Positions 1-64,000 of a stretch of 64,000 nt of DNA are shown piece after piece. How positions within the stretch are numbered: position 1 is the first letter of the stretch; each line of letters opens with the position of its first letter. Origin of the DNA: a virus. The DNA is taken from positions 1 to 64,000 of the IMG/VR virus record IMGVR_UViG_3300027513_000014; one strand, given 5' to 3'. The position numbers and the translations under genes were made by a program. The notes under the pieces are model-generated. The model searched no databases. It was given only the letters and a program-made list of their open reading frames with translations, and had not been told where the DNA came from.

Positions 1-200
1 GCGATACTCACGATCATGAACCCCGGCATGTAGCTATGGTATGCACCACTGCGTCCCATCCTTTCATGCGGCAATCCCAGCTTGATCCGCTTCATGGTTT
101 CCCAGTCCCAGTCCCAGTCCCAGTCCCAGTCATCATCGTCCCATTCAGGAGTGCGCAAACTTAGCCTGCGCCTCTCCTTGTCCTCCCAGTCAGTCATCAT
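1..200 (-). CDS. partial gene, Asp-Trp repeat protein (runs off left edge)
   Basis: An open frame starts ATG-ATG at 200/197, overlaps the end of the upstream gene (stop at 190-192) and stays open to position 1, so at least 66 residues are coded and the C-terminus is missing. The visible part is charged and contains five tandem Asp-Trp pairs made by a 6-nt tandem repeat, followed by a basic segment. No family recognised. The overlapping start suggests translational coupling to the gene at 190-615. Confidence 0.5.
   Translation of the reverse strand, partial: MMTDWEDKERRRLSLRTPEWDDDDWDWDWDWDWETMKRIKLGLPHERMGRSGAYHSYMPGFMIVSI
101..130. repeat. 6-bp tandem repeat (CCCAGT)x5
   Basis: Five exact tandem copies of CCCAGT. 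On the minus strand they encode alternating Asp and Trp in the partial left-edge gene. Such a hexamer can change length in frame by slippage. Confidence 0.9.
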
Positions 201-615
201 CTTCGTCCGACTTGAACGACGTGATTTCAGCCCCGCACCCAGGGCACGTATCCTGCACCTGATAGTCCGACAGCTTGATCTGCTCGGTGCCGTTGATGCT
301 GTCGCTCTTGACCATCGAGAGATATGGCTCGGTGCGATCCTGCAGCAGCGTGGCATTAGCCAACAGCACGTTACCAAATTGCGCCATAAGCGTCTTGATC
401 ATCAGCTCCTTAGAGGCACGGTCCTTGTCGGCAAAGTTAACCCGAAGCTCCATGAAGAACGATGTCGCGGCCATGTGAAATCCTCCTGTTTGTGCGAAAT
501 AACCCGTTACTCCGAACCTGTTCAAGCTATGCCACATTGGCAAGTCCTTGAACGTGTCTGACTCCAGTAGCTCCAGCACCTCCCTGTCGAGAATGTATTT
601 CATGTGATGGGGCAT
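190..615 (-). CDS. hypothetical protein with C-terminal zinc-knuckle motif
   Basis: About 141 residues if it begins at the ATG at 613-615; the frame is open further upstream but that stretch overlaps the previous gene. The C-terminal part carries CPGCG, half of a zinc-ribbon, and ends in a run of acidic residues. There is no good Shine-Dalgarno sequence: the 18-bp palindrome at 620-637 lies 4 nt upstream of the ATG where one would be expected. A second in-frame ATG is at 601-603. Member of the leftward early operon. Function not recognised. Confidence 0.65.
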   Translation of the reverse strand: MPHHMKYILDREVLELLESDTFKDLPMWHSLNRFGVTGYFAQTGGFHMAATSFFMELRVNFADKDRASKELMIKTLMAQFGNVLLANATLLQDRTEPYLSMVKSDSINGTEQIKLSDYQVQDTCPGCGAEITSFKSDEDDD

Positions 616-619
616 TACG

Positions 620-637
620 GTTACCGTTATCGGTAAT
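620..637. repeat. 18-bp dispersed palindrome, copy 1
   Basis: GTTACCGTTATCGGTAAT. Overlaps the 3' end of the gene at 627-1286 and lies 4 nt before the ATG of the next leftward gene. Confidence 0.9.
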
Positions 638-1286
638 CGCTCATATCCACGGGGACAGGCGGCACGTTCAGGCACCCTCTGAGAAGGTTGTCCTCTTTGC
701 ACATGCTCAGCCAGCCTTGCCTGATGTCTTCAGCTTTCGAGCCAAGGTGAGCGTGATCCGTGAGGAACGTTATGACCCAGCTTCGAGGAAGCGCCTGGTG
801 GTAGATAGAAGCAGGAAGCTCGCTCTCGGAGTAATACGTCGTATCACCCATAAGGCTGGTGATGGGTGTAGACTGCATCAGAAGCGGAGCCACGAGGTTG
901 TTCATCGAGCCTGATGTGGGCATAGTCAGCACCCAATGGCCCCAGATGCGCGTGCCGTTAGGCTCTGGTATCCTGCCAGCGTTTTTCTCCTGCATCAGGA
1001 CAAGCGGGCGTTCTGCCTCATGCTGTATCCTATTGGCGAAGCGTATCGGGTCTACGGAGAGAGTACGCGCCGAGATTGCGATGCTATGAGTTACGATGGC
1101 TATGCCATCGGTGAGAAGCTCGCGTGTGAACTGCTCTAAGCTATTAAGCGCCTTGTCTAGATTGTAGCACGCCTCGTCAGCGCTTCGCTTAAAGTTACGC
1201 TGCTCGTCTTCTATCAAGTAGCGTTGCCGCTGCCACTCCTCTATGTCGGAGAGGGTAAGATTACGGGAAAACAGGGAAGGTTTCAT
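627..1286 (-). CDS. hypothetical phage protein
   Basis: 219 residues from the ATG at 1284-1286. The start is preceded on the coding strand by the leader AGGGGTTACCCACATG, a pattern shared with several other leftward genes here, and the preceding in-frame codons read through a palindrome-rich spacer, so the downstream ATG is chosen. The N-terminal third is rich in charged residues and predicted helical. No catalytic motif seen. It lies directly downstream of the MoxR-like ATPase and may work with it, which is inference from position only. Confidence 0.7.
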   Translation of the reverse strand: MKPSLFSRNLTLSDIEEWQRQRYLIEDEQRNFKRSADEACYNLDKALNSLEQFTRELLTDGIAIVTHSIAISARTLSVDPIRFANRIQHEAERPLVLMQEKNAGRIPEPNGTRIWGHWVLTMPTSGSMNNLVAPLLMQSTPITSLMGDTTYYSESELPASIYHQALPRSWVITFLTDHAHLGSKAEDIRQGWLSMCKEDNLLRGCLNVPPVPVDMSDYR

Positions 1287-1315
1287 GTGGGTAACCCCTA
1301 TTTGTTGGTTGTTAG

Positions 1316-1343
1316 GGGGTGTTACCAATAACGGTAACACCCC
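1316..1343. repeat. dispersed palindrome, copy 2, extended hairpin
   Basis: Core GTTACCAATAACGGTAAC at 1321-1338 with flanks GGGGT and ACCCC that extend the inverted repeat to 11-bp arms. It follows the stop of the AAA ATPase gene (1362) and precedes the leader of the next leftward gene. There is no T-run after it, so a terminator role is unproven. Confidence 0.85.
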
Positions 1344-1361
1344 GGAATGAGAGCGCGAGCG

Positions 1362-2474
1362 CTAGGCTGTTAGCCCATTGATGAACGTCAGCAGCTGCGA
1401 GTTGGCCATGGCCCAGCGTGCGAACGTCGTATCGCTCATAAGCTTGTGGTCACGGTCGATAGCACGCTTGGCGAACGTGATGGACAGCTCCTTGGGCATG
1501 CGATCCACGTATCTTATCACGGATGCCGCGTCCTTTTTCTCCACCAGCTTGGCGAGGTTATAGCACACCAGCATCTGCGCATCGGTGCGCTCCGGCACCT
1601 TGACGCCTGTGGGGTTAGCCACGATGTCATGATACTTCGGCATGTCCCGGCTCAGCATCAACGTCTCGAAATACTGGGCGGCTTCGGGATGGCCCATTGT
1701 CCCCGCACAAATCTCCTGCATCCCCTCGTCCATGGGGAACTCACCAATGATCTCGCCGTCCTCGATGGTCCCGCCACGGTAGCGTATCGTGGTTTGAAGT
1801 ATGTCATCCCACGCACAGGTCGAGCGTGGCGTGCAGTAAGGACGCTGCTTATCCGGCAGCTTGTCGCTCCAGACGAGGCCGGTATGCGCCATGGCGAACG
1901 CAATAGTCACCTTCAGGCGGTTCGTCCTTATCGCGTAGTCCTCCTCCCATCCTTTCGGATCATCGGTCCAGTCGATATAGGTGATACGGTTGATCATATG
2001 GTCCAGCTCTTTTGTGCTGCCTGACCGGTCTTCAGCACGATTACCTGCGAACCACACCACCCATCCGGGCGGTAGCTGATGGATGCCGAACCGGCCCACC
2101 AGAGCGCTGTCGGCAATGATCTTCTTCATATCGACATCCATCTTGTCGGCTTCCTCGATGAGTATGATCCCCCCATCGTACTCGTGGAGAAACTTCCCTT
2201 CGGCTGTCTTCCACAGGAACGGCAGGGAGAAGGTCATGATGGTTGGCTTGCCCTCCTCGTGGCGCGGCACGCCGTAACCCAGCAGGTCCATGGGGTTGGC
2301 GTTTGCACCGTTGAACCATACGAACCCGAGGTTCTTGCCGAGCAACGCGCCTATGCGCTTTGGTGCCTCGCCGATAAGAGTTGACTTGCCGCGACCGGGC
2401 GCTGACCTGATGTAGAAGGGCTTCTTGCTCTCGTACCAGATCGGCAGCCATTCATAAATGACACTGGGCTTCAT
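1362..2474 (-). CDS. MoxR-like AAA+ ATPase
   Basis: 370 residues. A Walker A motif (APGRGKST, residues 25-32) and a Walker B motif (IILIEEAD, about 103-110) are visible, followed by a typical AAA+ sensor region (WVVWFAGNR). MoxR-type ATPases act as chaperones with VWA-domain partners and are thought to remodel or activate protein complexes. A VWA/HExxH protein that fits as partner is coded at 62583-63974, the other end of the window. The start ATG at 2472-2474 has the leader AGGAGTACCCACAATG, a good Shine-Dalgarno with the conserved ACCCACAATG context. ATPase assignment is firm; the phage function is unknown. Confidence 0.88.
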   Translation of the reverse strand: MKPSVIYEWLPIWYESKKPFYIRSAPGRGKSTLIGEAPKRIGALLGKNLGFVWFNGANANPMDLLGYGVPRHEEGKPTIMTFSLPFLWKTAEGKFLHEYDGGIILIEEADKMDVDMKKIIADSALVGRFGIHQLPPGWVVWFAGNRAEDRSGSTKELDHMINRITYIDWTDDPKGWEEDYAIRTNRLKVTIAFAMAHTGLVWSDKLPDKQRPYCTPRSTCAWDDILQTTIRYRGGTIEDGEIIGEFPMDEGMQEICAGTMGHPEAAQYFETLMLSRDMPKYHDIVANPTGVKVPERTDAQMLVCYNLAKLVEKKDAASVIRYVDRMPKELSITFAKRAIDRDHKLMSDTTFARWAMANSQLLTFINGLTA

Positions 2475-2499
2475 TGTGGGTACTCCTAGTTTGGGTTTT

Positions 2500-2517
2500 A
2501 TTACCGTTATTGGTAAC
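2500..2517. repeat. dispersed palindrome, copy 3
   Basis: ATTACCGTTATTGGTAAC, between the stop of the 71-residue gene (2534) and the start of the ATPase gene (2474). Confidence 0.88.
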
Positions 2518-2533
2518 TGGTTTAGTGGTTGGT

Positions 2534-2749
2534 TCAGACGTTGCGGTCTATCCTCGCCGCATCGAGGATCGCATTGATCTCCGTATCGATGGTTTCGTTC
2601 GTACGGGGATCAGTGGCGTCGAGTGCTGCCCTGATCCGGTCAACGAGGTCGCTCGCGATCTCGTCTGGTTGCTTCAGGCGCGCTGCCAGAAACTCGATCT
2701 CGTCGCTGGCTTCTACGAGAAGCTCACGCAGGCGTCCAATGTCGGTCAT
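2534..2749 (-). CDS. small coiled-coil-like protein
   Basis: 71 residues, mostly predicted helix with regular Leu/Ile/Ala spacing and many Asp/Glu/Arg residues. The ATG has a clear Shine-Dalgarno (AGGAG, 8 nt upstream). First substantial gene of the transcript that appears to start at the promoter at 2841-2870, upstream of the MoxR-like ATPase. Function unknown. Confidence 0.75.
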   Translation of the reverse strand: MTDIGRLRELLVEASDEIEFLAARLKQPDEIASDLVDRIRAALDATDPRTNETIDTEINAILDAARIDRNV

Positions 2750-2777
2750 GGTCTTGTCTCCTACCGAGGTTAGGGGC

Positions 2778-2795
2778 GTTACCGGGAACGGTAAC
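2778..2795. repeat. dispersed palindrome, copy 4
   Basis: GTTACCGGGAACGGTAAC, in the 5' leader of the leftward operon, 50 bp downstream of copy 5. It would contain the stop codon of a possible 13-codon leader peptide. Confidence 0.9.
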
Positions 2796-2820
2796 CGGGT
2801 TCAGGGTGGATTTTAGACAT
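2779..2820 (-). CDS. possible 13-residue leader peptide
   Basis: ATG at 2818-2820 follows AGGGGAGAACT and the frame ends at a TAA inside palindrome copy 4. It sits between the promoter at 2841-2870 and the first operon gene. It could be a leader peptide whose translation affects the palindrome, or chance. The ribosome-binding site is the only evidence. Confidence 0.3.
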   Translation of the reverse strand: MSKIHPEPGYRSR

Positions 2821-2840
2821 AGTTCTCCCCTGATACTCAC

Positions 2841-2870
2841 ATGTTACCATAAACGGTAACCCTCTGTCAA
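2841..2870 (-). promoter_or_regulatory. sigma70-type promoter with palindrome in the spacer
   Basis: On the minus strand: perfect -35 TTGACA (2870-2865), 18-bp spacer, then TGG-TAACAT as an extended -10 (TAACAT 2846-2841). Palindrome copy 5 (2843-2860) fills the spacer and supplies most of the -10. This is the classic layout of an operator that excludes RNA polymerase. It would drive the leftward operon 2749 to 1. Confidence 0.65.
2843..2860. repeat. dispersed palindrome, copy 5 (operator position)
   Basis: GTTACCATAAACGGTAAC, placed between TTGACA and TAACAT of the leftward promoter. Confidence 0.9.
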
Positions 2871-2965
2871 GTTGTATTTTCATGCACGTTCTGGTTGTAT
2901 AGGGATACAGCGGGTTTTATTTGGTTTTTAATGGGTTTGTTGTGTTTGGTTATAGGTGAAATAAA

Positions 2966-2993
2966 GAGCGTGTGCCGCATGCGGCACACGCTC
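2966..2993 (-). terminator. intrinsic terminator, perfect 28-bp palindrome
   Basis: GAGCGTGTGCCGCA and its exact complement form a perfect inverted repeat. On the minus strand it is followed by TTTATTTC. It lies 18 bp after the stop of the small membrane protein gene and would end the transcript coming from 3643. Confidence 0.75.
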
Positions 2994-3011
2994 GCCGATG
3001 AGTGCGCTGAT

Positions 3012-3149
3012 TCAGCTGAAGACTGCGACACCCACGACTATACCCACGATCACGTAGAACAGCAGAGCAACAACGAACAGCCAAGCGCAGCCGCGCATGT
3101 CGTGGGGATTGTCGTCGTTCTCATAGGGCGGGAGGTTCCAGTGGCGCAT
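3012..3149 (-). CDS. small single-pass membrane protein (45 aa)
   Basis: 45 residues: a short polar N-terminus (MRHWNLPPYENDD) then one hydrophobic segment rich in Val, Ile, Phe and Leu that reaches the C-terminus. The ATG begins 2 nt after the stop of the zinc-ribbon gene, and a terminator follows, so the pair forms a short operon. The ribosome-binding site is weak, suggesting coupling. Opposite-strand reading of this stretch also yields an open frame but has no such junctions. Confidence 0.6.
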   Translation of the reverse strand: MRHWNLPPYENDDNPHDMRGCAWLFVVALLFYVIVGIVVGVAVFS

Positions 3150-3151
3150 GT

Positions 3152-3643
3152 TTAATCGCTTCGATCTCTAGATGACGATATCCAGCCATTCTTTTGGTCT
3201 AGATAGCTTGTAGGATTCCCCTCTTCATCGATGTAGTTATTATCCGCGTCGAGCAAGCGATCAAGGTCATCCCGATGCCAGCCTTTAGCTTGCTCCTCTT
3301 TAAGTCGCATGTTCACCGCTATGTCCGCCCTTATAGCTGCAGCATAATCTTCAATAGGTTGTGCGGTATCGGGCTGGCTTGCAGGTTCGGTAGGTGCTGC
3401 ACGCCTTGCACCATATCTCGCGTCAAAAGCTGCCTGAATCTCAGGGAACATCTGCCCTGACGGGTCAAACAGATTGAAATAGACAGCGGCAGACACCTCG
3501 ACGGTTTTGTAAGAATCCATTCGGCATTTGGGACATGCTTTAACCCGGATGGTATTTATAGCAGTGCGGCGGGTCTGCGTTACCACCAGCTTAGCACCAC
3601 AGTGTTTGCAATTTGTTAGACCTGGCTCATTGCGATCTGACAT
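3152..3643 (-). CDS. zinc-ribbon protein
   Basis: 163 residues. The N-terminus has CKHC then CPKC about 23 residues later, a four-Cys zinc ribbon with spacing like Ogr or NrdR-type regulators, followed by a Pro/Thr linker and a charged helical C-terminal half. A regulator or nucleic-acid adaptor role is inference from the ribbon. The ATG at 3641-3643 follows AGGTAACAG. First gene after the non-coding control region, so probably early. Confidence 0.7.
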   Translation of the reverse strand: MSDRNEPGLTNCKHCGAKLVVTQTRRTAINTIRVKACPKCRMDSYKTVEVSAAVYFNLFDPSGQMFPEIQAAFDARYGARRAAPTEPASQPDTAQPIEDYAAAIRADIAVNMRLKEEQAKGWHRDDLDRLLDADNNYIDEEGNPTSYLDQKNGWISSSRDRSD

Positions 3644-3679
3644 CTGTTACCTGACCTTTCTGCTCTCCACACTACAGCT

Positions 3680-3709
3680 TGGTCTAACATACTGAATATC
3701 AGATGTCAA
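3680..3709 (-). promoter_or_regulatory. possible promoter for the zinc-ribbon gene
   Basis: Minus-strand TTGACA at 3709-3704, with TTAGAC 16 nt downstream as a poor -10. It is 61 bp upstream of the start codon at 3643. Perfect -35 but weak -10. Confidence 0.35.
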
Positions 3710-3806
3710 TACTATCACTTGAATGCTGTAATATAGCAGCTGCTGTTATTCTATGGTTTGGGGTAATGGAGTCATAAACTTAGTGAGAGAATTTAAACGC
3801 TTAATG

Positions 3807-3820
3807 GCTCAATGGGTTAG
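3807..3820. repeat. left arm of 14-bp inverted repeat
   Basis: GCTCAATGGGTTAG; its exact reverse complement is at 4175-4188. It resembles a tRNA D-arm but no tRNA can be folded around either arm. Confidence 0.8.
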
Positions 3821-4088
3821 GGGCTTTATGATTATTCTCTAACAAAATTCTGAGAAACATAGCCATTGAGAGCAGATGTTAGATATACATATCTGTCATC
3901 TGTATACCTGTGATCTAGCAAACCGAGCCTTAGTAGTTTATATAGTAGAAAGAGAATAGAGAATATAGATATAGATAAGAAAGAAAGCCCCTAACTAGTC
4001 CCCTCCCCTAGCCTTTTAGCCCCTAAGTCCTTGTTATTGCTGTATAAATTCCTGCTCATGTAGAATTCCCCGGTAACTTTCCCCAAGA

Positions 4089-4106
4089 GTTACCGGGAAA
4101 AGTAAC
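4089..4106. repeat. dispersed palindrome, copy 6
   Basis: GTTACCGGGAAAAGTAAC. A second, overlapping inverted repeat pairs CCCGGTAACT (4069-4078) with AGTTACCGGG (4088-4097). Confidence 0.85.
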
Positions 4107-4174
4107 ATGGATGGATTTTATTCCTATGCCCAGCTTACGGCACACCTTCGACGTATGAGTGCGCGTTGTGCGCG

Positions 4175-4188
4175 CTAACCCATTGAGC
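4175..4188. repeat. right arm of 14-bp inverted repeat
   Basis: CTAACCCATTGAGC, exact reverse complement of 3807-3820, 355 bp away. Confidence 0.8.
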
Positions 4189-4223
4189 GATCAGGTGTTT
4201 TAACCGCTTAGCGTTTTGATCAT

Positions 4224-4241
4224 GTTACTTTTCCCGGTAAC
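4224..4241. repeat. dispersed palindrome, copy 7
   Basis: GTTACTTTTCCCGGTAAC in the non-coding region, preceded by TGATCAT. Confidence 0.88.
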
Positions 4242-4318
4242 TTTGAGAAATGCTAGATGTTAGATTTATGGCAAACGCACGCCGTATGAGTGCGCAGCGC
4301 GCTGCGCAAATTCATCAT

Positions 4319-4336
4319 GTTACTTTTTCCGGTAAC
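4319..4336. repeat. dispersed palindrome, copy 8
   Basis: GTTACTTTTTCCGGTAAC, the commonest exact variant (8 copies in either orientation). Confidence 0.92.
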
Positions 4337-4374
4337 TTTTTGTGTAATACTATCAAGACTTTAGGCAAATAAAA

Positions 4375-4400
4375 AGGCGGAGCGCTTTCGCGCTCCGCCT
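4375..4400 (-). terminator. intrinsic terminator
   Basis: An 11-bp stem (AGGCGGAGCGC) with a 4-nt loop; on the minus strand the stem is followed by TTTTTATTTG. Lies 8 bp after the stop of the 57-residue gene. Confidence 0.88.
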
Positions 4401-4408
4401 GATTAACG

Positions 4409-4582
4409 TTATGGTTTCGGCAAGGTATCGACAAATACCTCGTAAGAGACTTTGGGATTCAGGGTGACGTATACCTGCCACGGGTGCGCGCCGTTCGGGA
4501 ATAGCTGGTCGTACGTCTCAGCGATAGCGCGCGCTAACGCGATACGCCTTTGCTCAGTTAGTGCCTTGATATGCTCGCTCAT
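4409..4582 (-). CDS. small hypothetical protein (57 aa)
   Basis: 57 residues beginning MSEHIKAL, with a helical charged first half and a hydrophobic/aromatic second half. Strong Shine-Dalgarno CAGGAGCC ahead of the ATG at 4580-4582, and an intrinsic terminator right after the stop. It lies between two terminators with palindrome copy 9 just 23 bp upstream of its start, so it is probably transcribed on its own or by read-through. Function unknown. Confidence 0.75.
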   Translation of the reverse strand: MSEHIKALTEQRRIALARAIAETYDQLFPNGAHPWQVYVTLNPKVSYEVFVDTLPKP

Positions 4583-4605
4583 CTTTTGGCTCCTGGGTTG
4601 TGATG

Positions 4606-4623
4606 GTTACTTTTTCCGGTAAC
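4606..4623. repeat. dispersed palindrome, copy 9
   Basis: GTTACTTTTTCCGGTAAC, between the terminator at 4636-4655 and the Shine-Dalgarno of the 57-residue gene. Confidence 0.92.
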
Positions 4624-4635
4624 AGGCAAAAAAGA

Positions 4636-4655
4636 GAGGTGGCTTGCGCCACCTC
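4636..4655 (-). terminator. intrinsic terminator
   Basis: GAGGTGGC, loop TTGC, GCCACCTC. On the minus strand the stem is followed by TCTTTTTTGCC. Ends the transcript of the gene at 4679-5563. Confidence 0.88.
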
Positions 4656-4678
4656 CCGGTTCTCAATGTTTGGGATTG

Positions 4679-5563
4679 TTATCCCTTGCGCTGGCTGCGA
4701 GTCCTGCCAGCAACTGGTGCAGGCTTAAGCGCTGCATTCATCTGCGCTGGCGAGACGTTAAGCTTGCGTGCCAGTGCAAACAGTTCGTCCTGCTCTTCCT
4801 TGATGGTAATGGTCGCAATCCACTGCGAGAGTATCGCCGTTGCGTCGACCAGCGGCTTGTCCGTGCACTGAATATCAGCGTAAGGCTTCTTTCCCTCAGT
4901 GAGATTCTTCAGATGACGCACAACCATTTCAACAACCTTCTTAGCGCCTTTGGTATTCACCGGCTGGCGCATCGCGTCCATGATCTGATCGTCCGTCAAC
5001 TCGCTCGCGGTCCATGTCTCGCGTGGGATAGCGTTATTCTTTTCATCCACGTTGAAGACAGCCGGAAGGCGTGGGGCGCGAGGTGGGTTCTCTGTTGCCG
5101 CGTTATTGATGGTTTTCGCGGCTTCCAGATATGCTTCGAATTTTGACCTGGGCTTGTCCTTTGCCATGATCATGTTCTCAAACAACTTTACGATCAGGTC
5201 CATAGCGTTCTCGCCATTGAACAGCTTCTGACGCCCGAGATGATAGAAAGCGTTGATCTTGCCCACCTGTCCCTTTTCCGATCCCTTGGTTTTGGACGCC
5301 TTGCCACGTCCGGCCATCCAATCGCGATGTAGCACAGTTGTCTGAGTCTTGTCCGCATCAAGGTCCAGATATCCTTCGATCGCAGCGCGAACGATCTTCT
5401 GTGCCATGCTAGGAAGCGAATCAGCCGCCTTAAGGCCGGCCTTCTCCGCCTTGGCAACGTCCGCGCCAAGAGCTTTGATCTCCTTGCGAAGGTCATCAAA
5501 CCGTGTGTCATTGACCAGAGCGGCCGGAGCGGTGGAAGTATTCAACGTATCAACATTAGTCAT
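4679..5563 (-). CDS. hypothetical phage protein (294 aa)
   Basis: 294 residues, highly charged and largely helical, with a possible coiled coil at about 25-50 and a basic C-terminal tail (RTRSQRKG). No enzyme motif seen. It is transcribed alone, divergently from the virion gene at 5891, with palindrome copy 10 in the shared upstream region and a terminator after its stop. The basic tail could contact DNA, but this is inference. Confidence 0.7.
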   Translation of the reverse strand: MTNVDTLNTSTAPAALVNDTRFDDLRKEIKALGADVAKAEKAGLKAADSLPSMAQKIVRAAIEGYLDLDADKTQTTVLHRDWMAGRGKASKTKGSEKGQVGKINAFYHLGRQKLFNGENAMDLIVKLFENMIMAKDKPRSKFEAYLEAAKTINNAATENPPRAPRLPAVFNVDEKNNAIPRETWTASELTDDQIMDAMRQPVNTKGAKKVVEMVVRHLKNLTEGKKPYADIQCTDKPLVDATAILSQWIATITIKEEQDELFALARKLNVSPAQMNAALKPAPVAGRTRSQRKG

Positions 5564-5890
5564 TGCTTTGCTCGTTTCGTTTGATCATGCCATGTCGGCA
5601 ACTTCAGAGTAACACGTGATTGCCACGCGCTACAATATAGCTGCGGGGGAAAAGTTACTTTTAACGGTAACGCGGCTCGACCCCCACCCGTATTGGACTA
5701 GGGGGGCACCCGCCCGCCTAGGGTTCAGGGGATCGGCAAATATAGAATCAGTAAAAAACTCGTTATACCTTAATGATACCTCGAAGATACTAAACCTCCT
5801 CCCGACCAAACCCCAAAATCTCCTAGTCTCCCAGCGAATAAGCGAGTATACTCCCTCCGATACCCCTCCAATAAAAGGCAACCTTCCGTC
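5564..5890. other. divergent intergenic region
   Basis: 327 bp between the leftward gene at 5563 and the rightward gene at 5891. It contains palindrome copy 10, a minus-strand TATATT-like -10 near 5634, and several TATA-like hexamers near 5760-5840 that could serve the rightward gene, none with a good -35. The first rightward gene has only a distant AAAGG as ribosome-binding site. Confidence 0.5.
5654..5671. repeat. dispersed palindrome, copy 10
   Basis: GTTACTTTTAACGGTAAC, in the divergent region. Confidence 0.9.
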
Positions 5891-7912
5891 ATGCCCAAGC
5901 TTCCAAAAACTCTTAAAGAGTTCGTGGATATGCTGCAGCAAGCCCTCGGCCTTAGTGAAGATGACCCCCTGATGCGCCAGTTGCGCAAGGCCAAGACCCC
6001 GGAGGAAGCCCAGCGGATTGCCAGTGCGGCAGGTGAGAAGGGAGCGCGTGGAGGCTCCAGTCCCGCGATTGACAAAGCCACTTCTGAAAGATCGGGCGGG
6101 TGGGGACCAGCACAGGCTGCAGCTGCAGCTCGTGCGGGTAGATTCACCCCAGGCAGGACCTACTCCGGTGCCGGTCCTACGGGAGGAAGCCCTACAGGAG
6201 GAACCCCTACCGCAGGCCCTGGGAGGCCCTCTAGTGCGGTTCCCGCCACTCCGGTGGTATCCCGGCCTGCCGACCCCCGCCAGCCGCGCTCCGCAGGTTA
6301 TCAGCCCCCCGACAATAATTGGCTTACAACACCCACAAGCTACACCCCCTTCACCCCTGCCCCCTCCACCCCCAACAGCTACATACCAGGGGGACGGGTG
6401 CATTACACTACGGGGGGTGGCAGTGCTGCCGGGCGAGTCTCTGCGCCTCAAAAAGCCTACGACGCCTACAAGTCAGCCAAGTCTTCCGGCCAGCCCTACA
6501 CCGGCCCCAATACTCCCTCCACCAACCAGCCCTACTCGGGGTTCCACTCGGCCCCTTACCGGCTGACCAACCAGACCGGGCAGAGCTTCACCAGCGAGCG
6601 CTATAGCAACCAGACCCGGCCCACGCCGGTGCCGACCACCCAGGTTCGCGGACAGCCCCATGACTTCCGGTCCGGTGCGGGCTATAACCCGCGTGCAGGC
6701 TCCGACATGTCGCCCGGAGGCACGGACAGGGTCAGAGGCGTGCCCACTACGAGTTTTTCCCCGACTAACGCGCGGGGCCAGCAAACCAGCTACACCCCTT
6801 TCACCCCTGCTCCCACTTCTGCAGCCCAGCCCCAGCGCACTAGTTACACGCCCTTTACGCCTAGCCCCTCTGCAAGCTCCCGGCAAAAATACGGCGGATA
6901 CGGTCCCACTGCCGGCCAGGAGAACGTGCGCGGGTTCTTCGACAGCATTGCTTATGCTGAAGGCACCATGGGTAAGCGACCGGATGGGTCGCCTGCGCGT
7001 GGCTACAACGAGGTGCTGGGGCATGGCGGCTACGGGAGTCCCAGTAAGCCACTCACCGAAATGACGCTTAATGATGTTTACAGTTTCGGGAGGAGCACTG
7101 TCGGCCCTGCATATGTAGCTAAAACCGGCAGGGACATGAGCACTGCCATGGGTAAATACCAGATAGTTGGCGGGACCATGATGAACGCAGCTCGGCAGAT
7201 GGGGCTGGACCCTGCCACCACCAAGTTCACTCCCGAGATACAGGACCGCATATCCGCGCATCTGGCGCTTGGGCGTTTACAACGCGGAGAAGACCTCGGG
7301 CTGGAGTGGGACGGGTTCAACCATCGTGACGGCCCTTCGCAAAAAGCCAAGGCGCTGGCGGCGCTTGGCGGTGACAGAGCCAAGCAGATAGCGATGCTGA
7401 CCAAGCTTGCTGCGGGGCAGCCGGTGGACAGCGTAGCCAACGTGGCCACTGCCAACAACGCCGGGATTTCTCCGAATTACAGCCAGAAAACCGTGGATAT
7501 CCAGAACCAGCTTAATGCGAAGGGTGCTAACCTGACGGTGGACGGCCTCATGGGGCCGAAGACCCAGGCCGCCATGACAAAATACAATATCGGGGGGCGG
7601 TATGTGCCACCCGCTGCTGGTGCTCGTGCTGTTGCTCCACAGGCTGTGCCGACCGGCTTCTCGGCGAGAATAGTATCCGGGATCAAGAACGTGGCGGGTG
7701 CGGTCCCTGGTGCGCTCAAGCAGGCTGGAGGCTACGTGAATCAGGCTGCTGCCTATGCGAGCGGTAATAGCCGTGGGTCCGCTGGCAGTGGAGGGAGCAA
7801 CTATGGCGGCGGCTTCGGCGGAGGGGGCGGCTACGGTGGTGGCGGCACTTACGGCGGCTCCGGGGGAAGCCGTATTTCAGAGGGAGTCGGGGGCGCTTAC
7901 CGTAACCGCTAG
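5891..7912 (+). CDS. virion-associated lysozyme, Pro/Gly-rich with peptidoglycan-binding domain
   Basis: 673 residues. The first half is low-complexity, rich in Pro, Ser, Thr and Gly, with repeated SYTPFTPAP units near residues 150, 300 and 317. Residues about 345-480 resemble the lambda-endolysin/GH104 lytic transglycosylase fold: a Glu in AYAEGT, then GYNEVLGHG, then TAMGKYQI. Residues about 530-570 look like a PG_binding_1 repeat (DIQNQLNAKG then VDGLMGPKTQAAM). The C-terminus is Gly-rich. The size and position at the head of the virion genes suggest a cell-wall-degrading virion protein rather than the lysis enzyme, which is coded separately at 24701. Domain call is by motif recognition. 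Confidence 0.75.
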   Translation: MPKLPKTLKEFVDMLQQALGLSEDDPLMRQLRKAKTPEEAQRIASAAGEKGARGGSSPAIDKATSERSGGWGPAQAAAAARAGRFTPGRTYSGAGPTGGSPTGGTPTAGPGRPSSAVPATPVVSRPADPRQPRSAGYQPPDNNWLTTPTSYTPFTPAPSTPNSYIPGGRVHYTTGGGSAAGRVSAPQKAYDAYKSAKSSGQPYTGPNTPSTNQPYSGFHSAPYRLTNQTGQSFTSERYSNQTRPTPVPTTQVRGQPHDFRSGAGYNPRAGSDMSPGGTDRVRGVPTTSFSPTNARGQQTSYTPFTPAPTSAAQPQRTSYTPFTPSPSASSRQKYGGYGPTAGQENVRGFFDSIAYAEGTMGKRPDGSPARGYNEVLGHGGYGSPSKPLTEMTLNDVYSFGRSTVGPAYVAKTGRDMSTAMGKYQIVGGTMMNAARQMGLDPATTKFTPEIQDRISAHLALGRLQRGEDLGLEWDGFNHRDGPSQKAKALAALGGDRAKQIAMLTKLAAGQPVDSVANVATANNAGISPNYSQKTVDIQNQLNAKGANLTVDGLMGPKTQAAMTKYNIGGRYVPPAAGARAVAPQAVPTGFSARIVSGIKNVAGAVPGALKQAGGYVNQAAAYASGNSRGSAGSGGSNYGGGFGGGGGYGGGGTYGGSGGSRISEGVGGAYRNR

Positions 7913-7924
7913 GAGCCTGAATTC

Positions 7925-8038
7925 ATGCCCCACAATTGCCCGTGGACGCGTTATTTCTGGGAAAATGACCCTAGGTGCCAAGGAGCTAAAAAACGCGTCA
8001 GTGAGGCTCCTAGGGGCCTTAGCGTCGATTTCAACTAA
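7925..8038 (+). CDS. small hypothetical protein (37 aa)
   Basis: 37 residues beginning MPHNCPWTRYFW. TAGGAGCC lies 9 nt before the ATG. It fits the gap between the virion lysozyme and the next gene, in the same direction. Two Cys and several aromatic residues; no family recognised. Confidence 0.55.
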   Translation: MPHNCPWTRYFWENDPRCQGAKKRVSEAPRGLSVDFN

Positions 8039-8050
8039 CAGGAGGTAGAG

Positions 8051-8305
8051 ATGATTATCGCAGGTGGTGATAAACCGAACCAGGACCTTCCCGGCAAGCC
8101 GAAACGCGACCTGAGCGAGGGCGAGTATGTGCCGGCCAGCGGGGACATCTCCCCCGGAGCACATCCGGGCGGCATCGCGCCCACCGAGGACCCGCGCAAG
8201 GACGCGGGACTGGAAGAAGACGAAGAGGATACTGATGCGGCTACGCCAAAGGACACTTCTGGCGTGATAGTTCCGGGGATCGCCCTGGAGCTGTGGGCCT
8301 GCTAG
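8051..8305 (+). CDS. small acidic hypothetical protein
   Basis: 84 residues with an excellent Shine-Dalgarno (AGGAGG). Rich in Gly, Pro, Asp and Glu with an acidic stretch around 70-76% of its length; probably largely disordered. Function unknown. Confidence 0.7.
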   Translation: MIIAGGDKPNQDLPGKPKRDLSEGEYVPASGDISPGAHPGGIAPTEDPRKDAGLEEDEEDTDAATPKDTSGVIVPGIALELWAC

Positions 8306-8373
8306 CACGAATCAGGAACTCGGCCTGTGATTAAACTCCCCCTTGATGGGAACATGACAGGAACGAGTGAAAA

Positions 8374-8417
8374 GACCCCCCAGAGGGACCCCCTATAGGG
8401 GGTCCCTCTGGGGGGTC
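8374..8417. repeat. 44-bp perfect palindrome
   Basis: Two 22-bp arms (starting GACCCCCCAGAGGGACCCCC) meet at a central TATA with no spacer. It lies alone in a 136-bp gap between two rightward genes. As RNA it would form a very stable hairpin, but no T-run follows, so it is not a standard intrinsic terminator. It could be a cruciform, a processing site or a barrier to polymerase. Confidence 0.9.
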
Positions 8418-8441
8418 CCATAGCCGAGCAAGGAGAACAAA

Positions 8442-8660
8442 ATGATAGAATCAGTCATTATGTTCCTGATCTACGTCTGCCTGCTGGCAATCGTAATCTA
8501 CGGAGTGATCTACGTGCTGCGCGATGTCATAGGCTTGCCGATCCCGGCGAAGATAATCCAGATATTGTGGGTTATCGTTGCCCTGGTGGTGCTCTTGTGG
8601 CTGGTGCAGTTAGTGCTGGGTGGTGGCGGGCTGCGGATACCGTCGTTCAAATCAGGGTGA
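8442..8660 (+). CDS. two-pass membrane protein, Thivi_2564-like
   Basis: 72 residues with two hydrophobic segments (about 5-27 and 38-60) separated by a short polar loop containing IGLPIPAKI. This layout recalls the small Thivi_2564-type membrane proteins seen in many phages. A holin role is possible because it is small with two passes, but the endolysin is 16 kb away. Shine-Dalgarno AAGGAG. Confidence 0.65.
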   Translation: MIESVIMFLIYVCLLAIVIYGVIYVLRDVIGLPIPAKIIQILWVIVALVVLLWLVQLVLGGGGLRIPSFKSG

Positions 8661-8663
8661 ACC

Positions 8664-8951
8664 ATGAAGCTGGTGGATACTATCCCTACGGCAAGCCACA
8701 AGGACATGCTCTCTGCTATCGACGTATTGGAGCGTGCCCTTGTCGACGCCAAGCAAGGTAAGGTCGTAGCTGTCGGCATCGCCCTGGTGGGGCCTGACCA
8801 GCGCGTAGGCTACATGTCCTCTGAATCAGCCCGCCACGCCGTGCAGCTGGTGGCTGCAGCCAACCTGATGAACTGGCGGTTGTGCGAGAGCGTGTGGACG
8901 CAGCTGGATGTGGAGCTTGAAGAGTATCCCGATCCACCCAATTCTGCATAA
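8664..8951 (+). CDS. hypothetical protein (95 aa)
   Basis: 95 residues, 3 nt after the previous stop and so probably co-translated. Mixed alpha/beta composition with a hydrophobic core strand (KVVAVGIALVG) and an acidic C-terminus. No family recognised. Confidence 0.65.
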   Translation: MKLVDTIPTASHKDMLSAIDVLERALVDAKQGKVVAVGIALVGPDQRVGYMSSESARHAVQLVAAANLMNWRLCESVWTQLDVELEEYPDPPNSA

Positions 8952-8973
8952 AAGTATAGAGGAGGGATAACCC

Positions 8974-9183
8974 ATGAATAAAGACAGTAAAGCTGAAGTA
9001 AAGCATAAGGTCCAAGTGAGTAAAACACCGGAGATGGACCCGCCGCTCAAGCAACCTGAGCAAGCTGAGTTACCGTTACCGGTAACCCCCCAGCCAAAAT
9101 TATCCGAGCGAACTAAAGCGGAAATGGAGGCGGGGCGTAAAGCAGTTAAAGAGGCTGAAGCTAAACTAAAAACTTCTGATTAG
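8974..9183 (+). CDS. small Lys/Pro/Glu-rich protein
   Basis: 69 residues, strongly charged, with Pro-rich middle; a GAGGAGGG ribosome-binding site precedes the ATG. Palindrome copy 11 lies inside the frame and codes for LPLPVT. Probably disordered. Function unknown. Confidence 0.65.
   Translation: MNKDSKAEVKHKVQVSKTPEMDPPLKQPEQAELPLPVTPQPKLSERTKAEMEAGRKAVKEAEAKLKTSD
9069..9086. repeat. dispersed palindrome, copy 11 (in CDS)
   Basis: GTTACCGTTACCGGTAAC, read in frame as Leu-Pro-Leu-Pro-Val-Thr in the gene at 8974. Confidence 0.9.
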
Positions 9184-9276
9184 TATGTAACCTACGAACA
9201 GCCAGAACGCCGTGCCAAAAGTGAGCATGAGAACCCAGATCAGTAGCTCGGGGGGCTCTTTCATTAGGAGGTGATG

Positions 9277-9426
9277 ATGCCACTAAAGAAAGGCAAAAGC
9301 CAGAAGGATGTGTCCGAGAACATTCGCGAGCTTAGGCACAGTGGAAAACCCGCTAAGCAAGCTGTGGCCATTGCGCTTCAAAAAGCGGGTAAGTCTCGTA
9401 AAGGCAAAAAGCCGAGAAGTTATTAG
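9277..9426 (+). CDS. small basic phage protein, DUF6496-like
   Basis: 49 residues: [10 protein letters not shown], a helical middle with [14 protein letters not shown], and a basic tail. This pattern is typical of a widespread family of tiny phage proteins near terminase genes. AGGAGG lies just upstream. An in-frame ATG at 9274 is the alternative start. Function unknown. Confidence 0.75.
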
Positions 9427-9506
9427 TGATCCGCTGGCACCGCACGTTTGCGTTTGCCCTGGGGGTCGCGGGCGTTATGTTTCTGCTGTTATGGGCGTGG
9501 AGTTAG
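9426..9506 (+). CDS. possible 26-residue membrane peptide
   Basis: A GTG overlapping the previous stop (taGTG) opens a 26-codon frame: basic N-terminus (IRWHRTF), then one hydrophobic segment to the end. Its stop overlaps the end of the converging terminase gene by 4 bp. Overlap and composition favour a real coupled gene, but it is very short. Confidence 0.35.
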   Translation: MIRWHRTFAFALGVAGVMFLLLWAWS

Positions 9507-10948
9507 GTCCACCCGGCAGCGCTCATAGGGGGCTGCGGCTTGGGGTTCTGCATGTGGCGCATCACCATGCCCATCATTCCGTGACTACCCGCGTGCGTGG
9601 TCAGGCACACATATTGCAGTGCATCTGCCACATGCGAGTATTCGTTCTTGTCGGGGCTGGGCTTGCGCTGGCCCTGTTTTGTCTTCCCGTATCTGTAGCC
9701 GCCGCCCATGGCGCGTACAAGTGTCGGGCAGCGCCCCTTGTCGAAGACTATCGCTGGGCCTCCATCTCTTTGGCTAAGCAGAAGCGCCTCGACTGCCCTG
9801 ATCCGTGGGTCGATATCATTAGTGGGTGCAGGGAAACAGGCAAAACCAAAACGCTTCAGCACGTCAAAGGAGTTCTCCTCGTAGATGCTATCCTTGCTCT
9901 TGCCTGCCGGGTCGCCCACTAGCGCTATCTTCTTGCCCATGTAGCGAAAATCACCCATTCGGGGGCGCAGGCTTCTTTGTATGTGAAGCTCTAGCCCGGT
10001 GTCTTCCGCTGGGACTTCTTCCAGGATTAGCAACCTGCCTTTATGGTCCATCTGGCAGATCACCGACCACGGATCGCGCCCAAAGTCTTGTCCCACCAGG
10101 ATAGGATGCCCTTGCACAGGTTCGAGATTTTCAACGCAATGGAACGCCGACTTGAAACTATCGTGGAAGACGGCTGTTCCTGAGGGATCGTCTCCAAATT
10201 CTGCGTGGACATATCGTTTGCACCACGATTCGCTGTTGGATCGGATGAATCGTTCATAGTAGGTTCGTCCTTGTGCCAGTCTGCGGGGGTCATTTTCGGG
10301 TAACTTAAGAGTTTCCGGCGTCTGGTGTAGCCATTGAAGGTTTTCAGCATCTGGGCTCATACCCCCTGGTTGGCGGAAAATCTGCGTGTCAGGCCCTGGA
10401 GTGGTCATGATCTCGTACCAGGGGGAGTTTTCACTGGGTAGGTTAGTATCAGCTACCCAGCCAAACCACGTTGCGCCGCCCATCTGTGCCGACGGGAATC
10501 TCCCGCAGCGGCCCGAGATAGGTGAGATCAAATCCGGGTCGACTTCGATAGCTTCCGAAATCCACGCGCCGGTGAGCTGCATGGAGAGGAGCCGTCTCTG
10601 ATCCTCAGCATCTTCCAGCGGGATGAAAATCCACTCACTGTTTATGTCACCTACCTTGATATAGAGAGTGCTGGTGGACACCTTCCACTCTGCTATCTCT
10701 CTGAACCACGCAATAGTATCCTTAAGAATAGTGTCCCGCATTTGTTGAAGAGTATTTCTAACTATAGCGAACCTTGTGTAACGTATACCATCGGGTGCAG
10801 GTTGTTGTTCTGCTGCGCGCCTGAATAGCTCAAATATTATAGCAGTAGTCTTGCCGGACCCTACTGGTCCGGCGATGATCCGCCCGAACGCATTGCTGCG
10901 CATAAACTGCTTACATGTGGGAGGCGGCGTATAGTCGATTTGGGTCAT
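9503..10948 (-). CDS. terL: terminase large subunit
   Basis: 481 residues. Walker A GPVGSGKTT at residues 27-35, a Walker-B-like GAWISEA near 140, and a C-terminal RNase-H-type nuclease with VGQDFG (about 290) and HVADAL (about 448) supplying acidic residues. The ATPase pumps DNA into the prohead and the nuclease cuts the concatemer. It is transcribed leftward, opposite to portal and coat, together with the small subunit (ATGA overlap). Length is normal for the family. Confidence 0.92.
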   Translation of the reverse strand: MTQIDYTPPPTCKQFMRSNAFGRIIAGPVGSGKTTAIIFELFRRAAEQQPAPDGIRYTRFAIVRNTLQQMRDTILKDTIAWFREIAEWKVSTSTLYIKVGDINSEWIFIPLEDAEDQRRLLSMQLTGAWISEAIEVDPDLISPISGRCGRFPSAQMGGATWFGWVADTNLPSENSPWYEIMTTPGPDTQIFRQPGGMSPDAENLQWLHQTPETLKLPENDPRRLAQGRTYYERFIRSNSESWCKRYVHAEFGDDPSGTAVFHDSFKSAFHCVENLEPVQGHPILVGQDFGRDPWSVICQMDHKGRLLILEEVPAEDTGLELHIQRSLRPRMGDFRYMGKKIALVGDPAGKSKDSIYEENSFDVLKRFGFACFPAPTNDIDPRIRAVEALLLSQRDGGPAIVFDKGRCPTLVRAMGGGYRYGKTKQGQRKPSPDKNEYSHVADALQYVCLTTHAGSHGMMGMVMRHMQNPKPQPPMSAAGWT

Positions 10949-11397
10949 GTGGTGTGCTCGATTACCTTTTCCGGTAATAACACTTCCTTTGAGAATGACA
11001 GGGGGGCCGAGCCGCCGAGGTTAATTGTAACGTGGAACCCACTGCCCGCGCTAGTTACCGACTCGGGTTTGTTTATTCCGGATATGTTGGAAACCAGCTT
11101 GGCAAGCTCGACCTTGGAGTTGAGCGTTTCGTTGGGATCGTGTAGTCTTGTGTTCGCCTCGGGAAGCCAGTGCTCGACAATGGCTCCAGCCTTGAGCCTT
11201 GTACGCTCAGTGGTGTTCTGGGCGCTTTGCCATGCAATGATTTCGTTTTCAAGAAGCGCTTGAAACCGTTTGGAGTGCTGGATGATGCGCCATTCATCCT
11301 CGCTGAGTTTATAAATTTCCTGGATGGCTTCGGCATCCAGGTGATCAATGGCGATTTCACGCGCTAGCTGAACAAGCGTGTTGTCTCGAAGCTGCAT
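10945..11397 (-). CDS. terS: probable terminase small subunit
   Basis: 150 residues. N-terminal helices with acidic residues and a WRIIQHSKRF helix, a central coiled-coil-like oligomerisation region, and a C-terminal beta-rich segment (FHVTINLGG), a layout common for small terminases. The 4-bp overlap with terL supports the call. Palindrome copy 12 codes for LPEKVI near the C-terminus. Confidence 0.75.
   Translation of the reverse strand: MQLRDNTLVQLAREIAIDHLDAEAIQEIYKLSEDEWRIIQHSKRFQALLENEIIAWQSAQNTTERTRLKAGAIVEHWLPEANTRLHDPNETLNSKVELAKLVSNISGINKPESVTSAGSGFHVTINLGGSAPLSFSKEVLLPEKVIEHTT
10961..10978. repeat. dispersed palindrome, copy 12 (in CDS)
   Basis: ATTACCTTTTCCGGTAAT, in frame within the C-terminus of the small terminase. 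Confidence 0.85.
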
Positions 11398-11437
11398 GGC
11401 CTGCTCCAGGGTTACAACATAGTTACTAACAAAGCCG

Positions 11438-11466
11438 TTGCATAATAAGCAGAATCAAAGTATTTA
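11438..11466 (+). promoter_or_regulatory. possible rightward promoter for portal
   Basis: TTGCAT (11438-11443), 17 bp, TATTTA (11461-11466). Weak hexamers but ideal spacing; it overlaps the leftward promoter on the other strand. Confidence 0.3.
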
Positions 11467-11470
11467 GCAA
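11442..11470 (-). promoter_or_regulatory. promoter for the terminase genes
   Basis: Minus strand: TTGCTA (11470-11465), exactly 17 bp, TATTAT (11447-11442), 45 bp upstream of the terS start. A good sigma70 match, in an AT-rich divergent gap. Confidence 0.5.
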
Positions 11471-11491
11471 TTATTATTCAAGGTTTATACC

Positions 11492-13726
11492 ATGGCTGAT
11501 ACGTTGCCGATGCGCGGCGTCCTTCGTGTCGTCCCCCCGGCTCAATTAGAGCAAGCATTGCAGGCTGAGGCAGAAGCAAAGGTAGCTGCTGCGCAAGCCA
11601 GTCAGTCCCAACCGCAACTAACCCAGCTGGCTGGCTATGTAAGAAATCAGTTCGACATGATGCAGCGGCATAGAAACGACGCCGCTGCAGGGTGGACCGA
11701 GCGCATGCTTAGCGCGTTGCGCACGTTCAATGGTATTTACGATAATACCAAGATGATGCAGATACGCCAGTTTGGCGGGTCTGAGGTCTACGCGCGCATA
11801 GTCGCGATGAAATGCCGTGGCGCAAATAGCCTTCTCAGGGATGTTTATCTTGCCCCCGATCGACCGTGGGCGATCCAGGCACCAGCCGATCCCGACGTGC
11901 CGCAGGAAGTCATAAACACTATCCTCCAGCTAGTACAACAGGAGTTGATAAGTTTTCAGGTGCTGGCTGAGCAGGCGGCTATGCAGGCTCAGCAGCCGCA
12001 GCCTGCCATGCAGGTTGGTGCGCCTAATCCCGGGCCAGGTAATCCTACCGGAGTGAATAGTGGCGGGGCTGGCGGCGCAGTATCCCCCAATCCTCAAGCT
12101 CCACCAGCTCCACCTCCTCCTGACGCGGGCATGATCCGTGATAGGGTCAACCATCTGATGGAAGCGGCGCGAAACGCTGAGAAGAAGAACGCGCGCAAGC
12201 GTGCAGGGCTTGCACAGGATAAAATAGAGGAAATACTTGAAACGGGTGGATTCTACAAAGCGCTGTCTGAAGTTTTGCAGGATGTCCCCCTTTTCCCCTA
12301 TGCGTGCATGAAGGGGCCAATCGTAAGGATAGTCCCCGATGTCGTGTGGAACGGGAACACTCCTGAAGTAACTCAGAAACCCAGGTTGTTCTGGGAGAGA
12401 ATCAGTCCCTTCGATGTTTATTGGACGCCCGGTGTTGCGGATATCGAGCAAGCCAACGTCATTGAGAGAGTCCGATTTACTCGCGGCGAACTGAACGATC
12501 TGCTGGACCTTCCGGGATATGACCACGAGGCTGTCAGGAGAGTATTGGATAACTATGGCAGGGGCGGGCTGGCGAGTAATTGGGACACGTCAGATTCAGA
12601 ACGTGCGGTCTATGAGCGCCGGGAGAACCCGCAGACCAATGCGTCAGGGATGATCGACGGTCTTGAGTTCCACGGCAATGTGCAGGGGCAGTTGCTGTTG
12701 GACCAGGGTATGGACCCAGGCCAGATACCCGATCCTCTTAGAGACTACATGGTGCAGCTATGGCTGATTGGAGAGTATGTCGTAAAAGTGCAGGTTGTGC
12801 CGAGTCCACGCAAGCGCCATCCCTATTTCATTACCAGCTTCGAGAAAGTCCCTGGGACACCGGTTGGCAACGGGTTGCCAGATATTCTTTCTGACATACA
12901 GGAAGTCGCGAATGCCACACTTCGAGCGCTGGTCAACAACTTGAGCATTGCTTCTGGTCCACAGGTCGATATCAACGTGGACAGGCTGGCTCCCGGCGCG
13001 AATCCAAATGAGCTGTTCCCATGGAAGCGCTGGCACACGTTGTCAGACCCCATGTCGAACAATTCCCAGCCTGCGGTGAGGTTCTTCCAGCCAAACTCTA
13101 ACGCGCAGGAGCTGCTGGTAGTCTACAAGGAGTTGAACATCATTGCTGACGATATATCCGCTATTCCTAAATATATGTCAGGATCGGGGGCTACTGGAGG
13201 TGCCGGTCGAACAGCTTCCGGCCTTGCTATGCTCATGGGGAACGCCTCCAAGATATTGCAGACGGTGGCTGCTAACATCGACCGAGACATCATGTTCCCT
13301 GCCCTCCAACAGCTTTTTGACATGCTCATGCTCACTGACCAGACCGGGGTTCTCAGAGGGGACGAAAGCATTAGGGTGATGGGCGTGAATGTCGCTATTC
13401 AGCGCGAGACTCAGCGTGCCCGCCAGCTTGAGTTCCTTTCTATCACCGCGAACCCGCTGGATGCGCAGATCACCGGAACACAGGGACGCGCCAAGATTCT
13501 TCGTGCGGTATCTAACACGATCGGGTTGGACGGCGAGGACATCATACCGCCAGAAGACGAGCTTGCGCAAATTGAGCAACAGCAGAAAATGCTCATGGCT
13601 CAGCAAGCTGCTGAGGCGCAGGGATCAAAACCAGGTGACACGTCAACGGGGGACATGGGTCCACGAACTAATATTTCTCGTGGTGGCGGTGGCGGTAACG
13701 CTCCTGTTGGCGGCGGCGCTGGCTGA
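11492..13726 (+). CDS. portal (head-tail connector) protein
   Basis: 744 residues, the usual size for podovirus-type portals. The sequence follows the family pattern: N-terminal helical region, a long Gln/Pro/Gly-rich insertion at about 165-215, charged helices, then a conserved-looking core (LPDILSDIQE, SGATGGAGRTASGLAMLMGN) and a Gln-rich C-terminal tail with Gly runs. The dodecameric portal sits at one vertex and is the DNA channel. First gene of the head cluster, followed by small proteins, scaffold and coat. Confidence 0.88.
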   Translation: MADTLPMRGVLRVVPPAQLEQALQAEAEAKVAAAQASQSQPQLTQLAGYVRNQFDMMQRHRNDAAAGWTERMLSALRTFNGIYDNTKMMQIRQFGGSEVYARIVAMKCRGANSLLRDVYLAPDRPWAIQAPADPDVPQEVINTILQLVQQELISFQVLAEQAAMQAQQPQPAMQVGAPNPGPGNPTGVNSGGAGGAVSPNPQAPPAPPPPDAGMIRDRVNHLMEAARNAEKKNARKRAGLAQDKIEEILETGGFYKALSEVLQDVPLFPYACMKGPIVRIVPDVVWNGNTPEVTQKPRLFWERISPFDVYWTPGVADIEQANVIERVRFTRGELNDLLDLPGYDHEAVRRVLDNYGRGGLASNWDTSDSERAVYERRENPQTNASGMIDGLEFHGNVQGQLLLDQGMDPGQIPDPLRDYMVQLWLIGEYVVKVQVVPSPRKRHPYFITSFEKVPGTPVGNGLPDILSDIQEVANATLRALVNNLSIASGPQVDINVDRLAPGANPNELFPWKRWHTLSDPMSNNSQPAVRFFQPNSNAQELLVVYKELNIIADDISAIPKYMSGSGATGGAGRTASGLAMLMGNASKILQTVAANIDRDIMFPALQQLFDMLMLTDQTGVLRGDESIRVMGVNVAIQRETQRARQLEFLSITANPLDAQITGTQGRAKILRAVSNTIGLDGEDIIPPEDELAQIEQQQKMLMAQQAAEAQGSKPGDTSTGDMGPRTNISRGGGGGNAPVGGGAG

Positions 13727-13763
13727 ACTGATTCTATGGGTTACCAACTATTGGAGGTAAGTG

Positions 13764-13961
13764 ATGGCTACTGTAAAATCCAAGTCTTCCCCCGCTTATG
13801 CAACGGGGGGCAATGGCAAGATGGTTGGTAAAACCGGTGCTTCGCCGCAAAAGCCGGGAACGACTTCCGGGGCGTCCCATGGTTCCATGGGTGGGAAGGC
13901 CAAGGGGGGTTCCGGGCATATGGTTGGCAAGCAGACATCCGGACACTGCAAGCCGCTTTAA
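13764..13961 (+). CDS. small Gly/Lys/Ser-rich protein
   Basis: 65 residues, low-complexity with recurring GKMVGK / GHMVGK units. The ATG at 13764 is chosen because GGAGG is 6 nt upstream; a GTG one codon earlier is the alternative. Likely disordered or DNA-binding; small basic proteins like this lie beside portal genes in many podoviruses. Function unknown. Confidence 0.65.
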   Translation: MATVKSKSSPAYATGGNGKMVGKTGASPQKPGTTSGASHGSMGGKAKGGSGHMVGKQTSGHCKPL

Positions 13962-13962
13962 C

Positions 13963-14202
13963 ATGGCGGTTTTTCACGAGAAACTTTCTCTGGCAGGTGC
14001 TGATCTGGCAAGATCGTCACCTGAGTTGTGGAGAAAGTTTCTGGAAGCGTTTGAAGTTTATGCTGATCAGACGATGGACCTCTTAGTCCAGTCTCCTGTC
14101 GATGCCCTTCAGGTGCGTCAAGGACATGCGCAACAAGCTGCCCATATCCTGAAGACCCTCCAGAACTGCGTGGCGACAGCAGATAAGCTTAAAGGCAAGT
14201 AG
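13963..14202 (+). CDS. hypothetical helical protein (79 aa)
   Basis: 79 residues from the ATG immediately after the previous stop (TAACATG). Upstream in-frame codons overlap the previous gene and are not used. All-helical composition (FHEKLSLAGADLARS, then WRKFLEAFEVYADQ). No family recognised; between portal and scaffold, so a minor head protein is possible. Confidence 0.65.
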   Translation: MAVFHEKLSLAGADLARSSPELWRKFLEAFEVYADQTMDLLVQSPVDALQVRQGHAQQAAHILKTLQNCVATADKLKGK

Positions 14203-14211
14203 GAGGTTGCG

Positions 14212-14487
14212 ATGGTCAAAAAGAAACCCACTGCTGCTCTTCCTACCGGGAAGGTATTCCTGGATAGTGAACTCCCGCGCGCTGACGCTGATTATGCCCA
14301 ATACGGGCTTCGTTACGGTATGGGTAAACAGAAGCCTACGTTGGAAAAAATAAGGGAAGCCATGGGGGCGAAACCACCCAAAACCCGCAAGGGGACTATA
14401 CCGTCAGTTTCTGTACAAATACCACCACCATCCAAATCTCGTGGCAAGGCGATAGAGGGAAGAGTGGTGCGTGGTAAATTAAGGTAA
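14212..14487 (+). CDS. hypothetical basic protein (91 aa)
   Basis: 91 residues, rich in Lys, Arg and Pro; AGGAGG lies 6 nt before the ATG. Located between portal and scaffold. No domain recognised. Confidence 0.65.
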   Translation: MVKKKPTAALPTGKVFLDSELPRADADYAQYGLRYGMGKQKPTLEKIREAMGAKPPKTRKGTIPSVSVQIPPPSKSRGKAIEGRVVRGKLR

Positions 14488-14498
14488 AGGTTACTAAA

Positions 14499-15623
14499 AT
14501 GGCGACTACCCCCGAGGATCGGCGCGATCCCAATGCAAACGTTCCAGAATCAGTTAGGGCTGCTGCCGCCAAGGCGGAAGCTCTACACCGAGCGGTCTAC
14601 CCAGAGGCGGATACTGGTCAGCCTCCAGCCGATCAGCCCTCTAACGCGGAAGCAGAGGGTGCACCGCCAGCAGGGGTTTCGGCTTCAGCTCCCATCTCGG
14701 CTTCAGCTCCCATCTCTGCTGAAGCCCCTGCGTCCCATCCTGATGGGCCGGTTGATTGGGAGCATCGTTACACCTCTATGAAGGGCCGTCACGATAAGGC
14801 CCAAGACAGCATCAAGCAAATGTCGGAACAGATAACCAACCTCCAAAATGTGTTGGCTACTGTTAGCTCTATGCCTCAGGGGCCGTCTCAGGTCCCATAC
14901 GAGTTACGTGCTGAGAGTCTTCTTTCAGCCGACGAAGTAAACGATTACGGGGCTGAATTTCTCGATGTTGTCGGCAAGAAAGCGCGTGAAGCAACGTCCT
15001 CGATGGTTCAAGGGCTTCAGGGTGAGATACAGGACCTTAAGCGTCAGTTAGGCTATGTAGGGGGTAGTATAGCTCAAAATGCGCGCGAGCAGATGTTTGG
15101 CGCATTGGATCAGTATTTGCCTGCTTGGCGTGAGATAAATCAGGACCCGAAATTTTTTGCATGGTTGGCCTTGCCAGATACTTATTCTGGTGCTATACGC
15201 CATAATCTGTTGAAAGCTGCGTGGGACCGGAATGATACCGCTCGTTCGCTTGCTTTCTTCCAGGGCTTCCTCGCTGAAGAGGCTGCCGTTGATCCCGCGT
15301 ATAGGAATTTAGTTCAGCCGAATGGCTCCCAGGCTCCCCAGCAGCCACATGGGCAAGATGTTGGGCAGCCACAGCAGCACCAGCCGGATTGGCGAGGTGC
15401 AAGGCAAAACGGGGGAGTTCCGCTAGAGTCTTTCGCGGCACCCGGCAGAGCCAAGGCAGCGGCAGAAATCCCCGCTGAGAAGCCTTTAGTCAGACGATCC
15501 GACATCACCAGGTTCTACGCTGACTGTGCTGCGGGCAGATACCGTGGCAACGAAGCGGAGAAAACGCGGTTGGAGAGCGTCATCTTCGCCGCCCAGGCTG
15601 AAGGTAGGATCGTCAACAGCTAA
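14499..15623 (+). CDS. scaffolding protein
   Basis: 374 residues: an acidic, Ala/Pro-rich N-terminus with tandem SASAPI units (about 68-85), a coiled coil at about 95-130 (HDKAQDSIKQMSEQ), a helical core, a Gln-rich segment, and a basic C-terminus. Position directly before the coat gene and this composition are characteristic of podovirus scaffolds, which shape the prohead and leave before packaging. Confidence 0.75.
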   Translation: MATTPEDRRDPNANVPESVRAAAAKAEALHRAVYPEADTGQPPADQPSNAEAEGAPPAGVSASAPISASAPISAEAPASHPDGPVDWEHRYTSMKGRHDKAQDSIKQMSEQITNLQNVLATVSSMPQGPSQVPYELRAESLLSADEVNDYGAEFLDVVGKKAREATSSMVQGLQGEIQDLKRQLGYVGGSIAQNAREQMFGALDQYLPAWREINQDPKFFAWLALPDTYSGAIRHNLLKAAWDRNDTARSLAFFQGFLAEEAAVDPAYRNLVQPNGSQAPQQPHGQDVGQPQQHQPDWRGARQNGGVPLESFAAPGRAKAAAEIPAEKPLVRRSDITRFYADCAAGRYRGNEAEKTRLESVIFAAQAEGRIVNS

Positions 15624-15640
15624 ACTTCTCCGGGCGATCA

Positions 15641-15658
15641 GTTACCGTTTCCGGTAAC
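15641..15658. repeat. dispersed palindrome, copy 13
   Basis: GTTACCGTTTCCGGTAAC, between the scaffold stop and the coat start. A further inverted repeat (CCCCGGGGG) lies downstream. Confidence 0.92.
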
Positions 15659-15693
15659 TTCAACTCCCCGGGGGTAACTCTTCGGGGATTAAG

Positions 15694-16710
15694 ATGGCAT
15701 TTCCACTTTCACCGCAAACTACGTTTGTACCGCCTACTGGCGGTATTGTTACTTATCCCGCTGGCAGCACGGCTAATACGTTTGCTGCTACTGGCTTTAT
15801 CCCGGAGATTTGGTCCGGGAAAATGGTGGAGAAGTTTTATAACTCCACCGTTCTCGCTGCGATCTCGAACACTGATTACGAGGGCGAGATCAAAGCGTTC
15901 GGCGACAAGGTGCATATCCGCACCAAGCCGACGATCACCATTAAGAAATATGCTGCTGACGGTTTGCTGGTGCCAGACCGGCCCGCTGGTGGCGAAGTTA
16001 TTCTGAATATCGATCAGGGTCGGTATTGGAATACGATTCTGGATGATGTGATGCGGACGCAGTCTGACATCAATCTTCTCAGCATCTGGGCGGAGGATGC
16101 CGCCGAGCAGATGAAGATTACTATCGATACTGATGTGCTGCTGGGTATTCTTGGGCAGGCGCAGGCGACAACCAATAAGGGAGCTACGGCTGGCGCAGCT
16201 TCTGTAAATATCAATCTCGGCATAACCGGCACGCCGTTGGTTCTGGTTGCTGGCTCTCCAACAGCTGGCCAAGTGGATATTCTCGACGCGATCTTGCGTC
16301 TTGGTCAGGTTCTGGACGAGCAGAACATCCCGGAGACTGGTCGCTGGCTGCTTATCCCTGCGTGGGCGGCTACGCTGATCAAGCGTTCCGAACTGCGTCA
16401 GGCTTATTTGTCTGGCGATGCAGTGAGCATGCTCAGGAATGGACGCATCGGCATGGTTGACCGGTTCACGCTCTATAGCTCAAACCTGCTTCCGAAGGGT
16501 GTGATCACTGGCCCACCGGCCCTGGCTGCCGGCGAGACTGTGATGTATGCGGGTCATGCTCATGGGCTTACATTTGCGTCCCAGATGACGGAGATGGAAG
16601 TCATGCGTTCCGAGCACACTTTTGGCGATCTGCAGAGAGGCTTGCAAGTTTACGGCTATAAGGTCGTGGCCCCTGTGGCAATTGCAGAGGCGATCATCAA
16701 GCCGGTGTAG
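15694..16710 (+). CDS. major capsid protein
   Basis: 338 residues, HK97-fold-type coat by context and pattern: N-terminal flexible arm, VHIRTKPTITI strand region, an Asp-rich middle, and a C-terminal region with VMYAGHAHGLTFASQ and YGYKVVAPVAIAEA typical of phage coat proteins. It follows scaffold and precedes adaptor genes. The long gap after it contains a hairpin and palindrome copy 14, which could set its expression level. Confidence 0.88.
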   Translation: MAFPLSPQTTFVPPTGGIVTYPAGSTANTFAATGFIPEIWSGKMVEKFYNSTVLAAISNTDYEGEIKAFGDKVHIRTKPTITIKKYAADGLLVPDRPAGGEVILNIDQGRYWNTILDDVMRTQSDINLLSIWAEDAAEQMKITIDTDVLLGILGQAQATTNKGATAGAASVNINLGITGTPLVLVAGSPTAGQVDILDAILRLGQVLDEQNIPETGRWLLIPAWAATLIKRSELRQAYLSGDAVSMLRNGRIGMVDRFTLYSSNLLPKGVITGPPALAAGETVMYAGHAHGLTFASQMTEMEVMRSEHTFGDLQRGLQVYGYKVVAPVAIAEAIIKPV

Positions 16711-16731
16711 GCTTTCTTCTCTGTGGTGCAT

Positions 16732-16765
16732 CCCCCAGCCTTTAATCCTCCCTGGAGGCTGGGGG
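16732..16765 (+). terminator. stem-loop after coat gene
   Basis: CCCCCAGCCT, 14-nt loop, AGGCTGGGGG: a 10-bp GC-rich stem 21 bp after the coat stop. No T-run follows, so it may be a weak terminator or an mRNA-stabilising hairpin. Confidence 0.5.
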
Positions 16766-16767
16766 CT

Positions 16768-16785
16768 GTTACCGGAAACGGTAAC
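16768..16785. repeat. dispersed palindrome, copy 14
   Basis: GTTACCGGAAACGGTAAC, between the hairpin and the start of the next gene. Confidence 0.92.
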
Positions 16786-16800
16786 TCCTAGAGGTTCGGC

Positions 16801-17214
16801 ATGGCAGCGCTTGATACTGTAGGTAAGGTTATAAGTTATGCCAGGGTCCTCTTGCAGGATACGTTGGAGCCGTATCGCTATCCTGATATGGATTTGGTTA
16901 CTGCCTTGAACGCGGCTCTTCTGGATGCTCGTCGTCTTCGTCCAGATTTGTTTCTTTATACACCCACTGACGTGCCCTTTTATACCATCACTGGCATAGC
17001 GGGTATCCCTGAGGAGCCTCCTTTTCCTGATCCTGTTTTTAATGAAGTAATTGATCTGGATCAACAATATCGCATGGCGTTGGTTTATTTCATCCTCGGG
17101 CAGGCACAATTCCGTGATGAGGAGGATGTGCAGGATGCTCGCGCAATGCTGTTTATGACTAAGTTTACGCAAATGCTTACTGAGTCTCTCCTACCCCAGA
17201 GTATCGCCAGATGA
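16801..17214 (+). CDS. head-tail adaptor, DUF6682-like
   Basis: 137 residues. N-terminal helices with VISYARVLLQDTLEP and RYPDMDLVTALNAAL match the common small adaptor coded right after coat genes in podoviruses. A ring between portal and tail tube is the expected place. It ends with a 4-bp overlap (ATGA) with the next gene. Confidence 0.7.
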   Translation: MAALDTVGKVISYARVLLQDTLEPYRYPDMDLVTALNAALLDARRLRPDLFLYTPTDVPFYTITGIAGIPEEPPFPDPVFNEVIDLDQQYRMALVYFILGQAQFRDEEDVQDARAMLFMTKFTQMLTESLLPQSIAR

Positions 17215-17819
17215 GCGCACAGCTTGATCGCTTCATGAACGATGTTCGCATGCGCCTTCCGGGCGCTCTTGACGACGCTATCAAGTGGGAGTTGTTTTAC
17301 GCGCTGGATGAGTTCTGCAAGGAGACGAACGCGTGGCAGGAGAAGCTTATTTTATCCGTTACTCCTGATGCATTGGAGTATGAGATTGAGCCTGAGGAGA
17401 ATCGTGCCCGGATAGTAAGATTGCTATCTGTCACTACGGGAACGGGTGTTGAGGAGCGTCCGATATATGGCGCTACGTTGCCTGAGCCTGAGCTATTGGT
17501 ATTTCATCACCAACCAGATACTGCCGATTATAACGTGTTGGTGGCGCTGACAGTAGTGGACCCAGTTGATGCGGTTGATACGCTCCCAGACTTTCCTGAC
17601 TGGTTTTTTGTGAACTACAAACAGGAGATAACCGACGGGGTGTTATCCCGGATGATGTCACAACCTGCCAAGCCATATTTCTCACGTGATGGGTTTTTGC
17701 TTCATGGGAGAAGATTTCGCAATGGCATGTCGCGCGTTCGCATAGCGGTGGATCACCAGAACGTTTATGGGGGGCAACGCTGGACGTTTCCACGTTTTGC
17801 CCAGTGTGACGTACGATGA
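17211..17819 (+). CDS. head-tail connector / tail completion protein
   Basis: 202 residues, coupled to both neighbours by ATGA overlaps. Mixed helix and strand, with WELFYALDEFCKETNAW near the N-terminus. Position between adaptor and fibre genes suggests a structural connector protein, but no motif proves it. Confidence 0.6.
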   Translation: MSAQLDRFMNDVRMRLPGALDDAIKWELFYALDEFCKETNAWQEKLILSVTPDALEYEIEPEENRARIVRLLSVTTGTGVEERPIYGATLPEPELLVFHHQPDTADYNVLVALTVVDPVDAVDTLPDFPDWFFVNYKQEITDGVLSRMMSQPAKPYFSRDGFLLHGRRFRNGMSRVRIAVDHQNVYGGQRWTFPRFAQCDVR

Positions 17820-20380
17820 CTATCTGGCGCGGTTCACATTATAATATAATTTTTGACCTGGGACAGGAGCTGGGTGGTTCGCCTGTAGACATTACCGGGT
17901 GGGGGCTTCGTTCTCAGATACGGGATAAGAACTCCGATAAACAATACATGATTGAACTTACTACCGAGAACGGTGGCATAAAAATTATAGATGCGGTTGC
18001 TGGTAAGTTTGAGTTGGTAATCACTGCTGAACAAAATGTTGATTTTTCGCTTGGCAATGTAGTTGGTGATATGTTTCGCACCGACGTATTACCGGGTCCA
18101 GAGAGACTATTTGGTTTTCGCGATCGCGTCAGACGACCAGTTACGCGAGATGGGGATAGCCAAGTAGATGGTGGCGGCGGTGGCGGTGGCATACAGGGTC
18201 CCCCTGGTCCGCAAGGCCCCCCTGGTCCTACTGGTCCTGTTGGTCCGGGAGGACCAGAAGGTCAGGAAGGGCCAGTAGGCCCTCCAGGACCTGCAGGCGC
18301 TACCCCATCGGTCTACAATACGATGGAGATCGCTGCAGTATCTGATCTTTCCGATATTGATGCGATTGTCACAGGCGGTTTCTCTGTAGCCGGCGACGGC
18401 GGTGAGGGCGTTTACTCGGTGCAGGACACCGAGCCAGTAGCTCCTGCCATCAGCTTCGAGAACACTCCAACCCCTCCAATTATGGGCAGGTGGATCGTCC
18501 TGGCGGGTGACAGGATTAATCTCAAGGCCATGGGCGCTTCGCTGCTCGCTGCAGATAATCAGACGGATTACCTGCAGGATGCTGTGAACACTCACAAGCC
18601 GGTGTTTATCCCTGCCGGCACGGTGACTGTAAGTCAATCAATCCTCTACGATACGTATCTCAACATCGAGGGTGTTGGAGCAAATTTCCAAGGCGTACCG
18701 GGGATTGGGCCGAGCGTCATCTCCGGCAATATCCCAGAACCGCTCATTCGGCGCGGGGAAGTGTGGATCAACGATAATTATCCTAGTCCGCCGACTATTG
18801 TTGGCAACGCCAGTGCCAGCACCGGCAGCCGCCTCGCGCTGCGTCACCTGACGATGCAGAATTTTATGGACAAGGCTCCTGGAATATCCCCTTCGTGCTT
18901 ACAGGTATACAATAGCGTTAACCCGGTCACGGTTATACAGTGTTTGTTTAACTACAGATACCGGGGGGTGGAAATGATCCAGCCCTTTTCCGCGTCAGTG
19001 ATAGACTGTCGTTTCAATAGCGACTGGGTAAGCAACCATAACGTCTTTACCGATGATTATAGGGACGCAGTTGGTCTGCTCGGAATGCAGTTTCGGGCTT
19101 GGAATTGTGAGTTTATCGGCGGCGGGACGGGCGTGCGGCTTTGGGGCTCATCAAGTTTATATGGCGGACGGATTGAGGTGAACGGCTTGGGCATTCATTT
19201 GGGTGACCGGGCAATCAGCAATACCGGTAATAATGGGCCATTTAATTGGCAGGGTGTTATTGAAGGTGTGACTTTAGAGGCTAATCATGTTGGTATTGAC
19301 GCAGTGACCTTGTTCGATGCCCGCATTAGCCATTGCAACTTGCAATCTTCCACGAATGGCCCTGCACGTTTTCATCGTGACCTTCCGTATAGTGGCTTGG
19401 GCGATTGGGGGATGACGGTAGTCAACGGCACTCCTGGGTCGATCATCGAAGGCATTCAGATGAACGGCTCGTTTATGAAATACACCTACGACATCCGGTC
19501 GTCGTATTCAGGCACTGTGCGCGCGATTAGCGGGCAGAACACAGTTGTCCCGACAACGACTGTGGTTAGGCCGATCGGAGTGCATAAGACCAACCTGGTC
19601 AGCCGGGACACTACGACGCTGAAAACCCAGAGGAGTTTTTTCGATCAAGACCTTTACGATAGAGCGGCAGCGCTGCCGCTCGATAGTGATCGCTTTGTCT
19701 CGCACATTCCTAACTTGCGGCTCGCCACGTTGACGCAGCCCGACAATACTAAGCCGCCTGTTTTCGGGCGCAACCTCGCAGGCACGTTGACGGTAGCGAA
19801 TGGTGCGACCAGTGCCACCCACACATTCCTGCTGGGGGCTGGTGAGGGCACGGCACAGTTCACCGTCGCGCCGAATGCTGTGGCGCTGGTCGGCTCGTCG
19901 CTTACGGCGGGGACGTATTACTACGCCACGACGATTGTCGGCCCCCGAGGTGAAACGGGATGCACTGGGGTCTATGCCAACCCGCCCGTTGCGGGAGGTC
20001 TTACCTACAAGTCCGTGGTGATCGCCGCAGATCAAAAGGCGTCCATGGGGTTCGCCCCGATAACCGCGCCAATGCTGCGCAGGGTCTATCGCGGCACTAC
20101 GCTGGGCGTGCAGTTCGACGGCTTCTGGGAATTCACAGGAACCACGTTCGATGATGACGGCACGCAGGCATTCACCGGATACACGTATCCGCCGGCCTCC
20201 GGGGCCAGCGTGATAGTGCCGTCGCACGCGGAGCCGGATACGAATTATTTCGTCCAAGTGCAGCCCACGTGGGCGACGACGTGGCACGTGAGTGCGAAGT
20301 CCACGACTGCTTTCACGATTACCTTTGGCACCGCTGCGCCAAGCGATCAGACGGTGGGCTGGCTGATGTATAGGCCCTGA
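17816..20380 (+). CDS. tail fibre/spike with collagen-like stalk and beta-helix
   Basis: 854 residues. N-terminal virion-binding-type domain (about 1-105), a poly-Gly hinge, a short collagen-like Gly-X-Y run (about 125-160), then a long region with repeated short strands and Asn/Gly turns like a right-handed beta-helix (about 240-600), as in tailspikes that bind or cut surface polysaccharide, and a beta-sandwich-like end. Overlaps the preceding connector gene by 4 bp. Confidence 0.78.
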
Positions 20381-20385
20381 TATAT

Positions 20386-20403
20386 GTTACTTTTTCCGGT
20401 AAC
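20386..20403. repeat. dispersed palindrome, copy 15
   Basis: GTTACTTTTTCCGGTAAC between two fibre genes, upstream of an AGGAGG site. Confidence 0.92.
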
Positions 20404-20424
20404 AATTTAGGAGGCTGGTTACCC

Positions 20425-23400
20425 GTGAATAAGATGGTCACCTACAGCGTAGACTCGGATTTCGAGGTCGAACTGGACCAGAACACGGCGATAACCGTTG
20501 TTCTCGGTACTCAGGGTATAGCTGGTCCTCCAGGTCCTCCGGGTCCTCAGGGTGCTGCTAGTACTGTTCCTGGCCCCGCTGGTCCTGAAGGTCCTGCCGG
20601 AGCAACGGGTGATACTGGCCCTGCTGGTGCCGAAGGCCCTGAAGGCCCCACTGGTCCTACTGGTGCGACTGGCCCACAGGGACCTGGACTTATTATTAAG
20701 GGTACAGTCGCTGACGTTGCTAGCTTGCCTACGTCGGGTTATGTTCTAGGCGATGCTTTTACTGTTACGTCGCCGTCTCCAACGACTGTGCATGTGGTGG
20801 TTGGCCTTGGCCCCCCGCTTGTATGGAATAATGTAGGCGCTTTTCAGGGTGCGACTGGTGCAACTGGGCCGACTGGGCCGACTGGCCCAACGGGTCCTAC
20901 TGGTTCTCAAGGCCCTGCCGGAGCGACTGGTGCGACTGGTGCGACTGGCCCGCAAGGTCCTATTGGCGCTCCTAGTACAGTTCCTGGCCCACAAGGTTTA
21001 CAAGGTCCAGTTGGTTTTACTGGTCCTACTGGTCCTGCTGGCCCTCCCAGCACAGTTCCTGGCCCTACTGGAGCGACTGGTGCTACCGGAGCGACTGGTG
21101 CGCCGTTTGTCATTAAGGGCACGGTAGCAACGGTTCCAGCGCTTCCAGGTTCTGGTGCAATTGGGGACGCTTATACTGTTACCGCCACTAACCCGGCTAG
21201 GGTTTATTCCTGGACAGGTGCTGCGCCTTGGAAAGATGGTGGTCCGTTTCAGGGGCAACCCGGCGCGTTAGGTCCTGTCGGTCCCGCTGGCCCAGCCGGT
21301 CCAAAGGGCGATACGGGTGCCGGCGTAAGAGTAATGGGTTCAGTTTCCGCCCTGGTAGATTGTCCTGCTACGGGCAACGCCGTGGGTGATGGTTACATTC
21401 TTACGAGCTTTACGCCGGATCATTTAGCTGTATGCACTGCACTGCCTAATAATTGGGTGGACGTAGGCGTGTTTCAGGGTCCAACAGGTGCAACAGGCCC
21501 GACTGGCCCGCAAGGTCCTTCTGGTGCTGACAGCACAGTTCCTGGCCCTAAAGGAGATACTGGCCTACAAGGTTCTGTGGGTCCCGGTGTTCCAGTTGGC
21601 GTTGTAGGTGATGTAGGAAAGTTTCTCAGGAAGAACGCTGCCGGTGTAGCTGATACGGGTTGGACTGCTATTACTTCAGCCCATGTTACTGGCTTAGGTC
21701 CGTGGGCAACTACTCAGAATCTTGCCAGCGCTACTGGAACGCTGCCTCCTGCTAATCTTAACGCTGCTACCTATGACCAGCTTAATAATATAACTATGGC
21801 TGGTTCGCTTGGTACGGCTACTGGGGTTGTTACCTCTCCGGCTGGTTCACTTCGTATAGGGCTTAAGACAACGGTTGGTCTTGATACAGGGTTTGTTGTG
21901 GTTGCTGGATCGGGGGATGCGCCTAATAGTGCACGTGGTGCGTGGGTAGGAGCTTATGGTGTTAATAATCCTACGGAACCGGGTACGTTACAGTTACGAT
22001 CCGGTACTGGTGGTTCTGTTAAGATAAATGGTGCTCCTGTAGCTGCTATAGCGACTTCAGGGAACGCAGCTGATTTGATAGGATCAATCCCGCTTACCAA
22101 GTTACCTTCACAATTAGCAGCTACCGTCCTTGGGAGAACTATTACCGGCGGGGCGGGTACGCCTATTGCTTTAACAGATGATAATCTTAGTGATTTTTCT
22201 TATGCGATTTCAGTAGGTGTTCCAGATGGACCTTCTTCCATAGTTGGGACTGCACCTATTAAACGTTCTAACAAGCAGCGCTGGTCAGATACTATCAATG
22301 TAATGGATTATGGGGCTGATCCAGGTGTTCCTAACGGTACAGCAGGAGCGCCTACGTTTCACACTGCTTTGACGAACGCTTATAATGAGGCTAAAGCACG
22401 GGGTTATTCTGAAATTCGCATTCCATCTGGTCGATTTAGGTTGGGCGATACGGTCACCCTGCTTAACGTAACCAGCGGTGATCGTATTCGATTTATCGGA
22501 TGTGGCAGGACCACCACCATCGAACCTAGCTTTGGGAATAAGCACTGGTTTCAGATTGGAGCGGTAGGTGCTACTCAACCTACTAGTAATCATACTACGA
22601 ATTTGTACTTTGAGAATATGGATTTCAGTCCGGGGGCTATTGGCAATGCAACGGCAGGTGCTGTCTTTAATCTACGAAACACTCGGTATTGTGCTTGGCG
22701 CGAATGCGCCTTTGTAGGGGTGCGGCAGGCGTTCAGAATGGGCTTCGATGCTACGCTCACTAACGACGTTGGGTCCATTCTTCTCGCTAATACCGCCTAT
22801 ATTAACGGTGCCGATCACACGATGGCGCACATGATAGAGCTGGGTTCTGGAGGAACCCTCGTAATGGAGGGAAATTATCTTCCGTTTGTTAACAGTGTGG
22901 TTCCGTCTATTTCAGGACAAGCATTTATCGCGCAGACTAATGCAAGCCTTAACTGGGACGGGCTTTTCGTTAATAGTTTTAACGGATCGGATTGGTATTA
23001 CTACGTGCTGTCGCAGGCAGGGGGGATCGTGAACTTTAACTGGGACGGGGGCGGTGGGCAGTTTGACGGGCCGACCAGGGGATTTGTGGCGTCGGTTGAT
23101 GGGAATACTCAATGGATGATTTCAAACTTGCTAATGCTGAAGGGGTATGGAGCGACTTCTATCGCAACTTATCCGCTGGATTGGAATAGTGCTGGGCATG
23201 TAACAATGTCGAATTGCATTATTGCGGGTTTTACTCATTATATATACGCAAGAGCTGGGACGGTGAATGTTATTGGTTGTACTTTTGAAGCGTGTGGGCG
23301 AGGGAGCACGGGGGATGTAGGTCCGCACCCGCTGATACGGTTTGATGCGCCGAACGGCCTAGTTACGGGCTGTTCCTATGTGCCGCGAAGCGGCACGACG

Positions 23401-23526
23401 ACAGCTTCAAGGAGCGTATCCTGGGGTGGGGATACTTCGGGATATAGGGTTGGTCCAACTGCTGCGGGTCCTACCGCAGCAGGTAACAACTTTAGGAATC
23501 TCACTACAGGTGGGACAAATCCATAA
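20425..23526 (+). CDS. tail fibre with several collagen-like blocks and beta-helix
   Basis: 1033 residues from a GTG at 20425 (AGGAGG 10 nt upstream); an in-frame ATG at 20434 is the alternative. At least four Gly-X-Y blocks alternate with small repeated domains of the kind [15 protein letters not shown] / [15 protein letters not shown], so the stalk grew by internal duplication. The C-terminal 400 residues look like a pectate-lyase-type beta-helix beginning at [11 protein letters not shown]. Probable receptor-binding or depolymerase fibre. Confidence 0.8.
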
Positions 23527-23538
23527 CCTAAAGGTAAC
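23523..23538. repeat. degenerate palindrome upstream of a fibre gene
   Basis: ATAACCTAAAGGTAAC, overlapping the previous stop; its AAAGG also serves as the ribosome-binding site of the next gene. Related forms precede the genes at 42610 and 46189. Confidence 0.55.
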
Positions 23539-23545
23539 TTAAGCT

Positions 23546-24508
23546 ATGGCGATTTCCCTCAAGCATGACAAAGTCAGCGACAAGTCTGATGGTCAGGATA
23601 GTTCTCTCTTGCAGCCATCGCATTGGAATGCGGAGCATGTGTTTAAGGTTGAAGCTAAAAAGCTTGTTGGGAATAGCACTAGCTCGTCTGGTAACGCAGC
23701 GGAGATATCTGTTGGTGCTGGCCTGAAATTAGACGCCGGCGCGCTGACGTTTAGTGGTAGCGATGCCTTAATTGTGTCTGCGGCTAATCCTGATCTTCCA
23801 ACTGCTCGTGTGCTTACTGGTGTTGCCCCCGTAACCGTAGATTTGACAACTGTTGCGCAAGCTAAAGTCAGTGTCGCTGATAACGGTATAACGCTTGATA
23901 AGCTGGATCACGGCACGAAGGGCGATATCCTTTATTACGGAGATTCTGGTGCTCCTGCGAGATTACCCATTGGTCCAGTTGGTACGTTTTTAAAGACTGG
24001 CACTGCTGCAGTTGTTGGTCCTCCGGCTGTCGCTGCTACTAATCCATCATGGGCATTTTCCGGTGCTCCCCATGCAGTGTTAAAAGACAAAAAAGGTAAC
24101 GGTGTAGCTGGTGGTAGCTTTACTGTTGGCGATTGGCGTGACAGAGTTTTAAACGATGAAGCTTATGATACTTATGGATTTGTTACCTTAGCATCTAATG
24201 CGTTTACGCTGGTAGCTGGAACGTATGTTATCGAGTGGAGTACGCCGGCATATAATGTAACTCAGCACCAGAGTCGTTTATGGAATTCGACAGATAGTTT
24301 AATACTAGAATCGGGGACGGCTGAATTTTCTGGTACAACACAGAATAGGTCTTTAGGCGTTGCCAAATTTACTATCGCAGCCTCTAAAGCATTAAAAATT
24401 CAGCATAGATGTGATAGCACTAGAGCTACTGATGGTTTTGGTGCTCCCGCAAACTATAACGGTATGGCTGAGATTTATACCATTGTGAAGATTTGGCGAG
24501 TGGAGTGA
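23546..24508 (+). CDS. tail fibre / receptor-binding-type protein
   Basis: 320 residues. The N-terminus (MAISLKHDKVSDKSDGQDSS, then LQPSHWNAEH) is of a type found in phage tail proteins; the C-terminal part is beta-rich and ends IYTIVKIWRVE, suggesting a C1q-like or jelly-roll knob. Third fibre-type gene in a row. Confidence 0.65.
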   Translation: MAISLKHDKVSDKSDGQDSSLLQPSHWNAEHVFKVEAKKLVGNSTSSSGNAAEISVGAGLKLDAGALTFSGSDALIVSAANPDLPTARVLTGVAPVTVDLTTVAQAKVSVADNGITLDKLDHGTKGDILYYGDSGAPARLPIGPVGTFLKTGTAAVVGPPAVAATNPSWAFSGAPHAVLKDKKGNGVAGGSFTVGDWRDRVLNDEAYDTYGFVTLASNAFTLVAGTYVIEWSTPAYNVTQHQSRLWNSTDSLILESGTAEFSGTTQNRSLGVAKFTIAASKALKIQHRCDSTRATDGFGAPANYNGMAEIYTIVKIWRVE

Positions 24509-24521
24509 GATAGACAGTGCT

Positions 24522-24704
24522 GTGGACCCGTTCACCGCTACCATACTCTTTTTTATGTGGCTGGCGCTGCGGCCTGAGCACCATCATCCGCCTGTTGATC
24601 TACATCCGAAGCATGATCAGTGTTGTATGCACAAAGGCTGTATGCGTCATCAGCACTTCTCGGGTAGAGCTTGCGGTATCCCGTGGGATTGGGAAAATAG
24701 ATGA
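24522..24704 (+). CDS. small His/Cys-rich membrane protein
   Basis: 60 residues from a GTG. N-terminal hydrophobic stretch (TATILFFMWLAL) followed by a His/Cys-rich tail (HHHPPVDLHPKH, CCMHKGCMRHQH) that could bind metal. Its stop overlaps the endolysin start (ATGA). An overlapping frame (24517-24708) also lies open but has no junction of this kind. A lysis accessory role is possible from position only. Confidence 0.5.
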   Translation: MDPFTATILFFMWLALRPEHHHPPVDLHPKHDQCCMHKGCMRHQHFSGRACGIPWDWENR

Positions 24705-25273
24705 TTGATCGTGACATCTATTTCAACCATGTGCGTGATAGCCTTTTCAGCGGCGCGTTGGAGCAAGTTCATGTCGATGGTCAGTCGGTAATCCTCGCAG
24801 TCTGGGACTACCAAGCTGGTGGCACGCCGATGAACGATCTCAGGTGGCTGGCCTACATGCTATCGACTGTTTACCACGAGACTGCACAACGTATGTGGCC
24901 TGTCACTGAGTATGGCTCACAGGAGTATTTGCAGGGCAAGGAATACTATCCGTATATCGGGCGCGGCTTCGTGCAGCTTACATGGCAGACTAACTACGAT
25001 TACGCCAGTAAGGCATTGGCGTTGATTGATGAGCGTGACCTTGTGGCTCACCCGGAGATGGCGCTTGATTCGCTTATCGCTACCAGGATTTTATTCAGAG
25101 GCATGGCGGAAGGTTGGTTCACCAATCGCAAGCTTGGTGAATATTTTAATACCGAAAAGGACGATCCCATCAATGCGCGCCAGATAATTAATGGTAATGA
25201 CGATGATACGCTTATTGCGGGTCATCATGAAAAGTTTCTGGTAGCACTAACGGCAGCATCAGGGAGTGTGTAG
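24701..25273 (+). CDS. endolysin, GH19 chitinase-like
   Basis: 190 residues. The GH19-type signature is visible: AYMLSTVYHETAQRM with catalytic Glu, then VTEYG with the second acid, and GRGFVQLTWQTNYDYAS. Degrades the glycan strands of peptidoglycan to release progeny. No signal peptide is seen, so it would need a holin. Followed directly by a small gene. Confidence 0.85.
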   Translation: MIDRDIYFNHVRDSLFSGALEQVHVDGQSVILAVWDYQAGGTPMNDLRWLAYMLSTVYHETAQRMWPVTEYGSQEYLQGKEYYPYIGRGFVQLTWQTNYDYASKALALIDERDLVAHPEMALDSLIATRILFRGMAEGWFTNRKLGEYFNTEKDDPINARQIINGNDDDTLIAGHHEKFLVALTAASGSV

Positions 25274-25540
25274 ATGGCGATAAATATGCAGATTACTGTT
25301 ACTGAAGGTTCAGTGGCAGTGATTTACTTTCAGGACGGTTCGTCCATGACGGTGGATGAAAACTCCAGTGAGAGCATTCAGCTTATCGAAAGGGGTTTTG
25401 CCACTGTCAGCGATGCTGCTCCTGTTGAAGAAGGTGAGCATCCGCCTCCTGGATACATATTTGCGCAAGCCATGGTAAAGTTTTGGCAGTTTATGGTGAA
25501 TCAGGTAAAAGGCGAGAACCCTGAAGTTAACCCACTTTAA
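25274..25540 (+). CDS. hypothetical protein after endolysin
   Basis: 88 residues starting right at the endolysin stop. N-terminal beta-rich half (MQITVTEGSVAVIYFQDGSS) and an acidic helical C-terminal half. Similar small proteins occur among virion genes; function unknown. Confidence 0.65.
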   Translation: MAINMQITVTEGSVAVIYFQDGSSMTVDENSSESIQLIERGFATVSDAAPVEEGEHPPPGYIFAQAMVKFWQFMVNQVKGENPEVNPL

Positions 25541-25547
25541 GGAGGCG

Positions 25548-25565
25548 GTTACTTTTTCCGGTAAC
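25548..25565. repeat. dispersed palindrome, copy 16 (between SD and ATG)
   Basis: GTTACTTTTTCCGGTAAC sits between GGAGGCG (25541-25547) and the ATG at 25571. If it folded in the mRNA, the effective Shine-Dalgarno spacing would fall to about 5-6 nt. Confidence 0.92.
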
Positions 25566-25570
25566 TTTAG

Positions 25571-27877
25571 ATGGTAGCGTTTAGGGTTGACACTTTCGGA
25601 GGCATGATTCCGGCGATTAGCGATGAGCTATTGCCGGTAAACCAAGCTGCGCTGTCCGAAAATACGTGGCTGTATTCTGGGAGTTTGGTAGGCTTACCAA
25701 TCCCCAAACCGCTTAGAGATATGGCGCTAGTGGACTCCACCAAAGTTTATCGTATACCAGCGTCGTATGATCGATCCACTTACCTTCACAATTCGCTATG
25801 GATAGAATTTGCCAACGTAAACACTGATGTTGTACGTGCGCCAGTGTTTAACGATGTGCATGATAGATACTATATGGCTTCAACGTCGGCGGCTCCCAGG
25901 TATAACACGCGCGCACGTTTGCAAGCTTACGAAGATGGCGAAGTAAATTCTCGTGCTTGGCTTTTAGGCGTCCCTCCACCGACTGTACCACCTAAGCTCG
26001 TAGTGACTGGCGGTTCCATTAAAGCAGATAACGTACGTGTAGCTACTACTGTAGCCGGAGTGATGGCTACGGATTTTTGGGTTGCCAAGAAAATCGATGG
26101 AGTTGAGCTTAAAGAGGGTGACAGAATTTTCATTAAAGACCAAGCAGCTGCAACAGAAAACGGTATTTATATCATTCAAGCCATGACAGGAACTCCACCC
26201 GTTGGAGTAGCTCCGGTTCGTGCAGTTGACATGAATAACGGAGATGAGTTTGTAGGTAAGTTTTTTAAGATTTTGGAAGGCACCGTAAATGGTGGTTCTT
26301 CATGGAAGATCACCAATGAAGAGCCACCTGTTCTAGGCACTGATGATATTAAATCTGAAGAGGTTCCAGAGATACCCCTGCAGGTAACAAGGTCATACGT
26401 TTATACGTGGGTGACAGAATACGAAGAAGAAAGTGCCCCCAGCGTACCTGCTATAGCCACCGGCATTCAGGACGGTTCCTGGAATCTTAGTGATTTGCAA
26501 ATTCCGAGTATATCGGATCAGGGTTTTGCTGCTGATCCGCTCGCAAACAGATGGATCACCAAGACCAGGATATACCGCACGATTACCTCGTCTGCCGGCG
26601 TGGCAACGTTTTTCTTTGTTGCCGAGCAAGATTGCACGGTAACTTTTTACAATGATACTCTTACCGATGACGAAGTATCGTTAAACTCGCAGCTGGAAAG
26701 TTTTATGTGGACCCCGCCTCCACCTGATCTTCAGGGGCTGGTGGTCATGTGGAACGGTATCATAGCCGGGTGGCGCGAAAACGAGCTATGGATGTGTGAG
26801 CCATATAGGCCCCATGCATGGCCATCCAGTTTCGTGCAGACGCTGGAATATCCGATTGTAGGTATGGGTGTAGCGGGGCAAACGCTTATTGTTTGCACTG
26901 CGGGCAATCCGGTTGCAGTCAATGGCTCCATGCCGGAAGCTATGACTACAGCCAAGATGCCAAACTTCGAGCCGTGCACTTCACGTGGTAGTATCCTAAG
27001 CCACGCTAGCGGAGTGTATTTTGTATCGCCCAATGGACTTATAATATGCGGGCAGGGCGGTGCGCTCAACGTCACCAGGGATTTGATAACTCGTGATAAG
27101 TGGCGGGAGTTTGCTGGCGAGGCAAGGCTTCGAGCAGCATGGCTGGGGTCGGCGTATTATGCATTCGGAGGTGTAACCCCCGGAGTGTTTGAGCCTACTG
27201 CATGGGCGGGCTCGCATAATGATGTAATAGTTGACCCTGATTCACCGGGTTCTGAATTGATTGGTGGCGGCTTTGATACTGGCTTTAATTTGGGCTTTGA
27301 AGTTGGAGAGGGTGGGTCGTTCATACCCATGCCGGATTGGGTGTCCAGGTTGGACACTACGGGGGCGCACAATGGAGTATTAATAGACCCGGTAAATAAC
27401 CGTATAGCGTTTAACCTCCTCACGAGTGAATCGCCTGTGCTGGGAGTGCAGAACGATCCGTGGTCGGGGGAAGTGTTTATAATTCGCGATAAGAAGGTTG
27501 GCTGGCTAGATGTGAGCAATGTCGCTCAGCCCGTCGAACCAGGGACCTGGAAATCGAAGATATACCAATTTGGAGAAGCCAGGAACCTCGGAGCTATGCG
27601 GGTTTATTTCAGGGAAACGTTTGGACTGCCCAATTTGACGACACGTGCTACACCCCCTGTAGGCGTGGATCAAATTCTTACCGACGATAAGTGGGGGATA
27701 TGCAGGATATATGCTGATGATAAATTGATTTTGGCACGTGAGCTTCGCAAGTCTGGTGAGCTATGGAAACTCCCTTCCGGGTTCACCGCAGATTATTGGC
27801 AATACGAAGTGGAAACGAGGCTAAAAATATTGAACATACAGCTCGCATCCAGTGCGAAGGAACTAGCCAGCCAATGA
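25571..27877 (+). CDS. tail tubular protein B-like / tail hub protein
   Basis: 768 residues, mainly beta-rich. N-terminus FGGMIPAISDELLPVNQA is of the kind seen in large podovirus tail-tube (nozzle) proteins, and the region LYTWVTEYEEESAPS-like and beta-propeller-like repeats (MWNGIIAGWRENELWM, VYFVSPNGLIICG) fit the family. It should form the distal tail tube through which DNA leaves. Family call is by recognition of pattern and context. Confidence 0.7.
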   Translation: MVAFRVDTFGGMIPAISDELLPVNQAALSENTWLYSGSLVGLPIPKPLRDMALVDSTKVYRIPASYDRSTYLHNSLWIEFANVNTDVVRAPVFNDVHDRYYMASTSAAPRYNTRARLQAYEDGEVNSRAWLLGVPPPTVPPKLVVTGGSIKADNVRVATTVAGVMATDFWVAKKIDGVELKEGDRIFIKDQAAATENGIYIIQAMTGTPPVGVAPVRAVDMNNGDEFVGKFFKILEGTVNGGSSWKITNEEPPVLGTDDIKSEEVPEIPLQVTRSYVYTWVTEYEEESAPSVPAIATGIQDGSWNLSDLQIPSISDQGFAADPLANRWITKTRIYRTITSSAGVATFFFVAEQDCTVTFYNDTLTDDEVSLNSQLESFMWTPPPPDLQGLVVMWNGIIAGWRENELWMCEPYRPHAWPSSFVQTLEYPIVGMGVAGQTLIVCTAGNPVAVNGSMPEAMTTAKMPNFEPCTSRGSILSHASGVYFVSPNGLIICGQGGALNVTRDLITRDKWREFAGEARLRAAWLGSAYYAFGGVTPGVFEPTAWAGSHNDVIVDPDSPGSELIGGGFDTGFNLGFEVGEGGSFIPMPDWVSRLDTTGAHNGVLIDPVNNRIAFNLLTSESPVLGVQNDPWSGEVFIIRDKKVGWLDVSNVAQPVEPGTWKSKIYQFGEARNLGAMRVYFRETFGLPNLTTRATPPVGVDQILTDDKWGICRIYADDKLILARELRKSGELWKLPSGFTADYWQYEVETRLKILNIQLASSAKELASQ

Positions 27878-28128
27878 CGCATACTCCTCTTAAGCCATCT
27901 GACCATCGGCACAGGTTCCCCGCAATACCGGAGCCACAGCCTACTGTCGAGAGCTTGGTGCAGGTATGTAATGCGCTGAAGGAGGCAGTGGAGCTGATTA
28001 CCGATCAACGGAAGCGAGGGGGAGAGGCTATGTCATCTCCAACGTGGGGTGACTTGGTGCAGATGGGGGTGGTCACTACTGAAAGTATTTCTGCATTGAA
28101 GAACGATAGGTTGCAAAATAAGCGATGA
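27874..28128 (+). CDS. hypothetical protein (84 aa)
   Basis: 84 residues from the ATG overlapping the previous stop (ATGA); the stop overlaps the next start in the same way. N-terminus Pro/His-rich, centre helical (LVQVCNALKEAVELI). Such small proteins often precede internal virion proteins. Function unknown. Confidence 0.65.
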   Translation: MTHTPLKPSDHRHRFPAIPEPQPTVESLVQVCNALKEAVELITDQRKRGGEAMSSPTWGDLVQMGVVTTESISALKNDRLQNKR

Positions 28129-28577
28129 TCGAGCTAGGCCGTATAGACCACGGATTGAGGATAGCTAAGGCCGTCGTTTGTCTTCTAGATGTGGAGCATG
28201 ATGTTGTGATATCTCGCACCGACGATTACGGGAAGCTCCTAGGAGGCGTAGTTTACTATGATTTCACGGGTAAATCGATTGCTATGCATATAGCGGGATT
28301 TAGTCCGCATTGGATGTGCAGAGACTTGATTTGGCTGGTTTTTCATTACGCTTTTGTGCAGTTAGGGTGTGCGTCTGTGTTTTCGGAGATACGTAGTCGA
28401 AACATTACAACTATTGCGTTGGCAAAGAAAATGGGGTTCTATGTAGAGGTTGTTCTTCCAGAAGTCTTCCCGGAAGATGATTTAGTGGTTTGCAGGATGC
28501 GTAAGGAAGACTGTCGCTGGCTAAACATTAAACCCCGGAGTGTTACTTTTTCCGGTAACATGAAGAAGGCTGCATAA
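28125..28577 (+). CDS. GNAT-fold acetyltransferase-like protein
   Basis: 150 residues. The order of elements fits GNAT proteins: a strand with GGVVYYDF, a hydrophobic helix, then SEIRSRNITTIALAKKMGF, which resembles the acetyl-CoA-side helix and GF turn. GNAT-like proteins also occur among internal virion proteins of T7-like phages, so a structural role is possible. Palindrome copy 17 codes for VTFSGN at the C-terminus. Confidence 0.7.
   Translation: MIELGRIDHGLRIAKAVVCLLDVEHDVVISRTDDYGKLLGGVVYYDFTGKSIAMHIAGFSPHWMCRDLIWLVFHYAFVQLGCASVFSEIRSRNITTIALAKKMGFYVEVVLPEVFPEDDLVVCRMRKEDCRWLNIKPRSVTFSGNMKKAA
28542..28559. repeat. dispersed palindrome, copy 17 (in CDS)
   Basis: GTTACTTTTTCCGGTAAC, in frame as Val-Thr-Phe-Ser-Gly-Asn near the end of the GNAT-like gene. 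Confidence 0.92.
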
Positions 28578-28578
28578 A

Positions 28579-29610
28579 ATGGGCGGAAAGAACGACGCGC
28601 CGCCGCCTCCAGATTACTCTGGGTTAATCGCGGCGAACGAGAAAACCTCGGCTCTAGCTATGAAGCTGGCCCGCGATCAATTCGATTGGGCCAAGCAGAC
28701 TTATAATGAAAACAAAGACCTGATGAGGCAAACCGGTCAGAGTTTTCTAGATACCATGGAGAACTCCCGGAAGGCTTTTGAAGAAGATCGTGCACGCTAT
28801 AAGTCGCAGTATCAGCCTATGGAAGATGAACTTATTAGGGATGCACGAACCTACGATACTCAGGAACGCCGCGATCAGGAAGTAGGTGCTGCGCAGGCAA
28901 ACGTGGCACAGGCGTTCGATGCCGCACGCACTAATGCACAGACTCAACTCGAATCATTTGGTGTTAACCCAAGCTCTACGAGATTTGCCGGATTGGACCT
29001 TGGGTTGCGTGCACAGCAGGCAGCAACACAAGCTGCTGCTGGAACTATGGCTGCTAAGAACGTAGAAGACAAAGGCCGCGCCCTTCAGGCAGCGGCTGTT
29101 GATATAGGACGTGGCTATCCAAATTCATACTTGGCCGCTGCCCAGGTAGGCAATCAGGCGGCTGGGGGTGCGCAGCAGGGTGCCAATCAGACGTTCCAGA
29201 CTGGAGCCAACGCCATGGGCACCGGCCCGCAGTGGTTGGGCGGGGCCAATCAGGCATTGGGTAACTGGGGTGATATTCTCAATAACCAGTACAATAACCA
29301 GCTTGGGCAGTTTAACGCCAACCAAAACGCCTCCAGCGGGTGGGGTAATTTACTGGGAATAGCTGGCGGCATTGCGATGAAGCGGTTTGGCTTCGAAGAG
29401 GGCGGTGCTGTGCCACCTGAAGCGAGTCCGTCAAGGGGTGGGCAAACAGATGATGTGCCGGTGGCTGTATCGGTGGGTGAGTTTGTTGTTCCACGTGAAA
29501 CAGTTTCGTGGCTGGGCGAGAAGCACTTCCATAAGCTTATCGAGAAAACTGCCCAGGAACGTGCAGAGACACAGGGACAGGCGGTTCCGACAAGTCCTGT
29601 GGCGAGGTAA
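28579..29610 (+). CDS. internal virion / ejection protein (343 aa)
   Basis: 343 residues, with long Ala/Gln-rich helices, a Gly/Asn/Gln-rich stretch (about 200-250), a possible short membrane-active helix (LLGIAGGIAMKRFGF) and a polar tail. This composition and its place before two much larger proteins resemble the smallest of the three ejected core proteins of podoviruses (T7 gp14 position). Confidence 0.65.
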   Translation: MGGKNDAPPPPDYSGLIAANEKTSALAMKLARDQFDWAKQTYNENKDLMRQTGQSFLDTMENSRKAFEEDRARYKSQYQPMEDELIRDARTYDTQERRDQEVGAAQANVAQAFDAARTNAQTQLESFGVNPSSTRFAGLDLGLRAQQAATQAAAGTMAAKNVEDKGRALQAAAVDIGRGYPNSYLAAAQVGNQAAGGAQQGANQTFQTGANAMGTGPQWLGGANQALGNWGDILNNQYNNQLGQFNANQNASSGWGNLLGIAGGIAMKRFGFEEGGAVPPEASPSRGGQTDDVPVAVSVGEFVVPRETVSWLGEKHFHKLIEKTAQERAETQGQAVPTSPVAR

Positions 29611-29615
29611 TTAAG

Positions 29616-32093
29616 ATGGCGTTCAATCAGGAACTCGATGACTTCGCCTCTGGCTTTTCCAAAGGCTACGACATGGTGCAGTCAAAAGAGGAGAAGGAAA
29701 ACGAAAGGCTTCGTAACGAGTATCTTGCTGGTTCTGTTGAAGCGCAGCAGGCTGAAGCAGGACGGCGTCCGACACGATGGGCGCAAGAGGATGCAGCGTT
29801 TAAACTTCAGCAGCAAACAGGACAGGTCGGCCTTGAATCAGCACAGGAACGCTTAATTACAGAGAAGCGGGCTAACGAACCCTCGCGCGTAGCAGTGGAC
29901 GACGCCATACAGAAAGCTAAATTAGAAGCTGCGCAACTGGAGCAGAAGGTCAACCAACTAACTTATGAGCTGGCAAGCGATCCAGACAATATCGCGTTGC
30001 AAAAGAGAACAAAAGAGGCTGTGGCCGACGCCGCAGACTTGGATGTGCAAATTAAGCAGCTGACGCTTCGGCAGGAAGAGCTAAAGACTAAGGACGCAGA
30101 GAGCTTTGACAAGATGTTTGCTCCATTGAGGAAAGCTATAGAGCAGCAGGCTAACCCCGGCACGCAGCCGCTGAACGAAGCAGTTCCGGCAGGCCCTGTG
30201 ACGTTTGAGCCTCCTGCTGCTCCCGAGGTTGATATCCCTCTTGATGATCGCGAAGGCGACACCAGCGCTGATAAAGCGCCGGGTCCCAGTGCTGTACCCG
30301 CTGGAACTGATCAACCGTTAGCCAGTGCTGTACCTGCTGGAACTGATCAACCGTTAGCCTACACGGCAGAGGCTCCTCCCAGAGAAAGATTCGGGCAATT
30401 TCCCGTGGAAATGGAGGGGTCCGATATGACGGATGCCCAGAAGGCCATCGAAAACCTTCTAAATGGGAACCTCACTAGCAGTAAGGACAAGAAAAACGCT
30501 GTCATAGATGCCAGCAAGGAAGCAACAAAAGTAGGGCTGGAATATATGGCGGAACAGAACGGTTTGAATCAGGATCACGCCGTGGATACGCCGGAGGTAG
30601 AGCAACAACAAGAGAGTTTTCTCACTGGCGCGAAAGGCGCGGACCCTGAAGCCGGTCAGATGGTCATGGATATGGTCAATCAGGCAGCCGGTGGGGGTCT
30701 GACGCTGGATGAACAGGCGACATATGCTTTAGGGCTGGGATATCTGTGGCACCTTGCCAAGGGTGACCCGGAAGCAGCAGCGAAATATGCTGGCAGCATG
30801 GTGGGGTTTAACCAGAGGATGGCATCGCAATACGCGGTTTTCGGACAAGCTGCCGACGCCAATGGTGATGTGTCTGCTGCAGATGAAGCGATCATGCGTG
30901 CTTACGCGCATGTGACGAATGGTGAAAAGCTGCATGTGACTCCTACTGAAGATGGACGCTTCATGGCTACCATTACGGACATGAAGACTGGAAAAGTCCG
31001 ACACGAACAGATCATGTCGCCTGAGGAGAGAGGTGCCATGGTTATGGGTGTTGGTGCGGATTCATATGTGAAATTGATATCACAGGCTGCGGGTATACCG
31101 GATAAGACTATCTCGGATGAAGCTGCAATTCTTCTTGGTTTGACAAAGGGTATTAAAGACCCTGAGATGGCTATTAAGTTATTCGGCAACCTTACAACTC
31201 AAGAATTTAATTCTCTTACAATGTCCGAGAAGGCTGCGAATCAGGGGGCCGCTGCTGCAGGCGAGGCTGCTGCTAAAAGACAGGAAGCGCGGCAGGTGAA
31301 GCCAACTGATATGGACGATATTGATACAGGTATAACTACCGCGATGGCTGAGCTTACGGACAAAAACCCTGATGCTTTCGGCAAAGCAGGAGAAACTTTC
31401 GCTAATCAGGAAGAGCTTATGGCAGCTGGTGATGTGGCGGACTATAGTGATCAGGTAAGGTTTGTAGCTACTGATCTCATGACCAACCCGGAAAATTATG
31501 GGAAACTTGGTGCAAAAGAGGCCGTGCGGATAGCAAGAACGCTGGCTGAGAAGCGCCCGGATAACATAGAAGTAGACCGGGCCGGGCAAGGCGATCCGAT
31601 TATTAGAATATATGTAAAGGGGCATCCTGCGGGATTGGCCATGGACCGGCAGCATTACAACGACATTGGCTTGGTTAGAAACTACAAGGATGCAATTCAA
31701 AACAAAGATACGAAGCAGCCAGCTCCCGCTCCCGTTCCCGCTCCTCCTGAAGTTGTTGGTTCGCCTGGGTCTGCCGCCTTGGAGGCAGCAGGCGGTGCTG
31801 TAGATGCGGGACCGGGAGTATCAGCAGCGCCAGCTAGGCACCCGCGCGTGGGCGGCACTGTTACGCCATTGCTACCGGGAGGGCCATCTAGGTTGGAGGG
31901 TCCGTCACGCGCTAATATGCCTAGACCGCCACCGGAATCAGCAAGACCGCGTAGCCGTTCTGATTTCCCGCCTCGCTTACAGCAGGAGATACAGCAGCTT
32001 TTCCCGGCTAATCCTATCCCGCCTCCTCTTTCTCGGGCGGTTCCCCTTGGAGGGGGAGGCGGTAGTGGGCGAAAGCTTCCCACGTTTAGGTAA
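29616..32093 (+). CDS. internal virion protein (825 aa)
   Basis: 825 residues; Gln/Glu/Lys-rich N-terminal helices, a tandem duplication of SAVPAGTDQPLA units near 225-245, a mixed core, and a Pro-rich C-terminus. Lies between the small and the very large internal protein genes, in the position of T7 gp15. An ejection protein by context; no enzyme motif seen. Confidence 0.65.
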   Translation: MAFNQELDDFASGFSKGYDMVQSKEEKENERLRNEYLAGSVEAQQAEAGRRPTRWAQEDAAFKLQQQTGQVGLESAQERLITEKRANEPSRVAVDDAIQKAKLEAAQLEQKVNQLTYELASDPDNIALQKRTKEAVADAADLDVQIKQLTLRQEELKTKDAESFDKMFAPLRKAIEQQANPGTQPLNEAVPAGPVTFEPPAAPEVDIPLDDREGDTSADKAPGPSAVPAGTDQPLASAVPAGTDQPLAYTAEAPPRERFGQFPVEMEGSDMTDAQKAIENLLNGNLTSSKDKKNAVIDASKEATKVGLEYMAEQNGLNQDHAVDTPEVEQQQESFLTGAKGADPEAGQMVMDMVNQAAGGGLTLDEQATYALGLGYLWHLAKGDPEAAAKYAGSMVGFNQRMASQYAVFGQAADANGDVSAADEAIMRAYAHVTNGEKLHVTPTEDGRFMATITDMKTGKVRHEQIMSPEERGAMVMGVGADSYVKLISQAAGIPDKTISDEAAILLGLTKGIKDPEMAIKLFGNLTTQEFNSLTMSEKAANQGAAAAGEAAAKRQEARQVKPTDMDDIDTGITTAMAELTDKNPDAFGKAGETFANQEELMAAGDVADYSDQVRFVATDLMTNPENYGKLGAKEAVRIARTLAEKRPDNIEVDRAGQGDPIIRIYVKGHPAGLAMDRQHYNDIGLVRNYKDAIQNKDTKQPAPAPVPAPPEVVGSPGSAALEAAGGAVDAGPGVSAAPARHPRVGGTVTPLLPGGPSRLEGPSRANMPRPPPESARPRSRSDFPPRLQQEIQQLFPANPIPPPLSRAVPLGGGGGSGRKLPTFR

Positions 32094-32111
32094 GTTACCG
32101 TTTCCGGTAAC
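32094..32111. repeat. dispersed palindrome, copy 18
   Basis: GTTACCGTTTCCGGTAAC, directly after the previous stop and before the 2471-residue protein gene. Confidence 0.92.
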
Positions 32112-32128
32112 TCATGGGGTAGATTTTA

Positions 32129-35100
32129 ATGGCATATGATACCGTTTTTCGCTCTGACCCAGTGCGCTCCACGCGCGATATTTATGGTGATCCTACTTGG
32201 GGCGATTACGGCTCGTTGTTTGCCAACGTCGGCGGTGCAGAGCTTGCCGTTGCGCCCTTCTCGCTGGCTCGCTGGCTGGCTGAAGCTGGGCTTGGAGAAG
32301 ATTCCGAGTTTGGTAAGTCGGTTGCCGAGAACGCCGGTTACTTCGAGAAGAAAATAAGAGATTATGGCGCGGCGTCTTTTGAAGACTTAAGTCCTGCCGC
32401 CAAGGAAGCCGTAACGGCGGAAATATTCTCCGACGAGTTCATGGCTAACCCTGCCAGCAGCACTTTTCTGAAATTAACCCGTATAGCTCCTTCAACCATC
32501 GCTTCCATCGGGGCGACGATAGGGACAGGCGGCTTAGCTTCAGCAGCCATAATCGGGGCAACAGGTGGTGCGATCAGCGCCGGACAGTATCTCAATGATG
32601 TTCATGCCGGTTTTGACGATAAGTCAGACGCTGAATTACAGGAGACAAGCCCGCTATACAAGCAGCTTCGCAGCGAGGGAGCTAATGAGAACGTTGCGCG
32701 GGTGGAACTCGATAATGCCACGATAGGTGCCAAGCCGTTTCTCCTTATGGGGATCGGTGCGCTCACTTCCAATTTAGGTCCAGCCGGGCAGGTTTCTCGT
32801 AATGTCCTGGGTAAAGGAGTGCAGCGTGCTGTAGCGGAAACGGGCGAAGATGTTGCGCAGCGGGGTATTATCAAGCGCGTAGGCAAGGAATTTGCACAGG
32901 GTGCTGGTGCGGAGGCAGGCCAGACATTTGCCGAAGCTGTCTCCACCGAGCAGACTTTCGCAGAAGCTGGTATGAAGCCGATAGACTGGCGGTCGGTTGG
33001 CATGCAGACTGCCGAAGGCTCGTTCCTCGGCGGCATCATGGGTGGCGTTGCCGGTATCCCATCCGGCAGGCGCGCACAAGCTAGAACACCTCCAAGCGCT
33101 GATACCACGACTGCGGACCCGCGTGCTCACCCGGATAACCCTTCCGGCGCGTCGATTGAGGGTTTTCGTCGCCCTGACGCTACTAATTTTCCGCTTCCTA
33201 GTGATGTAGCGGGAATAGACCCATTTACGGGTGGTCCATCTTCCATGCCGCCCAGAGGCGGGGACACGCAGAATACTCCACCCATAGTTCCGTCTGGCAC
33301 CCCTACAAGGCCCGCTGGAGCGGTTCCAGGTGCCGAGGCTGTCTCCACCCAGCCAACCCTGCCTGGCGTGTCTATGGGGCTCCCAGGGGCCTCCACGCCT
33401 GCTATTAACGACAATGCCCGTATCGTAATGGACGATACGCAGGCTGCTGCCCTGGGAGCCATGAATACCCAGCCGTTACCGGAAACGGTAACTCCTGGGG
33501 CTATGCCAGCCCCGAGCCCTACGACTCCACGCGGTTCCACCGCGCCCCCAGCCGAAGGCTCTGGGGCTGGCACCCCCACACCGGGAGCCGTGCCGACAGG
33601 TCCTATCACGTGGGGCGGCGGAGCGGTTGAAGCGGGTGAACCTGTCCTGGACAGTGGGACTGCGGTGTTCCCCCGCGAGCCGCGTACTATCGATGAGCGC
33701 CGAGCATTGGACACAGTGCCGGATCAGGCAATGCTTGATCTCGTGGCGATAAGGCAGCAGCAAGAACAAGCCCGGACCATACCCGCTAAAGCAGAAGTCG
33801 CGCCGGGAACGCTAAGAGGCAAGGACGCCGAGCGGAACCAGAAGCTCCTTGATGATGGTGTTAAGGCGCAGGCGCTTCTTGGTGAGCGCCCGGGTGAGCC
33901 GGATTTCCCAACCGATGCCAAGGGGTTCATAAAGCTTCGCGCTGCCCTTCAGCGTATTGTTAAGCGCGCTCAAAAACAGGGTGTCGAGCTTCGTGAAAAA
34001 GTTGGATATGATACGACACCTGATTCGCTTGTTTGGTTAAGCGAAGCGCAGGCACTCGTTAAAAAATTATCCAATAAAAAACTTAGTGCTGCTGATAAAC
34101 TTGATGCTGCAACTGGGTTTCTGGTGGCTGAGCAGCAGCTCCTTTCCAAAGGCGATGCTTCGCTTTTCCGGGGTAAGCGTGCGGCTGAAGGCGAGGAAGT
34201 AGGCAGGGGTATACTTACCGCAGATGAGACTATAGCAGATACCGGTGAAGCTGCTGTATCAGAAGAACAGGCTGCGGCAAGGGAAGCGGGGGAAGCTGAG
34301 CCCGAGGTACAAACAGTTACACCGCGAACCAAGGTAACACGTCCCAAGCTAGGCATTGAGGACTATGCCGGGACTCATAAAAACAAAGCTACTGGCCAAA
34401 CCGGTCCCCGCCAGAAAGCAACCACTCCCGGTAAGAGCACGCTTACTAGCGCCGAGAGAGCCGAGCTTATTGCCGAGGAGACTGAAAAACGTAAGCCGCT
34501 TACCGCCAAAGCTGCAGCGGCAGTGGAGAAAGGCCGTAAAAGAGCTGAAGCCAAGGAGAAAAAAGCAGCTGTAAAGCTAGCCCAGGAGCGGGTCGAGGCC
34601 GAAGCGAAGCTAAAGCAGGCAAAGAAAGAAGGCGTAGCCTTAAATCTGGCACAGGCTGAAGCTGATCTCGCGGCTATAATCAAAGCCGAGAAACAACAAA
34701 AGAAAAAGCGCCCCACCAAGCTCGAAAAGGCTATGGCGGTAGCTGCAGCCAAGAAAGAAGCTGCAGCTAGGGAGCAGGCAGAGGCCGAGGAGAAGGCTGA
34801 AGTCGAAGCCAGAGCCAAGAAGCAGATGACGCCAAAGACCAAGAAGGCTATGGCGGCGCTAGAGACAGCAAAGAGAATAGCAGCAAAGAAAAAAGCAGCG
34901 AAGGAGGCGAAATCAAAGGCGGCGGCTGAGACTAGAAAACCGCTGAGGGGAGAGCCGTTACCTAGAAAAGCAAAGCCGTTACCGGAAAAAGTAACTGCCG
35001 TCAAAGATCGTGTCGAAGCCAGAAGAATTATGAGGCTGAAGGAAGGCAAGGTCAAGCTTGACGAGGAGATAGCCAAGGTGGAGGAGGACCCCTCCCCGGC

Positions 35101-38100
35101 CAAACAAGAAGCCGACAACTTCACCAAGGGGCACGTGTCCATCGAGGGCGTGCCTATATCGCTTGAGACTAAGGACGGCTTCGGACAGATACCGGGGACC
35201 AAGGGGGCATCCGGTGGACCGGTAAAAGTGCTCCTGGGCGAAGAGGCAATACCGGGCAACGCCAACATCAGGACCTTGCCTGTTGTCGTTATCGATCAGG
35301 TGAACCCGGACACTGGAGCACAGGAGGATCATGTCGTCCTGTACGGGTTCGAAGACCCGCAGGCGGCAGTCAACGAGTATGAAGGCAACTTCCCCGACCA
35401 GATGGGCGACTTTGCCATCATGTCGTTTGATGAATTTAGAACATGGCTTGCGTCCAAGTCCTCCGAGCCAGTTGGGGTGCCGCTTGGGCCATCAGAGTCA
35501 ACGTTGGAAGAACTCAAAGCTGCCATAGCTGAAATTGACGCAGAAGATGCATCTGTAATACCAGAAAATTACAGGGATGCTGTAGTAGCTGCAAGGGCGG
35601 AATCGGCTCGTCTGGAGAATCTGGCCAGAGGGCATGCTTATGCATCCGGGCCGTTGGACAGGTTTCTTACCCAGGGTCAGGCAGATATAGCTTTGCATGA
35701 TATTACTGGGCCGGGTAAAGCTTTGTTTCCTGAGTTTGCCAGTCGCGTCAGGCGTATGGCCGGCGATATAATTATTTATTTTGTACCAGATGAAATATAC
35801 GCCCAGATGGGACGCCCTCCCAGGTCTGCAGGATTTTATGATTCCCTTAGCGATATTATCGTTATACCTAGAAAATCTACGTCTAATCGTATCGAGCTTG
35901 CGCGGCTTCTATTACATGAAGGCGCGCACGCTGCTGTGCAGAAAGCGACTTATGAGAACCCTAAGTTGGTACGAGATTTATTCAGGATTTTCGATGAAGC
36001 CAAAAAGACCTGGGCGAGTATTGATCCGATACTGAGCCCTTACGGACTTACAAGTGTAAACGAAATGCTGGCTGAAGCATTCAGCAGTCCACGCTTTCAG
36101 GAGTTTCTTCTCAAGACGAAAGCCAGTGAAAAACTTAAAGCCGATCTCGGACTTAGTGAAAAAGTTAAGTCTATGTGGGATGCGTTGGTGCAGATCGTTG
36201 CTGATGCATTTGGTTATTCGAGGGCCGCTTATGGCCATCAAGCTCATGAATCCCTCATGAGCGCCATCATGAAAGTATCGGAACAGCTGGAGCCTATAGC
36301 TGAAGACATTGGTCGTGGCCCGATGACCGATCAGCAAATGGCTACTCTCCTTGTAAATTGGGAACAAAGACGTGCTGACACTGCTCGTGACATAACCCCT
36401 ATAAGCTCATCGGAAAGACTGTTACCGGAATCGGTAACTTCGAGGTTCCCCGAGAAATTCCGCCCGGCCCCCCACCAGAAGCAGGTAGCTACAATCAAGC
36501 TGCTTTTCCTGCGAACATTAAATGATCTAGCTCATGCTGCGGAGTTTTACGGGGTTGATTTCTCTAAGCCTGTTCGTGCCGTAGCAGATGCGCTTCTGCG
36601 AATCCACACTTCTGCAAAAGCTTATTTGCAGAAATGGCTGCCGCTTATGCTCAAGATGCATGATATGCAGCACAAATACAAAGGTACTGAATGGTGGGAA
36701 AAATTCATGCAGCTTATGCATGACGAAACATCAGCAGGTGTGTTTGCCCATTTACCGTTGTCTGCACAGAAGTTCTTGGGTGGCGCTGACTCGCTCAGAG
36801 GCGCTTATCCCAAGGGACGCCACGCCGATCTCAGCAAGCGCTGGGCAGCGCTCCCTGACGATATGAAGGCCCTTCGTATAGAAATCCTGGACTTCTACCA
36901 GCAGCGCCAGAACGAGGTTCACTTCAAGCGCCTGAAGAATATCCTTCGTGTAGCTGGGCATAGGGATGAAGCCCTGGCACACAGGATATTCAACGACACT
37001 GAAACCGAAGCAGACAAGAAACTTCTCGGTGCAGTCTATGAGCACATAAAGGATGTGGAAGAGGCGTCGAGAATAGAAGGCCCGTACTATCCACAGATGC
37101 GGCGTGGCAACTGGGTTGTGCAGGCACGCTACAAGATCAAGCCGCCAAGAGATGCACAGCGTGCGATACCGGATGAAGACGGCAAGATACGCACGTGGGA
37201 GTTTGGCGGAGCAGGCATGTCGGTGGCGGAAGCTGAACGCCGTGCCATGGCATATGCTGCAGCGCAAGACGCTATGCATCCCACCGTCTCGTCCGTGTGG
37301 GTTAATGCTACTGGTGAGAGATTTTTCACTAACGAAGACGGCAACGAGCAGAGGGTGGCTCCAACGGATATCGACTCTGAGAATCGGTTCAGGGTTTCCA
37401 TCCAGAACGAGTATGTGGGTTTCTTCGATAAGCAACGGACAGCTGAGGAAGTTGCCGAGGAGCTTAAAACTCATGCGGATGTTGAGCCGGATTCAGTGCG
37501 TGGCGTAGAGGAGAGACGCTTCCAGCTGGATTCGCGTACGGCAGACGTGGCGTCAAGCCAGATGAAGGCGCTGATCAGCAGCCTTAAGAGGCAACGTCAT
37601 TTCAAGGATTTGAGCCCAGGCGAGCAAAATACAGTCGAGCAGACATTGCTGGAAGCCAGCCTTAGAATCCTGTCACACACTAGAATTCAAACCAAGAACC
37701 TTCCGCGCAGGCACGTTTTAGGAGCATCAACTGACGCTACCACGAACATGGGAGAGTATTCGCAGAGCGTATCCGGGTACATGGCGAGGCTCGATCATCA
37801 GCAGGACCTGAACGAAGCCATGCAGGCTGCGAGGGCGCAAGTCGGCACGGACGCGCACAAGTCTGCTGGTAGAAGCGTGCTTATGAACGAATTGGAAAAG
37901 CGTGTTACTACAGCTAGTGCCTTCCCTGACAGCAAGGGGGGCTGGGATGGAGCAGTTAAACGCTGGCTGATTGCCAGCTACCTTGCTCGATTGGTGTCGC
38001 CCGCAACTATCACGCTCAATATGCTGCAGCCGACAACGACTTCGCTTCCTCTATTTGCCGCGCGGTTTGGGCCAGGACGCGCCGCCAAAATGATGCTCAA

Positions 38101-39544
38101 GGTTTATAAGGACGTTGGCGCGGGCAAGATTTTGAAATCTGGGCTGGTAGCTACAGGACGCGCAATCGCAAAGGGCGCACGCGCTGAACCCACAACGATG
38201 ATAGAGGACATACTGGCTAATCTCTCCACAGGGGAGCAAGCCCTGATAAACGAGCTTATAGCGTTAGGCTCCATTGACCCGGATGCCGGTATAGAGATGG
38301 ACACCCTGCTTAATATGGGTGACACCCTAGGAGCGCGTGCAGACAGGGTGTTGGATTTTGGCCAACGATTTGGGCGGCAAATGCCGCGCGCTGTCGAAGT
38401 TGTCAATCGTGTCGTAACTGCGGTTGCTGCATACCGCCTTGAGATGCAGAAAAATGGCGGTAACCACGAAGCTGCGGTAAAATATGCCCAGAAAACCACG
38501 AACATCACTCAGGGTATTTACTCCCACACCAATGCCGCGCCTGTCTTCAAGCATCCGCTTGCAAGAATATCTCTGCAGTTTAAACAGTATGCGCAGTTGA
38601 TCTATAGCCTTATGGCGCATCAATTCGAGAAAGCCTACCACAACGCCGAGCCAGGGGACCGCGCCGAGGCTATAAAGTCGTTTGCCTATATGATGGCGAC
38701 CTACGGTGTAGTGGCTGGAACGCTGGGGCTTCCCACAGAGCCGCTCAAGCTTGTGTTCATGCTGGCAGGGGGGAGCATCGGCGGTGTGGCTTGGTCAGAT
38801 ATAGAGCACTACGAGCGCCAATTGGCAGCAGACCTGTTCGGCAAGAACATGGGCGAGATAGTTACCCATGGCATAAGCCGCGCACTCCCGGAGGGTTTAT
38901 CGTTCGACCTGTCAAGCCGTGTGGGACTGCAGGACTTGCTCTTGTTTGGCGAGCCGCGTGCTCAAAACGAGCAAGCTGTCCAGGCTTACTTGTGGGAACT
39001 CGTAGGAGGTGCCCCGGTTGCGCTGTTTAAAGATTGGGCGAAGGGTGTCCAAGCCCTCAGGGACGGAGATATCCTTGAGTCGATGCAGAAATTCTCGCCT
39101 CTCAAGGTGACTGCCGATCTGGTCAAAGCCTACAGGACCAGCACTGAAGGCAAGAAGTCGGGAGCCGGATATACAAGCTTGACGCCATACTCGGCTACCG
39201 AAGCGGCTGTGCGTGCCTTTGGGTTCACCCCTGCACGCGAAGCCGAGGCTGGCGAAGCAAGTCGGTATTTCTACTCCCGCGAAGAACGCGGCTCTGCCGA
39301 GCGCCGTTCATATATGCACCAGTGGGCTGCAGCTAGCGGTTCCGAGCGCGCAAGACTCTGGGGACAGGTTGAAAAGTTTAACTCTCGCAAGCCGGAGGAC
39401 GAGAAGCTCACCAGGGCGGACCTTGATCGTTACACCAAGTCCCGCAAAACCATGGAAAAATCCCGGAGAAGCGGACTTAGGGTAACTCGCCGTGAGCAAT
39501 CGCTTTACGAAGACATCGGAAACGTCTATAACATTTCTCCATAG
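32129..39544 (+). CDS. giant polyvalent internal virion protein with HExxH motif
   Basis: 2471 residues, the largest gene. In order: a helical N-terminus with hydrophobic Gly/Ala segments (about 105-165), a Pro/Thr-rich disordered stretch (about 320-530), a very long Lys/Ala/Glu coiled-coil region (about 720-1000), a beta-rich domain, a zinc-metallopeptidase-like motif HEGAH at residue 1263 preceded by ARLLL and by IVIPRKS, then helical regions and a C-terminal part with repeated amphipathic helices (HPLARISLQFKQYAQ). It fits large polyvalent proteins packaged in the capsid and injected with DNA, like the largest ejection protein of T7. Three palindrome copies (19-21) lie in frame. Protease activity is inferred from the motif only. 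Confidence 0.75.
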   Translation: MAYDTVFRSDPVRSTRDIYGDPTWGDYGSLFANVGGAELAVAPFSLARWLAEAGLGEDSEFGKSVAENAGYFEKKIRDYGAASFEDLSPAAKEAVTAEIFSDEFMANPASSTFLKLTRIAPSTIASIGATIGTGGLASAAIIGATGGAISAGQYLNDVHAGFDDKSDAELQETSPLYKQLRSEGANENVARVELDNATIGAKPFLLMGIGALTSNLGPAGQVSRNVLGKGVQRAVAETGEDVAQRGIIKRVGKEFAQGAGAEAGQTFAEAVSTEQTFAEAGMKPIDWRSVGMQTAEGSFLGGIMGGVAGIPSGRRAQARTPPSADTTTADPRAHPDNPSGASIEGFRRPDATNFPLPSDVAGIDPFTGGPSSMPPRGGDTQNTPPIVPSGTPTRPAGAVPGAEAVSTQPTLPGVSMGLPGASTPAINDNARIVMDDTQAAALGAMNTQPLPETVTPGAMPAPSPTTPRGSTAPPAEGSGAGTPTPGAVPTGPITWGGGAVEAGEPVLDSGTAVFPREPRTIDERRALDTVPDQAMLDLVAIRQQQEQARTIPAKAEVAPGTLRGKDAERNQKLLDDGVKAQALLGERPGEPDFPTDAKGFIKLRAALQRIVKRAQKQGVELREKVGYDTTPDSLVWLSEAQALVKKLSNKKLSAADKLDAATGFLVAEQQLLSKGDASLFRGKRAAEGEEVGRGILTADETIADTGEAAVSEEQAAAREAGEAEPEVQTVTPRTKVTRPKLGIEDYAGTHKNKATGQTGPRQKATTPGKSTLTSAERAELIAEETEKRKPLTAKAAAAVEKGRKRAEAKEKKAAVKLAQERVEAEAKLKQAKKEGVALNLAQAEADLAAIIKAEKQQKKKRPTKLEKAMAVAAAKKEAAAREQAEAEEKAEVEARAKKQMTPKTKKAMAALETAKRIAAKKKAAKEAKSKAAAETRKPLRGEPLPRKAKPLPEKVTAVKDRVEARRIMRLKEGKVKLDEEIAKVEEDPSPAKQEADNFTKGHVSIEGVPISLETKDGFGQIPGTKGASGGPVKVLLGEEAIPGNANIRTLPVVVIDQVNPDTGAQEDHVVLYGFEDPQAAVNEYEGNFPDQMGDFAIMSFDEFRTWLASKSSEPVGVPLGPSESTLEELKAAIAEIDAEDASVIPENYRDAVVAARAESARLENLARGHAYASGPLDRFLTQGQADIALHDITGPGKALFPEFASRVRRMAGDIIIYFVPDEIYAQMGRPPRSAGFYDSLSDIIVIPRKSTSNRIELARLLLHEGAHAAVQKATYENPKLVRDLFRIFDEAKKTWASIDPILSPYGLTSVNEMLAEAFSSPRFQEFLLKTKASEKLKADLGLSEKVKSMWDALVQIVADAFGYSRAAYGHQAHESLMSAIMKVSEQLEPIAEDIGRGPMTDQQMATLLVNWEQRRADTARDITPISSSERLLPESVTSRFPEKFRPAPHQKQVATIKLLFLRTLNDLAHAAEFYGVDFSKPVRAVADALLRIHTSAKAYLQKWLPLMLKMHDMQHKYKGTEWWEKFMQLMHDETSAGVFAHLPLSAQKFLGGADSLRGAYPKGRHADLSKRWAALPDDMKALRIEILDFYQQRQNEVHFKRLKNILRVAGHRDEALAHRIFNDTETEADKKLLGAVYEHIKDVEEASRIEGPYYPQMRRGNWVVQARYKIKPPRDAQRAIPDEDGKIRTWEFGGAGMSVAEAERRAMAYAAAQDAMHPTVSSVWVNATGERFFTNEDGNEQRVAPTDIDSENRFRVSIQNEYVGFFDKQRTAEEVAEELKTHADVEPDSVRGVEERRFQLDSRTADVASSQMKALISSLKRQRHFKDLSPGEQNTVEQTLLEASLRILSHTRIQTKNLPRRHVLGASTDATTNMGEYSQSVSGYMARLDHQQDLNEAMQAARAQVGTDAHKSAGRSVLMNELEKRVTTASAFPDSKGGWDGAVKRWLIASYLARLVSPATITLNMLQPTTTSLPLFAARFGPGRAAKMMLKVYKDVGAGKILKSGLVATGRAIAKGARAEPTTMIEDILANLSTGEQALINELIALGSIDPDAGIEMDTLLNMGDTLGARADRVLDFGQRFGRQMPRAVEVVNRVVTAVAAYRLEMQKNGGNHEAAVKYAQKTTNITQGIYSHTNAAPVFKHPLARISLQFKQYAQLIYSLMAHQFEKAYHNAEPGDRAEAIKSFAYMMATYGVVAGTLGLPTEPLKLVFMLAGGSIGGVAWSDIEHYERQLAADLFGKNMGEIVTHGISRALPEGLSFDLSSRVGLQDLLLFGEPRAQNEQAVQAYLWELVGGAPVALFKDWAKGVQALRDGDILESMQKFSPLKVTADLVKAYRTSTEGKKSGAGYTSLTPYSATEAAVRAFGFTPAREAEAGEASRYFYSREERGSAERRSYMHQWAAASGSERARLWGQVEKFNSRKPEDEKLTRADLDRYTKSRKTMEKSRRSGLRVTRREQSLYEDIGNVYNISP
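33475..33492. repeat. dispersed palindrome, copy 19 (in CDS)
   Basis: GTTACCGGAAACGGTAAC, read as Leu-Pro-Glu-Thr-Val-Thr in the giant protein's Pro-rich region. Confidence 0.92.
34978..34995. repeat. dispersed palindrome, copy 20 (in CDS)
   Basis: GTTACCGGAAAAAGTAAC, read as Leu-Pro-Glu-Lys-Val-Thr at the end of the Lys/Ala-rich region. Confidence 0.9.
36421..36438. repeat. dispersed palindrome, copy 21 (in CDS)
   Basis: GTTACCGGAATCGGTAAC, read as Leu-Pro-Glu-Ser-Val-Thr downstream of the metallopeptidase-like domain. Confidence 0.9.
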
Positions 39545-39546
39545 GT

Positions 39547-39564
39547 GTTACCGATAACGGTAAC
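39547..39564. repeat. dispersed palindrome, copy 22
   Basis: GTTACCGATAACGGTAAC, between the giant gene and a GAAGGAGG ribosome-binding site. Confidence 0.92.
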
Positions 39565-39578
39565 GAAGGAGGTAACAC

Positions 39579-39887
39579 ATGGCAACGAAAACGAGGATTG
39601 AATTCGGCAATATGTATGTAGACGAGGAAGCCCTTCCTAATATGATGAAGGGAATGCCCATCTCCGCCGTTGCCATGAGCGTAACGGGTACAGCGTCCTC
39701 CACTGGCACAACCGTGCCCGCTGGTGCAAGTTTTGCATTTATCACTGCGGTAGATGGCAACGTTATTGCGCTTCCGGGTGCAAGCCCTACGGCTATCCAG
39801 ACAACTGGCAAGCTCTGCCTGCAGGGAGTGGAGACACCAATTTCTGTCACACCTGGGCAACTTATCTCGCTAATAGAGCTGGCATAA
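39579..39887 (+). CDS. small beta-rich virion-type protein
   Basis: 102 residues with an excellent ribosome-binding site (GAAGGAGG). Composition is Ala/Thr/Gly/Val-rich and beta, resembling small capsid or fibre decoration proteins. It begins the second fibre cluster. Function not established. Confidence 0.6.
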   Translation: MATKTRIEFGNMYVDEEALPNMMKGMPISAVAMSVTGTASSTGTTVPAGASFAFITAVDGNVIALPGASPTAIQTTGKLCLQGVETPISVTPGQLISLIELA

Positions 39888-39892
39888 AAACT

Positions 39893-42154
39893 ATGGGCTA
39901 CCGTTACGGATACGGCTACGGGCACGCTTGGCGACCAGATCGCCGGGTTACTACCTCCGCTGCAGTAGGTGGCGCTGGGCTGCTGGTCGACGAAGCTAAT
40001 GGTTTCGCGACTGATTTCCTCTATCCTACTGATGCGCAGAGGGTAGCAATAAAAGAGACACTGGGACCGGAGATAATAACAAATAGTGGGTTTGATAGCG
40101 ACACCTATTGGTTAAAGGATGCCGACTGGACGATTGCCGGTGGAGTGGCGACGAAGGTGGCTGGCGCGGCTACTCGGTCACTGTTTGCGCCGCTTTCAGG
40201 AGTGGTTATCATAGGCCGCACCTATAAATTGACATACACGCTGACGATAGCTGGGTCGGGCAATCTTCAAATTTATCTTGGCGGTGCTGTTGGCACAAAC
40301 CGTTCAACGGCAGGTACGTTTTCAGATACAATTACTGTAGTATCAACTGCTGGCCCAGCGTTTGCAGCGCCATCGGCGTGGGCTGGTACTATAGATAATG
40401 TTTCAGTGAAGGAGGTGGTGAGCGTTGGCACGACGACTACTACGAACTATGCGCTGGATGGGTTTTATCAAAATGCCGGCACCTCGCCAAAGCAAGTGTG
40501 GGATGTGAATGGGGTGCTGGGCTGGTCGCCGCACAATATGTGCCTACAGTCGCAGACGTTCGATAACGCTTCGTGGGATAAAGCGACTACCGCTGCTGTG
40601 ACACCAGATGCTATAGCAGCACCGAATGGAACGTTAACGGCAGATAAGATTACAGAACTAGCTGTTAGCAATAATCATCTTGCGCGTGCGAACGTTAGTA
40701 TTACGACCATTTCTGGAGCGACTTACACCTTTTCAGTTTATGCCAAGCAGGCTGAGCGTTCGTTTTTAGCCCTTCTGGATAGCAGCCTTGGGGCTCCTAT
40801 AACTTATTTTAACTTAGCTACGGGGGCGGTTGGGTCTGTAGGTGCGGGTTATACTGCGGCTATTACTGATGCCGGTAGTGGTTGGTATCGTTGTTCCATA
40901 ACTTACATAGCGGCGGCTACTGCCATTCCCTACGTTCATATTAAAGTATCCGATGCACAGGGAACATATCTAGGTGTTGTGGGGAATGGGATTTATGTTT
41001 GGGGCGCACAGCTCAATCGCGGCTCCACGCCGCTTCCCTATCTCCCCACCACCACTGCCGCCCGCTACGGCCTCGCCATCGACTACGACCCGGTGACGCA
41101 CGCCAGCAAGGGACTGCTGTGCGAGCCGGCGGCGACGAATTTGCAGAAGGGCACTGCTACGCTGACTGATGCGGCGATTTGGCTGCTCACGGGAGCGACG
41201 GGCACTGCTGGAGGTACAGCTCCCGATGGACGATCTGCGTTTGTCCTTACTGAAGACACGGCGAACAGTACACATAGCATTGGAGCCGTTAATGGTCAGG
41301 GAGCTGTTGTTGTTTCCGGGACAGTTTACACTGTGTCTGGTTTTGTAAAGGCAAAGGGCAGGACAAGGTTTAGATTTTATAACTTCACATTCAATAACCA
41401 TGCTGTCTATTTCGATCTGACAACTGGAACGACATATAGCCCATCAGGCGGCACGGCACCAAGCTCTAGAATAACCGCAGTCGGCAATGACTGGTATCGT
41501 ATTGAAGTGACCGATCAGGCTACTTCCACGCAATTCAGGCCGTCGCTCGAATTGGTATCTACGGGAACAACTGTTAGCTATGCGGGGGATGGAGTTTCTG
41601 GCGTATATGTCTGGCTGTACGGCCAGGTAGAGACGGGCACTGTTGCCACCTCGCCCATTCCGACATTCGCTGCGACGGCTACGCGGGGGGCGGATGGCTA
41701 TTTTGTCCTCACGAGCGCATTTCCGCTCAGCGCCACGGCATCGACCATGATCGCCGACTTTACCTGCACCGGGATCGATACTGCAGGCGCAAGCTGCGCA
41801 GCCACATTGTCTGACGGCGATATGACGGATGCACTGCAATTCAGGCTGACGGCTGTCGCCGTCGAAGGAAGTGCGCGCGTAGCAAACGTTGCCGTAGCCA
41901 GCTGCACCTTTGCGACACCGGGTGTGGGGTCGCACAAGGCGGCGTTTGCTGCCCAGTTGAACGATTTTCAAGCGGCCCGGAATGGCGTGCTTTCCGCCGC
42001 CGATACCTCCGGTGCCATGCCTGTGGGCATCAGTCGCCTTGATCTTGGCAACTCCGCGAACAGCACGACGCAGAGCCTGAAAGGCTACCTGCGCAAGATC
42101 ACCTACGTCCCGCGCCGCATGAGCGATGCAGAGCTGCAGGCGAAAACCACATGA
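39893..42154 (+). CDS. large tail/fibre protein with repeated carbohydrate-binding-like modules
   Basis: 753 residues. N-terminus has Tyr/Gly repeats (MGYRYGYGYGHAW). The body holds at least three related jelly-roll-like modules, recognisable by W/Y-x-R-spaced motifs (GSGWYRCSITYI, GNDWYRIEVTD) and NMCLQSQTFDNASW. Such modules in phage proteins are often sugar-binding. The C-terminus (LGNSANSTTQSLKGYLRKI) resembles a laminin-G/concanavalin-like module. Overlaps the next gene by ATGA. Confidence 0.68.
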   Translation: MGYRYGYGYGHAWRPDRRVTTSAAVGGAGLLVDEANGFATDFLYPTDAQRVAIKETLGPEIITNSGFDSDTYWLKDADWTIAGGVATKVAGAATRSLFAPLSGVVIIGRTYKLTYTLTIAGSGNLQIYLGGAVGTNRSTAGTFSDTITVVSTAGPAFAAPSAWAGTIDNVSVKEVVSVGTTTTTNYALDGFYQNAGTSPKQVWDVNGVLGWSPHNMCLQSQTFDNASWDKATTAAVTPDAIAAPNGTLTADKITELAVSNNHLARANVSITTISGATYTFSVYAKQAERSFLALLDSSLGAPITYFNLATGAVGSVGAGYTAAITDAGSGWYRCSITYIAAATAIPYVHIKVSDAQGTYLGVVGNGIYVWGAQLNRGSTPLPYLPTTTAARYGLAIDYDPVTHASKGLLCEPAATNLQKGTATLTDAAIWLLTGATGTAGGTAPDGRSAFVLTEDTANSTHSIGAVNGQGAVVVSGTVYTVSGFVKAKGRTRFRFYNFTFNNHAVYFDLTTGTTYSPSGGTAPSSRITAVGNDWYRIEVTDQATSTQFRPSLELVSTGTTVSYAGDGVSGVYVWLYGQVETGTVATSPIPTFAATATRGADGYFVLTSAFPLSATASTMIADFTCTGIDTAGASCAATLSDGDMTDALQFRLTAVAVEGSARVANVAVASCTFATPGVGSHKAAFAAQLNDFQAARNGVLSAADTSGAMPVGISRLDLGNSANSTTQSLKGYLRKITYVPRRMSDAELQAKTT

Positions 42155-42588
42155 TCGACTTCCTCTTCCGCTCGCTCACGCGCAAGGACTTCGAAGCGAT
42201 GGCACGCACAGCGCTGTTCATCGACGCAGAGAACAACCCACTGCCAGGGATCACTATTGATCCCACTATCGGCACGCCGGAATACGAGACTGGTATCCCT
42301 ATTATTGACATTCCGTCGCCTGACGACGAGACGCCCGCCGTATTAAAAACAGGTTGGCATTGCAACGTGCGCGTCAGTGGTGGGCGCGAACAGGAGGAGA
42401 TCGAAGGCTTACCGCAGACAGATGAAAACGGCAATTTACTTCCGGTATCACAACGCACGCACTTTGGGATGACATTTACCAATACCGGTAACGTCATCGC
42501 AGACGGTACCGCTGAAGGTATTCAATACGCTAACGTCGCACTCCTCAATGAGCTAACGATCGAGTCGCCTCAACGGGTTTGGCAGTAA
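42151..42588 (+). CDS. hypothetical protein between fibre genes
   Basis: 145 residues, coupled to the previous gene by ATGA. Acidic and Pro-rich N-terminal half and a beta-rich C-terminal half. A loose palindrome copy (42475-42492) codes for FTNTGN and the stop codon lies in another degenerate copy. Possibly a fibre-associated or chaperone-like protein, by position only. Confidence 0.6.
   Translation: MIDFLFRSLTRKDFEAMARTALFIDAENNPLPGITIDPTIGTPEYETGIPIIDIPSPDDETPAVLKTGWHCNVRVSGGREQEEIEGLPQTDENGNLLPVSQRTHFGMTFTNTGNVIADGTAEGIQYANVALLNELTIESPQRVWQ
42475..42492. repeat. loose palindrome copy (in CDS)
   Basis: TTTACCAATACCGGTAAC; one half site intact. Confidence 0.5.
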
Positions 42589-42602
42589 CCTTTAAAGGTA
42601 AC
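42585..42602. repeat. degenerate palindrome upstream of a fibre gene
   Basis: GTAACCTTTAAAGGTAAC, containing the previous stop codon and the AAAGG that could serve the gene at 42610. Confidence 0.6.
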
Positions 42603-42609
42603 AATTCCG

Positions 42610-45600
42610 ATGACTATCAAAACTCGTAGTCAGATCAAGTCCGAAACCAATACGGACTTCCCGGATAATACTACGCGACTTATATCACCGGCTGACTTGC
42701 GTGGTCAGATGGATGATACTGTTGATAGCGCATTGCTGCGAGAAGACCTTCCCGGTTTGGATGTTTCTCCGTCGATTGTTACAACAGCTGGGCATGGAAC
42801 GAAGACACTTGAAGCATGGATGAATGACATTGGCACCGGAGTGCCGGGTCCTCCTGGTCCAGCTGGTGACGTGCGGTTTGTAGATAACATTACTGAAATG
42901 CGAGGTTTGACGGGGCTTGCGGTTGGGTCGATAGTTTATGTAGGGCCACGAGCCGATCAGTTTGTTGTAGTAGATAAACCTTCGTTAAGTACAGATGGCG
43001 GAACTGTTTTTATCCCTAATAGTGAATTAAGCGCTTACGTCGAGGAGGCGATCCCGCCAGCTTATTTTGTGGGCGCGTCTGGCGTGAACGTCGCGATGGA
43101 ATACGACTTGGATCACACCGGCATCGACTTCGAGAGCGTCGAACTGGTGCTAACGGACGGCGGCGAGACGATCGACATCTGGGGACTGCACGGACATCTC
43201 TTCCAGCCCTTCACCACAGAGCGGGCCAATTGCCCGCAGCTCCCGATCATAGACACCGGACGCGGTAAGATGCGTGATCCCTTTGCCGGGTTCACTGGCG
43301 TCAAGGGAGTGGATCATCCGGCTATTAGGACAGGCGGCGCACTGCTGCGCTATAAGTATGCCACCAGCGGGCTGCGGCTCAAGCGCATCACAGGACCGGT
43401 GTTTAGGCTCTCCTGGTGGCCTGTTGTGGCAGTGGAAGAGGAAACGCCAGGGAATCAAACGGATAACACCGGCAAGATTTGCTGGGCGGCGAACGCAGCG
43501 GCGTTGGCGAAGGCCGAGGTGGTGTTGATTGAGAATATGTATCACTATGCACGATGCGTAGAGTGGCCAGAGGGAGTGGAACTGAGGGGTTTCGGCCCTG
43601 GGCTTTCCGGCTTCCGGGTCATGGACAATGCGCAGCACACCCAGTTGCTGCTCACCTCATCCTCCGATGGTCTCGCCGCTGATCCTGCCGTCAATCCGCT
43701 ACTGAAGCCGGCTACCAGGCTTTGGTCCTACGACAGTGCTTTCCTGTCCAACTCCACTGCGTTCTACCCCGCCAGCGGTGCAAAGCGCATCCGCATCAGC
43801 GGCATTGAGTTCGACGGCAACCTCGCTGGTAACATGCGGTTTTGGGAGCAGCGGAACAAGGAATACGCCTATACCTATTCCAACCAGATAATCTCTCTGT
43901 TCAACGCCACTACATCTGCCGGCTTCTCCGTTACCAACCAGTCCAGTCGCGTTATTCCGGAGGGAATGATCGTCGAACTGCATAACGTGAAGATGCAAGG
44001 CTATTCACATCTCCTGACAGGACATCATTTTTGTACCTTCATCGGCACGGGCATGCTGGAATTGGGCGAGGTCCCTGCGGGCCACTGGATGTATTTTCCA
44101 GATGGGGTGTATGAGGATGTCCGCTGCACTGGTTGGGCGGTAGCGGATGGATTGCGGGTTAGGAAGTTCATAGCGAAGTCGGTTGAATTTGTGCTTTATG
44201 CGCCGCCCGCAGCGTTTTTCGACCAGCCAAGGACATTGGGATACGACGCGTTAGTTACACCGTTTACGGAGGGCCAGACGCTTACCGGCGGCACTTCCGG
44301 CGCGACTGGCCTCATCGATGATGTCAGGGCCCTTACCGGCACAACTGGGAACATCGATTTAATCAACATAGTCGGAACGTTCCAGAACAACGAGGTTATC
44401 ACAGACGGTCTGGGAGGTTCCGCCGACGCCAACGGCGTCCCTGCGGTGGGCGGTTATTACTTGCGTGGGATACAGCTCATATCCCTCACTGAGAACATGC
44501 CGCAGCAACAGTTGGCGGTAAACGCCTTTAACTACCCAGAACTTCCTCCGTATCGCGTGATCATTGACAACGTGTTCGTTGACGCGATGCGGCTGGACGA
44601 AGCTCCTGCTGGCAAAGAATATATGTATGCTATCCCGTTCCTGATCAACGCTGACAATTTCCATGTCAAGTCAGGGAAAATGCGCTTTGGGCAGCTTACG
44701 TCGACGCAGACGACTATCGTCAACACGCAAGGAAATGTGACGGGAGGGCATCCCTACAGAAACCAAGTCTACGAGAATCTGTCGATTGAATACAGTTCGC
44801 GTAAGGGCATTCAGCTTCTGGCGACTGGCTCGACTGATGGCGGTTATGCAGGCGTACAGTTTCGCAATATCACTTTCGAGGCGCGTGCCTCCACGCACAT
44901 GCCTGGTAATCCAGCACCAAGTGGTATCACTTACTTACTTGGCCTCTGGCGGTTTCATGAAAATACTCCCGTGGAACCAACACCGCCGAATTATGGCATA
45001 GCCTATGACGGGCGGGATTTTGAGTTCAGCGCCGTCACGGTGGATGCCACCCTGAACGGGAAGTACATCGACATCACGCCGCCCGATCCCGATGCTCCGG
45101 TGTATCGCTACTGGTTCTATTTCGCTGCCGCGCCGGGGGCAGGGTCTCCGCCAGCGGCAGGCGGTGCTACCTTGGTGCAGGTTTACGTGGCATCCGCCGG
45201 GGCTACAACTGCCACGGTAGCACAGGCATTCTCCTTGGCTGTCGCTGGCACTATCGCCTCCCCTGCCGTTTCCGCGCCCTACCTGACTGCGGCGACCTTC
45301 GGCACCAAGTCGGTGATCGGAGCCTACTCGCATTACCGCAGCGACGTGAAGGCTGGGTATGTCAGTGGCGATGTCACCGCCGCCGCCGGCATAACCACGG
45401 TGCTGCGTGCCTATCACCGCAACTACGAGCCATCCATCATCGCATTTGAGCGGTTTATAGCAGCTGATCCGGTCTATATCGCCCTGATGAATATCACTGA
45501 GATCGGGCCGAACCGGGACATTCATTTTACCTTCAAGGACTGTGTGTTCGGGGCGTTTCAGGTAGGGCTTATCCTGCTGAATGCGAACGGCGGGCTCGGC

Positions 45601-46155
45601 ACTGCCGCTGTGATAGCGATCAAAGACCAAGTGCATTGGGCTTTTGAGAATTCGACCTTCGATCTGCGCGACGGTTATTTGTCCTGGTCGAACCTCGATC
45701 TGTTCCTTTATGCCGGCAAGTTCCGCAATTGCCGGATAAGGACGCCGAGTGCTGTCACCGGGCTTTCCCTGCTCGGCTCCGGCTATGAGACATTGGTCAG
45801 CGAGCAGGGTGATGTCTACACGGGGACCCCTGGCGTCACGGCAGGGACGACCAGCACGACGATCGACATTCAGACCAAGCTGTTCTGGCAACCGAAGCCG
45901 GGGCAAATTCGTATCTACCCTGCCGATGCGGCGACTGCGGTGGTGTGGAACACCAACATGCCATTCGTGGAGTGGCGGAAGAGCGCTCGTCCGATCACTA
46001 CAACGTCCACTGCACTGGGTGGCACGGGGGCTTATTACCAAGGGCCGGATGGCATCAATGAGGACCGTCGCGCGCCTGTGCTGCGGCTGACTTTTGCCTC
46101 TGCGCTAGCGGCATCGCCGTTGAAGATCGGCTGGTCGGCGGCGGTTTCTCCATAG
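42610..46155 (+). CDS. large tail fibre/tailspike (1181 aa)
   Basis: 1181 residues. N-terminal helical attachment region (about 1-80), a very short collagen-like piece (VPGPPGPAGD), a domain with VDNITEMRGLTGLAVGS, then a long beta-helix-like stretch (about 300-850), with an inserted TLTGGTSGATG module, and beta-rich C-terminal domains. Tailspike-type, probably binding or cleaving surface polysaccharide. The largest fibre here. Confidence 0.75.
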   Translation: MTIKTRSQIKSETNTDFPDNTTRLISPADLRGQMDDTVDSALLREDLPGLDVSPSIVTTAGHGTKTLEAWMNDIGTGVPGPPGPAGDVRFVDNITEMRGLTGLAVGSIVYVGPRADQFVVVDKPSLSTDGGTVFIPNSELSAYVEEAIPPAYFVGASGVNVAMEYDLDHTGIDFESVELVLTDGGETIDIWGLHGHLFQPFTTERANCPQLPIIDTGRGKMRDPFAGFTGVKGVDHPAIRTGGALLRYKYATSGLRLKRITGPVFRLSWWPVVAVEEETPGNQTDNTGKICWAANAAALAKAEVVLIENMYHYARCVEWPEGVELRGFGPGLSGFRVMDNAQHTQLLLTSSSDGLAADPAVNPLLKPATRLWSYDSAFLSNSTAFYPASGAKRIRISGIEFDGNLAGNMRFWEQRNKEYAYTYSNQIISLFNATTSAGFSVTNQSSRVIPEGMIVELHNVKMQGYSHLLTGHHFCTFIGTGMLELGEVPAGHWMYFPDGVYEDVRCTGWAVADGLRVRKFIAKSVEFVLYAPPAAFFDQPRTLGYDALVTPFTEGQTLTGGTSGATGLIDDVRALTGTTGNIDLINIVGTFQNNEVITDGLGGSADANGVPAVGGYYLRGIQLISLTENMPQQQLAVNAFNYPELPPYRVIIDNVFVDAMRLDEAPAGKEYMYAIPFLINADNFHVKSGKMRFGQLTSTQTTIVNTQGNVTGGHPYRNQVYENLSIEYSSRKGIQLLATGSTDGGYAGVQFRNITFEARASTHMPGNPAPSGITYLLGLWRFHENTPVEPTPPNYGIAYDGRDFEFSAVTVDATLNGKYIDITPPDPDAPVYRYWFYFAAAPGAGSPPAAGGATLVQVYVASAGATTATVAQAFSLAVAGTIASPAVSAPYLTAATFGTKSVIGAYSHYRSDVKAGYVSGDVTAAAGITTVLRAYHRNYEPSIIAFERFIAADPVYIALMNITEIGPNRDIHFTFKDCVFGAFQVGLILLNANGGLGTAAVIAIKDQVHWAFENSTFDLRDGYLSWSNLDLFLYAGKFRNCRIRTPSAVTGLSLLGSGYETLVSEQGDVYTGTPGVTAGTTSTTIDIQTKLFWQPKPGQIRIYPADAATAVVWNTNMPFVEWRKSARPITTTSTALGGTGAYYQGPDGINEDRRAPVLRLTFASALAASPLKIGWSAAVSP

Positions 46156-46165
46156 AAGCATCACC

Positions 46166-46183
46166 CTAACCTTCAAAGGTAAC
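46166..46183. repeat. degenerate palindrome upstream of HNH gene
   Basis: CTAACCTTCAAAGGTAAC; its AAAGG is well placed as ribosome-binding site for the ATG at 46189. Confidence 0.55.
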
Positions 46184-46188
46184 TTCAC

Positions 46189-46461
46189 ATGCCCAAAGGC
46201 GTTCGCGATCCCAAGTCCCACAGGACCCCCGAACAGATAAAGAAAATGGATCGTGGGTATAACTCACGTCCATCTCAGATCAAAGAGCGCACGGAGAATA
46301 ACCAGGCGCGAGCTATGCTTGCCAAAGAGGGGCTTGTTAGGAAGGGCGATGACAAGGACGTGGATCACATCCGCCCACAACGTTCCGGAGGTTCCAACAA
46401 GCGCTCGAACCTCAGGGCGATCTCCAGGTCAAAGAACCGTGGCTGGCGGGACGGAGTGTGA
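46189..46461 (+). CDS. small HNH endonuclease-like protein
   Basis: 90 residues, very basic. The C-terminal half shows an HNH-type pattern: DVDHIRPQRSGGSNKRSNL then SRSKN, with the His-Asn-Asn spacing of small phage HNH nucleases. N-terminus KGVRDPKSHRTPEQIKKM. Last rightward gene; its end converges with the leftward gene at 46429, overlapping by 33 bp. Confidence 0.75.
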   Translation: MPKGVRDPKSHRTPEQIKKMDRGYNSRPSQIKERTENNQARAMLAKEGLVRKGDDKDVDHIRPQRSGGSNKRSNLRAISRSKNRGWRDGV

Positions 46462-46839
46462 ATTACCGTTTTCGGTAATCCATAAATCTACTGGTTCATA
46501 GCCTCTGGTCCCATATTTTTTATGTTTTTTACGAAACGCTATGCCCAGCGGCTCTAGCCGTTTACTTGCGTGCCATAGTGAAGTTCTAAGCATTATATCG
46601 GAACTGTTTGGCCCGCCATCCGGGTCCTCAAGCCATAGCCAAGCTTCCAGGTGCCTGACGGATAGCTTCATGGGTGATACGAGGATATAAGACACGATCC
46701 TGAACGAGCTTGGCCATAGGTGTGCTATCTGCACATATCCTTGTTCACGCCGACGACTTACCTCATTATGCCGGTAATCGAGATACACCGCATCGCTACC
46801 CGGTGGAGCGCAACGTCCCAGTGTCAATACTACCCTCAT
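46429..46839 (-). CDS. possible winged-helix protein
   Basis: 136 residues, start overlapping the primase-helicase stop (ATGA). Residues about 55-120 (LSVRHLEAWLWLED, then LWHASKRLEPLGIAFRKKH, then RGYEPVDLWI) resemble a winged-helix DNA-binding domain of the OmpR-like or similar kind, with a GYxxVDLW wing. It overlaps the converging HNH gene. A regulator role is inference. Palindrome copy 23 codes for ITENGN near its C-terminus. Confidence 0.55.
   Translation of the reverse strand: MRVVLTLGRCAPPGSDAVYLDYRHNEVSRRREQGYVQIAHLWPSSFRIVSYILVSPMKLSVRHLEAWLWLEDPDGGPNSSDIMLRTSLWHASKRLEPLGIAFRKKHKKYGTRGYEPVDLWITENGNSHSVPPATVL
46462..46479. repeat. dispersed palindrome, copy 23
   Basis: ATTACCGTTTTCGGTAAT, immediately after the HNH stop and in frame in the convergent gene, exactly at the switch of transcription direction. 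Confidence 0.88.
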
Positions 46840-49718
46840 GTCGAAGTTACTTTTTCCGGTAACTGGGCTTTTTCAAACAGATCGTTCACGTCTATCTCGT
46901 CGGTGAAGTCCAGCAAGCTCATTTCGAGCATATAGGTAAGCCCCGGAACGGCATGAGGTGTTCCCCCGCCAATGATGCCGTGTATTATCTTCATGCCATA
47001 TTTGTCCTTGAGCGCCGTCGTGAAAGCGTGACGGGATAGCTCCTTGATGTTCAGCCATTCACCCAGGGCGTTGGAACTGATACGCATGACCTTGTCGTCT
47101 ATCCCTATATGAATGAAAATAGCATCCAGCTTGGAAGTATCCCCCCTGACCTGTATTGACCCCGTAGCGGGTTTTCCTTTACCCTTGTGGACAATGTTAG
47201 TGAACAGCGTGTTACGCGCTCTGTGGGCATTGCAGAAGCTGCTGAGGATGGTTGTGACGTTAATGTCCTGCGTCATGTCCACGGCTTGTGTCTTAAGCTC
47301 TTCGCGCATGGACTTCAGCGTCCTCAGGAGAAATCCCCGCAAGGCTGATTCATCTATGGCCGTAAACCCGAGGCGGTTGGCGACTATAGCACCGACACAC
47401 AAGCACGCTATGACGCTTGTCCATAAACGCTCTTCGTTTTGTGCGTTTACCTCAATGTCCAGAGACTTCTGATAGGCCAGGACTTCTTCCTCCAAAGCAA
47501 GGAAGTTGGTTCCCAGATACTGCGAATACAGCTCGCCTATCTTGCCATGGTTGTCGTCCAGCTTGCCTACCAGCCTAGCCGCATCCGTCTTTGCTATCTG
47601 CCCGGTTCCGTCGCTATGGTCTACCTGTATCTCAAACAGGCGGTATACTCCTGCCGTAGTGGTATTAGTATGTCGTGTCACATAGTCCAGGAGCGAGTAG
47701 TTGCTGGTACTCACCATGATCGTCTGCCATGTGCCTGACTCCCTGCGCTTGGCTTGCGCGTTCATACGGTCTTTCTCCTTCCCATAGGAGATTTGAAACA
47801 CCATGCGGGCGTATTTCCTAGTGTCGTCAGGCTGCAAATCGTCCCAGAAGATGGGGAGACTTCTAAGCTCGCCGATCTTGTTCATTACTGAATTATCAGT
47901 ATCATGGAGCAAATTCTTCGCACGTACAGGATGACCCCACACAGCAAGCGCAGTGTCTAAAGCGGTACTCTTCCCAATCCCGCTTTCGCCAATACAGGAC
48001 ATCATCAGACCACGCATATTGGTGAACCTCACCAATGGGGCTGCGAAAGAACTTGCCAAGATAGCGTTCAAAGCTGGTCTGTTCTGGTTGGTAATCAGCT
48101 TCGCTGCGTCGATCCATGGCTGGACATCCCCGACTGGTGTGTAACTCCTTGCGGTGACAGTATCTGGCGTCTGTGCCACCTTTATGTCAGTGGGCGTGAA
48201 CAGCTTCCCCCCGAATGAGAACCCTTCCATCTTACCGTTGTTGACGTTCCATCCAAATGCTGAGGTGTTCACGACGGCATCCTTTGTTTGCTTCAGGGTC
48301 TGTATCCACGCCACGAGAAACTCTCCTATAGGCTTGTTGTTGTAGTCATAGATTGTTATCCCTTGCCGGCTGAGTTCCCTTCTAAGGTCATTAGTTGCAC
48401 CTACTACCTCGAACGGCAAGTGAATCTGCTCGATTTTTCCCGGCTCTGTCTCGGCTTCGAAATTCAGTATCCATGGATTACGCTGAACCCATCCGTTCCC
48501 TATTGGCGTATTGCACACAACAACTATAACCGGCTCGCCCTCTTTGTTCTTGGTGGATTTTATGATGTATCCGTGCGAGTTACGTGAATAATTAGGAGGC
48601 AAAACGCTTACGATATTCGCCCCTGCTGACGGCATGGGGGGTGGAGCCCGAAGCACAAAATGTAATGGCGTCTTGTCCTTGCTAAGATGAATACACGCCT
48701 CGCACTGTTTTGAACCGTTTCCCTTGAACGTATTACATCTTGGCCACCCCAGGTCTTTCTCGGCGTGTTCACGCAGCACCCTGCTATATTCTTTTTCAGT
48801 TCGCTCCGGGCTATAGGTCGCATATCCCTTGCTCATTATGTGAGCGGCTTCTACACCTTCTTCCAAAAACGTGGCTAAACCCAAAGTATGAAACCACAGC
48901 GGATTAAGGTTATCCCTGCCGTGGGTGTCCACCGTATGCTTGATGAACGGACACACGTCAGCTACCTGCTGCAGCTTGGCTTTGGGTATGGAGTCTATGC
49001 CGGCTGACAAATCATCGTTGGTGGCGGGCGGAAGTAGAGGGAACAGTGGGTTAGTGTCGGCACCATTGGTGTGTGGCCGTGAAGTTAACCGCCCCCCTGC
49101 GTGGGTCGTTACCGGAAACGGTAACAGTGCTTTTTGTATGTCGGCTATGTCGTAGTCAGTATCCGTCAGGACCTTTAGCTCTACGCGCTTCCCACGCTTG
49201 AAATTGGTCGTATCGGGTATGCGAAGAACCCTGGCACTGTCTGTTGTGACTTGCGTATCGCACTTTAGACCAAGCTGGGTTGTAGCCTCAACGAGTGAGC
49301 TTGCGAGCGGGTGCCACTCGTCCAGCGTCAAGGCACGCGAGAATGTCCAGTAAACATGATAGCCGCCACCTGTGTGAACTATCACACTCGGCATCATATG
49401 TGTCTTGGTGACGAAGCTCTTTAAGGCTGTAGAAGTGTCCTGCTCGGACGGGTAATCCTTGAAGTCAAGGTCCATGAACAACGCTTTGAAGAGTATGGCG
49501 TTGTCCCCGTTTCGCTTATGCTGTTCACGTTGCAGACTTTGGCATACATAAACATCAACAGTGTTTGTGCCGTTACCATCAAGGTAACTCAAAGCTTCCG
49601 GGATAGACCGGAAACCCCGTGTGCTTTGTATCGGTGCATGAACAGTTATGAATCCCCCGGCCCCGTTATGGGGCCAGGGAAGTACCTTCGCCAGATATTT
49701 TTCTTGAGCGCTGCTCAT
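46836..49718 (-). CDS. primase-helicase (AEP-type primase plus DUF927-like ATPase)
   Basis: 960 residues. N-terminal primase domain of the archaeo-eukaryotic type: FMDLDF (two metal-binding Asp, about 93), VHTGGGYHVYW with catalytic-type His (about 120), SARVLRIPDTTNFK (about 168). A Cys cluster (CNTFKGNGSKQCEAC, about 335) may bind zinc. The C-terminal half has Walker A GESGIGKST (about 576) and Walker B FWDDLQ, like DUF927/D5-type helicases. Should unwind and prime phage DNA. The ATG has AAAGG 8 nt upstream. Confidence 0.82.
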   Translation of the reverse strand: MSSAQEKYLAKVLPWPHNGAGGFITVHAPIQSTRGFRSIPEALSYLDGNGTNTVDVYVCQSLQREQHKRNGDNAILFKALFMDLDFKDYPSEQDTSTALKSFVTKTHMMPSVIVHTGGGYHVYWTFSRALTLDEWHPLASSLVEATTQLGLKCDTQVTTDSARVLRIPDTTNFKRGKRVELKVLTDTDYDIADIQKALLPFPVTTHAGGRLTSRPHTNGADTNPLFPLLPPATNDDLSAGIDSIPKAKLQQVADVCPFIKHTVDTHGRDNLNPLWFHTLGLATFLEEGVEAAHIMSKGYATYSPERTEKEYSRVLREHAEKDLGWPRCNTFKGNGSKQCEACIHLSKDKTPLHFVLRAPPPMPSAGANIVSVLPPNYSRNSHGYIIKSTKNKEGEPVIVVVCNTPIGNGWVQRNPWILNFEAETEPGKIEQIHLPFEVVGATNDLRRELSRQGITIYDYNNKPIGEFLVAWIQTLKQTKDAVVNTSAFGWNVNNGKMEGFSFGGKLFTPTDIKVAQTPDTVTARSYTPVGDVQPWIDAAKLITNQNRPALNAILASSFAAPLVRFTNMRGLMMSCIGESGIGKSTALDTALAVWGHPVRAKNLLHDTDNSVMNKIGELRSLPIFWDDLQPDDTRKYARMVFQISYGKEKDRMNAQAKRRESGTWQTIMVSTSNYSLLDYVTRHTNTTTAGVYRLFEIQVDHSDGTGQIAKTDAARLVGKLDDNHGKIGELYSQYLGTNFLALEEEVLAYQKSLDIEVNAQNEERLWTSVIACLCVGAIVANRLGFTAIDESALRGFLLRTLKSMREELKTQAVDMTQDINVTTILSSFCNAHRARNTLFTNIVHKGKGKPATGSIQVRGDTSKLDAIFIHIGIDDKVMRISSNALGEWLNIKELSRHAFTTALKDKYGMKIIHGIIGGGTPHAVPGLTYMLEMSLLDFTDEIDVNDLFEKAQLPEKVTST
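46846..46863. repeat. dispersed palindrome, copy 24 (in CDS)
   Basis: GTTACTTTTTCCGGTAAC, in frame as LPEKVT at the C-terminus of the primase-helicase and just upstream of the next ATG. Confidence 0.92.
49108..49125. repeat. dispersed palindrome, copy 25 (in CDS)
   Basis: GTTACCGGAAACGGTAAC inside the primase-helicase gene, read as Leu-Pro-Phe-Pro-Val-Thr between the primase domain and the Cys-cluster region. Confidence 0.92.
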
Positions 49719-49762
49719 GGGAACAGCCTTTATTCATGTGGGTAACGGGTATATGGCTTAAG

Positions 49763-50842
49763 CTAATCTGGCAAAAGCTTAGCCACCATTGCATCCAGCT
49801 CCTGCTCAAAATTCGAAAATGCTTCGCCGTTAGGTTTTGGGCTTGCTTCCGGGGAAGCCGTTAACCCAGAAGGCGGGGTTGGTGCCGTATTGGCAGTTGT
49901 CGCAGTACCAGCGGACTCTGGCATCGTTGCCATAGGAGACGAGGGGGATGCCGTAACGCGGGCTGCCTGTAGAATCGTGGGTTTTGTATTTGGTTCCACA
50001 GGTGGGGCAGATGATACTTGCTGCGATATTGAGGTTGGTTTCGTCCATGTGGTGTCCTTTTCGAAATGTTGCGTCCTTTCGAATACACCGCTAGGAGTTT
50101 CCTGCGCTTCAGCCACGAACTCGATATTTTCCGAAAGGATACGTCGCACCACCGTGTCCGAATCGCGCATCGCTACAACCTGCGCCGCCTCTTCATCGGA
50201 AAGTGGCCGGATGGCAGTAAACTCGAACTTGGGATAGGATTCGCTGATAGCGAATGAGATTCTTGTCCCGAATGAATAATACGGGTAACCCATCCTGTTC
50301 ATCTTGTTGCCAAAGTGCGCAAGCTCCTGCAGGCTTGCAGCAGGAACTCTTAGAAGCATTGGCCCGCCGTATACTTCATTGGCGATATCGTCCAGAGGCA
50401 CGATGGCTAGGCGCTTGTTGTCCTGGCATTCTTTCTTCGCCTTGCCGGTAACCGGCGAGATGACAGCTCCCCATACATTGCGCGGGCATGCGGCACATGT
50501 AGGACTTTGTATGTTCTTGGCAGAGGCTTCCGGCGTCACGCCATTATTGCTGAAGCAATCAGGCGCTGCGTTAGCGCCCTCTGTGTAGCCCGAAGCATAG
50601 TAGATTTTGGAGACGTTGCGGCTTGCCCCGACAACGATGCATTCTATGCTGTTTACAGGCCCTTCGTTATTAGGGCGAAGAAGTTGTTTCTCCTCTCCGC
50701 GATACTTGATGCTCCAGACTTTGCCACGGTATCCGACAATGCCGAACGAGGAGGCAATGCCAGAGGACAGATCGTTTTGCGACGACTGGCTCTGGAAAAT
50801 CTTGGAGATTTGGCTGCTGTTGAACGTAGTGAGGTTACTCAT
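49763..50842 (-). CDS. candidate single-stranded-DNA-binding or recombination protein
   Basis: 359 residues from the ATG at 50840-50842, chosen because GAGAAAGGG lies 9 nt upstream. The core has four spaced Cys residues (DCFSNNG, TCAACPRN, KECQ) as in zinc-containing phage ssDNA-binding proteins, and the C-terminus is a Pro/Thr/Ala-rich tail ending in an acidic patch (EQELDAMV), also typical for SSB. It lies between primase-helicase and other replication genes. The disordered tail shares its DNA with a nested gene (49830-50048). The function is inference. Confidence 0.6.
   Translation of the reverse strand: MSNLTTFNSSQISKIFQSQSSQNDLSSGIASSFGIVGYRGKVWSIKYRGEEKQLLRPNNEGPVNSIECIVVGASRNVSKIYYASGYTEGANAAPDCFSNNGVTPEASAKNIQSPTCAACPRNVWGAVISPVTGKAKKECQDNKRLAIVPLDDIANEVYGGPMLLRVPAASLQELAHFGNKMNRMGYPYYSFGTRISFAISESYPKFEFTAIRPLSDEEAAQVVAMRDSDTVVRRILSENIEFVAEAQETPSGVFERTQHFEKDTTWTKPTSISQQVSSAPPVEPNTKPTILQAARVTASPSSPMATMPESAGTATTANTAPTPPSGLTASPEASPKPNGEAFSNFEQELDAMVAKLLPD
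49830..50048 (-). CDS. nested out-of-frame zinc-ribbon protein (72 aa)
   Basis: 72 residues in a different frame on the same strand, wholly inside the low-complexity tail region of the gene at 49763-50842. It carries CPTCG and CDNCQ, a four-Cys zinc ribbon, with aromatic residues around the second knuckle, very like the separate protein at 52847-53173 (CPRC and CENC). An AAAAGGA ribosome-binding site is 6 nt before the ATG and the start context CACCACATG resembles other leftward genes. A real overprinted gene is likely; the host frame's simple composition supports it. Confidence 0.62.
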   Translation of the reverse strand: MDETNLNIAASIICPTCGTKYKTHDSTGSPRYGIPLVSYGNDARVRWYCDNCQYGTNPAFWVNGFPGSKPKT

Positions 50843-50888
50843 GACATTTGACCCTTTCTCTCTTTTTGGATGGGGTGGGAAACACGTC

Positions 50889-50922
50889 ATTATACCTTCA
50901 TTAAGTTACCAGAAGGTATCTA
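50889..50922 (-). promoter_or_regulatory. promoter with inverted repeat, upstream of the candidate SSB gene
   Basis: Minus-strand TATAAT (50894-50889) lies 46 bp before the start at 50842. The arms ATACCTTC and GAAGGTAT (12-nt loop) form an inverted repeat that overlaps the -10. No good -35 is seen. The arrangement could bind a regulator; on the plus strand the same repeat is followed by TATTTTTTAA and could act as a rightward terminator. Confidence 0.4.
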
Positions 50923-50926
50923 TTTT

Positions 50927-51637
50927 TTAACTACGACGAACGCCTACAACTTGTGTCACAGAGAAGTTGACGCCCGGAGGGGGGTTACCGGTAACGGTAA
51001 CAAAATCCGTGACAGCGGTTTTGTTGGCCCGCTTGTCGATCAGCTCGTATTGCTTGCTTTCCAGGATGTAGTCCCAGAACGCGTTTGGATCAGCTACCGA
51101 CGCTGATGTTCTGCGCGTGGCGTAGACCGTGCCTGAGTTCGTCCGGGCAGACTCGACACCCAGGGAGTTGAGATGATTCAGCAACAAGCCGTTCAAGCCT
51201 TCAAGCGCGTCCTTGTAGGGCTTGATGGCTTCGTCGTGGGCCTTCTCCATGTCTCGGATTTTGTCCCGGATTTGCACGTATTGATCTACGCGCTGGTCGA
51301 TTGTCTTCGGTGCAGGTGTGGGTGCATTCATGGTCTTTTCCTTCTTTGATGTTAACGCGTATACTCTCCGCATTCGTCCATTTTGCAGTCGTTTTCCGCC
51401 GGTATAATATAACCACCCTTTCTCTACCAGCTCGGGCACACGGCTACGGTAGGTGCTGCGATGGTCGTTATAAAAATTCTCCAGATCGAGCTGCGTAGCA
51501 TTCGGCACTGTGCAAAAGAAGTTGATCACTTCCTGATGTAAGATTCTTAGCCGCTCCGAATCAATATGTTCTGCGGCTTCCCGGCTGGTGTCGGGATCAC
51601 TTCGCCGGTAACGATGGTGGGTATCGAAATCAGTCAT
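50927..51637 (-). CDS. winged-helix protein with internal start for a second domain
   Basis: 236 residues. Residues 1-95 look like a winged-helix domain (DPDTSREAAEHI, VPELVEKGWLYYTGGKR). The second part (103-236) is a helical domain (DQRVDQYVQIRDKIRDMEKA) of a type common in phage replication regions. Met103 has a strong ribosome-binding site (GAAGGAAAAGACC-ATG at 51331), so a separate 134-residue product is likely. The first ATG follows a degenerate TIGR repeat rather than a good ribosome-binding site. Palindrome copy 26 codes for VTVTGN near the C-terminus. Confidence 0.65.
   Translation of the reverse strand: MTDFDTHHRYRRSDPDTSREAAEHIDSERLRILHQEVINFFCTVPNATQLDLENFYNDHRSTYRSRVPELVEKGWLYYTGGKRLQNGRMRRVYALTSKKEKTMNAPTPAPKTIDQRVDQYVQIRDKIRDMEKAHDEAIKPYKDALEGLNGLLLNHLNSLGVESARTNSGTVYATRRTSASVADPNAFWDYILESKQYELIDKRANKTAVTDFVTVTGNPPPGVNFSVTQVVGVRRS
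50984..51001. repeat. dispersed palindrome, copy 26 (in CDS)
   Basis: GTTACCGGTAACGGTAAC, in frame within the wHTH gene. Confidence 0.9.
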
Positions 51638-51860
51638 CGCTCTGTGTACTTGGTACTCTCATTGACTCTGGCTCGCTCCATCCTAATGGCGCTCTCCAAA
51701 GGCGTGGCTCGCTCTTCGCAGATGGTTCCCTCGGTAGACATGGCTCGCTCTGCAAGCATTGGTTTTCTCAACTGGCTTGGCTCGCTCATCATTTAGTGGT
51801 TCTCTCTTATGATTTGGCTCGCTCGACGGAACTGGTACTCTCAACCATGTTGGCTTATAT
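51633..51860. repeat. TIGR-like array 1 (downstream of tasA)
   Basis: Two 10-nt repeats alternate on the plus strand with 8-9-nt unique spacers. R1 (TGGTACTCTC and variants) starts at 51651, 51687, 51723, 51760, 51797, 51833; R2 (TGGCTCGCTC, invariant) starts at 51669, 51705, 51741, 51778, 51815. Degenerate R2 copies close the array at 51633 (GTCATCGCTC) and 51851 (TGGCTTATAT, containing the tasA stop). Period 36-37 nt. Spacer pairs around each R1: tgtgtact/attgactc, catcctaa/caaaggcg, ttcgcaga/ggtagaca, tgcaagcat/aactggct, atcatttag/ttatgatt, gacggaac/aaccatgt. Known TIGR arrays give guide RNAs of about 36 nt made of edge repeat, spacer A, loop repeat, spacer B; here R2 fits the edge and R1 the loop. 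Transcribed strand is not determined. Confidence 0.85.
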
Positions 51861-52649
51861 CTTATGCACATGCCCCATATGTACAATAGGGTAAGGCAAC
51901 GGAGGAGCTATCCCGAACTTCTGTTTGAACATCTCTTCGTGCAGATGCGCGAGAAACAGCTTCACAGCATATCGCCGCGCACGCGCATGGATGTGAGCCG
52001 GACTTAATTTCCCACCGGAATAGTGCTTGAACGCATCAGTGTTTTTATCGAACTTCTTAAGCTTCAACGCTTCCGCAGCCTGAGTCGCGAAGAATCCAGC
52101 ATCGTTGCGTTGAATTTCCAACTCCTTGCGCTTCTTGTAAAGCTCCCCATAGAAACAGCTGGGGCGGTTACAGTTCTTCACGAACGACTCACCAGCTTTC
52201 CAGCAAAGCGTTTTCAGCATTGCATTATGGGGCCGCTTCTTGCCCTTGTCCCACTTGCGCGTAGGGTCAAGGCCAGCAAACGCCCAGATGTGCCCCACGG
52301 TAGGTGCCTTAGTGATGTCGATGTGCGCCAGCAAACCGGCGCTGATAACCGGCCCGATGCCGACGATACCGATCAACCATTTGCCCACTGGATGCGCCTC
52401 CACGTAAGACTGCAGCGCGCGTTTCGTCTGGTTCTCCAGTTCTTCCGACTGTGAAGTCAGATGTTCCAGCGTCTCGTGCGGCTCCGTGGGCATGGAACGC
52501 ACCTGACCGGCAGCACGGATGCGCTGACGCTGCATTTGGTAGTAATTATCTACTAGGAATCTCGCCTGCGCGGCAGTCATGGTGGCAGCGGCTTTGCGTA
52601 GATCGCGGGTGAGTTTTGCTACGCTAACCCAGGTGTCCTCGATTTCCAT
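51855..52649 (-). CDS. tasA: TasA-type Nop-domain protein (IS110 C-terminal-domain-like)
   Basis: 264 residues from the ATG at 52647-52649, chosen over the upstream GTG because AAGGGAG lies 8 nt before it. N-terminal helical region (about 1-85), then GIVGIGPVISAGLLAHI (about 94-110), HIWAFAGLDP, KKRPHNAMLKTLCWKAG, and a helical C-terminus. This is the pattern of the Transposase_20 (C-terminal) domain of IS110/IS116 elements, related to Nop domains that bind kink-turn RNA. The N-terminal RuvC-like DEDD nuclease domain of IS110 and any HNH motif are missing, as in TasA proteins. Arrays of short repeats flank it on both sides and their terminal repeats run into its start and stop regions. Expected to bind array RNAs and target DNA without cutting. 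Often annotated as a transposase, which the context argues against. Confidence 0.82.
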   Translation of the reverse strand: MEIEDTWVSVAKLTRDLRKAAATMTAAQARFLVDNYYQMQRQRIRAAGQVRSMPTEPHETLEHLTSQSEELENQTKRALQSYVEAHPVGKWLIGIVGIGPVISAGLLAHIDITKAPTVGHIWAFAGLDPTRKWDKGKKRPHNAMLKTLCWKAGESFVKNCNRPSCFYGELYKKRKELEIQRNDAGFFATQAAEALKLKKFDKNTDAFKHYSGGKLSPAHIHARARRYAVKLFLAHLHEEMFKQKFGIAPPLPYPIVHMGHVHKI

Positions 52650-52650
52650 T

Positions 52651-52842
52651 TTAAGCACTCCCTTGGATTGGTACTCTCAGAATGGTTTGGTTCGCTCCCC
52701 GTTTTTGGTTCTCTCGCTTGGAGTGGCTCGCTCGGAGCTTTTGGTACTCTCGAAGGGCTTGGCTCGCTCGGCCTCGTTTGGTACTCTCAGTCTCATTGGC
52801 TCGCTCGTTGCGTCAGGTTCTCTCAGCATCGCTGGCTCGTTA
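52651..52842. repeat. TIGR-like array 2 (upstream of tasA)
   Basis: Same alternating pattern. R1 starts: 52669, 52706, 52742, 52779, 52815 (TGGTACTCTC, TGGTTCTCTC, AGGTTCTCTC). R2 starts: 52688, 52724, 52760, 52797 (TGGCTCGCTC, one TGGTTCGCTC), closed by degenerate R2 at 52651 (TTAAGCACTC, in the tasA ribosome-binding region) and 52833 (TGGCTCGTTA, running into palindrome copy 27). Spacer pairs around each R1: ccttggat/agaatggtt, cccgtttt/gcttggag, ggagcttt/gaagggct, ggcctcgtt/agtctcat, gttgcgtc/agcatcgc. Period 36-37 nt. All spacers differ from each other and from array 1, giving five more guide units. Confidence 0.85.
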
Positions 52843-52856
52843 CCATTTACGGTAAC
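52839..52856. repeat. dispersed palindrome, copy 27 (array boundary)
   Basis: GTTACCATTTACGGTAAC. It ends array 2 and contains the stop codon of the zinc-ribbon gene at 52847. Confidence 0.9.
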
Positions 52857-53173
52857 TCGGTTCGTTCACCCACAATCCATGACATATGCGTATTACCCTT
52901 GTGCTGTGCGATCTGCAGTAGGAGATTGTAACCGCAATTTTCGCACCAAAAATTAATTGACAGCCCATCACGTCTGCTGCTTGGATTGCCGCAATCGTAT
53001 GACGTAGCCATGCTCACATTCACCTCGTTATCGATGCGAACCACACGTGTCATAGGGTTATCTTCCGGCCTGTCGAAGACAGTTACACGTTCATGGTGCA
53101 AGTAGTTATTATCGCAACGTGGACAGATTAGCTCGTTATCTTTCAGTCGCACATTTGCATCTACCATCGTCAT
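52847..53173 (-). CDS. zinc-ribbon protein (108 aa)
   Basis: 108 residues, start overlapping the helicase stop (ATGA). CPRC near residue 18 and FWCENCGYN near 78 form a four-Cys zinc ribbon, with a charged middle. The second knuckle resembles that of the nested gene at 49830-50048. The last codons (ELP-stop) are made by palindrome copy 27. May be an accessory to replication; function unknown. Confidence 0.68.
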   Translation of the reverse strand: MTMVDANVRLKDNELICPRCDNNYLHHERVTVFDRPEDNPMTRVVRIDNEVNVSMATSYDCGNPSSRRDGLSINFWCENCGYNLLLQIAQHKGNTHMSWIVGERTELP

Positions 53174-54738
53174 ACCACTAAGCTTTGCGTTGCCGTTTCA
53201 AACAGGTCCAAAAGCTCACTCTGGACGTTCTGCTTATTGCGCAGCAGAGTGTAAATCCTCTTCTCTACAGGAGTCCCCTGAAAATGTAGGTAGAGCTGTT
53301 TGTGCTTTTGGCCAACTCTACGTATTCGCATATTAGCCTGTTCATAAATTTCGAGGGAAGTAACAGGACTAAACCAAATGATAGTGTCGGCAGCAGTAAG
53401 AGTAAGCCCATGCGCGAGGCATTGCGGGTGAGCCGCAAGTACAGAATATTTACTGGTGTTCTGGAAAAGGTTAAAAATTTCCCCTCTTTCATTGGCGGAA
53501 GTGTCGCCAGATACAACCGCATGGTCTATCCCCTCGTTCTCAAGAGCCGTAGCTATGCCTGCCAGTGCATGCTTGAACGGCGCAAATACTAGCTTCTTGC
53601 CTCCTGCAGAAAGCACAACATCAATGAGTGCGCTAATCCTGTTCTCGTTATCCAGTGTTGCCGATTTTCTATCGGGATCGTTTAGATACACATAGCCCCC
53701 GGACACCTGGAGCAGCTTGGACATGCACGCGCCAGCGTTGGCGGCAGTGATCTCCCCGCTTTGCACAGCAGCATAACAATGCGCTGCCATTTGCTTGTAG
53801 ACCTTGGCTTGCAGCGGCCCCAAGGGCACGTCAATCGTCTGATTTACCGCTTCCGGTAACTCCACCACGTCATCGAGCGTGAACCTCACGGCAGGTTGTA
53901 ATGCTCTAAACGCTTTCTCCGTAGCATCAGCCTTCGGTGCCCATTTGAACTGCGACACGCGAATCATTAAATCTTCACGGAAGTGTTTGAAATACCTCGG
54001 CACACGTTGAGGGGTAATGATGGAAGACTGCGCCCATGCGTCAGTAGCAGCATTAGGGATAGGAGAACCGGTCATCCCCCAAATCCACTTGAACCGTTGT
54101 GCTTCCTTACGCAGAGTTTTAGTACGGGTTGCCATCCCGTTGCGGTAGACCGCCAACTCATCGATCACCAACGTGTCAATGTCCGCGCGTGCCCGCAGCT
54201 CGTCCAGGATGGTCTTGAAGCCATCGTGATTAATGATGTATATGTCTGCGCTGGTATCCTGCAAAGCTGCGATTCTCTTTGCCTTGGTGCCGTGCAGCAC
54301 TTGATACTTGCGATCCGGCAGCGTGGCGAATATCTCCCTCGCCCACGTGAAGTTAAGCGTGGACAGCGGCGCGATCACTAAGAGTTTTTGCGCCAGACCA
54401 GACTTATTCAAGTAATCCCACGCCCATAGAGCACTGCGGGTCTTGCCCGTCCCCATGGAGTTCAAACAATAGGCCCGGTCGTGCATCGTCAGCATTGCCG
54501 CTGTCTTAAGCTGTGCATCAAACGGCGGCTCACCTATTGGATGCGGCCAGACATAATGCGTCAGAATCGGGCTTGGCGCATCGTAGCCCATCCGGCGTAG
54601 CATAAAGGTCGCTTGTGGTTCGTGCGGCACGAGCACGTAACCATTTAGCGTTTTAGCCTCGGGGAACAACGACACGACTGCCGGCGCTGTTGGGACGCCT
54701 AGCAGTTTATGTTTTTGACTTACCTGAACCTGGATCAT
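53170..54738 (-). CDS. SF2 (SNF2/DEAD-like) helicase
   Basis: 522 residues. Motif I NSMGTGKT (about 94-101), motif Ia VIAPLSTL, motif II DELA (about 193), motif III MTGSPI, motif V-like IIWFSP, and motif VI ANMRIRRVGQ (about 475) are all present, in the order of SNF2-family ATPases. Such phage proteins act in recombination or DNA remodelling. Start leader GGAGGTAACCCACAATG gives a strong ribosome-binding site. Confidence 0.85.
   Translation of the reverse strand: MIQVQVSQKHKLLGVPTAPAVVSLFPEAKTLNGYVLVPHEPQATFMLRRMGYDAPSPILTHYVWPHPIGEPPFDAQLKTAAMLTMHDRAYCLNSMGTGKTRSALWAWDYLNKSGLAQKLLVIAPLSTLNFTWAREIFATLPDRKYQVLHGTKAKRIAALQDTSADIYIINHDGFKTILDELRARADIDTLVIDELAVYRNGMATRTKTLRKEAQRFKWIWGMTGSPIPNAATDAWAQSSIITPQRVPRYFKHFREDLMIRVSQFKWAPKADATEKAFRALQPAVRFTLDDVVELPEAVNQTIDVPLGPLQAKVYKQMAAHCYAAVQSGEITAANAGACMSKLLQVSGGYVYLNDPDRKSATLDNENRISALIDVVLSAGGKKLVFAPFKHALAGIATALENEGIDHAVVSGDTSANERGEIFNLFQNTSKYSVLAAHPQCLAHGLTLTAADTIIWFSPVTSLEIYEQANMRIRRVGQKHKQLYLHFQGTPVEKRIYTLLRNKQNVQSELLDLFETATQSLVV
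53843..53860. repeat. loose palindrome copy (in CDS)
   Basis: TTTACCGCTTCCGGTAAC in the helicase gene, coding for ELPEAVN on the minus strand. Confidence 0.6.
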
Positions 54739-54744
54739 TGTGGG

Positions 54745-54930
54745 TTACCTCCAATATCCAAAATACTCTGCCAGTTTCTGCACAAGTAATTTTTTCGTCA
54801 ACTCCTGCTTATCATATTTGTTGACGAGCGTGCGTATTTTGGCTCGCACCTTAGCTTGCTGTTGCTGCTTGTTTCGTTCGTATTGCAAGAACCCGGCATG
54901 TGCCACTGGGTCTTCGATCAACTTGATCAT
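54745..54930 (-). CDS. small basic helical protein (61 aa)
   Basis: 61 residues, Lys/Gln-rich, helical (ERNKQQQQAKVRAKIRTLV). Its ATG overlaps the stop of the 54-residue gene upstream (ATGA). Leader GAAGGATGACCCACAAATG matches the conserved leader context. Possibly nucleic-acid binding; function unknown. Confidence 0.65.
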   Translation of the reverse strand: MIKLIEDPVAHAGFLQYERNKQQQQAKVRAKIRTLVNKYDKQELTKKLLVQKLAEYFGYWR

Positions 54931-55091
54931 TTGTGGGTCATCCTTCTTTTTGCGAAAGCTCTTGCCCGTTTAAGGGCTTCTTGTTCTTCGGGTTTCAGTC
55001 TGAACCTTTCAGGGATAAGCGGGCACCAATCATAGGAGTGGGCTCGTCCGCATACGATACACTTGCTCTTCGCTGTAGTCTGGTCCTGCAT
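54927..55091 (-). CDS. small Cys-rich protein (54 aa)
   Basis: 54 residues. KCIVCGRAHSYDWCP gives three Cys and one His of a possible zinc knuckle, then a basic helical tail. It overlaps the end of the VRR-NUC gene by 62 bp in another frame and ends with an ATGA overlap with the next gene. The junction and the Cys motif support it; the ribosome-binding site is weak. Confidence 0.5.
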   Translation of the reverse strand: MQDQTTAKSKCIVCGRAHSYDWCPLIPERFRLKPEEQEALKRARAFAKRRMTHK

Positions 55092-55377
55092 GTTGCTCAA
55101 GCCAGTGTTCCAGTTGATCTGCTTCCACCACCGTGCGTATCACCACACACTCCCCGCCCGCCTCACGTATTTTCTTCATGCATAGTTCCTGTAGCTTGGT
55201 GGGTTTCTTATCCTCGCCACCCTTTGCCTCGATGCCAAAGAATTTACCCTTGTAGCAAACGAGATAGTCCAACGTTCTCGCGCCCATCCCCATTTGCACC
55301 GGGGCAAAATAATAAGCCCCCATCCGATCAAGGACTTCTTTCACCCGCTTTTTCACTCGGGATTCTGGAGTTGCCAT
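55030..55377 (-). CDS. VRR-NUC domain nuclease
   Basis: 115 residues, a stand-alone VRR-NUC (PD-(D/E)xK) domain: ESRVKKRVKEVL, then GARTLDYLV with catalytic Asp, GIEAKGG with Glu-x-Lys, and a C-terminal LQELCMKKIREAGG helix. Stand-alone phage VRR-NUC proteins are structure-selective nucleases, probably acting on branched replication intermediates. It overlaps both neighbours. Confidence 0.85.
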   Translation of the reverse strand: MATPESRVKKRVKEVLDRMGAYYFAPVQMGMGARTLDYLVCYKGKFFGIEAKGGEDKKPTKLQELCMKKIREAGGECVVIRTVVEADQLEHWLEQHAGPDYSEEQVYRMRTSPLL

Positions 55378-55847
55378 GTTCGCCCTTTCTCAAACGTTCC
55401 CCAACGCCTCATTCGATCAAAGGCGAGCGCCATACTAATATCGAGAGCTTCAGCCCACTCGCTAAGCGTTCCAATTTTTCCATTTTCGTCAATCCAACGT
55501 TTTGTGTTTCTTTTATTTTTCTGGTTTTCACTATGGGTAGTCCATCTAGTGTTAGCTGGTTCATAGTTACCATATGGATCAGGGTATCGATCAAGCTGGT
55601 AATCGGGTGACGGCTTTAGCCCCATATCCTCTATAAAGTTTTCGTAGCTTGCACGCCATCTGTCACACACAGTGACACCTATCCCGCCATACTTTAGATA
55701 ATCTTTACGGTTAGAGTTGAAGCAGCGGGCAATCATTGTTCTCCAGATGGCATGCTCTGAACTTTCTACACCACCTAAATAGGCACCGTGTTTTATGCGG
55801 CTAACCATCCAAGCCGGTCGTTTATCTACGGCGACCTTTCCGCCCAT
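55353..55847 (-). CDS. HNH/AP2-like homing-type endonuclease
   Basis: 164 residues. The region WRTMIARCFN, YGGIGVTVCDRW, YENFIEDMG, QLDRYPDPYGNYEPANTRW, then HSENQKNKR is the pattern of a large class of phage HNH-like proteins with a split zinc-like core, often mobile. The C-terminal part has a helix-turn-helix-like stretch (TLSEWAEALDI). GGGGAGG lies 10 nt before the ATG. A free-standing homing endonuclease is plausible. Confidence 0.72.
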   Translation of the reverse strand: MGGKVAVDKRPAWMVSRIKHGAYLGGVESSEHAIWRTMIARCFNSNRKDYLKYGGIGVTVCDRWRASYENFIEDMGLKPSPDYQLDRYPDPYGNYEPANTRWTTHSENQKNKRNTKRWIDENGKIGTLSEWAEALDISMALAFDRMRRWGTFEKGRTWQLQNPE

Positions 55848-55863
55848 TGTTCGTAATCCTCCC

Positions 55864-56103
55864 CTAGTTACCGTTAACGGTAATCAGAGCGCGGATGGTG
55901 GCGGCTATGTCAAAATCGTAGCCGGCGCGAGGGTCCTCCGCCACCTTCGCCGCCCGCTCCAGTGCAGCGGCTTCGATGAGAGGAGTGACAGCGGCGAGGA
56001 TAGGCTCTACCGGACCAATGAAGACGTGCCAGCGGGCTTCGGGAATCTTAGTATCCCTGCACATCGCCCGCGCCGCAGCTTCTATGATGGCTGGATCGGT
56101 CAC
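55864..56103 (-). CDS. small paralogous protein A (79 aa)
   Basis: 79 residues, Ala-rich helical. The N-terminus MTDPAIIEAAARA and centre AAVTPLIEAAALE match the next gene upstream, so the two are tandem duplicates. The last six residues (ITVNGN) and stop come from palindrome copy 28. Common small phage family; function unknown. Confidence 0.65.
   Translation of the reverse strand: MTDPAIIEAAARAMCRDTKIPEARWHVFIGPVEPILAAVTPLIEAAALERAAKVAEDPRAGYDFDIAATIRALITVNGN
55867..55884. repeat. dispersed palindrome, copy 28 (in CDS)
   Basis: GTTACCGTTAACGGTAAT, forming the C-terminal codons of the paralogue gene. Confidence 0.9.
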
Positions 56104-56375
56104 TTTGCCTCCTGCTTCAGAGCGCGAATGGCGGCGGCGATCTGACTGCCGTAATAGCGATCGTTGTGGATGTCGTGACCGTCTTTGTCTGCTTCAAATG
56201 CCCTTGCCGCCTTCTCCAGTGCAGAGGCTTCGATCAGGGGAGTAACGGCGGCGACGACGAGGGCAGCAAGATCGAGGTTGACGCGGGCAGCAATATAGAG
56301 GTGACGCTCATCCTCTCCGGGCCAGACATATTCTACTAGCGCCCGCGCCGCAGCTTCTATAATAGGATCAGTCAT
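56100..56375 (-). CDS. small paralogous protein B (91 aa)
   Basis: 91 residues, clearly related to its neighbour (MTDPIIEAAARA; AAVTPLIEASALEKAA). ATGA overlaps on both sides. The duplicates differ in the middle segment. Function unknown. Confidence 0.65.
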   Translation of the reverse strand: MTDPIIEAAARALVEYVWPGEDERHLYIAARVNLDLAALVVAAVTPLIEASALEKAARAFEADKDGHDIHNDRYYGSQIAAAIRALKQEAK

Positions 56376-56626
56376 CGGCTCACCGGACGTATGCCCGTTG
56401 GTATACGAAACTCATCGTCCAGGTCAGGCGCTTGCGGCAGCTGCACGATGTGCGCAGATGAAGTTGGTATGTAACTGGTCGGCTCGTAGCGAGCTTGAAG
56501 CCGATCGGCCTCAACCTTGATATGGTTGATCGTAAGGTTGAACTCCTCCTTCAGGGCCTGTAACTCAAGGATTAGATCATGCTGGCGCTGAATTGCATCG
56601 GAGATGCGAGCTACAAGATCGTTCAT
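56372..56626 (-). CDS. small coiled-coil protein (84 aa)
   Basis: 84 residues; residues about 5-45 form a helical heptad-like stretch (ISDAIQRQHDLILELQALKE), then a Pro/Ser tail. Coupled to the next gene by an ATGA overlap. Function unknown. Confidence 0.6.
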   Translation of the reverse strand: MNDLVARISDAIQRQHDLILELQALKEEFNLTINHIKVEADRLQARYEPTSYIPTSSAHIVQLPQAPDLDDEFRIPTGIRPVSR

Positions 56627-57001
56627 TTACCAGCCCTCGTGTATGCGAGTTCTGAGAGTAAAGCCCATCAATGGCCAAAGCTGGCGAATCGCGTCTTCGT
56701 AGGCGAGACTCTTGCCAAGATCAGCATTGTAGTTTGCTTCTGAAGCGGGAGCACTCTTGCCGATGACGGTGAAGCCGTTGCGCATAACTAACAGGCAAAT
56801 GCTAAGCACGGCGAGACTGCCCCCGATAGTGGCAGATGTAACGAGATTGTCTCCGTGCAAATCAGTAGTTGGCGTATCGGCAACTATGCGCTCGCCCGTA
56901 GTATAGAACTTGAAAACGATATTGTTCTCGATGTCGGCGAGTGAAATACGTGGTGCCGTAGCGTTAGCAGCAGCTGCAGTCTCAGTATCTTCTATGCTCA
57001 C
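56627..57001 (-). CDS. hypothetical protein with hydrophobic segment
   Basis: 124 residues from a GTG at 56999-57001, chosen because GGAGGGTATC precedes it and it overlaps the previous stop (GTGA); a longer frame is open upstream but runs through the neighbour. A hydrophobic segment (about 75-97, with AVLSICLLVM) may cross the membrane. Function unknown. Confidence 0.55.
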   Translation of the reverse strand: MSIEDTETAAAANATAPRISLADIENNIVFKFYTTGERIVADTPTTDLHGDNLVTSATIGGSLAVLSICLLVMRNGFTVIGKSAPASEANYNADLGKSLAYEDAIRQLWPLMGFTLRTRIHEGW

Positions 57002-57228
57002 GATACCCTCCAAATCCGCATGCCATCGGATGTCGTTCTGGTCCGGTAGTTCCACCCCGGATTAAGTTTCTTGTAATTCAGCGCGTGCGAGCGGGCGAGC
57101 TGCTTACTCGAACCCGCCACGACGAAACTGTCGCCAACTTCCATCGACGCAAAAGGATACTTCGCTGCCCTTGCGCCGGTTGGCAGGGGGATACCCTTCT
57201 CAACAACTATTTCTTCCATCATTTCCAT
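56998..57228 (-). CDS. small phage protein, DUF7303-like
   Basis: 76 residues. The pattern AAKYPFASMEVGDSF followed by NPGWNYRTRTT is common to many small phage proteins (the PF-x-x-ME-x-GDSF type). AGGACA precedes the ATG; an in-frame ATG two codons later is the alternative. Function unknown. Confidence 0.7.
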   Translation of the reverse strand: MEMMEEIVVEKGIPLPTGARAAKYPFASMEVGDSFVVAGSSKQLARSHALNYKKLNPGWNYRTRTTSDGMRIWRVS

Positions 57229-57243
57229 TGTCCTACGCCCTTC

Positions 57244-57261
57244 GTTACTTTTAACGGTAAC
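57244..57261. repeat. dispersed palindrome, copy 29
   Basis: GTTACTTTTAACGGTAAC, 15 bp upstream of the start at 57228. Confidence 0.92.
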
Positions 57262-57370
57262 AGGTAAAGTGGAGCCGGTGACTCATGGAACAGTAATGGC
57301 CCCGGCCCCACCCACGCACATCGCATCCATCCACAGCGAAAGATACGAGCGGCGCGTGTTCAATGTCCAT
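57251..57370 (-). CDS. possible small protein (39 aa)
   Basis: A 39-codon frame starting at 57368-57370 overlaps the end of the nuclease gene by 11 bp and stops inside palindrome copy 29. It has several Cys and His residues. No good ribosome-binding site; may be spurious. Confidence 0.3.
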   Translation of the reverse strand: MDIEHAPLVSFAVDGCDVRGWGRGHYCSMSHRLHFTCYR

Positions 57371-58046
57371 GATACTCACACGATGACACTGGGCACCAGC
57401 GGCGGCATAGCGCTCCTGGGCGAGGTGGATAATTCTTCGTGTTGTATGCCAGCTCCAGAGCCTCGATACGCGGCCAGATGCCACGCCACACCGACACCAT
57501 GTCTTTACGATCGAAGTCCTTGCGTGACGATACGTTTGGGCCTTCCTTCAGCCAGATGAACTCTGTGCGGAGCTTGTGTATTTGCGGAAGATGCGCGAAA
57601 CAACACGATGCCAGCAGAGCCAGCTGCTGCGAATCATCGATCAGCTTCCCGGTCTTCCAATCCAGGCTCAACGCCACCGGCTCTTTTATGCCTATCACGT
57701 CAGCCTTGGTGCGGAACCAAGCATTACTATCGTAGTAACCGCACGCTGAAAAGTTTTTATCAATCGCCAGCTTCTGCTCGACAAGTATCTGGTCGTACTT
57801 GATCTCTTTTAGCTTATCGAGCCAGCTTTGTAGCGCTGGCATACCGATAGGCAGCTTGGTGCCCTTCGTAAGATAAAGCTCTGCGGCTTTATGCACCTCG
57901 TTGCCCCAACTCAGCGCTTCGGACTCGGCTTCCCGGAAGTTTTTCGTAACATCGACTTCGTTATATCGACGGGGGCAAGTCTCGAAATTCTTTAGCTTGC
58001 TGTAGCTCCAGCTAAATGGCTTCTGGTCCAGTGTTTGCACGTTCAT
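57360..58046 (-). CDS. RecB/Cas4-like PD-(D/E)xK nuclease with Fe-S cysteines
   Basis: 228 residues from the ATG at 58044-58046, 2 nt after the previous stop. SYSKLKNFETCPRRY, KADVIGI and LDWKTGK give the QxxxxY-type and catalytic residues of RecB-family nucleases. The first Cys (TCP) and three near the C-terminus (CRRWCPVSSC) match the Fe-S cluster of Cas4/AddB-type exonucleases. Probably a recombination exonuclease. The frame is open further upstream but that part overlaps the wHTH gene. Confidence 0.82.
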   Translation of the reverse strand: MNVQTLDQKPFSWSYSKLKNFETCPRRYNEVDVTKNFREAESEALSWGNEVHKAAELYLTKGTKLPIGMPALQSWLDKLKEIKYDQILVEQKLAIDKNFSACGYYDSNAWFRTKADVIGIKEPVALSLDWKTGKLIDDSQQLALLASCCFAHLPQIHKLRTEFIWLKEGPNVSSRKDFDRKDMVSVWRGIWPRIEALELAYNTKNYPPRPGALCRRWCPVSSCEYHGH

Positions 58047-58048
58047 CG

Positions 58049-58324
58049 TTAATGCTCGCGATCTGCCAGTATCTGTCGGATTTTGGCTTTGGTTTCTGAG
58101 GTTAACCAATAACCCAGACCGCGTTTAGCTTCAATATTTATATTATATGTCTCCAGTGATTTCCTTAATCTATGCACCGCTACACGAACTTCTGTGCCAA
58201 CGCTCAAGCGTTCGTAAATCACCTGGGATGCTACAACTTCCATGCTTAATAAGAGTAGCATTAGGCTAGCTTGCTGCGGTGATAGCCTGAAAGTCAGACG
58301 TAGTTTTATGCTTTCATCGGACAT
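58049..58324 (-). CDS. winged-helix regulator (OmpR/PhoB-type C-terminal domain)
   Basis: 91 residues from the ATG at 58322-58324 (GAGAAGG 8 nt upstream). RVAVHRLRKSLE followed by IEAKRGLGYWL is the recognition helix and beta-hairpin wing of the OmpR/PhoB family; there is no receiver domain. A dimer of such a protein is one candidate for binding the dispersed palindrome, which is speculation. It has its own promoter-like sequence upstream. Confidence 0.72.
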   Translation of the reverse strand: MSDESIKLRLTFRLSPQQASLMLLLLSMEVVASQVIYERLSVGTEVRVAVHRLRKSLETYNINIEAKRGLGYWLTSETKAKIRQILADREH

Positions 58325-58347
58325 TGATTCGGCCTTCTCTACAGTAA

Positions 58348-58375
58348 ATGATACCATATCTGCAACCGTAATCAA
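58348..58375 (-). promoter_or_regulatory. promoter for the wHTH regulator
   Basis: Minus strand TTGATT (58375-58370), 16 bp, TGG-TATCAT (extended -10; TATCAT 58353-58348). It lies just upstream of the chosen start codon, leaving a short leader. Confidence 0.5.
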
Positions 58376-58406
58376 TAAAAATCTTTACTGTTCACGATAA
58401 TGTGAT

Positions 58407-58520
58407 TTACTGGACACTATAGCGAACAGCGAGCACAACCATCAGCACTATGCCTGCCAGCGATACAAGAAGCATCGCCAGAGAGATTAGCTCGATTACA
58501 CGTAGCCGCCGCTCGTTCAT
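58407..58520 (-). CDS. small single-pass membrane protein (37 aa)
   Basis: 37 residues: MNERRLRVIEL then a hydrophobic segment to near the end (AMLLVSLAGIVLMVVLAV). The ATG overlaps the polymerase stop (TAATG) and GGGGAGG lies 7-8 nt upstream inside the polymerase gene. Function unknown. Confidence 0.65.
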   Translation of the reverse strand: MNERRLRVIELISLAMLLVSLAGIVLMVVLAVRYSVQ

Positions 58521-60385
58521 TACTTCGCCTCCCCATAGTTGTCCCCCACGCCCACCTCAGCCATGAGCGGTAAGCCTGCACCCCACTCAGGTCTGCGTGT
58601 CATCTCCTCCATCAGGATCGCTTTAACCTCTTCAACATGCCGCACATGTATGACGTAGCCGTTCTCGTCATGCGCCTGCTGAGCAAGGTGATACCCAAGC
58701 GGCATAATTCTTTTCTGTATGCGTGCCGCAGCGTCAAATACCAGTATCCTGTCCAGATACTGCACGATGTTCTCAAGTAGCTTCCCTCCATAGAGGCGCT
58801 TGGGTTTACCGGAAAAGGTAAACTCCCATTGGCCATCTTTGTATTGCAAATTATGGTAATACATTCTGAGCCTGCCAGGGACATGCACCATGCCCTTCTC
58901 GATGACTACGGGACCCACCTGCATGACGTTTCCACCGTTGGCAATGATAGGTATCGCCAGAGTATTTAGCTTGGCCCATAGAGCCGGTATCTGGTAGTAA
59001 ACATTACGGTAGGTATACACTATCTGTGCAGCTATTGCGTCATCCAGCTCGATGCCCTTGCCCAGCTGGTTCTTGGACATGATCCTGAGCTGCCGCTGGA
59101 ACTTCATCCAACCCAGCCCGAACCCTAGCCCGAGAATCGCGGTCTTCCCGCAGAATCTGGCATCAGGATGAACTTTTTTGTTAATCTTTTTATTAAAAAC
59201 AATGGACGCAAAGTTTGAATATACATCGTCTCCATTCTCAAACTGGTTAAGCAAGCTAGTCTGATCCGCAAGGAACGCCACCAGTCTCGCCTCGATCTGC
59301 GAGCTATCCACCACCATCACTTTATGATCGGGTGGTGCAGTCAAGGATTTCCTTAGCTCGCCTCCCCGCGTCATGTTTTGCACGTTTAGCTGCCAGTCCC
59401 CCGAGCCACGATGTGTATGAGCACCGGAGAACCGCACAGGCATTGGCATGTTACCTTTAACGGTAACCGGCCATTGAAGGTTGGAGATATTTATGAATCG
59501 CTGCGCGCGGGTTTCCTCTATGGTGCTTTTCGCGCCAAGTCTCGCAGCCACCAGAGCCTGCACAATGGGATTAGGATGCTCCTCAAGCTCCAGGAACGCC
59601 TGATCTGTTTTGGCGAACGCATATAGCTCCAGCCCTGTAGTGGGTGAAATTTTTTTAGGCGGGTCCACGCCCTGAGTGCGCAGCATGTCGGCAAACACCT
59701 CGTTTTGCCGCACAGTCTGGGCGTCTGCCCCGATAGCGCTCAGTGCCACAGACTTCGCCACCAGCACGTTATTCCGGTGCAAGGCTAGCCGGGTCTGGTC
59801 CAGCCGGAAAACCGGCTCCACGGTCATCCTGAGGATCATGTCGAGGATGGGTATCTCGCACATGGGGAACGCGCCTGATACTACCAGCGTCTTGAATATC
59901 CCCGCGCAAAGCGACACATCGTTAAGCGCGTATTCCACATAAGCGTTGTAGAGGCCCGATGCCTTGATCATCGGCAGGTCCATGCCGCGCACGCCAATGA
60001 GTGCGCTACTGTCCTTCACGCCAAGCTGCAAGTGCCGTGCTACTGCGCTCAAAGATAAGCTCGTAAGCGCATAGCGTATGGTCGCCTGCGCCACAGAAAG
60101 TGTGCAACAGAGTATCTTTGGAACAAAATTATATCGCCACGAGAGGATACTTGCGTCGAATAGCGCGTTATGGCTAATGGTCATGAGGTCGCTGGGATCG
60201 TATCTCTTGAGATGCGAGTCTAGTTTATCGCCATCTACCCAATAGGGGGTGTTAGAGAGTCCCTCTTGGAAGGCACAGCCGTTGACCCGGAACCGGGGAG
60301 ATAGTATATACTCTGCCGGGGACAGAAACTTCAGCGAGAAGTCGTCGCTGTAGTACGTCTCGAAATCGAGGAACAGAAGCTTCAT
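58520..60385 (-). CDS. DNA polymerase, family A
   Basis: 621 residues from the ATG at 60383-60385; an upstream open stretch reads through palindrome copy 31 and is not expected to be used. 3'-5' exonuclease motifs: LFLDFET (about 5), HNALFDASIL, and YALNDVSL. Polymerase motifs: A VVDSSQIEARL (about 355), B KTAILGLGFGLG, C QAHDENG (about 570). A T7-like replicative polymerase with proofreading but no 5' nuclease. The palindrome touches the start codon and no normal Shine-Dalgarno lies before it except GGAA within the palindrome. Confidence 0.92.
   Translation of the reverse strand: MKLLFLDFETYYSDDFSLKFLSPAEYILSPRFRVNGCAFQEGLSNTPYWVDGDKLDSHLKRYDPSDLMTISHNALFDASILSWRYNFVPKILCCTLSVAQATIRYALTSLSLSAVARHLQLGVKDSSALIGVRGMDLPMIKASGLYNAYVEYALNDVSLCAGIFKTLVVSGAFPMCEIPILDMILRMTVEPVFRLDQTRLALHRNNVLVAKSVALSAIGADAQTVRQNEVFADMLRTQGVDPPKKISPTTGLELYAFAKTDQAFLELEEHPNPIVQALVAARLGAKSTIEETRAQRFINISNLQWPVTVKGNMPMPVRFSGAHTHRGSGDWQLNVQNMTRGGELRKSLTAPPDHKVMVVDSSQIEARLVAFLADQTSLLNQFENGDDVYSNFASIVFNKKINKKVHPDARFCGKTAILGLGFGLGWMKFQRQLRIMSKNQLGKGIELDDAIAAQIVYTYRNVYYQIPALWAKLNTLAIPIIANGGNVMQVGPVVIEKGMVHVPGRLRMYYHNLQYKDGQWEFTFSGKPKRLYGGKLLENIVQYLDRILVFDAAARIQKRIMPLGYHLAQQAHDENGYVIHVRHVEEVKAILMEEMTRRPEWGAGLPLMAEVGVGDNYGEAK
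58805..58822. repeat. loose palindrome copy (in CDS)
   Basis: TTTACCGGAAAAGGTAAA within the polymerase gene, coding for FTFSGK. Confidence 0.55.
59450..59467. repeat. dispersed palindrome, copy 30 (in CDS)
   Basis: GTTACCTTTAACGGTAAC within the polymerase gene, coding for VTVKGN just before polymerase motif A. Confidence 0.9.
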
Positions 60386-60403
60386 GTTACTTTTTCCGGT
60401 AAC
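60386..60403. repeat. dispersed palindrome, copy 31 (at polymerase start)
   Basis: GTTACTTTTTCCGGTAAC; its edge is directly adjacent to the polymerase ATG. Confidence 0.92.
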
Positions 60404-60435
60404 TGCAGCGCAGGTGCTGCTATAGGAGAAATACA

Positions 60436-60648
60436 ATGGCATGGTATAAAAACAAACAGCGTGACGTTCGTCCGGCAACCCCGGAAGACGAGGGGTACGA
60501 TCCGGCACTGAGCCAAGTGTTCATCAAGATGGACGATGGCACAGAGGAACTGGTAGACGCCACGCTGCTTGGCACGGGCGATCTCCCCCCAACCCCACCG
60601 GCTGCACAAACAAGTCATGCTCGGAAGCCCGCTAACGAGCGCACTTGA
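60436..60648 (+). CDS. small hypothetical protein, lone rightward gene
   Basis: 70 residues, Pro/Thr-rich C-terminal half. AGGAG precedes the ATG. It is the only rightward gene in the replication block, divergent from the polymerase, and is followed about 60 bp later by a rightward intrinsic terminator, so it has its own transcript. Function unknown. Confidence 0.62.
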   Translation: MAWYKNKQRDVRPATPEDEGYDPALSQVFIKMDDGTEELVDATLLGTGDLPPTPPAAQTSHARKPANERT

Positions 60649-60649
60649 C

Positions 60650-60753
60650 ATGGTATAAATACGATGATACATGCCCACTGACGCTTCTCTCGTGGGTGGG
60701 AACGTCATATTGCGAGCGGGGGTTGAGAGTAAGTCTCCCTCCGCTCGCTTTTT
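60650..60753 (+). terminator. rightward terminator, possibly with short RNA gene
   Basis: GCGAGCGG (60712-60719) pairs with CCGCTCGC (60741-60748) and is followed by TTTTTC. Upstream, TTGACATGG-TATAAAT (60648-60663) offers an extended -10 (TGG-TATAAA), so a short RNA of roughly 80 nt could be made between them. The terminator is well supported; the RNA is speculative. Confidence 0.6.
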
Positions 60754-60756
60754 CAT

Positions 60757-61161
60757 TTAGTCTTCTAACTTGGCCAAGCCACTACGCGCTAAGCCAGCGA
60801 CCATCTTCTGTGCAGCTGGACCGGGATCGTCAATATCACGCATCCCATGCTCACGCGCTTCGGCACCCGAACTGAACACCGGCACTTCAGTTTTATAATC
60901 AAACGTGCTGGAGTGAACAACGCCGGGAAAACGAAGCGCGAGCGTGTGCTCGGTGCCGTGGCACGCGAGCCATCCTCCACACAGGTGTCCGTCGCGCTGG
61001 TGACACATGAACACCTTGCGGTCCTGCTCCCACGTCTCGCCATCGTAGAGCGGCAACTTGTCATACTCGTTCTGACTCCAGATGCCGGAAGGCACGTCGC
61101 GGCGGTAGGGGCACGAGCCGCACGGCGTCGGGGGCGGCTTGGGCAGGTTAGTCTCCGCCAT
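60757..61161 (-). CDS. DUF6283-like Cys-rich protein
   Basis: 134 residues from the ATG at 61159-61161 (GGAGGGGACA upstream). The pattern CGSCPYRRDVPSGIW, then FMCHQ, then CGGWLACHG matches a conserved small family with four or more Cys and one His, probably binding zinc. Widespread in phages; function unknown. Overlaps the upstream gene by 14 bp. Confidence 0.72.
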   Translation of the reverse strand: MAETNLPKPPPTPCGSCPYRRDVPSGIWSQNEYDKLPLYDGETWEQDRKVFMCHQRDGHLCGGWLACHGTEHTLALRFPGVVHSSTFDYKTEVPVFSSGAEAREHGMRDIDDPGPAAQKMVAGLARSGLAKLED

Positions 61162-61384
61162 TGTCCCCTCCATCTTCCACTTCCGCAATCAACGCCTCCT
61201 TGACCAGCGCTACAGATATACTCAGGTTGGGCCACTCAACGATGACACTGGCCTGATCGTTCTCTTCGTACTCCGTGAACTCGCCGTACCAGTAACCGCT
61301 GTCCGGCATCAAATCATCTGGCACACAGCTCATGCTCTCTATGTCATTGATCAACGTCAGCACTGCTTCCCTTAGTTTACCCAT
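61148..61384 (-). CDS. hypothetical acidic protein (78 aa)
   Basis: 78 residues from the ATG at 61382-61384, chosen because AAGGGAG is 9 nt upstream (an ATG three codons earlier is too close). Acidic with a beta-rich middle (SVIVEWPNLSISVAL). Palindrome copy 32 is 18 bp upstream. Function unknown. Confidence 0.6.
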   Translation of the reverse strand: MGKLREAVLTLINDIESMSCVPDDLMPDSGYWYGEFTEYEENDQASVIVEWPNLSISVALVKEALIAEVEDGGDNGGD

Positions 61385-61402
61385 CTGAACCATCTCCCTT
61401 AA

Positions 61403-61420
61403 GTTACCGTTTTCGGTAAT
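61403..61420. repeat. dispersed palindrome, copy 32
   Basis: GTTACCGTTTTCGGTAAT upstream of the 78-residue gene. The 180 bp to the next gene upstream hold no other recognised feature. Confidence 0.9.
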
Positions 61421-61597
61421 TCACAGCTTGCGAGGTTTTCACCGGCTGAACGACCTCTGTCCCTTTAGGACAACTGAAAGGAAAGAACCGGAACCTCGCC
61501 TTGTATTGCCTTGGTTACCATGGACGTTATGACCTATCCATAGGCCGCACAATCGCCCGTTGCTGCTAGCGGCTGCGGGGGAGCTTCACCTTTCCTC

Positions 61598-61873
61598 TCA
61601 GGTGTTGGCGTTGGTGTTGACTCTGATCGGCACACTGACGGTGACCTGGTGAGCCAGTACCTCGTAAGTCTCGTTAGTGTGTGAGAAATACCGGGCAATC
61701 CGCGCACGGATTGCCTTAGGCTTCTGCAGGCTTGAGACGATCTCGCTGTCCCACCACTCGGAGACGTACTGGTCCAGAGTGGTGTAGGCTTCACGCTTGG
61801 TGCCCGCCAGATAGGTGTCGTGGCCATGTTTATGCGTAACGGTCACGACCCAGATGGGGATGGTTGCTTTCAC
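61598..61873 (-). CDS. hypothetical protein (91 aa)
   Basis: 91 residues from a GTG overlapping the previous stop (GTGA). Starts with a beta strand (ATIPIWVVTVTHKHG), followed by helices and a beta-rich end. No family recognised. Confidence 0.6.
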   Translation of the reverse strand: MKATIPIWVVTVTHKHGHDTYLAGTKREAYTTLDQYVSEWWDSEIVSSLQKPKAIRARIARYFSHTNETYEVLAHQVTVSVPIRVNTNANT

Positions 61874-62115
61874 TTTGGTTCATTCCTCTTAAATATAGGA
61901 CGCTCTCCACTGGCTATCCTCTCCCTGTCTCTCTGGTCTATGGCCGCCGATTCTATCTCATTCTCTATCCTCTTCCCCCTGTCCACGGCATAGAGGTACC
62001 CAAACACAACGCCGATAAGCGCCCCAACAAACGCGTAGCCTTCCAGGTTGATCAAACCTCCAATTGCTGCGCCTACACCGCACCATAAGGCGGCGATGAA
62101 TATACGATCAACCAT
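61870..62115 (-). CDS. membrane protein (81 aa)
   Basis: 81 residues from the ATG at 62113-62115 (GGAGGACAAC upstream, inside the previous gene). Two hydrophobic Gly-rich segments (IFIAALWCGVGAAIGG and YAFVGALIGVVFGYLYA) then a charged tail. Could be a small inner-membrane protein; a role is not evident. Confidence 0.62.
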   Translation of the reverse strand: MVDRIFIAALWCGVGAAIGGLINLEGYAFVGALIGVVFGYLYAVDRGKRIENEIESAAIDQRDRERIASGERPIFKRNEPK

Positions 62116-62515
62116 GTTGTCCTCCATCAAGCGCTTCGACACCAGCAGACACCATGATCTTGTTGAACCACTCCCACTGCTTCGGAGAGAACTTAACAGT
62201 GTCATACTGTGAAGCACGAGCAAACGTCTGCGCCACGAACGTCTGCGCGTTGGGCGTGATACGCGCGTTGGACTTGAGGATAGCTTCTGCAGCAGCCTTG
62301 ACCCATTGGCTTGAGACATCGGCTCTGTCGTTCTGCCACGAATAGTCGTTGGATTTGCTCGGGGCGTTGCCGTTGTTGGCAGCAAGCGTCTGGCCGTTAC
62401 CGTTACCGGTAACAGGCGTGCAATGCTGGATCAACTCGATCCATGTGAACCCATGGGAAGTGAGTGCGCTGTCTACTGCAGTCAGCACTTCATTGCTCAA
62501 TGGACGACTCGTCAT
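62108..62515 (-). CDS. hypothetical protein (135 aa)
   Basis: 135 residues. Leader AAGGAGTTACCCACATG is the clearest example of the conserved start context. Helical C-terminal half (PNAQTFVAQTFARASQYD). Palindrome copy 33 codes for VTGNGN near the N-terminus, in a low-complexity Asn/Gly/Ser stretch. Function unknown. Confidence 0.65.
   Translation of the reverse strand: MTSRPLSNEVLTAVDSALTSHGFTWIELIQHCTPVTGNGNGQTLAANNGNAPSKSNDYSWQNDRADVSSQWVKAAAEAILKSNARITPNAQTFVAQTFARASQYDTVKFSPKQWEWFNKIMVSAGVEALDGGQHG
62396..62413. repeat. dispersed palindrome, copy 33 (in CDS)
   Basis: GTTACCGTTACCGGTAAC, coding for PVTGNG in the 135-residue protein. Confidence 0.9.
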
Positions 62516-62542
62516 GTGGGTAACTCCTTTTCTATCTGGTTA

Positions 62543-62574
62543 TGAGCGAGTTACCGTTTCCGGTAACTCGCTCA
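62543..62574. repeat. dispersed palindrome, copy 34, extended to a 14-bp stem
   Basis: Core GTTACCGTTTCCGGTAAC at 62550-62567, flanked by TGAGCGA and TCGCTCA. Total 32-bp inverted repeat with a TTTC loop, between the VWA gene stop and the next start. The strongest hairpin of the set. Confidence 0.92.
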
Positions 62575-62582
62575 GGTTTATG

Positions 62583-63974
62583 CTAGTAGCGTGCGCCCTT
62601 CGGCTTCTGCTTGGGGACCATCACCACCTCGCCCCAGGGATACTGGTTTGGTTTCTTGACGGTGCTACCCCAGATCACAGGATAGTTTGGGGTATACCCC
62701 GGGAACCTACCGTCACCATCGGTGAGATAAATCAAGCAATCCGGCTCCACCTGATTGTCCCTTATCCAATCAAACACCGGCACGAAGCTAGTGCCTCCAC
62801 CTCCTCTTACACCACGGCGTCGTATGGTGTTCAGATCATCAGGTGATTCACACACGTCCACGTCATGCACGTGGTAGTCACACCACACGATGATCACCTT
62901 GCGCGGCTTCATATCCGTAAGCACGCCGGATACTTCAGCGAGGAACATATCACGCTCATTGATCACGGACCCAGAGGTGTCGCCGCCTATCACGATGGTG
63001 CCTGTGCCATGCCCAGAGCGGGACGGCGCATAGATGTCCCTTGTGATAAGTCTTCTGTCCGGTACCCTCCACTCCCAGCGATCGCTTCCGATCTTGCGCG
63101 CCATGACTGCGCGAAGCTTGTCCGTCCAGTCCACCTTGGGCGTCAGAAGCTCTTTGAATAGAAGTGCTGAGCCGCCTGCACCCTTGCCTGCCTGCGTGTC
63201 CAACTCCATTGCGGCAGCTAGCTCTCTGGCCCACTTCGTCTCGCTGCGCTCGGCTATCGCAGTGGTCGGGTTCTTGCCTTGTGCCTCACCCGGCTTCAGA
63301 TGCTGGTCAAAACTGCCCTCTGGGGAGTTACCGTTAACGGTAACCTTGTCAGGTTTGTCAGATTCTCCCTGATTTTGCCCCTGGTCTGGTCCATTTGGCC
63401 CATCAGGACACGGCTGACCGGGCTGGCCCGGGGGTTTGGGCATGTTACCCTGCTGGCTCGCCTGATATATTATCCTGTAAGCCTCCGTGACCGAGTGCTT
63501 CTGCGTCACCAGATGCGGCCAGTGATACCAGTCCTTATGTAGTTTTCCGATCTTGCTCGATACGAGCATGTCGTTGACCACCAAGTCCAGAGCGACCTGT
63601 GCGATCTTGATGTCGAACGGGAGTTTGGTGCCATCAGCACAGAGCACATACCCTGCCTGCCTCCACCTGTGAAGCAATGCGGTATGGTCCAGCACGCAGT
63701 GAAGTATCTCGTGGCCACATGCGAACACCCGGTTCATCAGGTCATACTGGAAGAATGTATCCGGGTTGGCGAGCATGACGAACCCATCGGTTGCTGCAAT
63801 GGGCACGTCACGCGTGAAATACGCAACCTTCTTGTCGTTTTCCGGGTTCATCATCGTCATGAACAGATGTGTGAACCCCGGCGCGTGAAACACAAGCGCT
63901 GTGCGAGTCTCACGCCATTGGCGTGTTTGCACTTTATCCAGTTCCGCTGGCTTGTATTTGCTCTGGTCGATCAT
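62583..63974 (-). CDS. VWA-like / DUF2201-type metallopeptidase protein
   Basis: 463 residues from the ATG at 63972-63974 (leader AAGGAGTAACCCACATG). N-terminal HEILH (residues 88-92) is a zinc-peptidase-like motif in ACGHEILHCVLDH. A Pro/Gly/Gln-rich linker follows (about 195-225). The C-terminal VWA domain has the MIDAS motif DTSGS, GGTSFVPVFDW and YLTDGDG. Proteins of this class pair with MoxR ATPases; the likely partner is at 1362-2474. The linker holds palindrome copy 35 (VTVNGN). Confidence 0.82.
   Translation of the reverse strand: MIDQSKYKPAELDKVQTRQWRETRTALVFHAPGFTHLFMTMMNPENDKKVAYFTRDVPIAATDGFVMLANPDTFFQYDLMNRVFACGHEILHCVLDHTALLHRWRQAGYVLCADGTKLPFDIKIAQVALDLVVNDMLVSSKIGKLHKDWYHWPHLVTQKHSVTEAYRIIYQASQQGNMPKPPGQPGQPCPDGPNGPDQGQNQGESDKPDKVTVNGNSPEGSFDQHLKPGEAQGKNPTTAIAERSETKWARELAAAMELDTQAGKGAGGSALLFKELLTPKVDWTDKLRAVMARKIGSDRWEWRVPDRRLITRDIYAPSRSGHGTGTIVIGGDTSGSVINERDMFLAEVSGVLTDMKPRKVIIVWCDYHVHDVDVCESPDDLNTIRRRGVRGGGGTSFVPVFDWIRDNQVEPDCLIYLTDGDGRFPGYTPNYPVIWGSTVKKPNQYPWGEVVMVPKQKPKGARY
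63327..63344. repeat. dispersed palindrome, copy 35 (in CDS)
   Basis: GTTACCGTTAACGGTAAC, a perfect 18-bp palindrome coding for VTVNGN in the VWA protein linker. Confidence 0.95.
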
Positions 63975-64000
63975 GTGGGTTACTCCTTTATGCACGCGAT

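What the first reader, a model, noticed from the sequence alone, without database searches (positions are those of the whole stretch)
51633..52856. A TIGR-Tas-type RNA-guided system in a phage: nuclease-less TasA gene between two spacer arrays
Seen: a 264-residue protein with the IS110 C-terminal (Transposase_20/Nop-like) pattern and no RuvC/DEDD or HNH domain lies between two arrays in which TGGCTCGCTC and TGGTACTCTC-like repeats alternate with unique 8-9-nt spacers, period 36-37 nt. Known: TIGR-Tas systems consist of alternating edge and loop repeats with two short spacers per unit, about 36-nt guides, and Nop-domain Tas proteins found in phages. Inferred: a TasA-type system with 11 guide units that binds DNA without cutting, perhaps to silence rival phages, host genes or its own genes.
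Basis: partly seen in the sequence, partly recalled or inferred. Interest (0 to 1): 0.96.

Follow-up and report, generated by a model that had tools for sequence, protein, structure and literature searches.

The report
Phage TIGR-TasA RNA-guided DNA-binding system
A soil-type bacterial virus carries a small, nuclease-free RNA-guided DNA-binding system of the recently described TIGR-Tas kind, and comparing some 1,600 guides from its relatives suggests that each guide matches a short stretch of someone else's genes, not the virus's own.

Summary
A 264-aa solo-Nop protein (TasA; window 51855-52649, minus) lies between two TIGR dual-repeat arrays: U, 52658-52838 (5 units), and D, 51638-51855 (6 units). 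Read on the minus strand, the edge repeat is GAGCGAGCCA, the loop repeat GAGAGNACCA, spacers are 8 (9) nt and the period is 36-37 nt. The closest solved proteins are TasR and TasH, by sequence and fold. 89 of 106 viral records chosen only by array DNA also encode TasA, and the last repeat base covaries between edge and loop with no discordant contig. It is a new member of a published kind (Faure et al. 2025).

The new part comes from about 1,600 independent units of related phages. Spacer A followed directly by the reverse complement of spacer B behaves like one contiguous piece of coding DNA (cross-trained frame z 4.0, junction z 3.5). That is the geometry measured for TasR. Control pairings show no such signal, and 303 new units repeat it (z 1.9-2.1). 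Guides do not match their own genomes and turn over faster than tasA. I infer rapidly changing, nuclease-free interference with foreign DNA. No individual target was identified.

The parts
51855..52649 (-). tasA, solo Nop-domain protein, 264 aa, ATG start (a GTG at 52658 would give 267 aa)
   Evidence: ORF list; best PDB hits TasR 9mty 1.8e-14 and TasH 1.9e-12; Foldseek top 11 hits all TasR/TasH
52658..52838 (-). TIGR array U, 5 units, upstream of tasA: 5'-truncated edge GAGCCA ... 3'-truncated edge GAG
51638..51855 (-). TIGR array D, 6 units, downstream of tasA: 5'-truncated edge AGCCA overlapping the tasA stop codon ... 3'-truncated edge GAGCG abutting the next start codon
52839..52856 (-). 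hairpin GTTACC-GTAAAT-GGTAAC directly 5' of array U; contains the stop codon of the preceding gene
   Evidence: sequence and fold of the 36-nt stretch, -10.7 kcal/mol
52847..53173 (-). small zinc-ribbon-like protein (108 aa) preceding array U in the same operon; not known to be part of the system
   Evidence: weak zinc-ribbon matches only
50927..51637 (-). phage gene following array D (236 aa; DUF7307 / Pam3 gp33-like, below Pfam cut-off); homologue in Rhizobium phage RHph_TM27A without tasA

Best explanation
This is a phage-borne TIGR-TasA system. The operon transcript carries array U, tasA and array D; the arrays are probably cut, TasA-dependently, into 36-nt tigRNAs (half edge, spacer A, loop, spacer B, half edge). 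A TasA dimer holds each tigRNA by the GAG and CCA boxes of edge and loop and binds double-stranded DNA in which spacer A pairs with one strand and spacer B with the other, the two sites adjoining without a gap. Having no nuclease, TasA would act by occupying and bending the DNA and so blocking transcription or replication. The targets are most likely coding regions of foreign DNA (rival phages or other mobile elements, less likely host genes), and the guides are renewed fast, as in an arms race. Shown: protein family and fold, array anatomy, co-occurrence, covariation, absence of self-targets, fast turnover. Statistically supported: gap-free A + RC(B) geometry on coding DNA. Inferred: processing, binding, blocking, identity of targets.
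For: Sequence and fold nearest to TasR/TasH. Arrays with truncated edges. 89 of 106 array-selected records encode TasA. Last repeat base agrees between edge and loop: r 0.94, 41 A/A, 41 G/G, 0 discordant contigs. Frame coherence of spacer A with RC(B) at gap 0: z 6.5 on all units, 4.7 after removing similar units; cross-trained with arrays masked: frame z 4.0, junction z 3.5; 303 new units: frame z 1.85-2.05, junction 1.7; edge-centred neighbours and direct A+B null. No self-targets: 0 exact, 3 with one mismatch against 7.6 expected. tasA pairs of 93-97% nt identity share 19% of units, below 78% none of 72 pairs share any.
Against: No individual target found: matches in 2.9 Mb of array-bearing phages are near chance, IMG/VR matches of four guides look like chance, two Halomonas guides have no match in 275 genomes of the host family. 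The coding signal is about a third of that of true genomic 16-mers and weakens to z 2.2 with a codon model from unrelated, AT-richer viruses. RNA and DNA binding not testable here. Interference is inferred; Faure et al. saw no phage or conjugation block even with TasR.
Confidence: 0.72

Rival explanations
1. The guides regulate the phage's own genes or mark its own DNA (partition, packaging, replication timing).
For: Some published TasA loci are in operons with a ParB-like gene (PMC12045711); phage regulators are often small and nuclease-free.
Against: No excess of matches in the own genome: 0 exact, 3 one-mismatch units against 7.6 expected from permuted pairs in 2228 units; the window's 11 units match their genome with 3-4 mismatches at best. 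Fast turnover of guides between close relatives. No ParB-like gene seen beside this tasA.
Confidence: 0.06
2. The guides silence host genes (defence systems or takeover), not rival mobile elements.
For: Coding-DNA signature does not tell whose genes are matched; a lytic-type phage gains from silencing host defences.
Against: Guides turn over fast, unlike what is expected for conserved host genes; two guides of the Halomonas NO4 locus have no match in 275 genomes of that family. Defence genes are variable, so this is not excluded.
Confidence: 0.18
3. It is a degenerate IS110-family transposase with a bridge-RNA-like repeat region.
For: Pfam Transposase_20 just above cut-off (6.8e-5); PHROG family named transposase.
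Against: No DEDD/RuvC N-terminus; TasR/TasH are far closer than IS621 (1.8e-14 and 1.9e-12 against 0.17; Foldseek 2e-5 against 1e-2); tens of units with alternating repeats; no transposon ends sought or seen.
Confidence: 0.02
4. The repeats are protein-coding tandem repeats or another non-guide repeat.
For: 36-nt period keeps the opposite strand open, giving ORFs with ARS/VLS motifs in relatives.
Against: 9-nt spacers break the frame in the window; direct A+B frame coherence is absent (z 0.75 or lower), while the inverted geometry has it; repeats conserved and spacers not.
Confidence: 0.02
5. TasA bends specific DNA sites to help recombination or integration, as Faure et al. suggested for TasA.
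For: TasR bends its target by nearly 180 degrees (PMC12045711).
Against: Eleven or more fast-changing guides aimed at coding DNA do not look like recombination sites; no integrase was sought systematically in this window.
Confidence: 0.04

Closest known systems
TIGR-TasA dual-repeat systems (Flavonifractor plautii FpTIGR; Faure et al. 2025, PMC12045711)
   Same: Solo Nop protein of similar kind, alternating edge and loop repeats, arrays up- and downstream of the gene, truncated terminal edges, about 36-nt units, phage setting.
   Different: Spacers 8 nt instead of 9; repeats GAGCGAGCCR / GAGAGNRCCR (box at the 5' side GAG instead of the UG of TasR); arrays embedded in an operon, overlapping stop and start signals, with no terminator-like site on the coding strand behind the arrays; in some relatives arrays lie more than 5 kb from tasA.
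TIGR-TasH of Salicola phage CGphi29 (SpTIGR)
   Same: Phage-borne, 16 nt of guide per unit, Nop domain related (28% identity over 56% of the query).
   Different: TasH has an N-terminal HNH nuclease; this protein has none.
TIGR-TasR (PDB 9mty)
   Same: Nop fold, dual-repeat array, target geometry A + RC(B) without gap matches the signal found here.
   Different: TasR has a RuvC nuclease; CCA box shared, UG box replaced by GAG.
IS110/IS621 bridge-RNA recombinases
   Same: Related RNA-binding (Nop-like) domain.
   Different: No DEDD/RuvC domain, no bridge RNA, multi-unit array.

Membership tests
TIGR-Tas | Tas protein with Nop domain | tested here: met
   PDB sequence hits TasR 1.8e-14, TasH 1.9e-12; Foldseek top hits TasR/TasH, E 2e-5, prob 1.00, model pLDDT 75.5
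TIGR-Tas | array of two alternating 8-12-nt repeats with about 9-nt unique spacers | tested here: met
   10-nt repeats, 8-9-nt spacers, 11 units; 2070 of 2289 units in relatives have 8+8 nt
TIGR-Tas | truncated edge repeats at array ends | tested here: met
   GAGCCA...GAG and AGCCA...GAGCG; same layout beside tasA in Acidobacteriaceae KBS 96
TIGR-Tas | box motifs covary between edge and loop repeats | tested here: met
   104 contigs, r 0.94, no discordant contig; only the last repeat base was tested
TIGR-Tas | tas gene with its array | tested here: met
   89 of 106 records selected by array DNA alone encode TasA; several of the rest are short fragments
TIGR-Tas | terminator after the array (typical, not defining) | tested here: not met
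   Array D abuts the next start codon; no terminator-like site on the minus strand behind either array
TIGR-Tas | processing to 36-nt tigRNA bound by Tas | not testable with these tools
   needs RNA
TIGR-Tas | tandem-spacer DNA targeting, A on one strand and B on the other | tested here: inconclusive
   Statistical signature only: cross-trained frame z 4.0, junction z 3.5, replicated; no binding assay
TasA subtype | no nuclease domain | tested here: met
   264 aa, only Transposase_20 by Pfam in 6 of 7 members, apart from a sub-threshold match in the query
IS110 transposase | N-terminal DEDD/RuvC domain | tested here: not met
   no such Pfam match; protein starts at the helical Nop region
CRISPR-Cas | single repeat of 25-36 nt with Cas proteins | tested here: not met
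   two 10-nt repeats; no PADLOC match for tasA or three neighbours

The most novel reading that the evidence does not exclude
Each TIGR unit was taken from, or selected against, one contiguous 16-bp stretch of foreign coding DNA, stored as spacer A plus the reverse complement of spacer B with no gap; TIGR-TasA arrays in soil phages are thus a fast-changing, nuclease-free memory of foreign genes, gained by an unknown mechanism. This would answer where TIGR spacers come from, which Faure et al. left open.
Probability: 0.5. Interest if true: 0.8.

Novelty: new member of a known kind. Interest (0 to 1): 0.6.

Why it matters
TIGR-Tas was described in 2025 with its natural targets and spacer origin unknown. 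This locus belongs to a large clade of phage TIGR-TasA systems with nearly uniform repeats, so thousands of guides can be compared. The comparison gives an in vivo signature of the target geometry, argues against self-targeting, and shows guide turnover; together these make the function of nuclease-free TasA testable, with named loci in two isolate genomes (Acidobacteriaceae KBS 96, Halomonas NO4).

Tried and rejected
Target search in 2.9 Mb of array-bearing phages, exact and one mismatch: not above permuted pairs (an early small excess did not hold). In-frame synonymous search: no clear target. Self-target search: negative. IMG/VR scans of four guide targets: 17, 113, 12 and 16 hits, chance-like, one family of podovirus-type proteins with FHLDI looked tempting but has no support. 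Two Halomonas guides in 275 genomes: none. Synonymous change between near-duplicate units: 5 of 22 against 2.3 expected, too few to claim. Coding-strand preference: none. Codon model from unrelated AT-richer viruses: weaker signal, frame z 2.2, junction 1.1. Rfam: no match. IS110 transposase and coding repeats rejected.

Full report
Observation. The window is all but 487 bases of an IMG/VR virus record of 64,487 bases. On the minus strand, in one run of genes, come an SNF2-type helicase (54738-53170), a small zinc-ribbon-like protein (53173-52847), array U (52838-52658), tasA (52649-51855), array D (51855-51638), a 236-aa protein (51637-50927), a 375-aa protein and a primase-helicase. Array U on the minus strand: GAGCCA-GCGATGCT-GAGAGAACCT-GACGCAAC-GAGCGAGCCA-ATGAGACT-GAGAGTACCA-AACGAGGCC-GAGCGAGCCA-AGCCCTTC-GAGAGTACCA-AAAGCTCC-GAGCGAGCCA-CTCCAAGC-GAGAGAACCA-AAAACGGG-GAGCGAACCA-AACCATTCT-GAGAGTACCA-ATCCAAGG-GAG. 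Array D: AGCCA-ACATGGTT-GAGAGTACCA-GTTCCGTC-GAGCGAGCCA-AATCATAA-GAGAGAACCA-CTAAATGAT-GAGCGAGCCA-AGCCAGTT-GAGAAAACCA-ATGCTTGCA-GAGCGAGCCA-TGTCTACC-GAGGGAACCA-TCTGCGAA-GAGCGAGCCA-CGCCTTTG-GAGAGCGCCA-TTAGGATG-GAGCGAGCCA-GAGTCAAT-GAGAGTACCA-AGTACACA-GAGCG. The arrays are tucked into the operon: the first edge of array D overlaps the tasA stop codon, and the last truncated edges lie where ribosome-binding sites of tasA and of the next gene would be. No terminator-like site follows either array on this strand. Linked repeats form runs only here in the window.

Protein. By sequence the nearest solved proteins are TasR (9mty, 1.8e-14) and TasH (21kl, 1.9e-12), with IS621 at 0.17. The AlphaFold2 model (pLDDT 75.5 from seven sequences) finds TasR and TasH as its first eleven structural neighbours, E 1.9e-5 to 1.7e-3, then IS110-type recombinases. 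Pfam gives only Transposase_20 above cut-off. There is no room for a nuclease domain in 264 aa. PHROG 4285, called transposase, covers the whole protein and is probably this family.

Relatives. A protein search gave seven relatives in IMG/VR, 40-56% identical, all beside arrays of the same repeats. Of 106 distinct array-selected records searched, 89 encode TasA. In GTDB genomes the protein occurs in, among others, Acidobacteriaceae bacterium KBS 96 and Halomonas sp. NO4, with arrays beside it. Across 104 contigs the last repeat base is A in both edge and loop or G in both, never opposed, the covariation that Faure et al. report for TIGR (PMC12045711). In 13 of 50 well-covered contigs an array lies more than 5 kb from tasA. 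The window's phage is related to Rhizobium phages RHph_TM27A and kin (capsid protein 66%, primase-helicase 38%), which have the same gene order from helicase to primase but neither tasA nor array. The host of the window's phage is not established.

What the guides match. Faure et al. showed for TasR that spacer A pairs with one target strand and spacer B with the other, adjoining, with gaps of 0-2 tolerated. I worked out from their cut rule that the target then reads A followed by RC(B). They could not identify natural targets. I used the large family to ask. (a) Own genome: of 2228 units, none match exactly and 3 match with one mismatch, against 0.1 and 7.6 for permuted pairs. (b) Other array-bearing phages: no excess over permuted pairs. 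(c) A three-periodic coding model asks whether A and RC(B) share one reading frame. They do at gap 0 (modulo 3): z 6.5 on 1880 units, 4.7 on 1322 after removing similar units, no permutation of 200 reaching it, both halves of the contigs positive. Neighbouring spacers across the edge repeat, and A+B read directly, show nothing. The gain from joining A to RC(B) base to base, a separate measure, has z 4.1 and is absent for RC(B)+A. With arrays masked and models trained on the other half of the contigs, frame z is 4.0 and junction z 3.5. On 303 units from later scans, set aside as a replication before the test was run, frame z is 1.85 (permutation p 0.033) and 2.05 with masking, junction 1.7. True genomic 16-mers from the same phages give a difference of 0.108 against 0.035-0.049 here, so only part of the guides need fit, or the sources have another codon usage. 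A model from unrelated, AT-richer viruses gives z 2.2 and 1.1 only. Frame coherence is defined modulo 3; it is the junction measure that favours contact without gap. There is no preference for the coding strand, which is what guides sampled from any densely coding genome would show.

Turnover. Where tasA is at least 97% identical, 91% of units are shared; at 93-97%, 19%; at 88-93%, 9%; 83-88%, 20%; below 78%, none in 72 pairs. Near-identical units within and between arrays occur far above chance, so units are copied and mutate. Whether the mutations are synonymous with respect to a target could not be settled.

Reading. The system is a TIGR-TasA member. The likely way it works is inferred from TasR: 36-nt tigRNAs, a TasA dimer, binding and bending of DNA at A + RC(B), and, lacking a nuclease, obstruction of transcription or replication. 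Foreign coding DNA as target is supported statistically, rivals over host genes is a judgement from turnover and the negative host search, and no single target is in hand. How units are gained is unknown.

Novelty. TasA in phages, solo Nop proteins and dual-repeat arrays are published. This locus is a new member with 8-nt spacers and GAG/CCR boxes. The statistical target signature and the lack of self-targets are, to my knowledge, not published; the library searched held two TIGR-Tas papers of substance, one of them a review. Supplementary files of the original paper could not be read, so I cannot say whether this repeat family is in their tables.

Noticed in passing
L007 (G045:C1:53621-54430): tasA of this relative is broken by several stops and probably a frameshift, yet dozens of array units are kept beside it.
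   Followed up: no
window 51855-52649; phrog_4285: The PHROG family named transposase (integration and excision) matches TasA full-length and is probably a misnamed TasA family.
   Followed up: partly
PP438412.1:21463-22059 and MH271305.1:32431-33069 (-): Distant TasA-like hypothetical proteins in isolate phages of Microcystis and Gordonia; arrays not examined.
   Followed up: no
G076, G054, G047, G022, G113, G085: Arrays up to about 25 kb from tasA and on either strand; up to 76 distinct units in one phage.
   Followed up: partly
units of all loci: The first base of both spacers is poor in G (0.15-0.17), and in spacer B also in C; perhaps a binding or processing preference.
   Followed up: no
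MN988461.1:42248-45331: The Rhizobium phage primase-helicase homologue is annotated as putative integrase, which looks wrong.
   Followed up: no
window about 44000-48000: GC skew changes sign near 46 kb, where genes switch from plus to minus strand.
   Followed up: no
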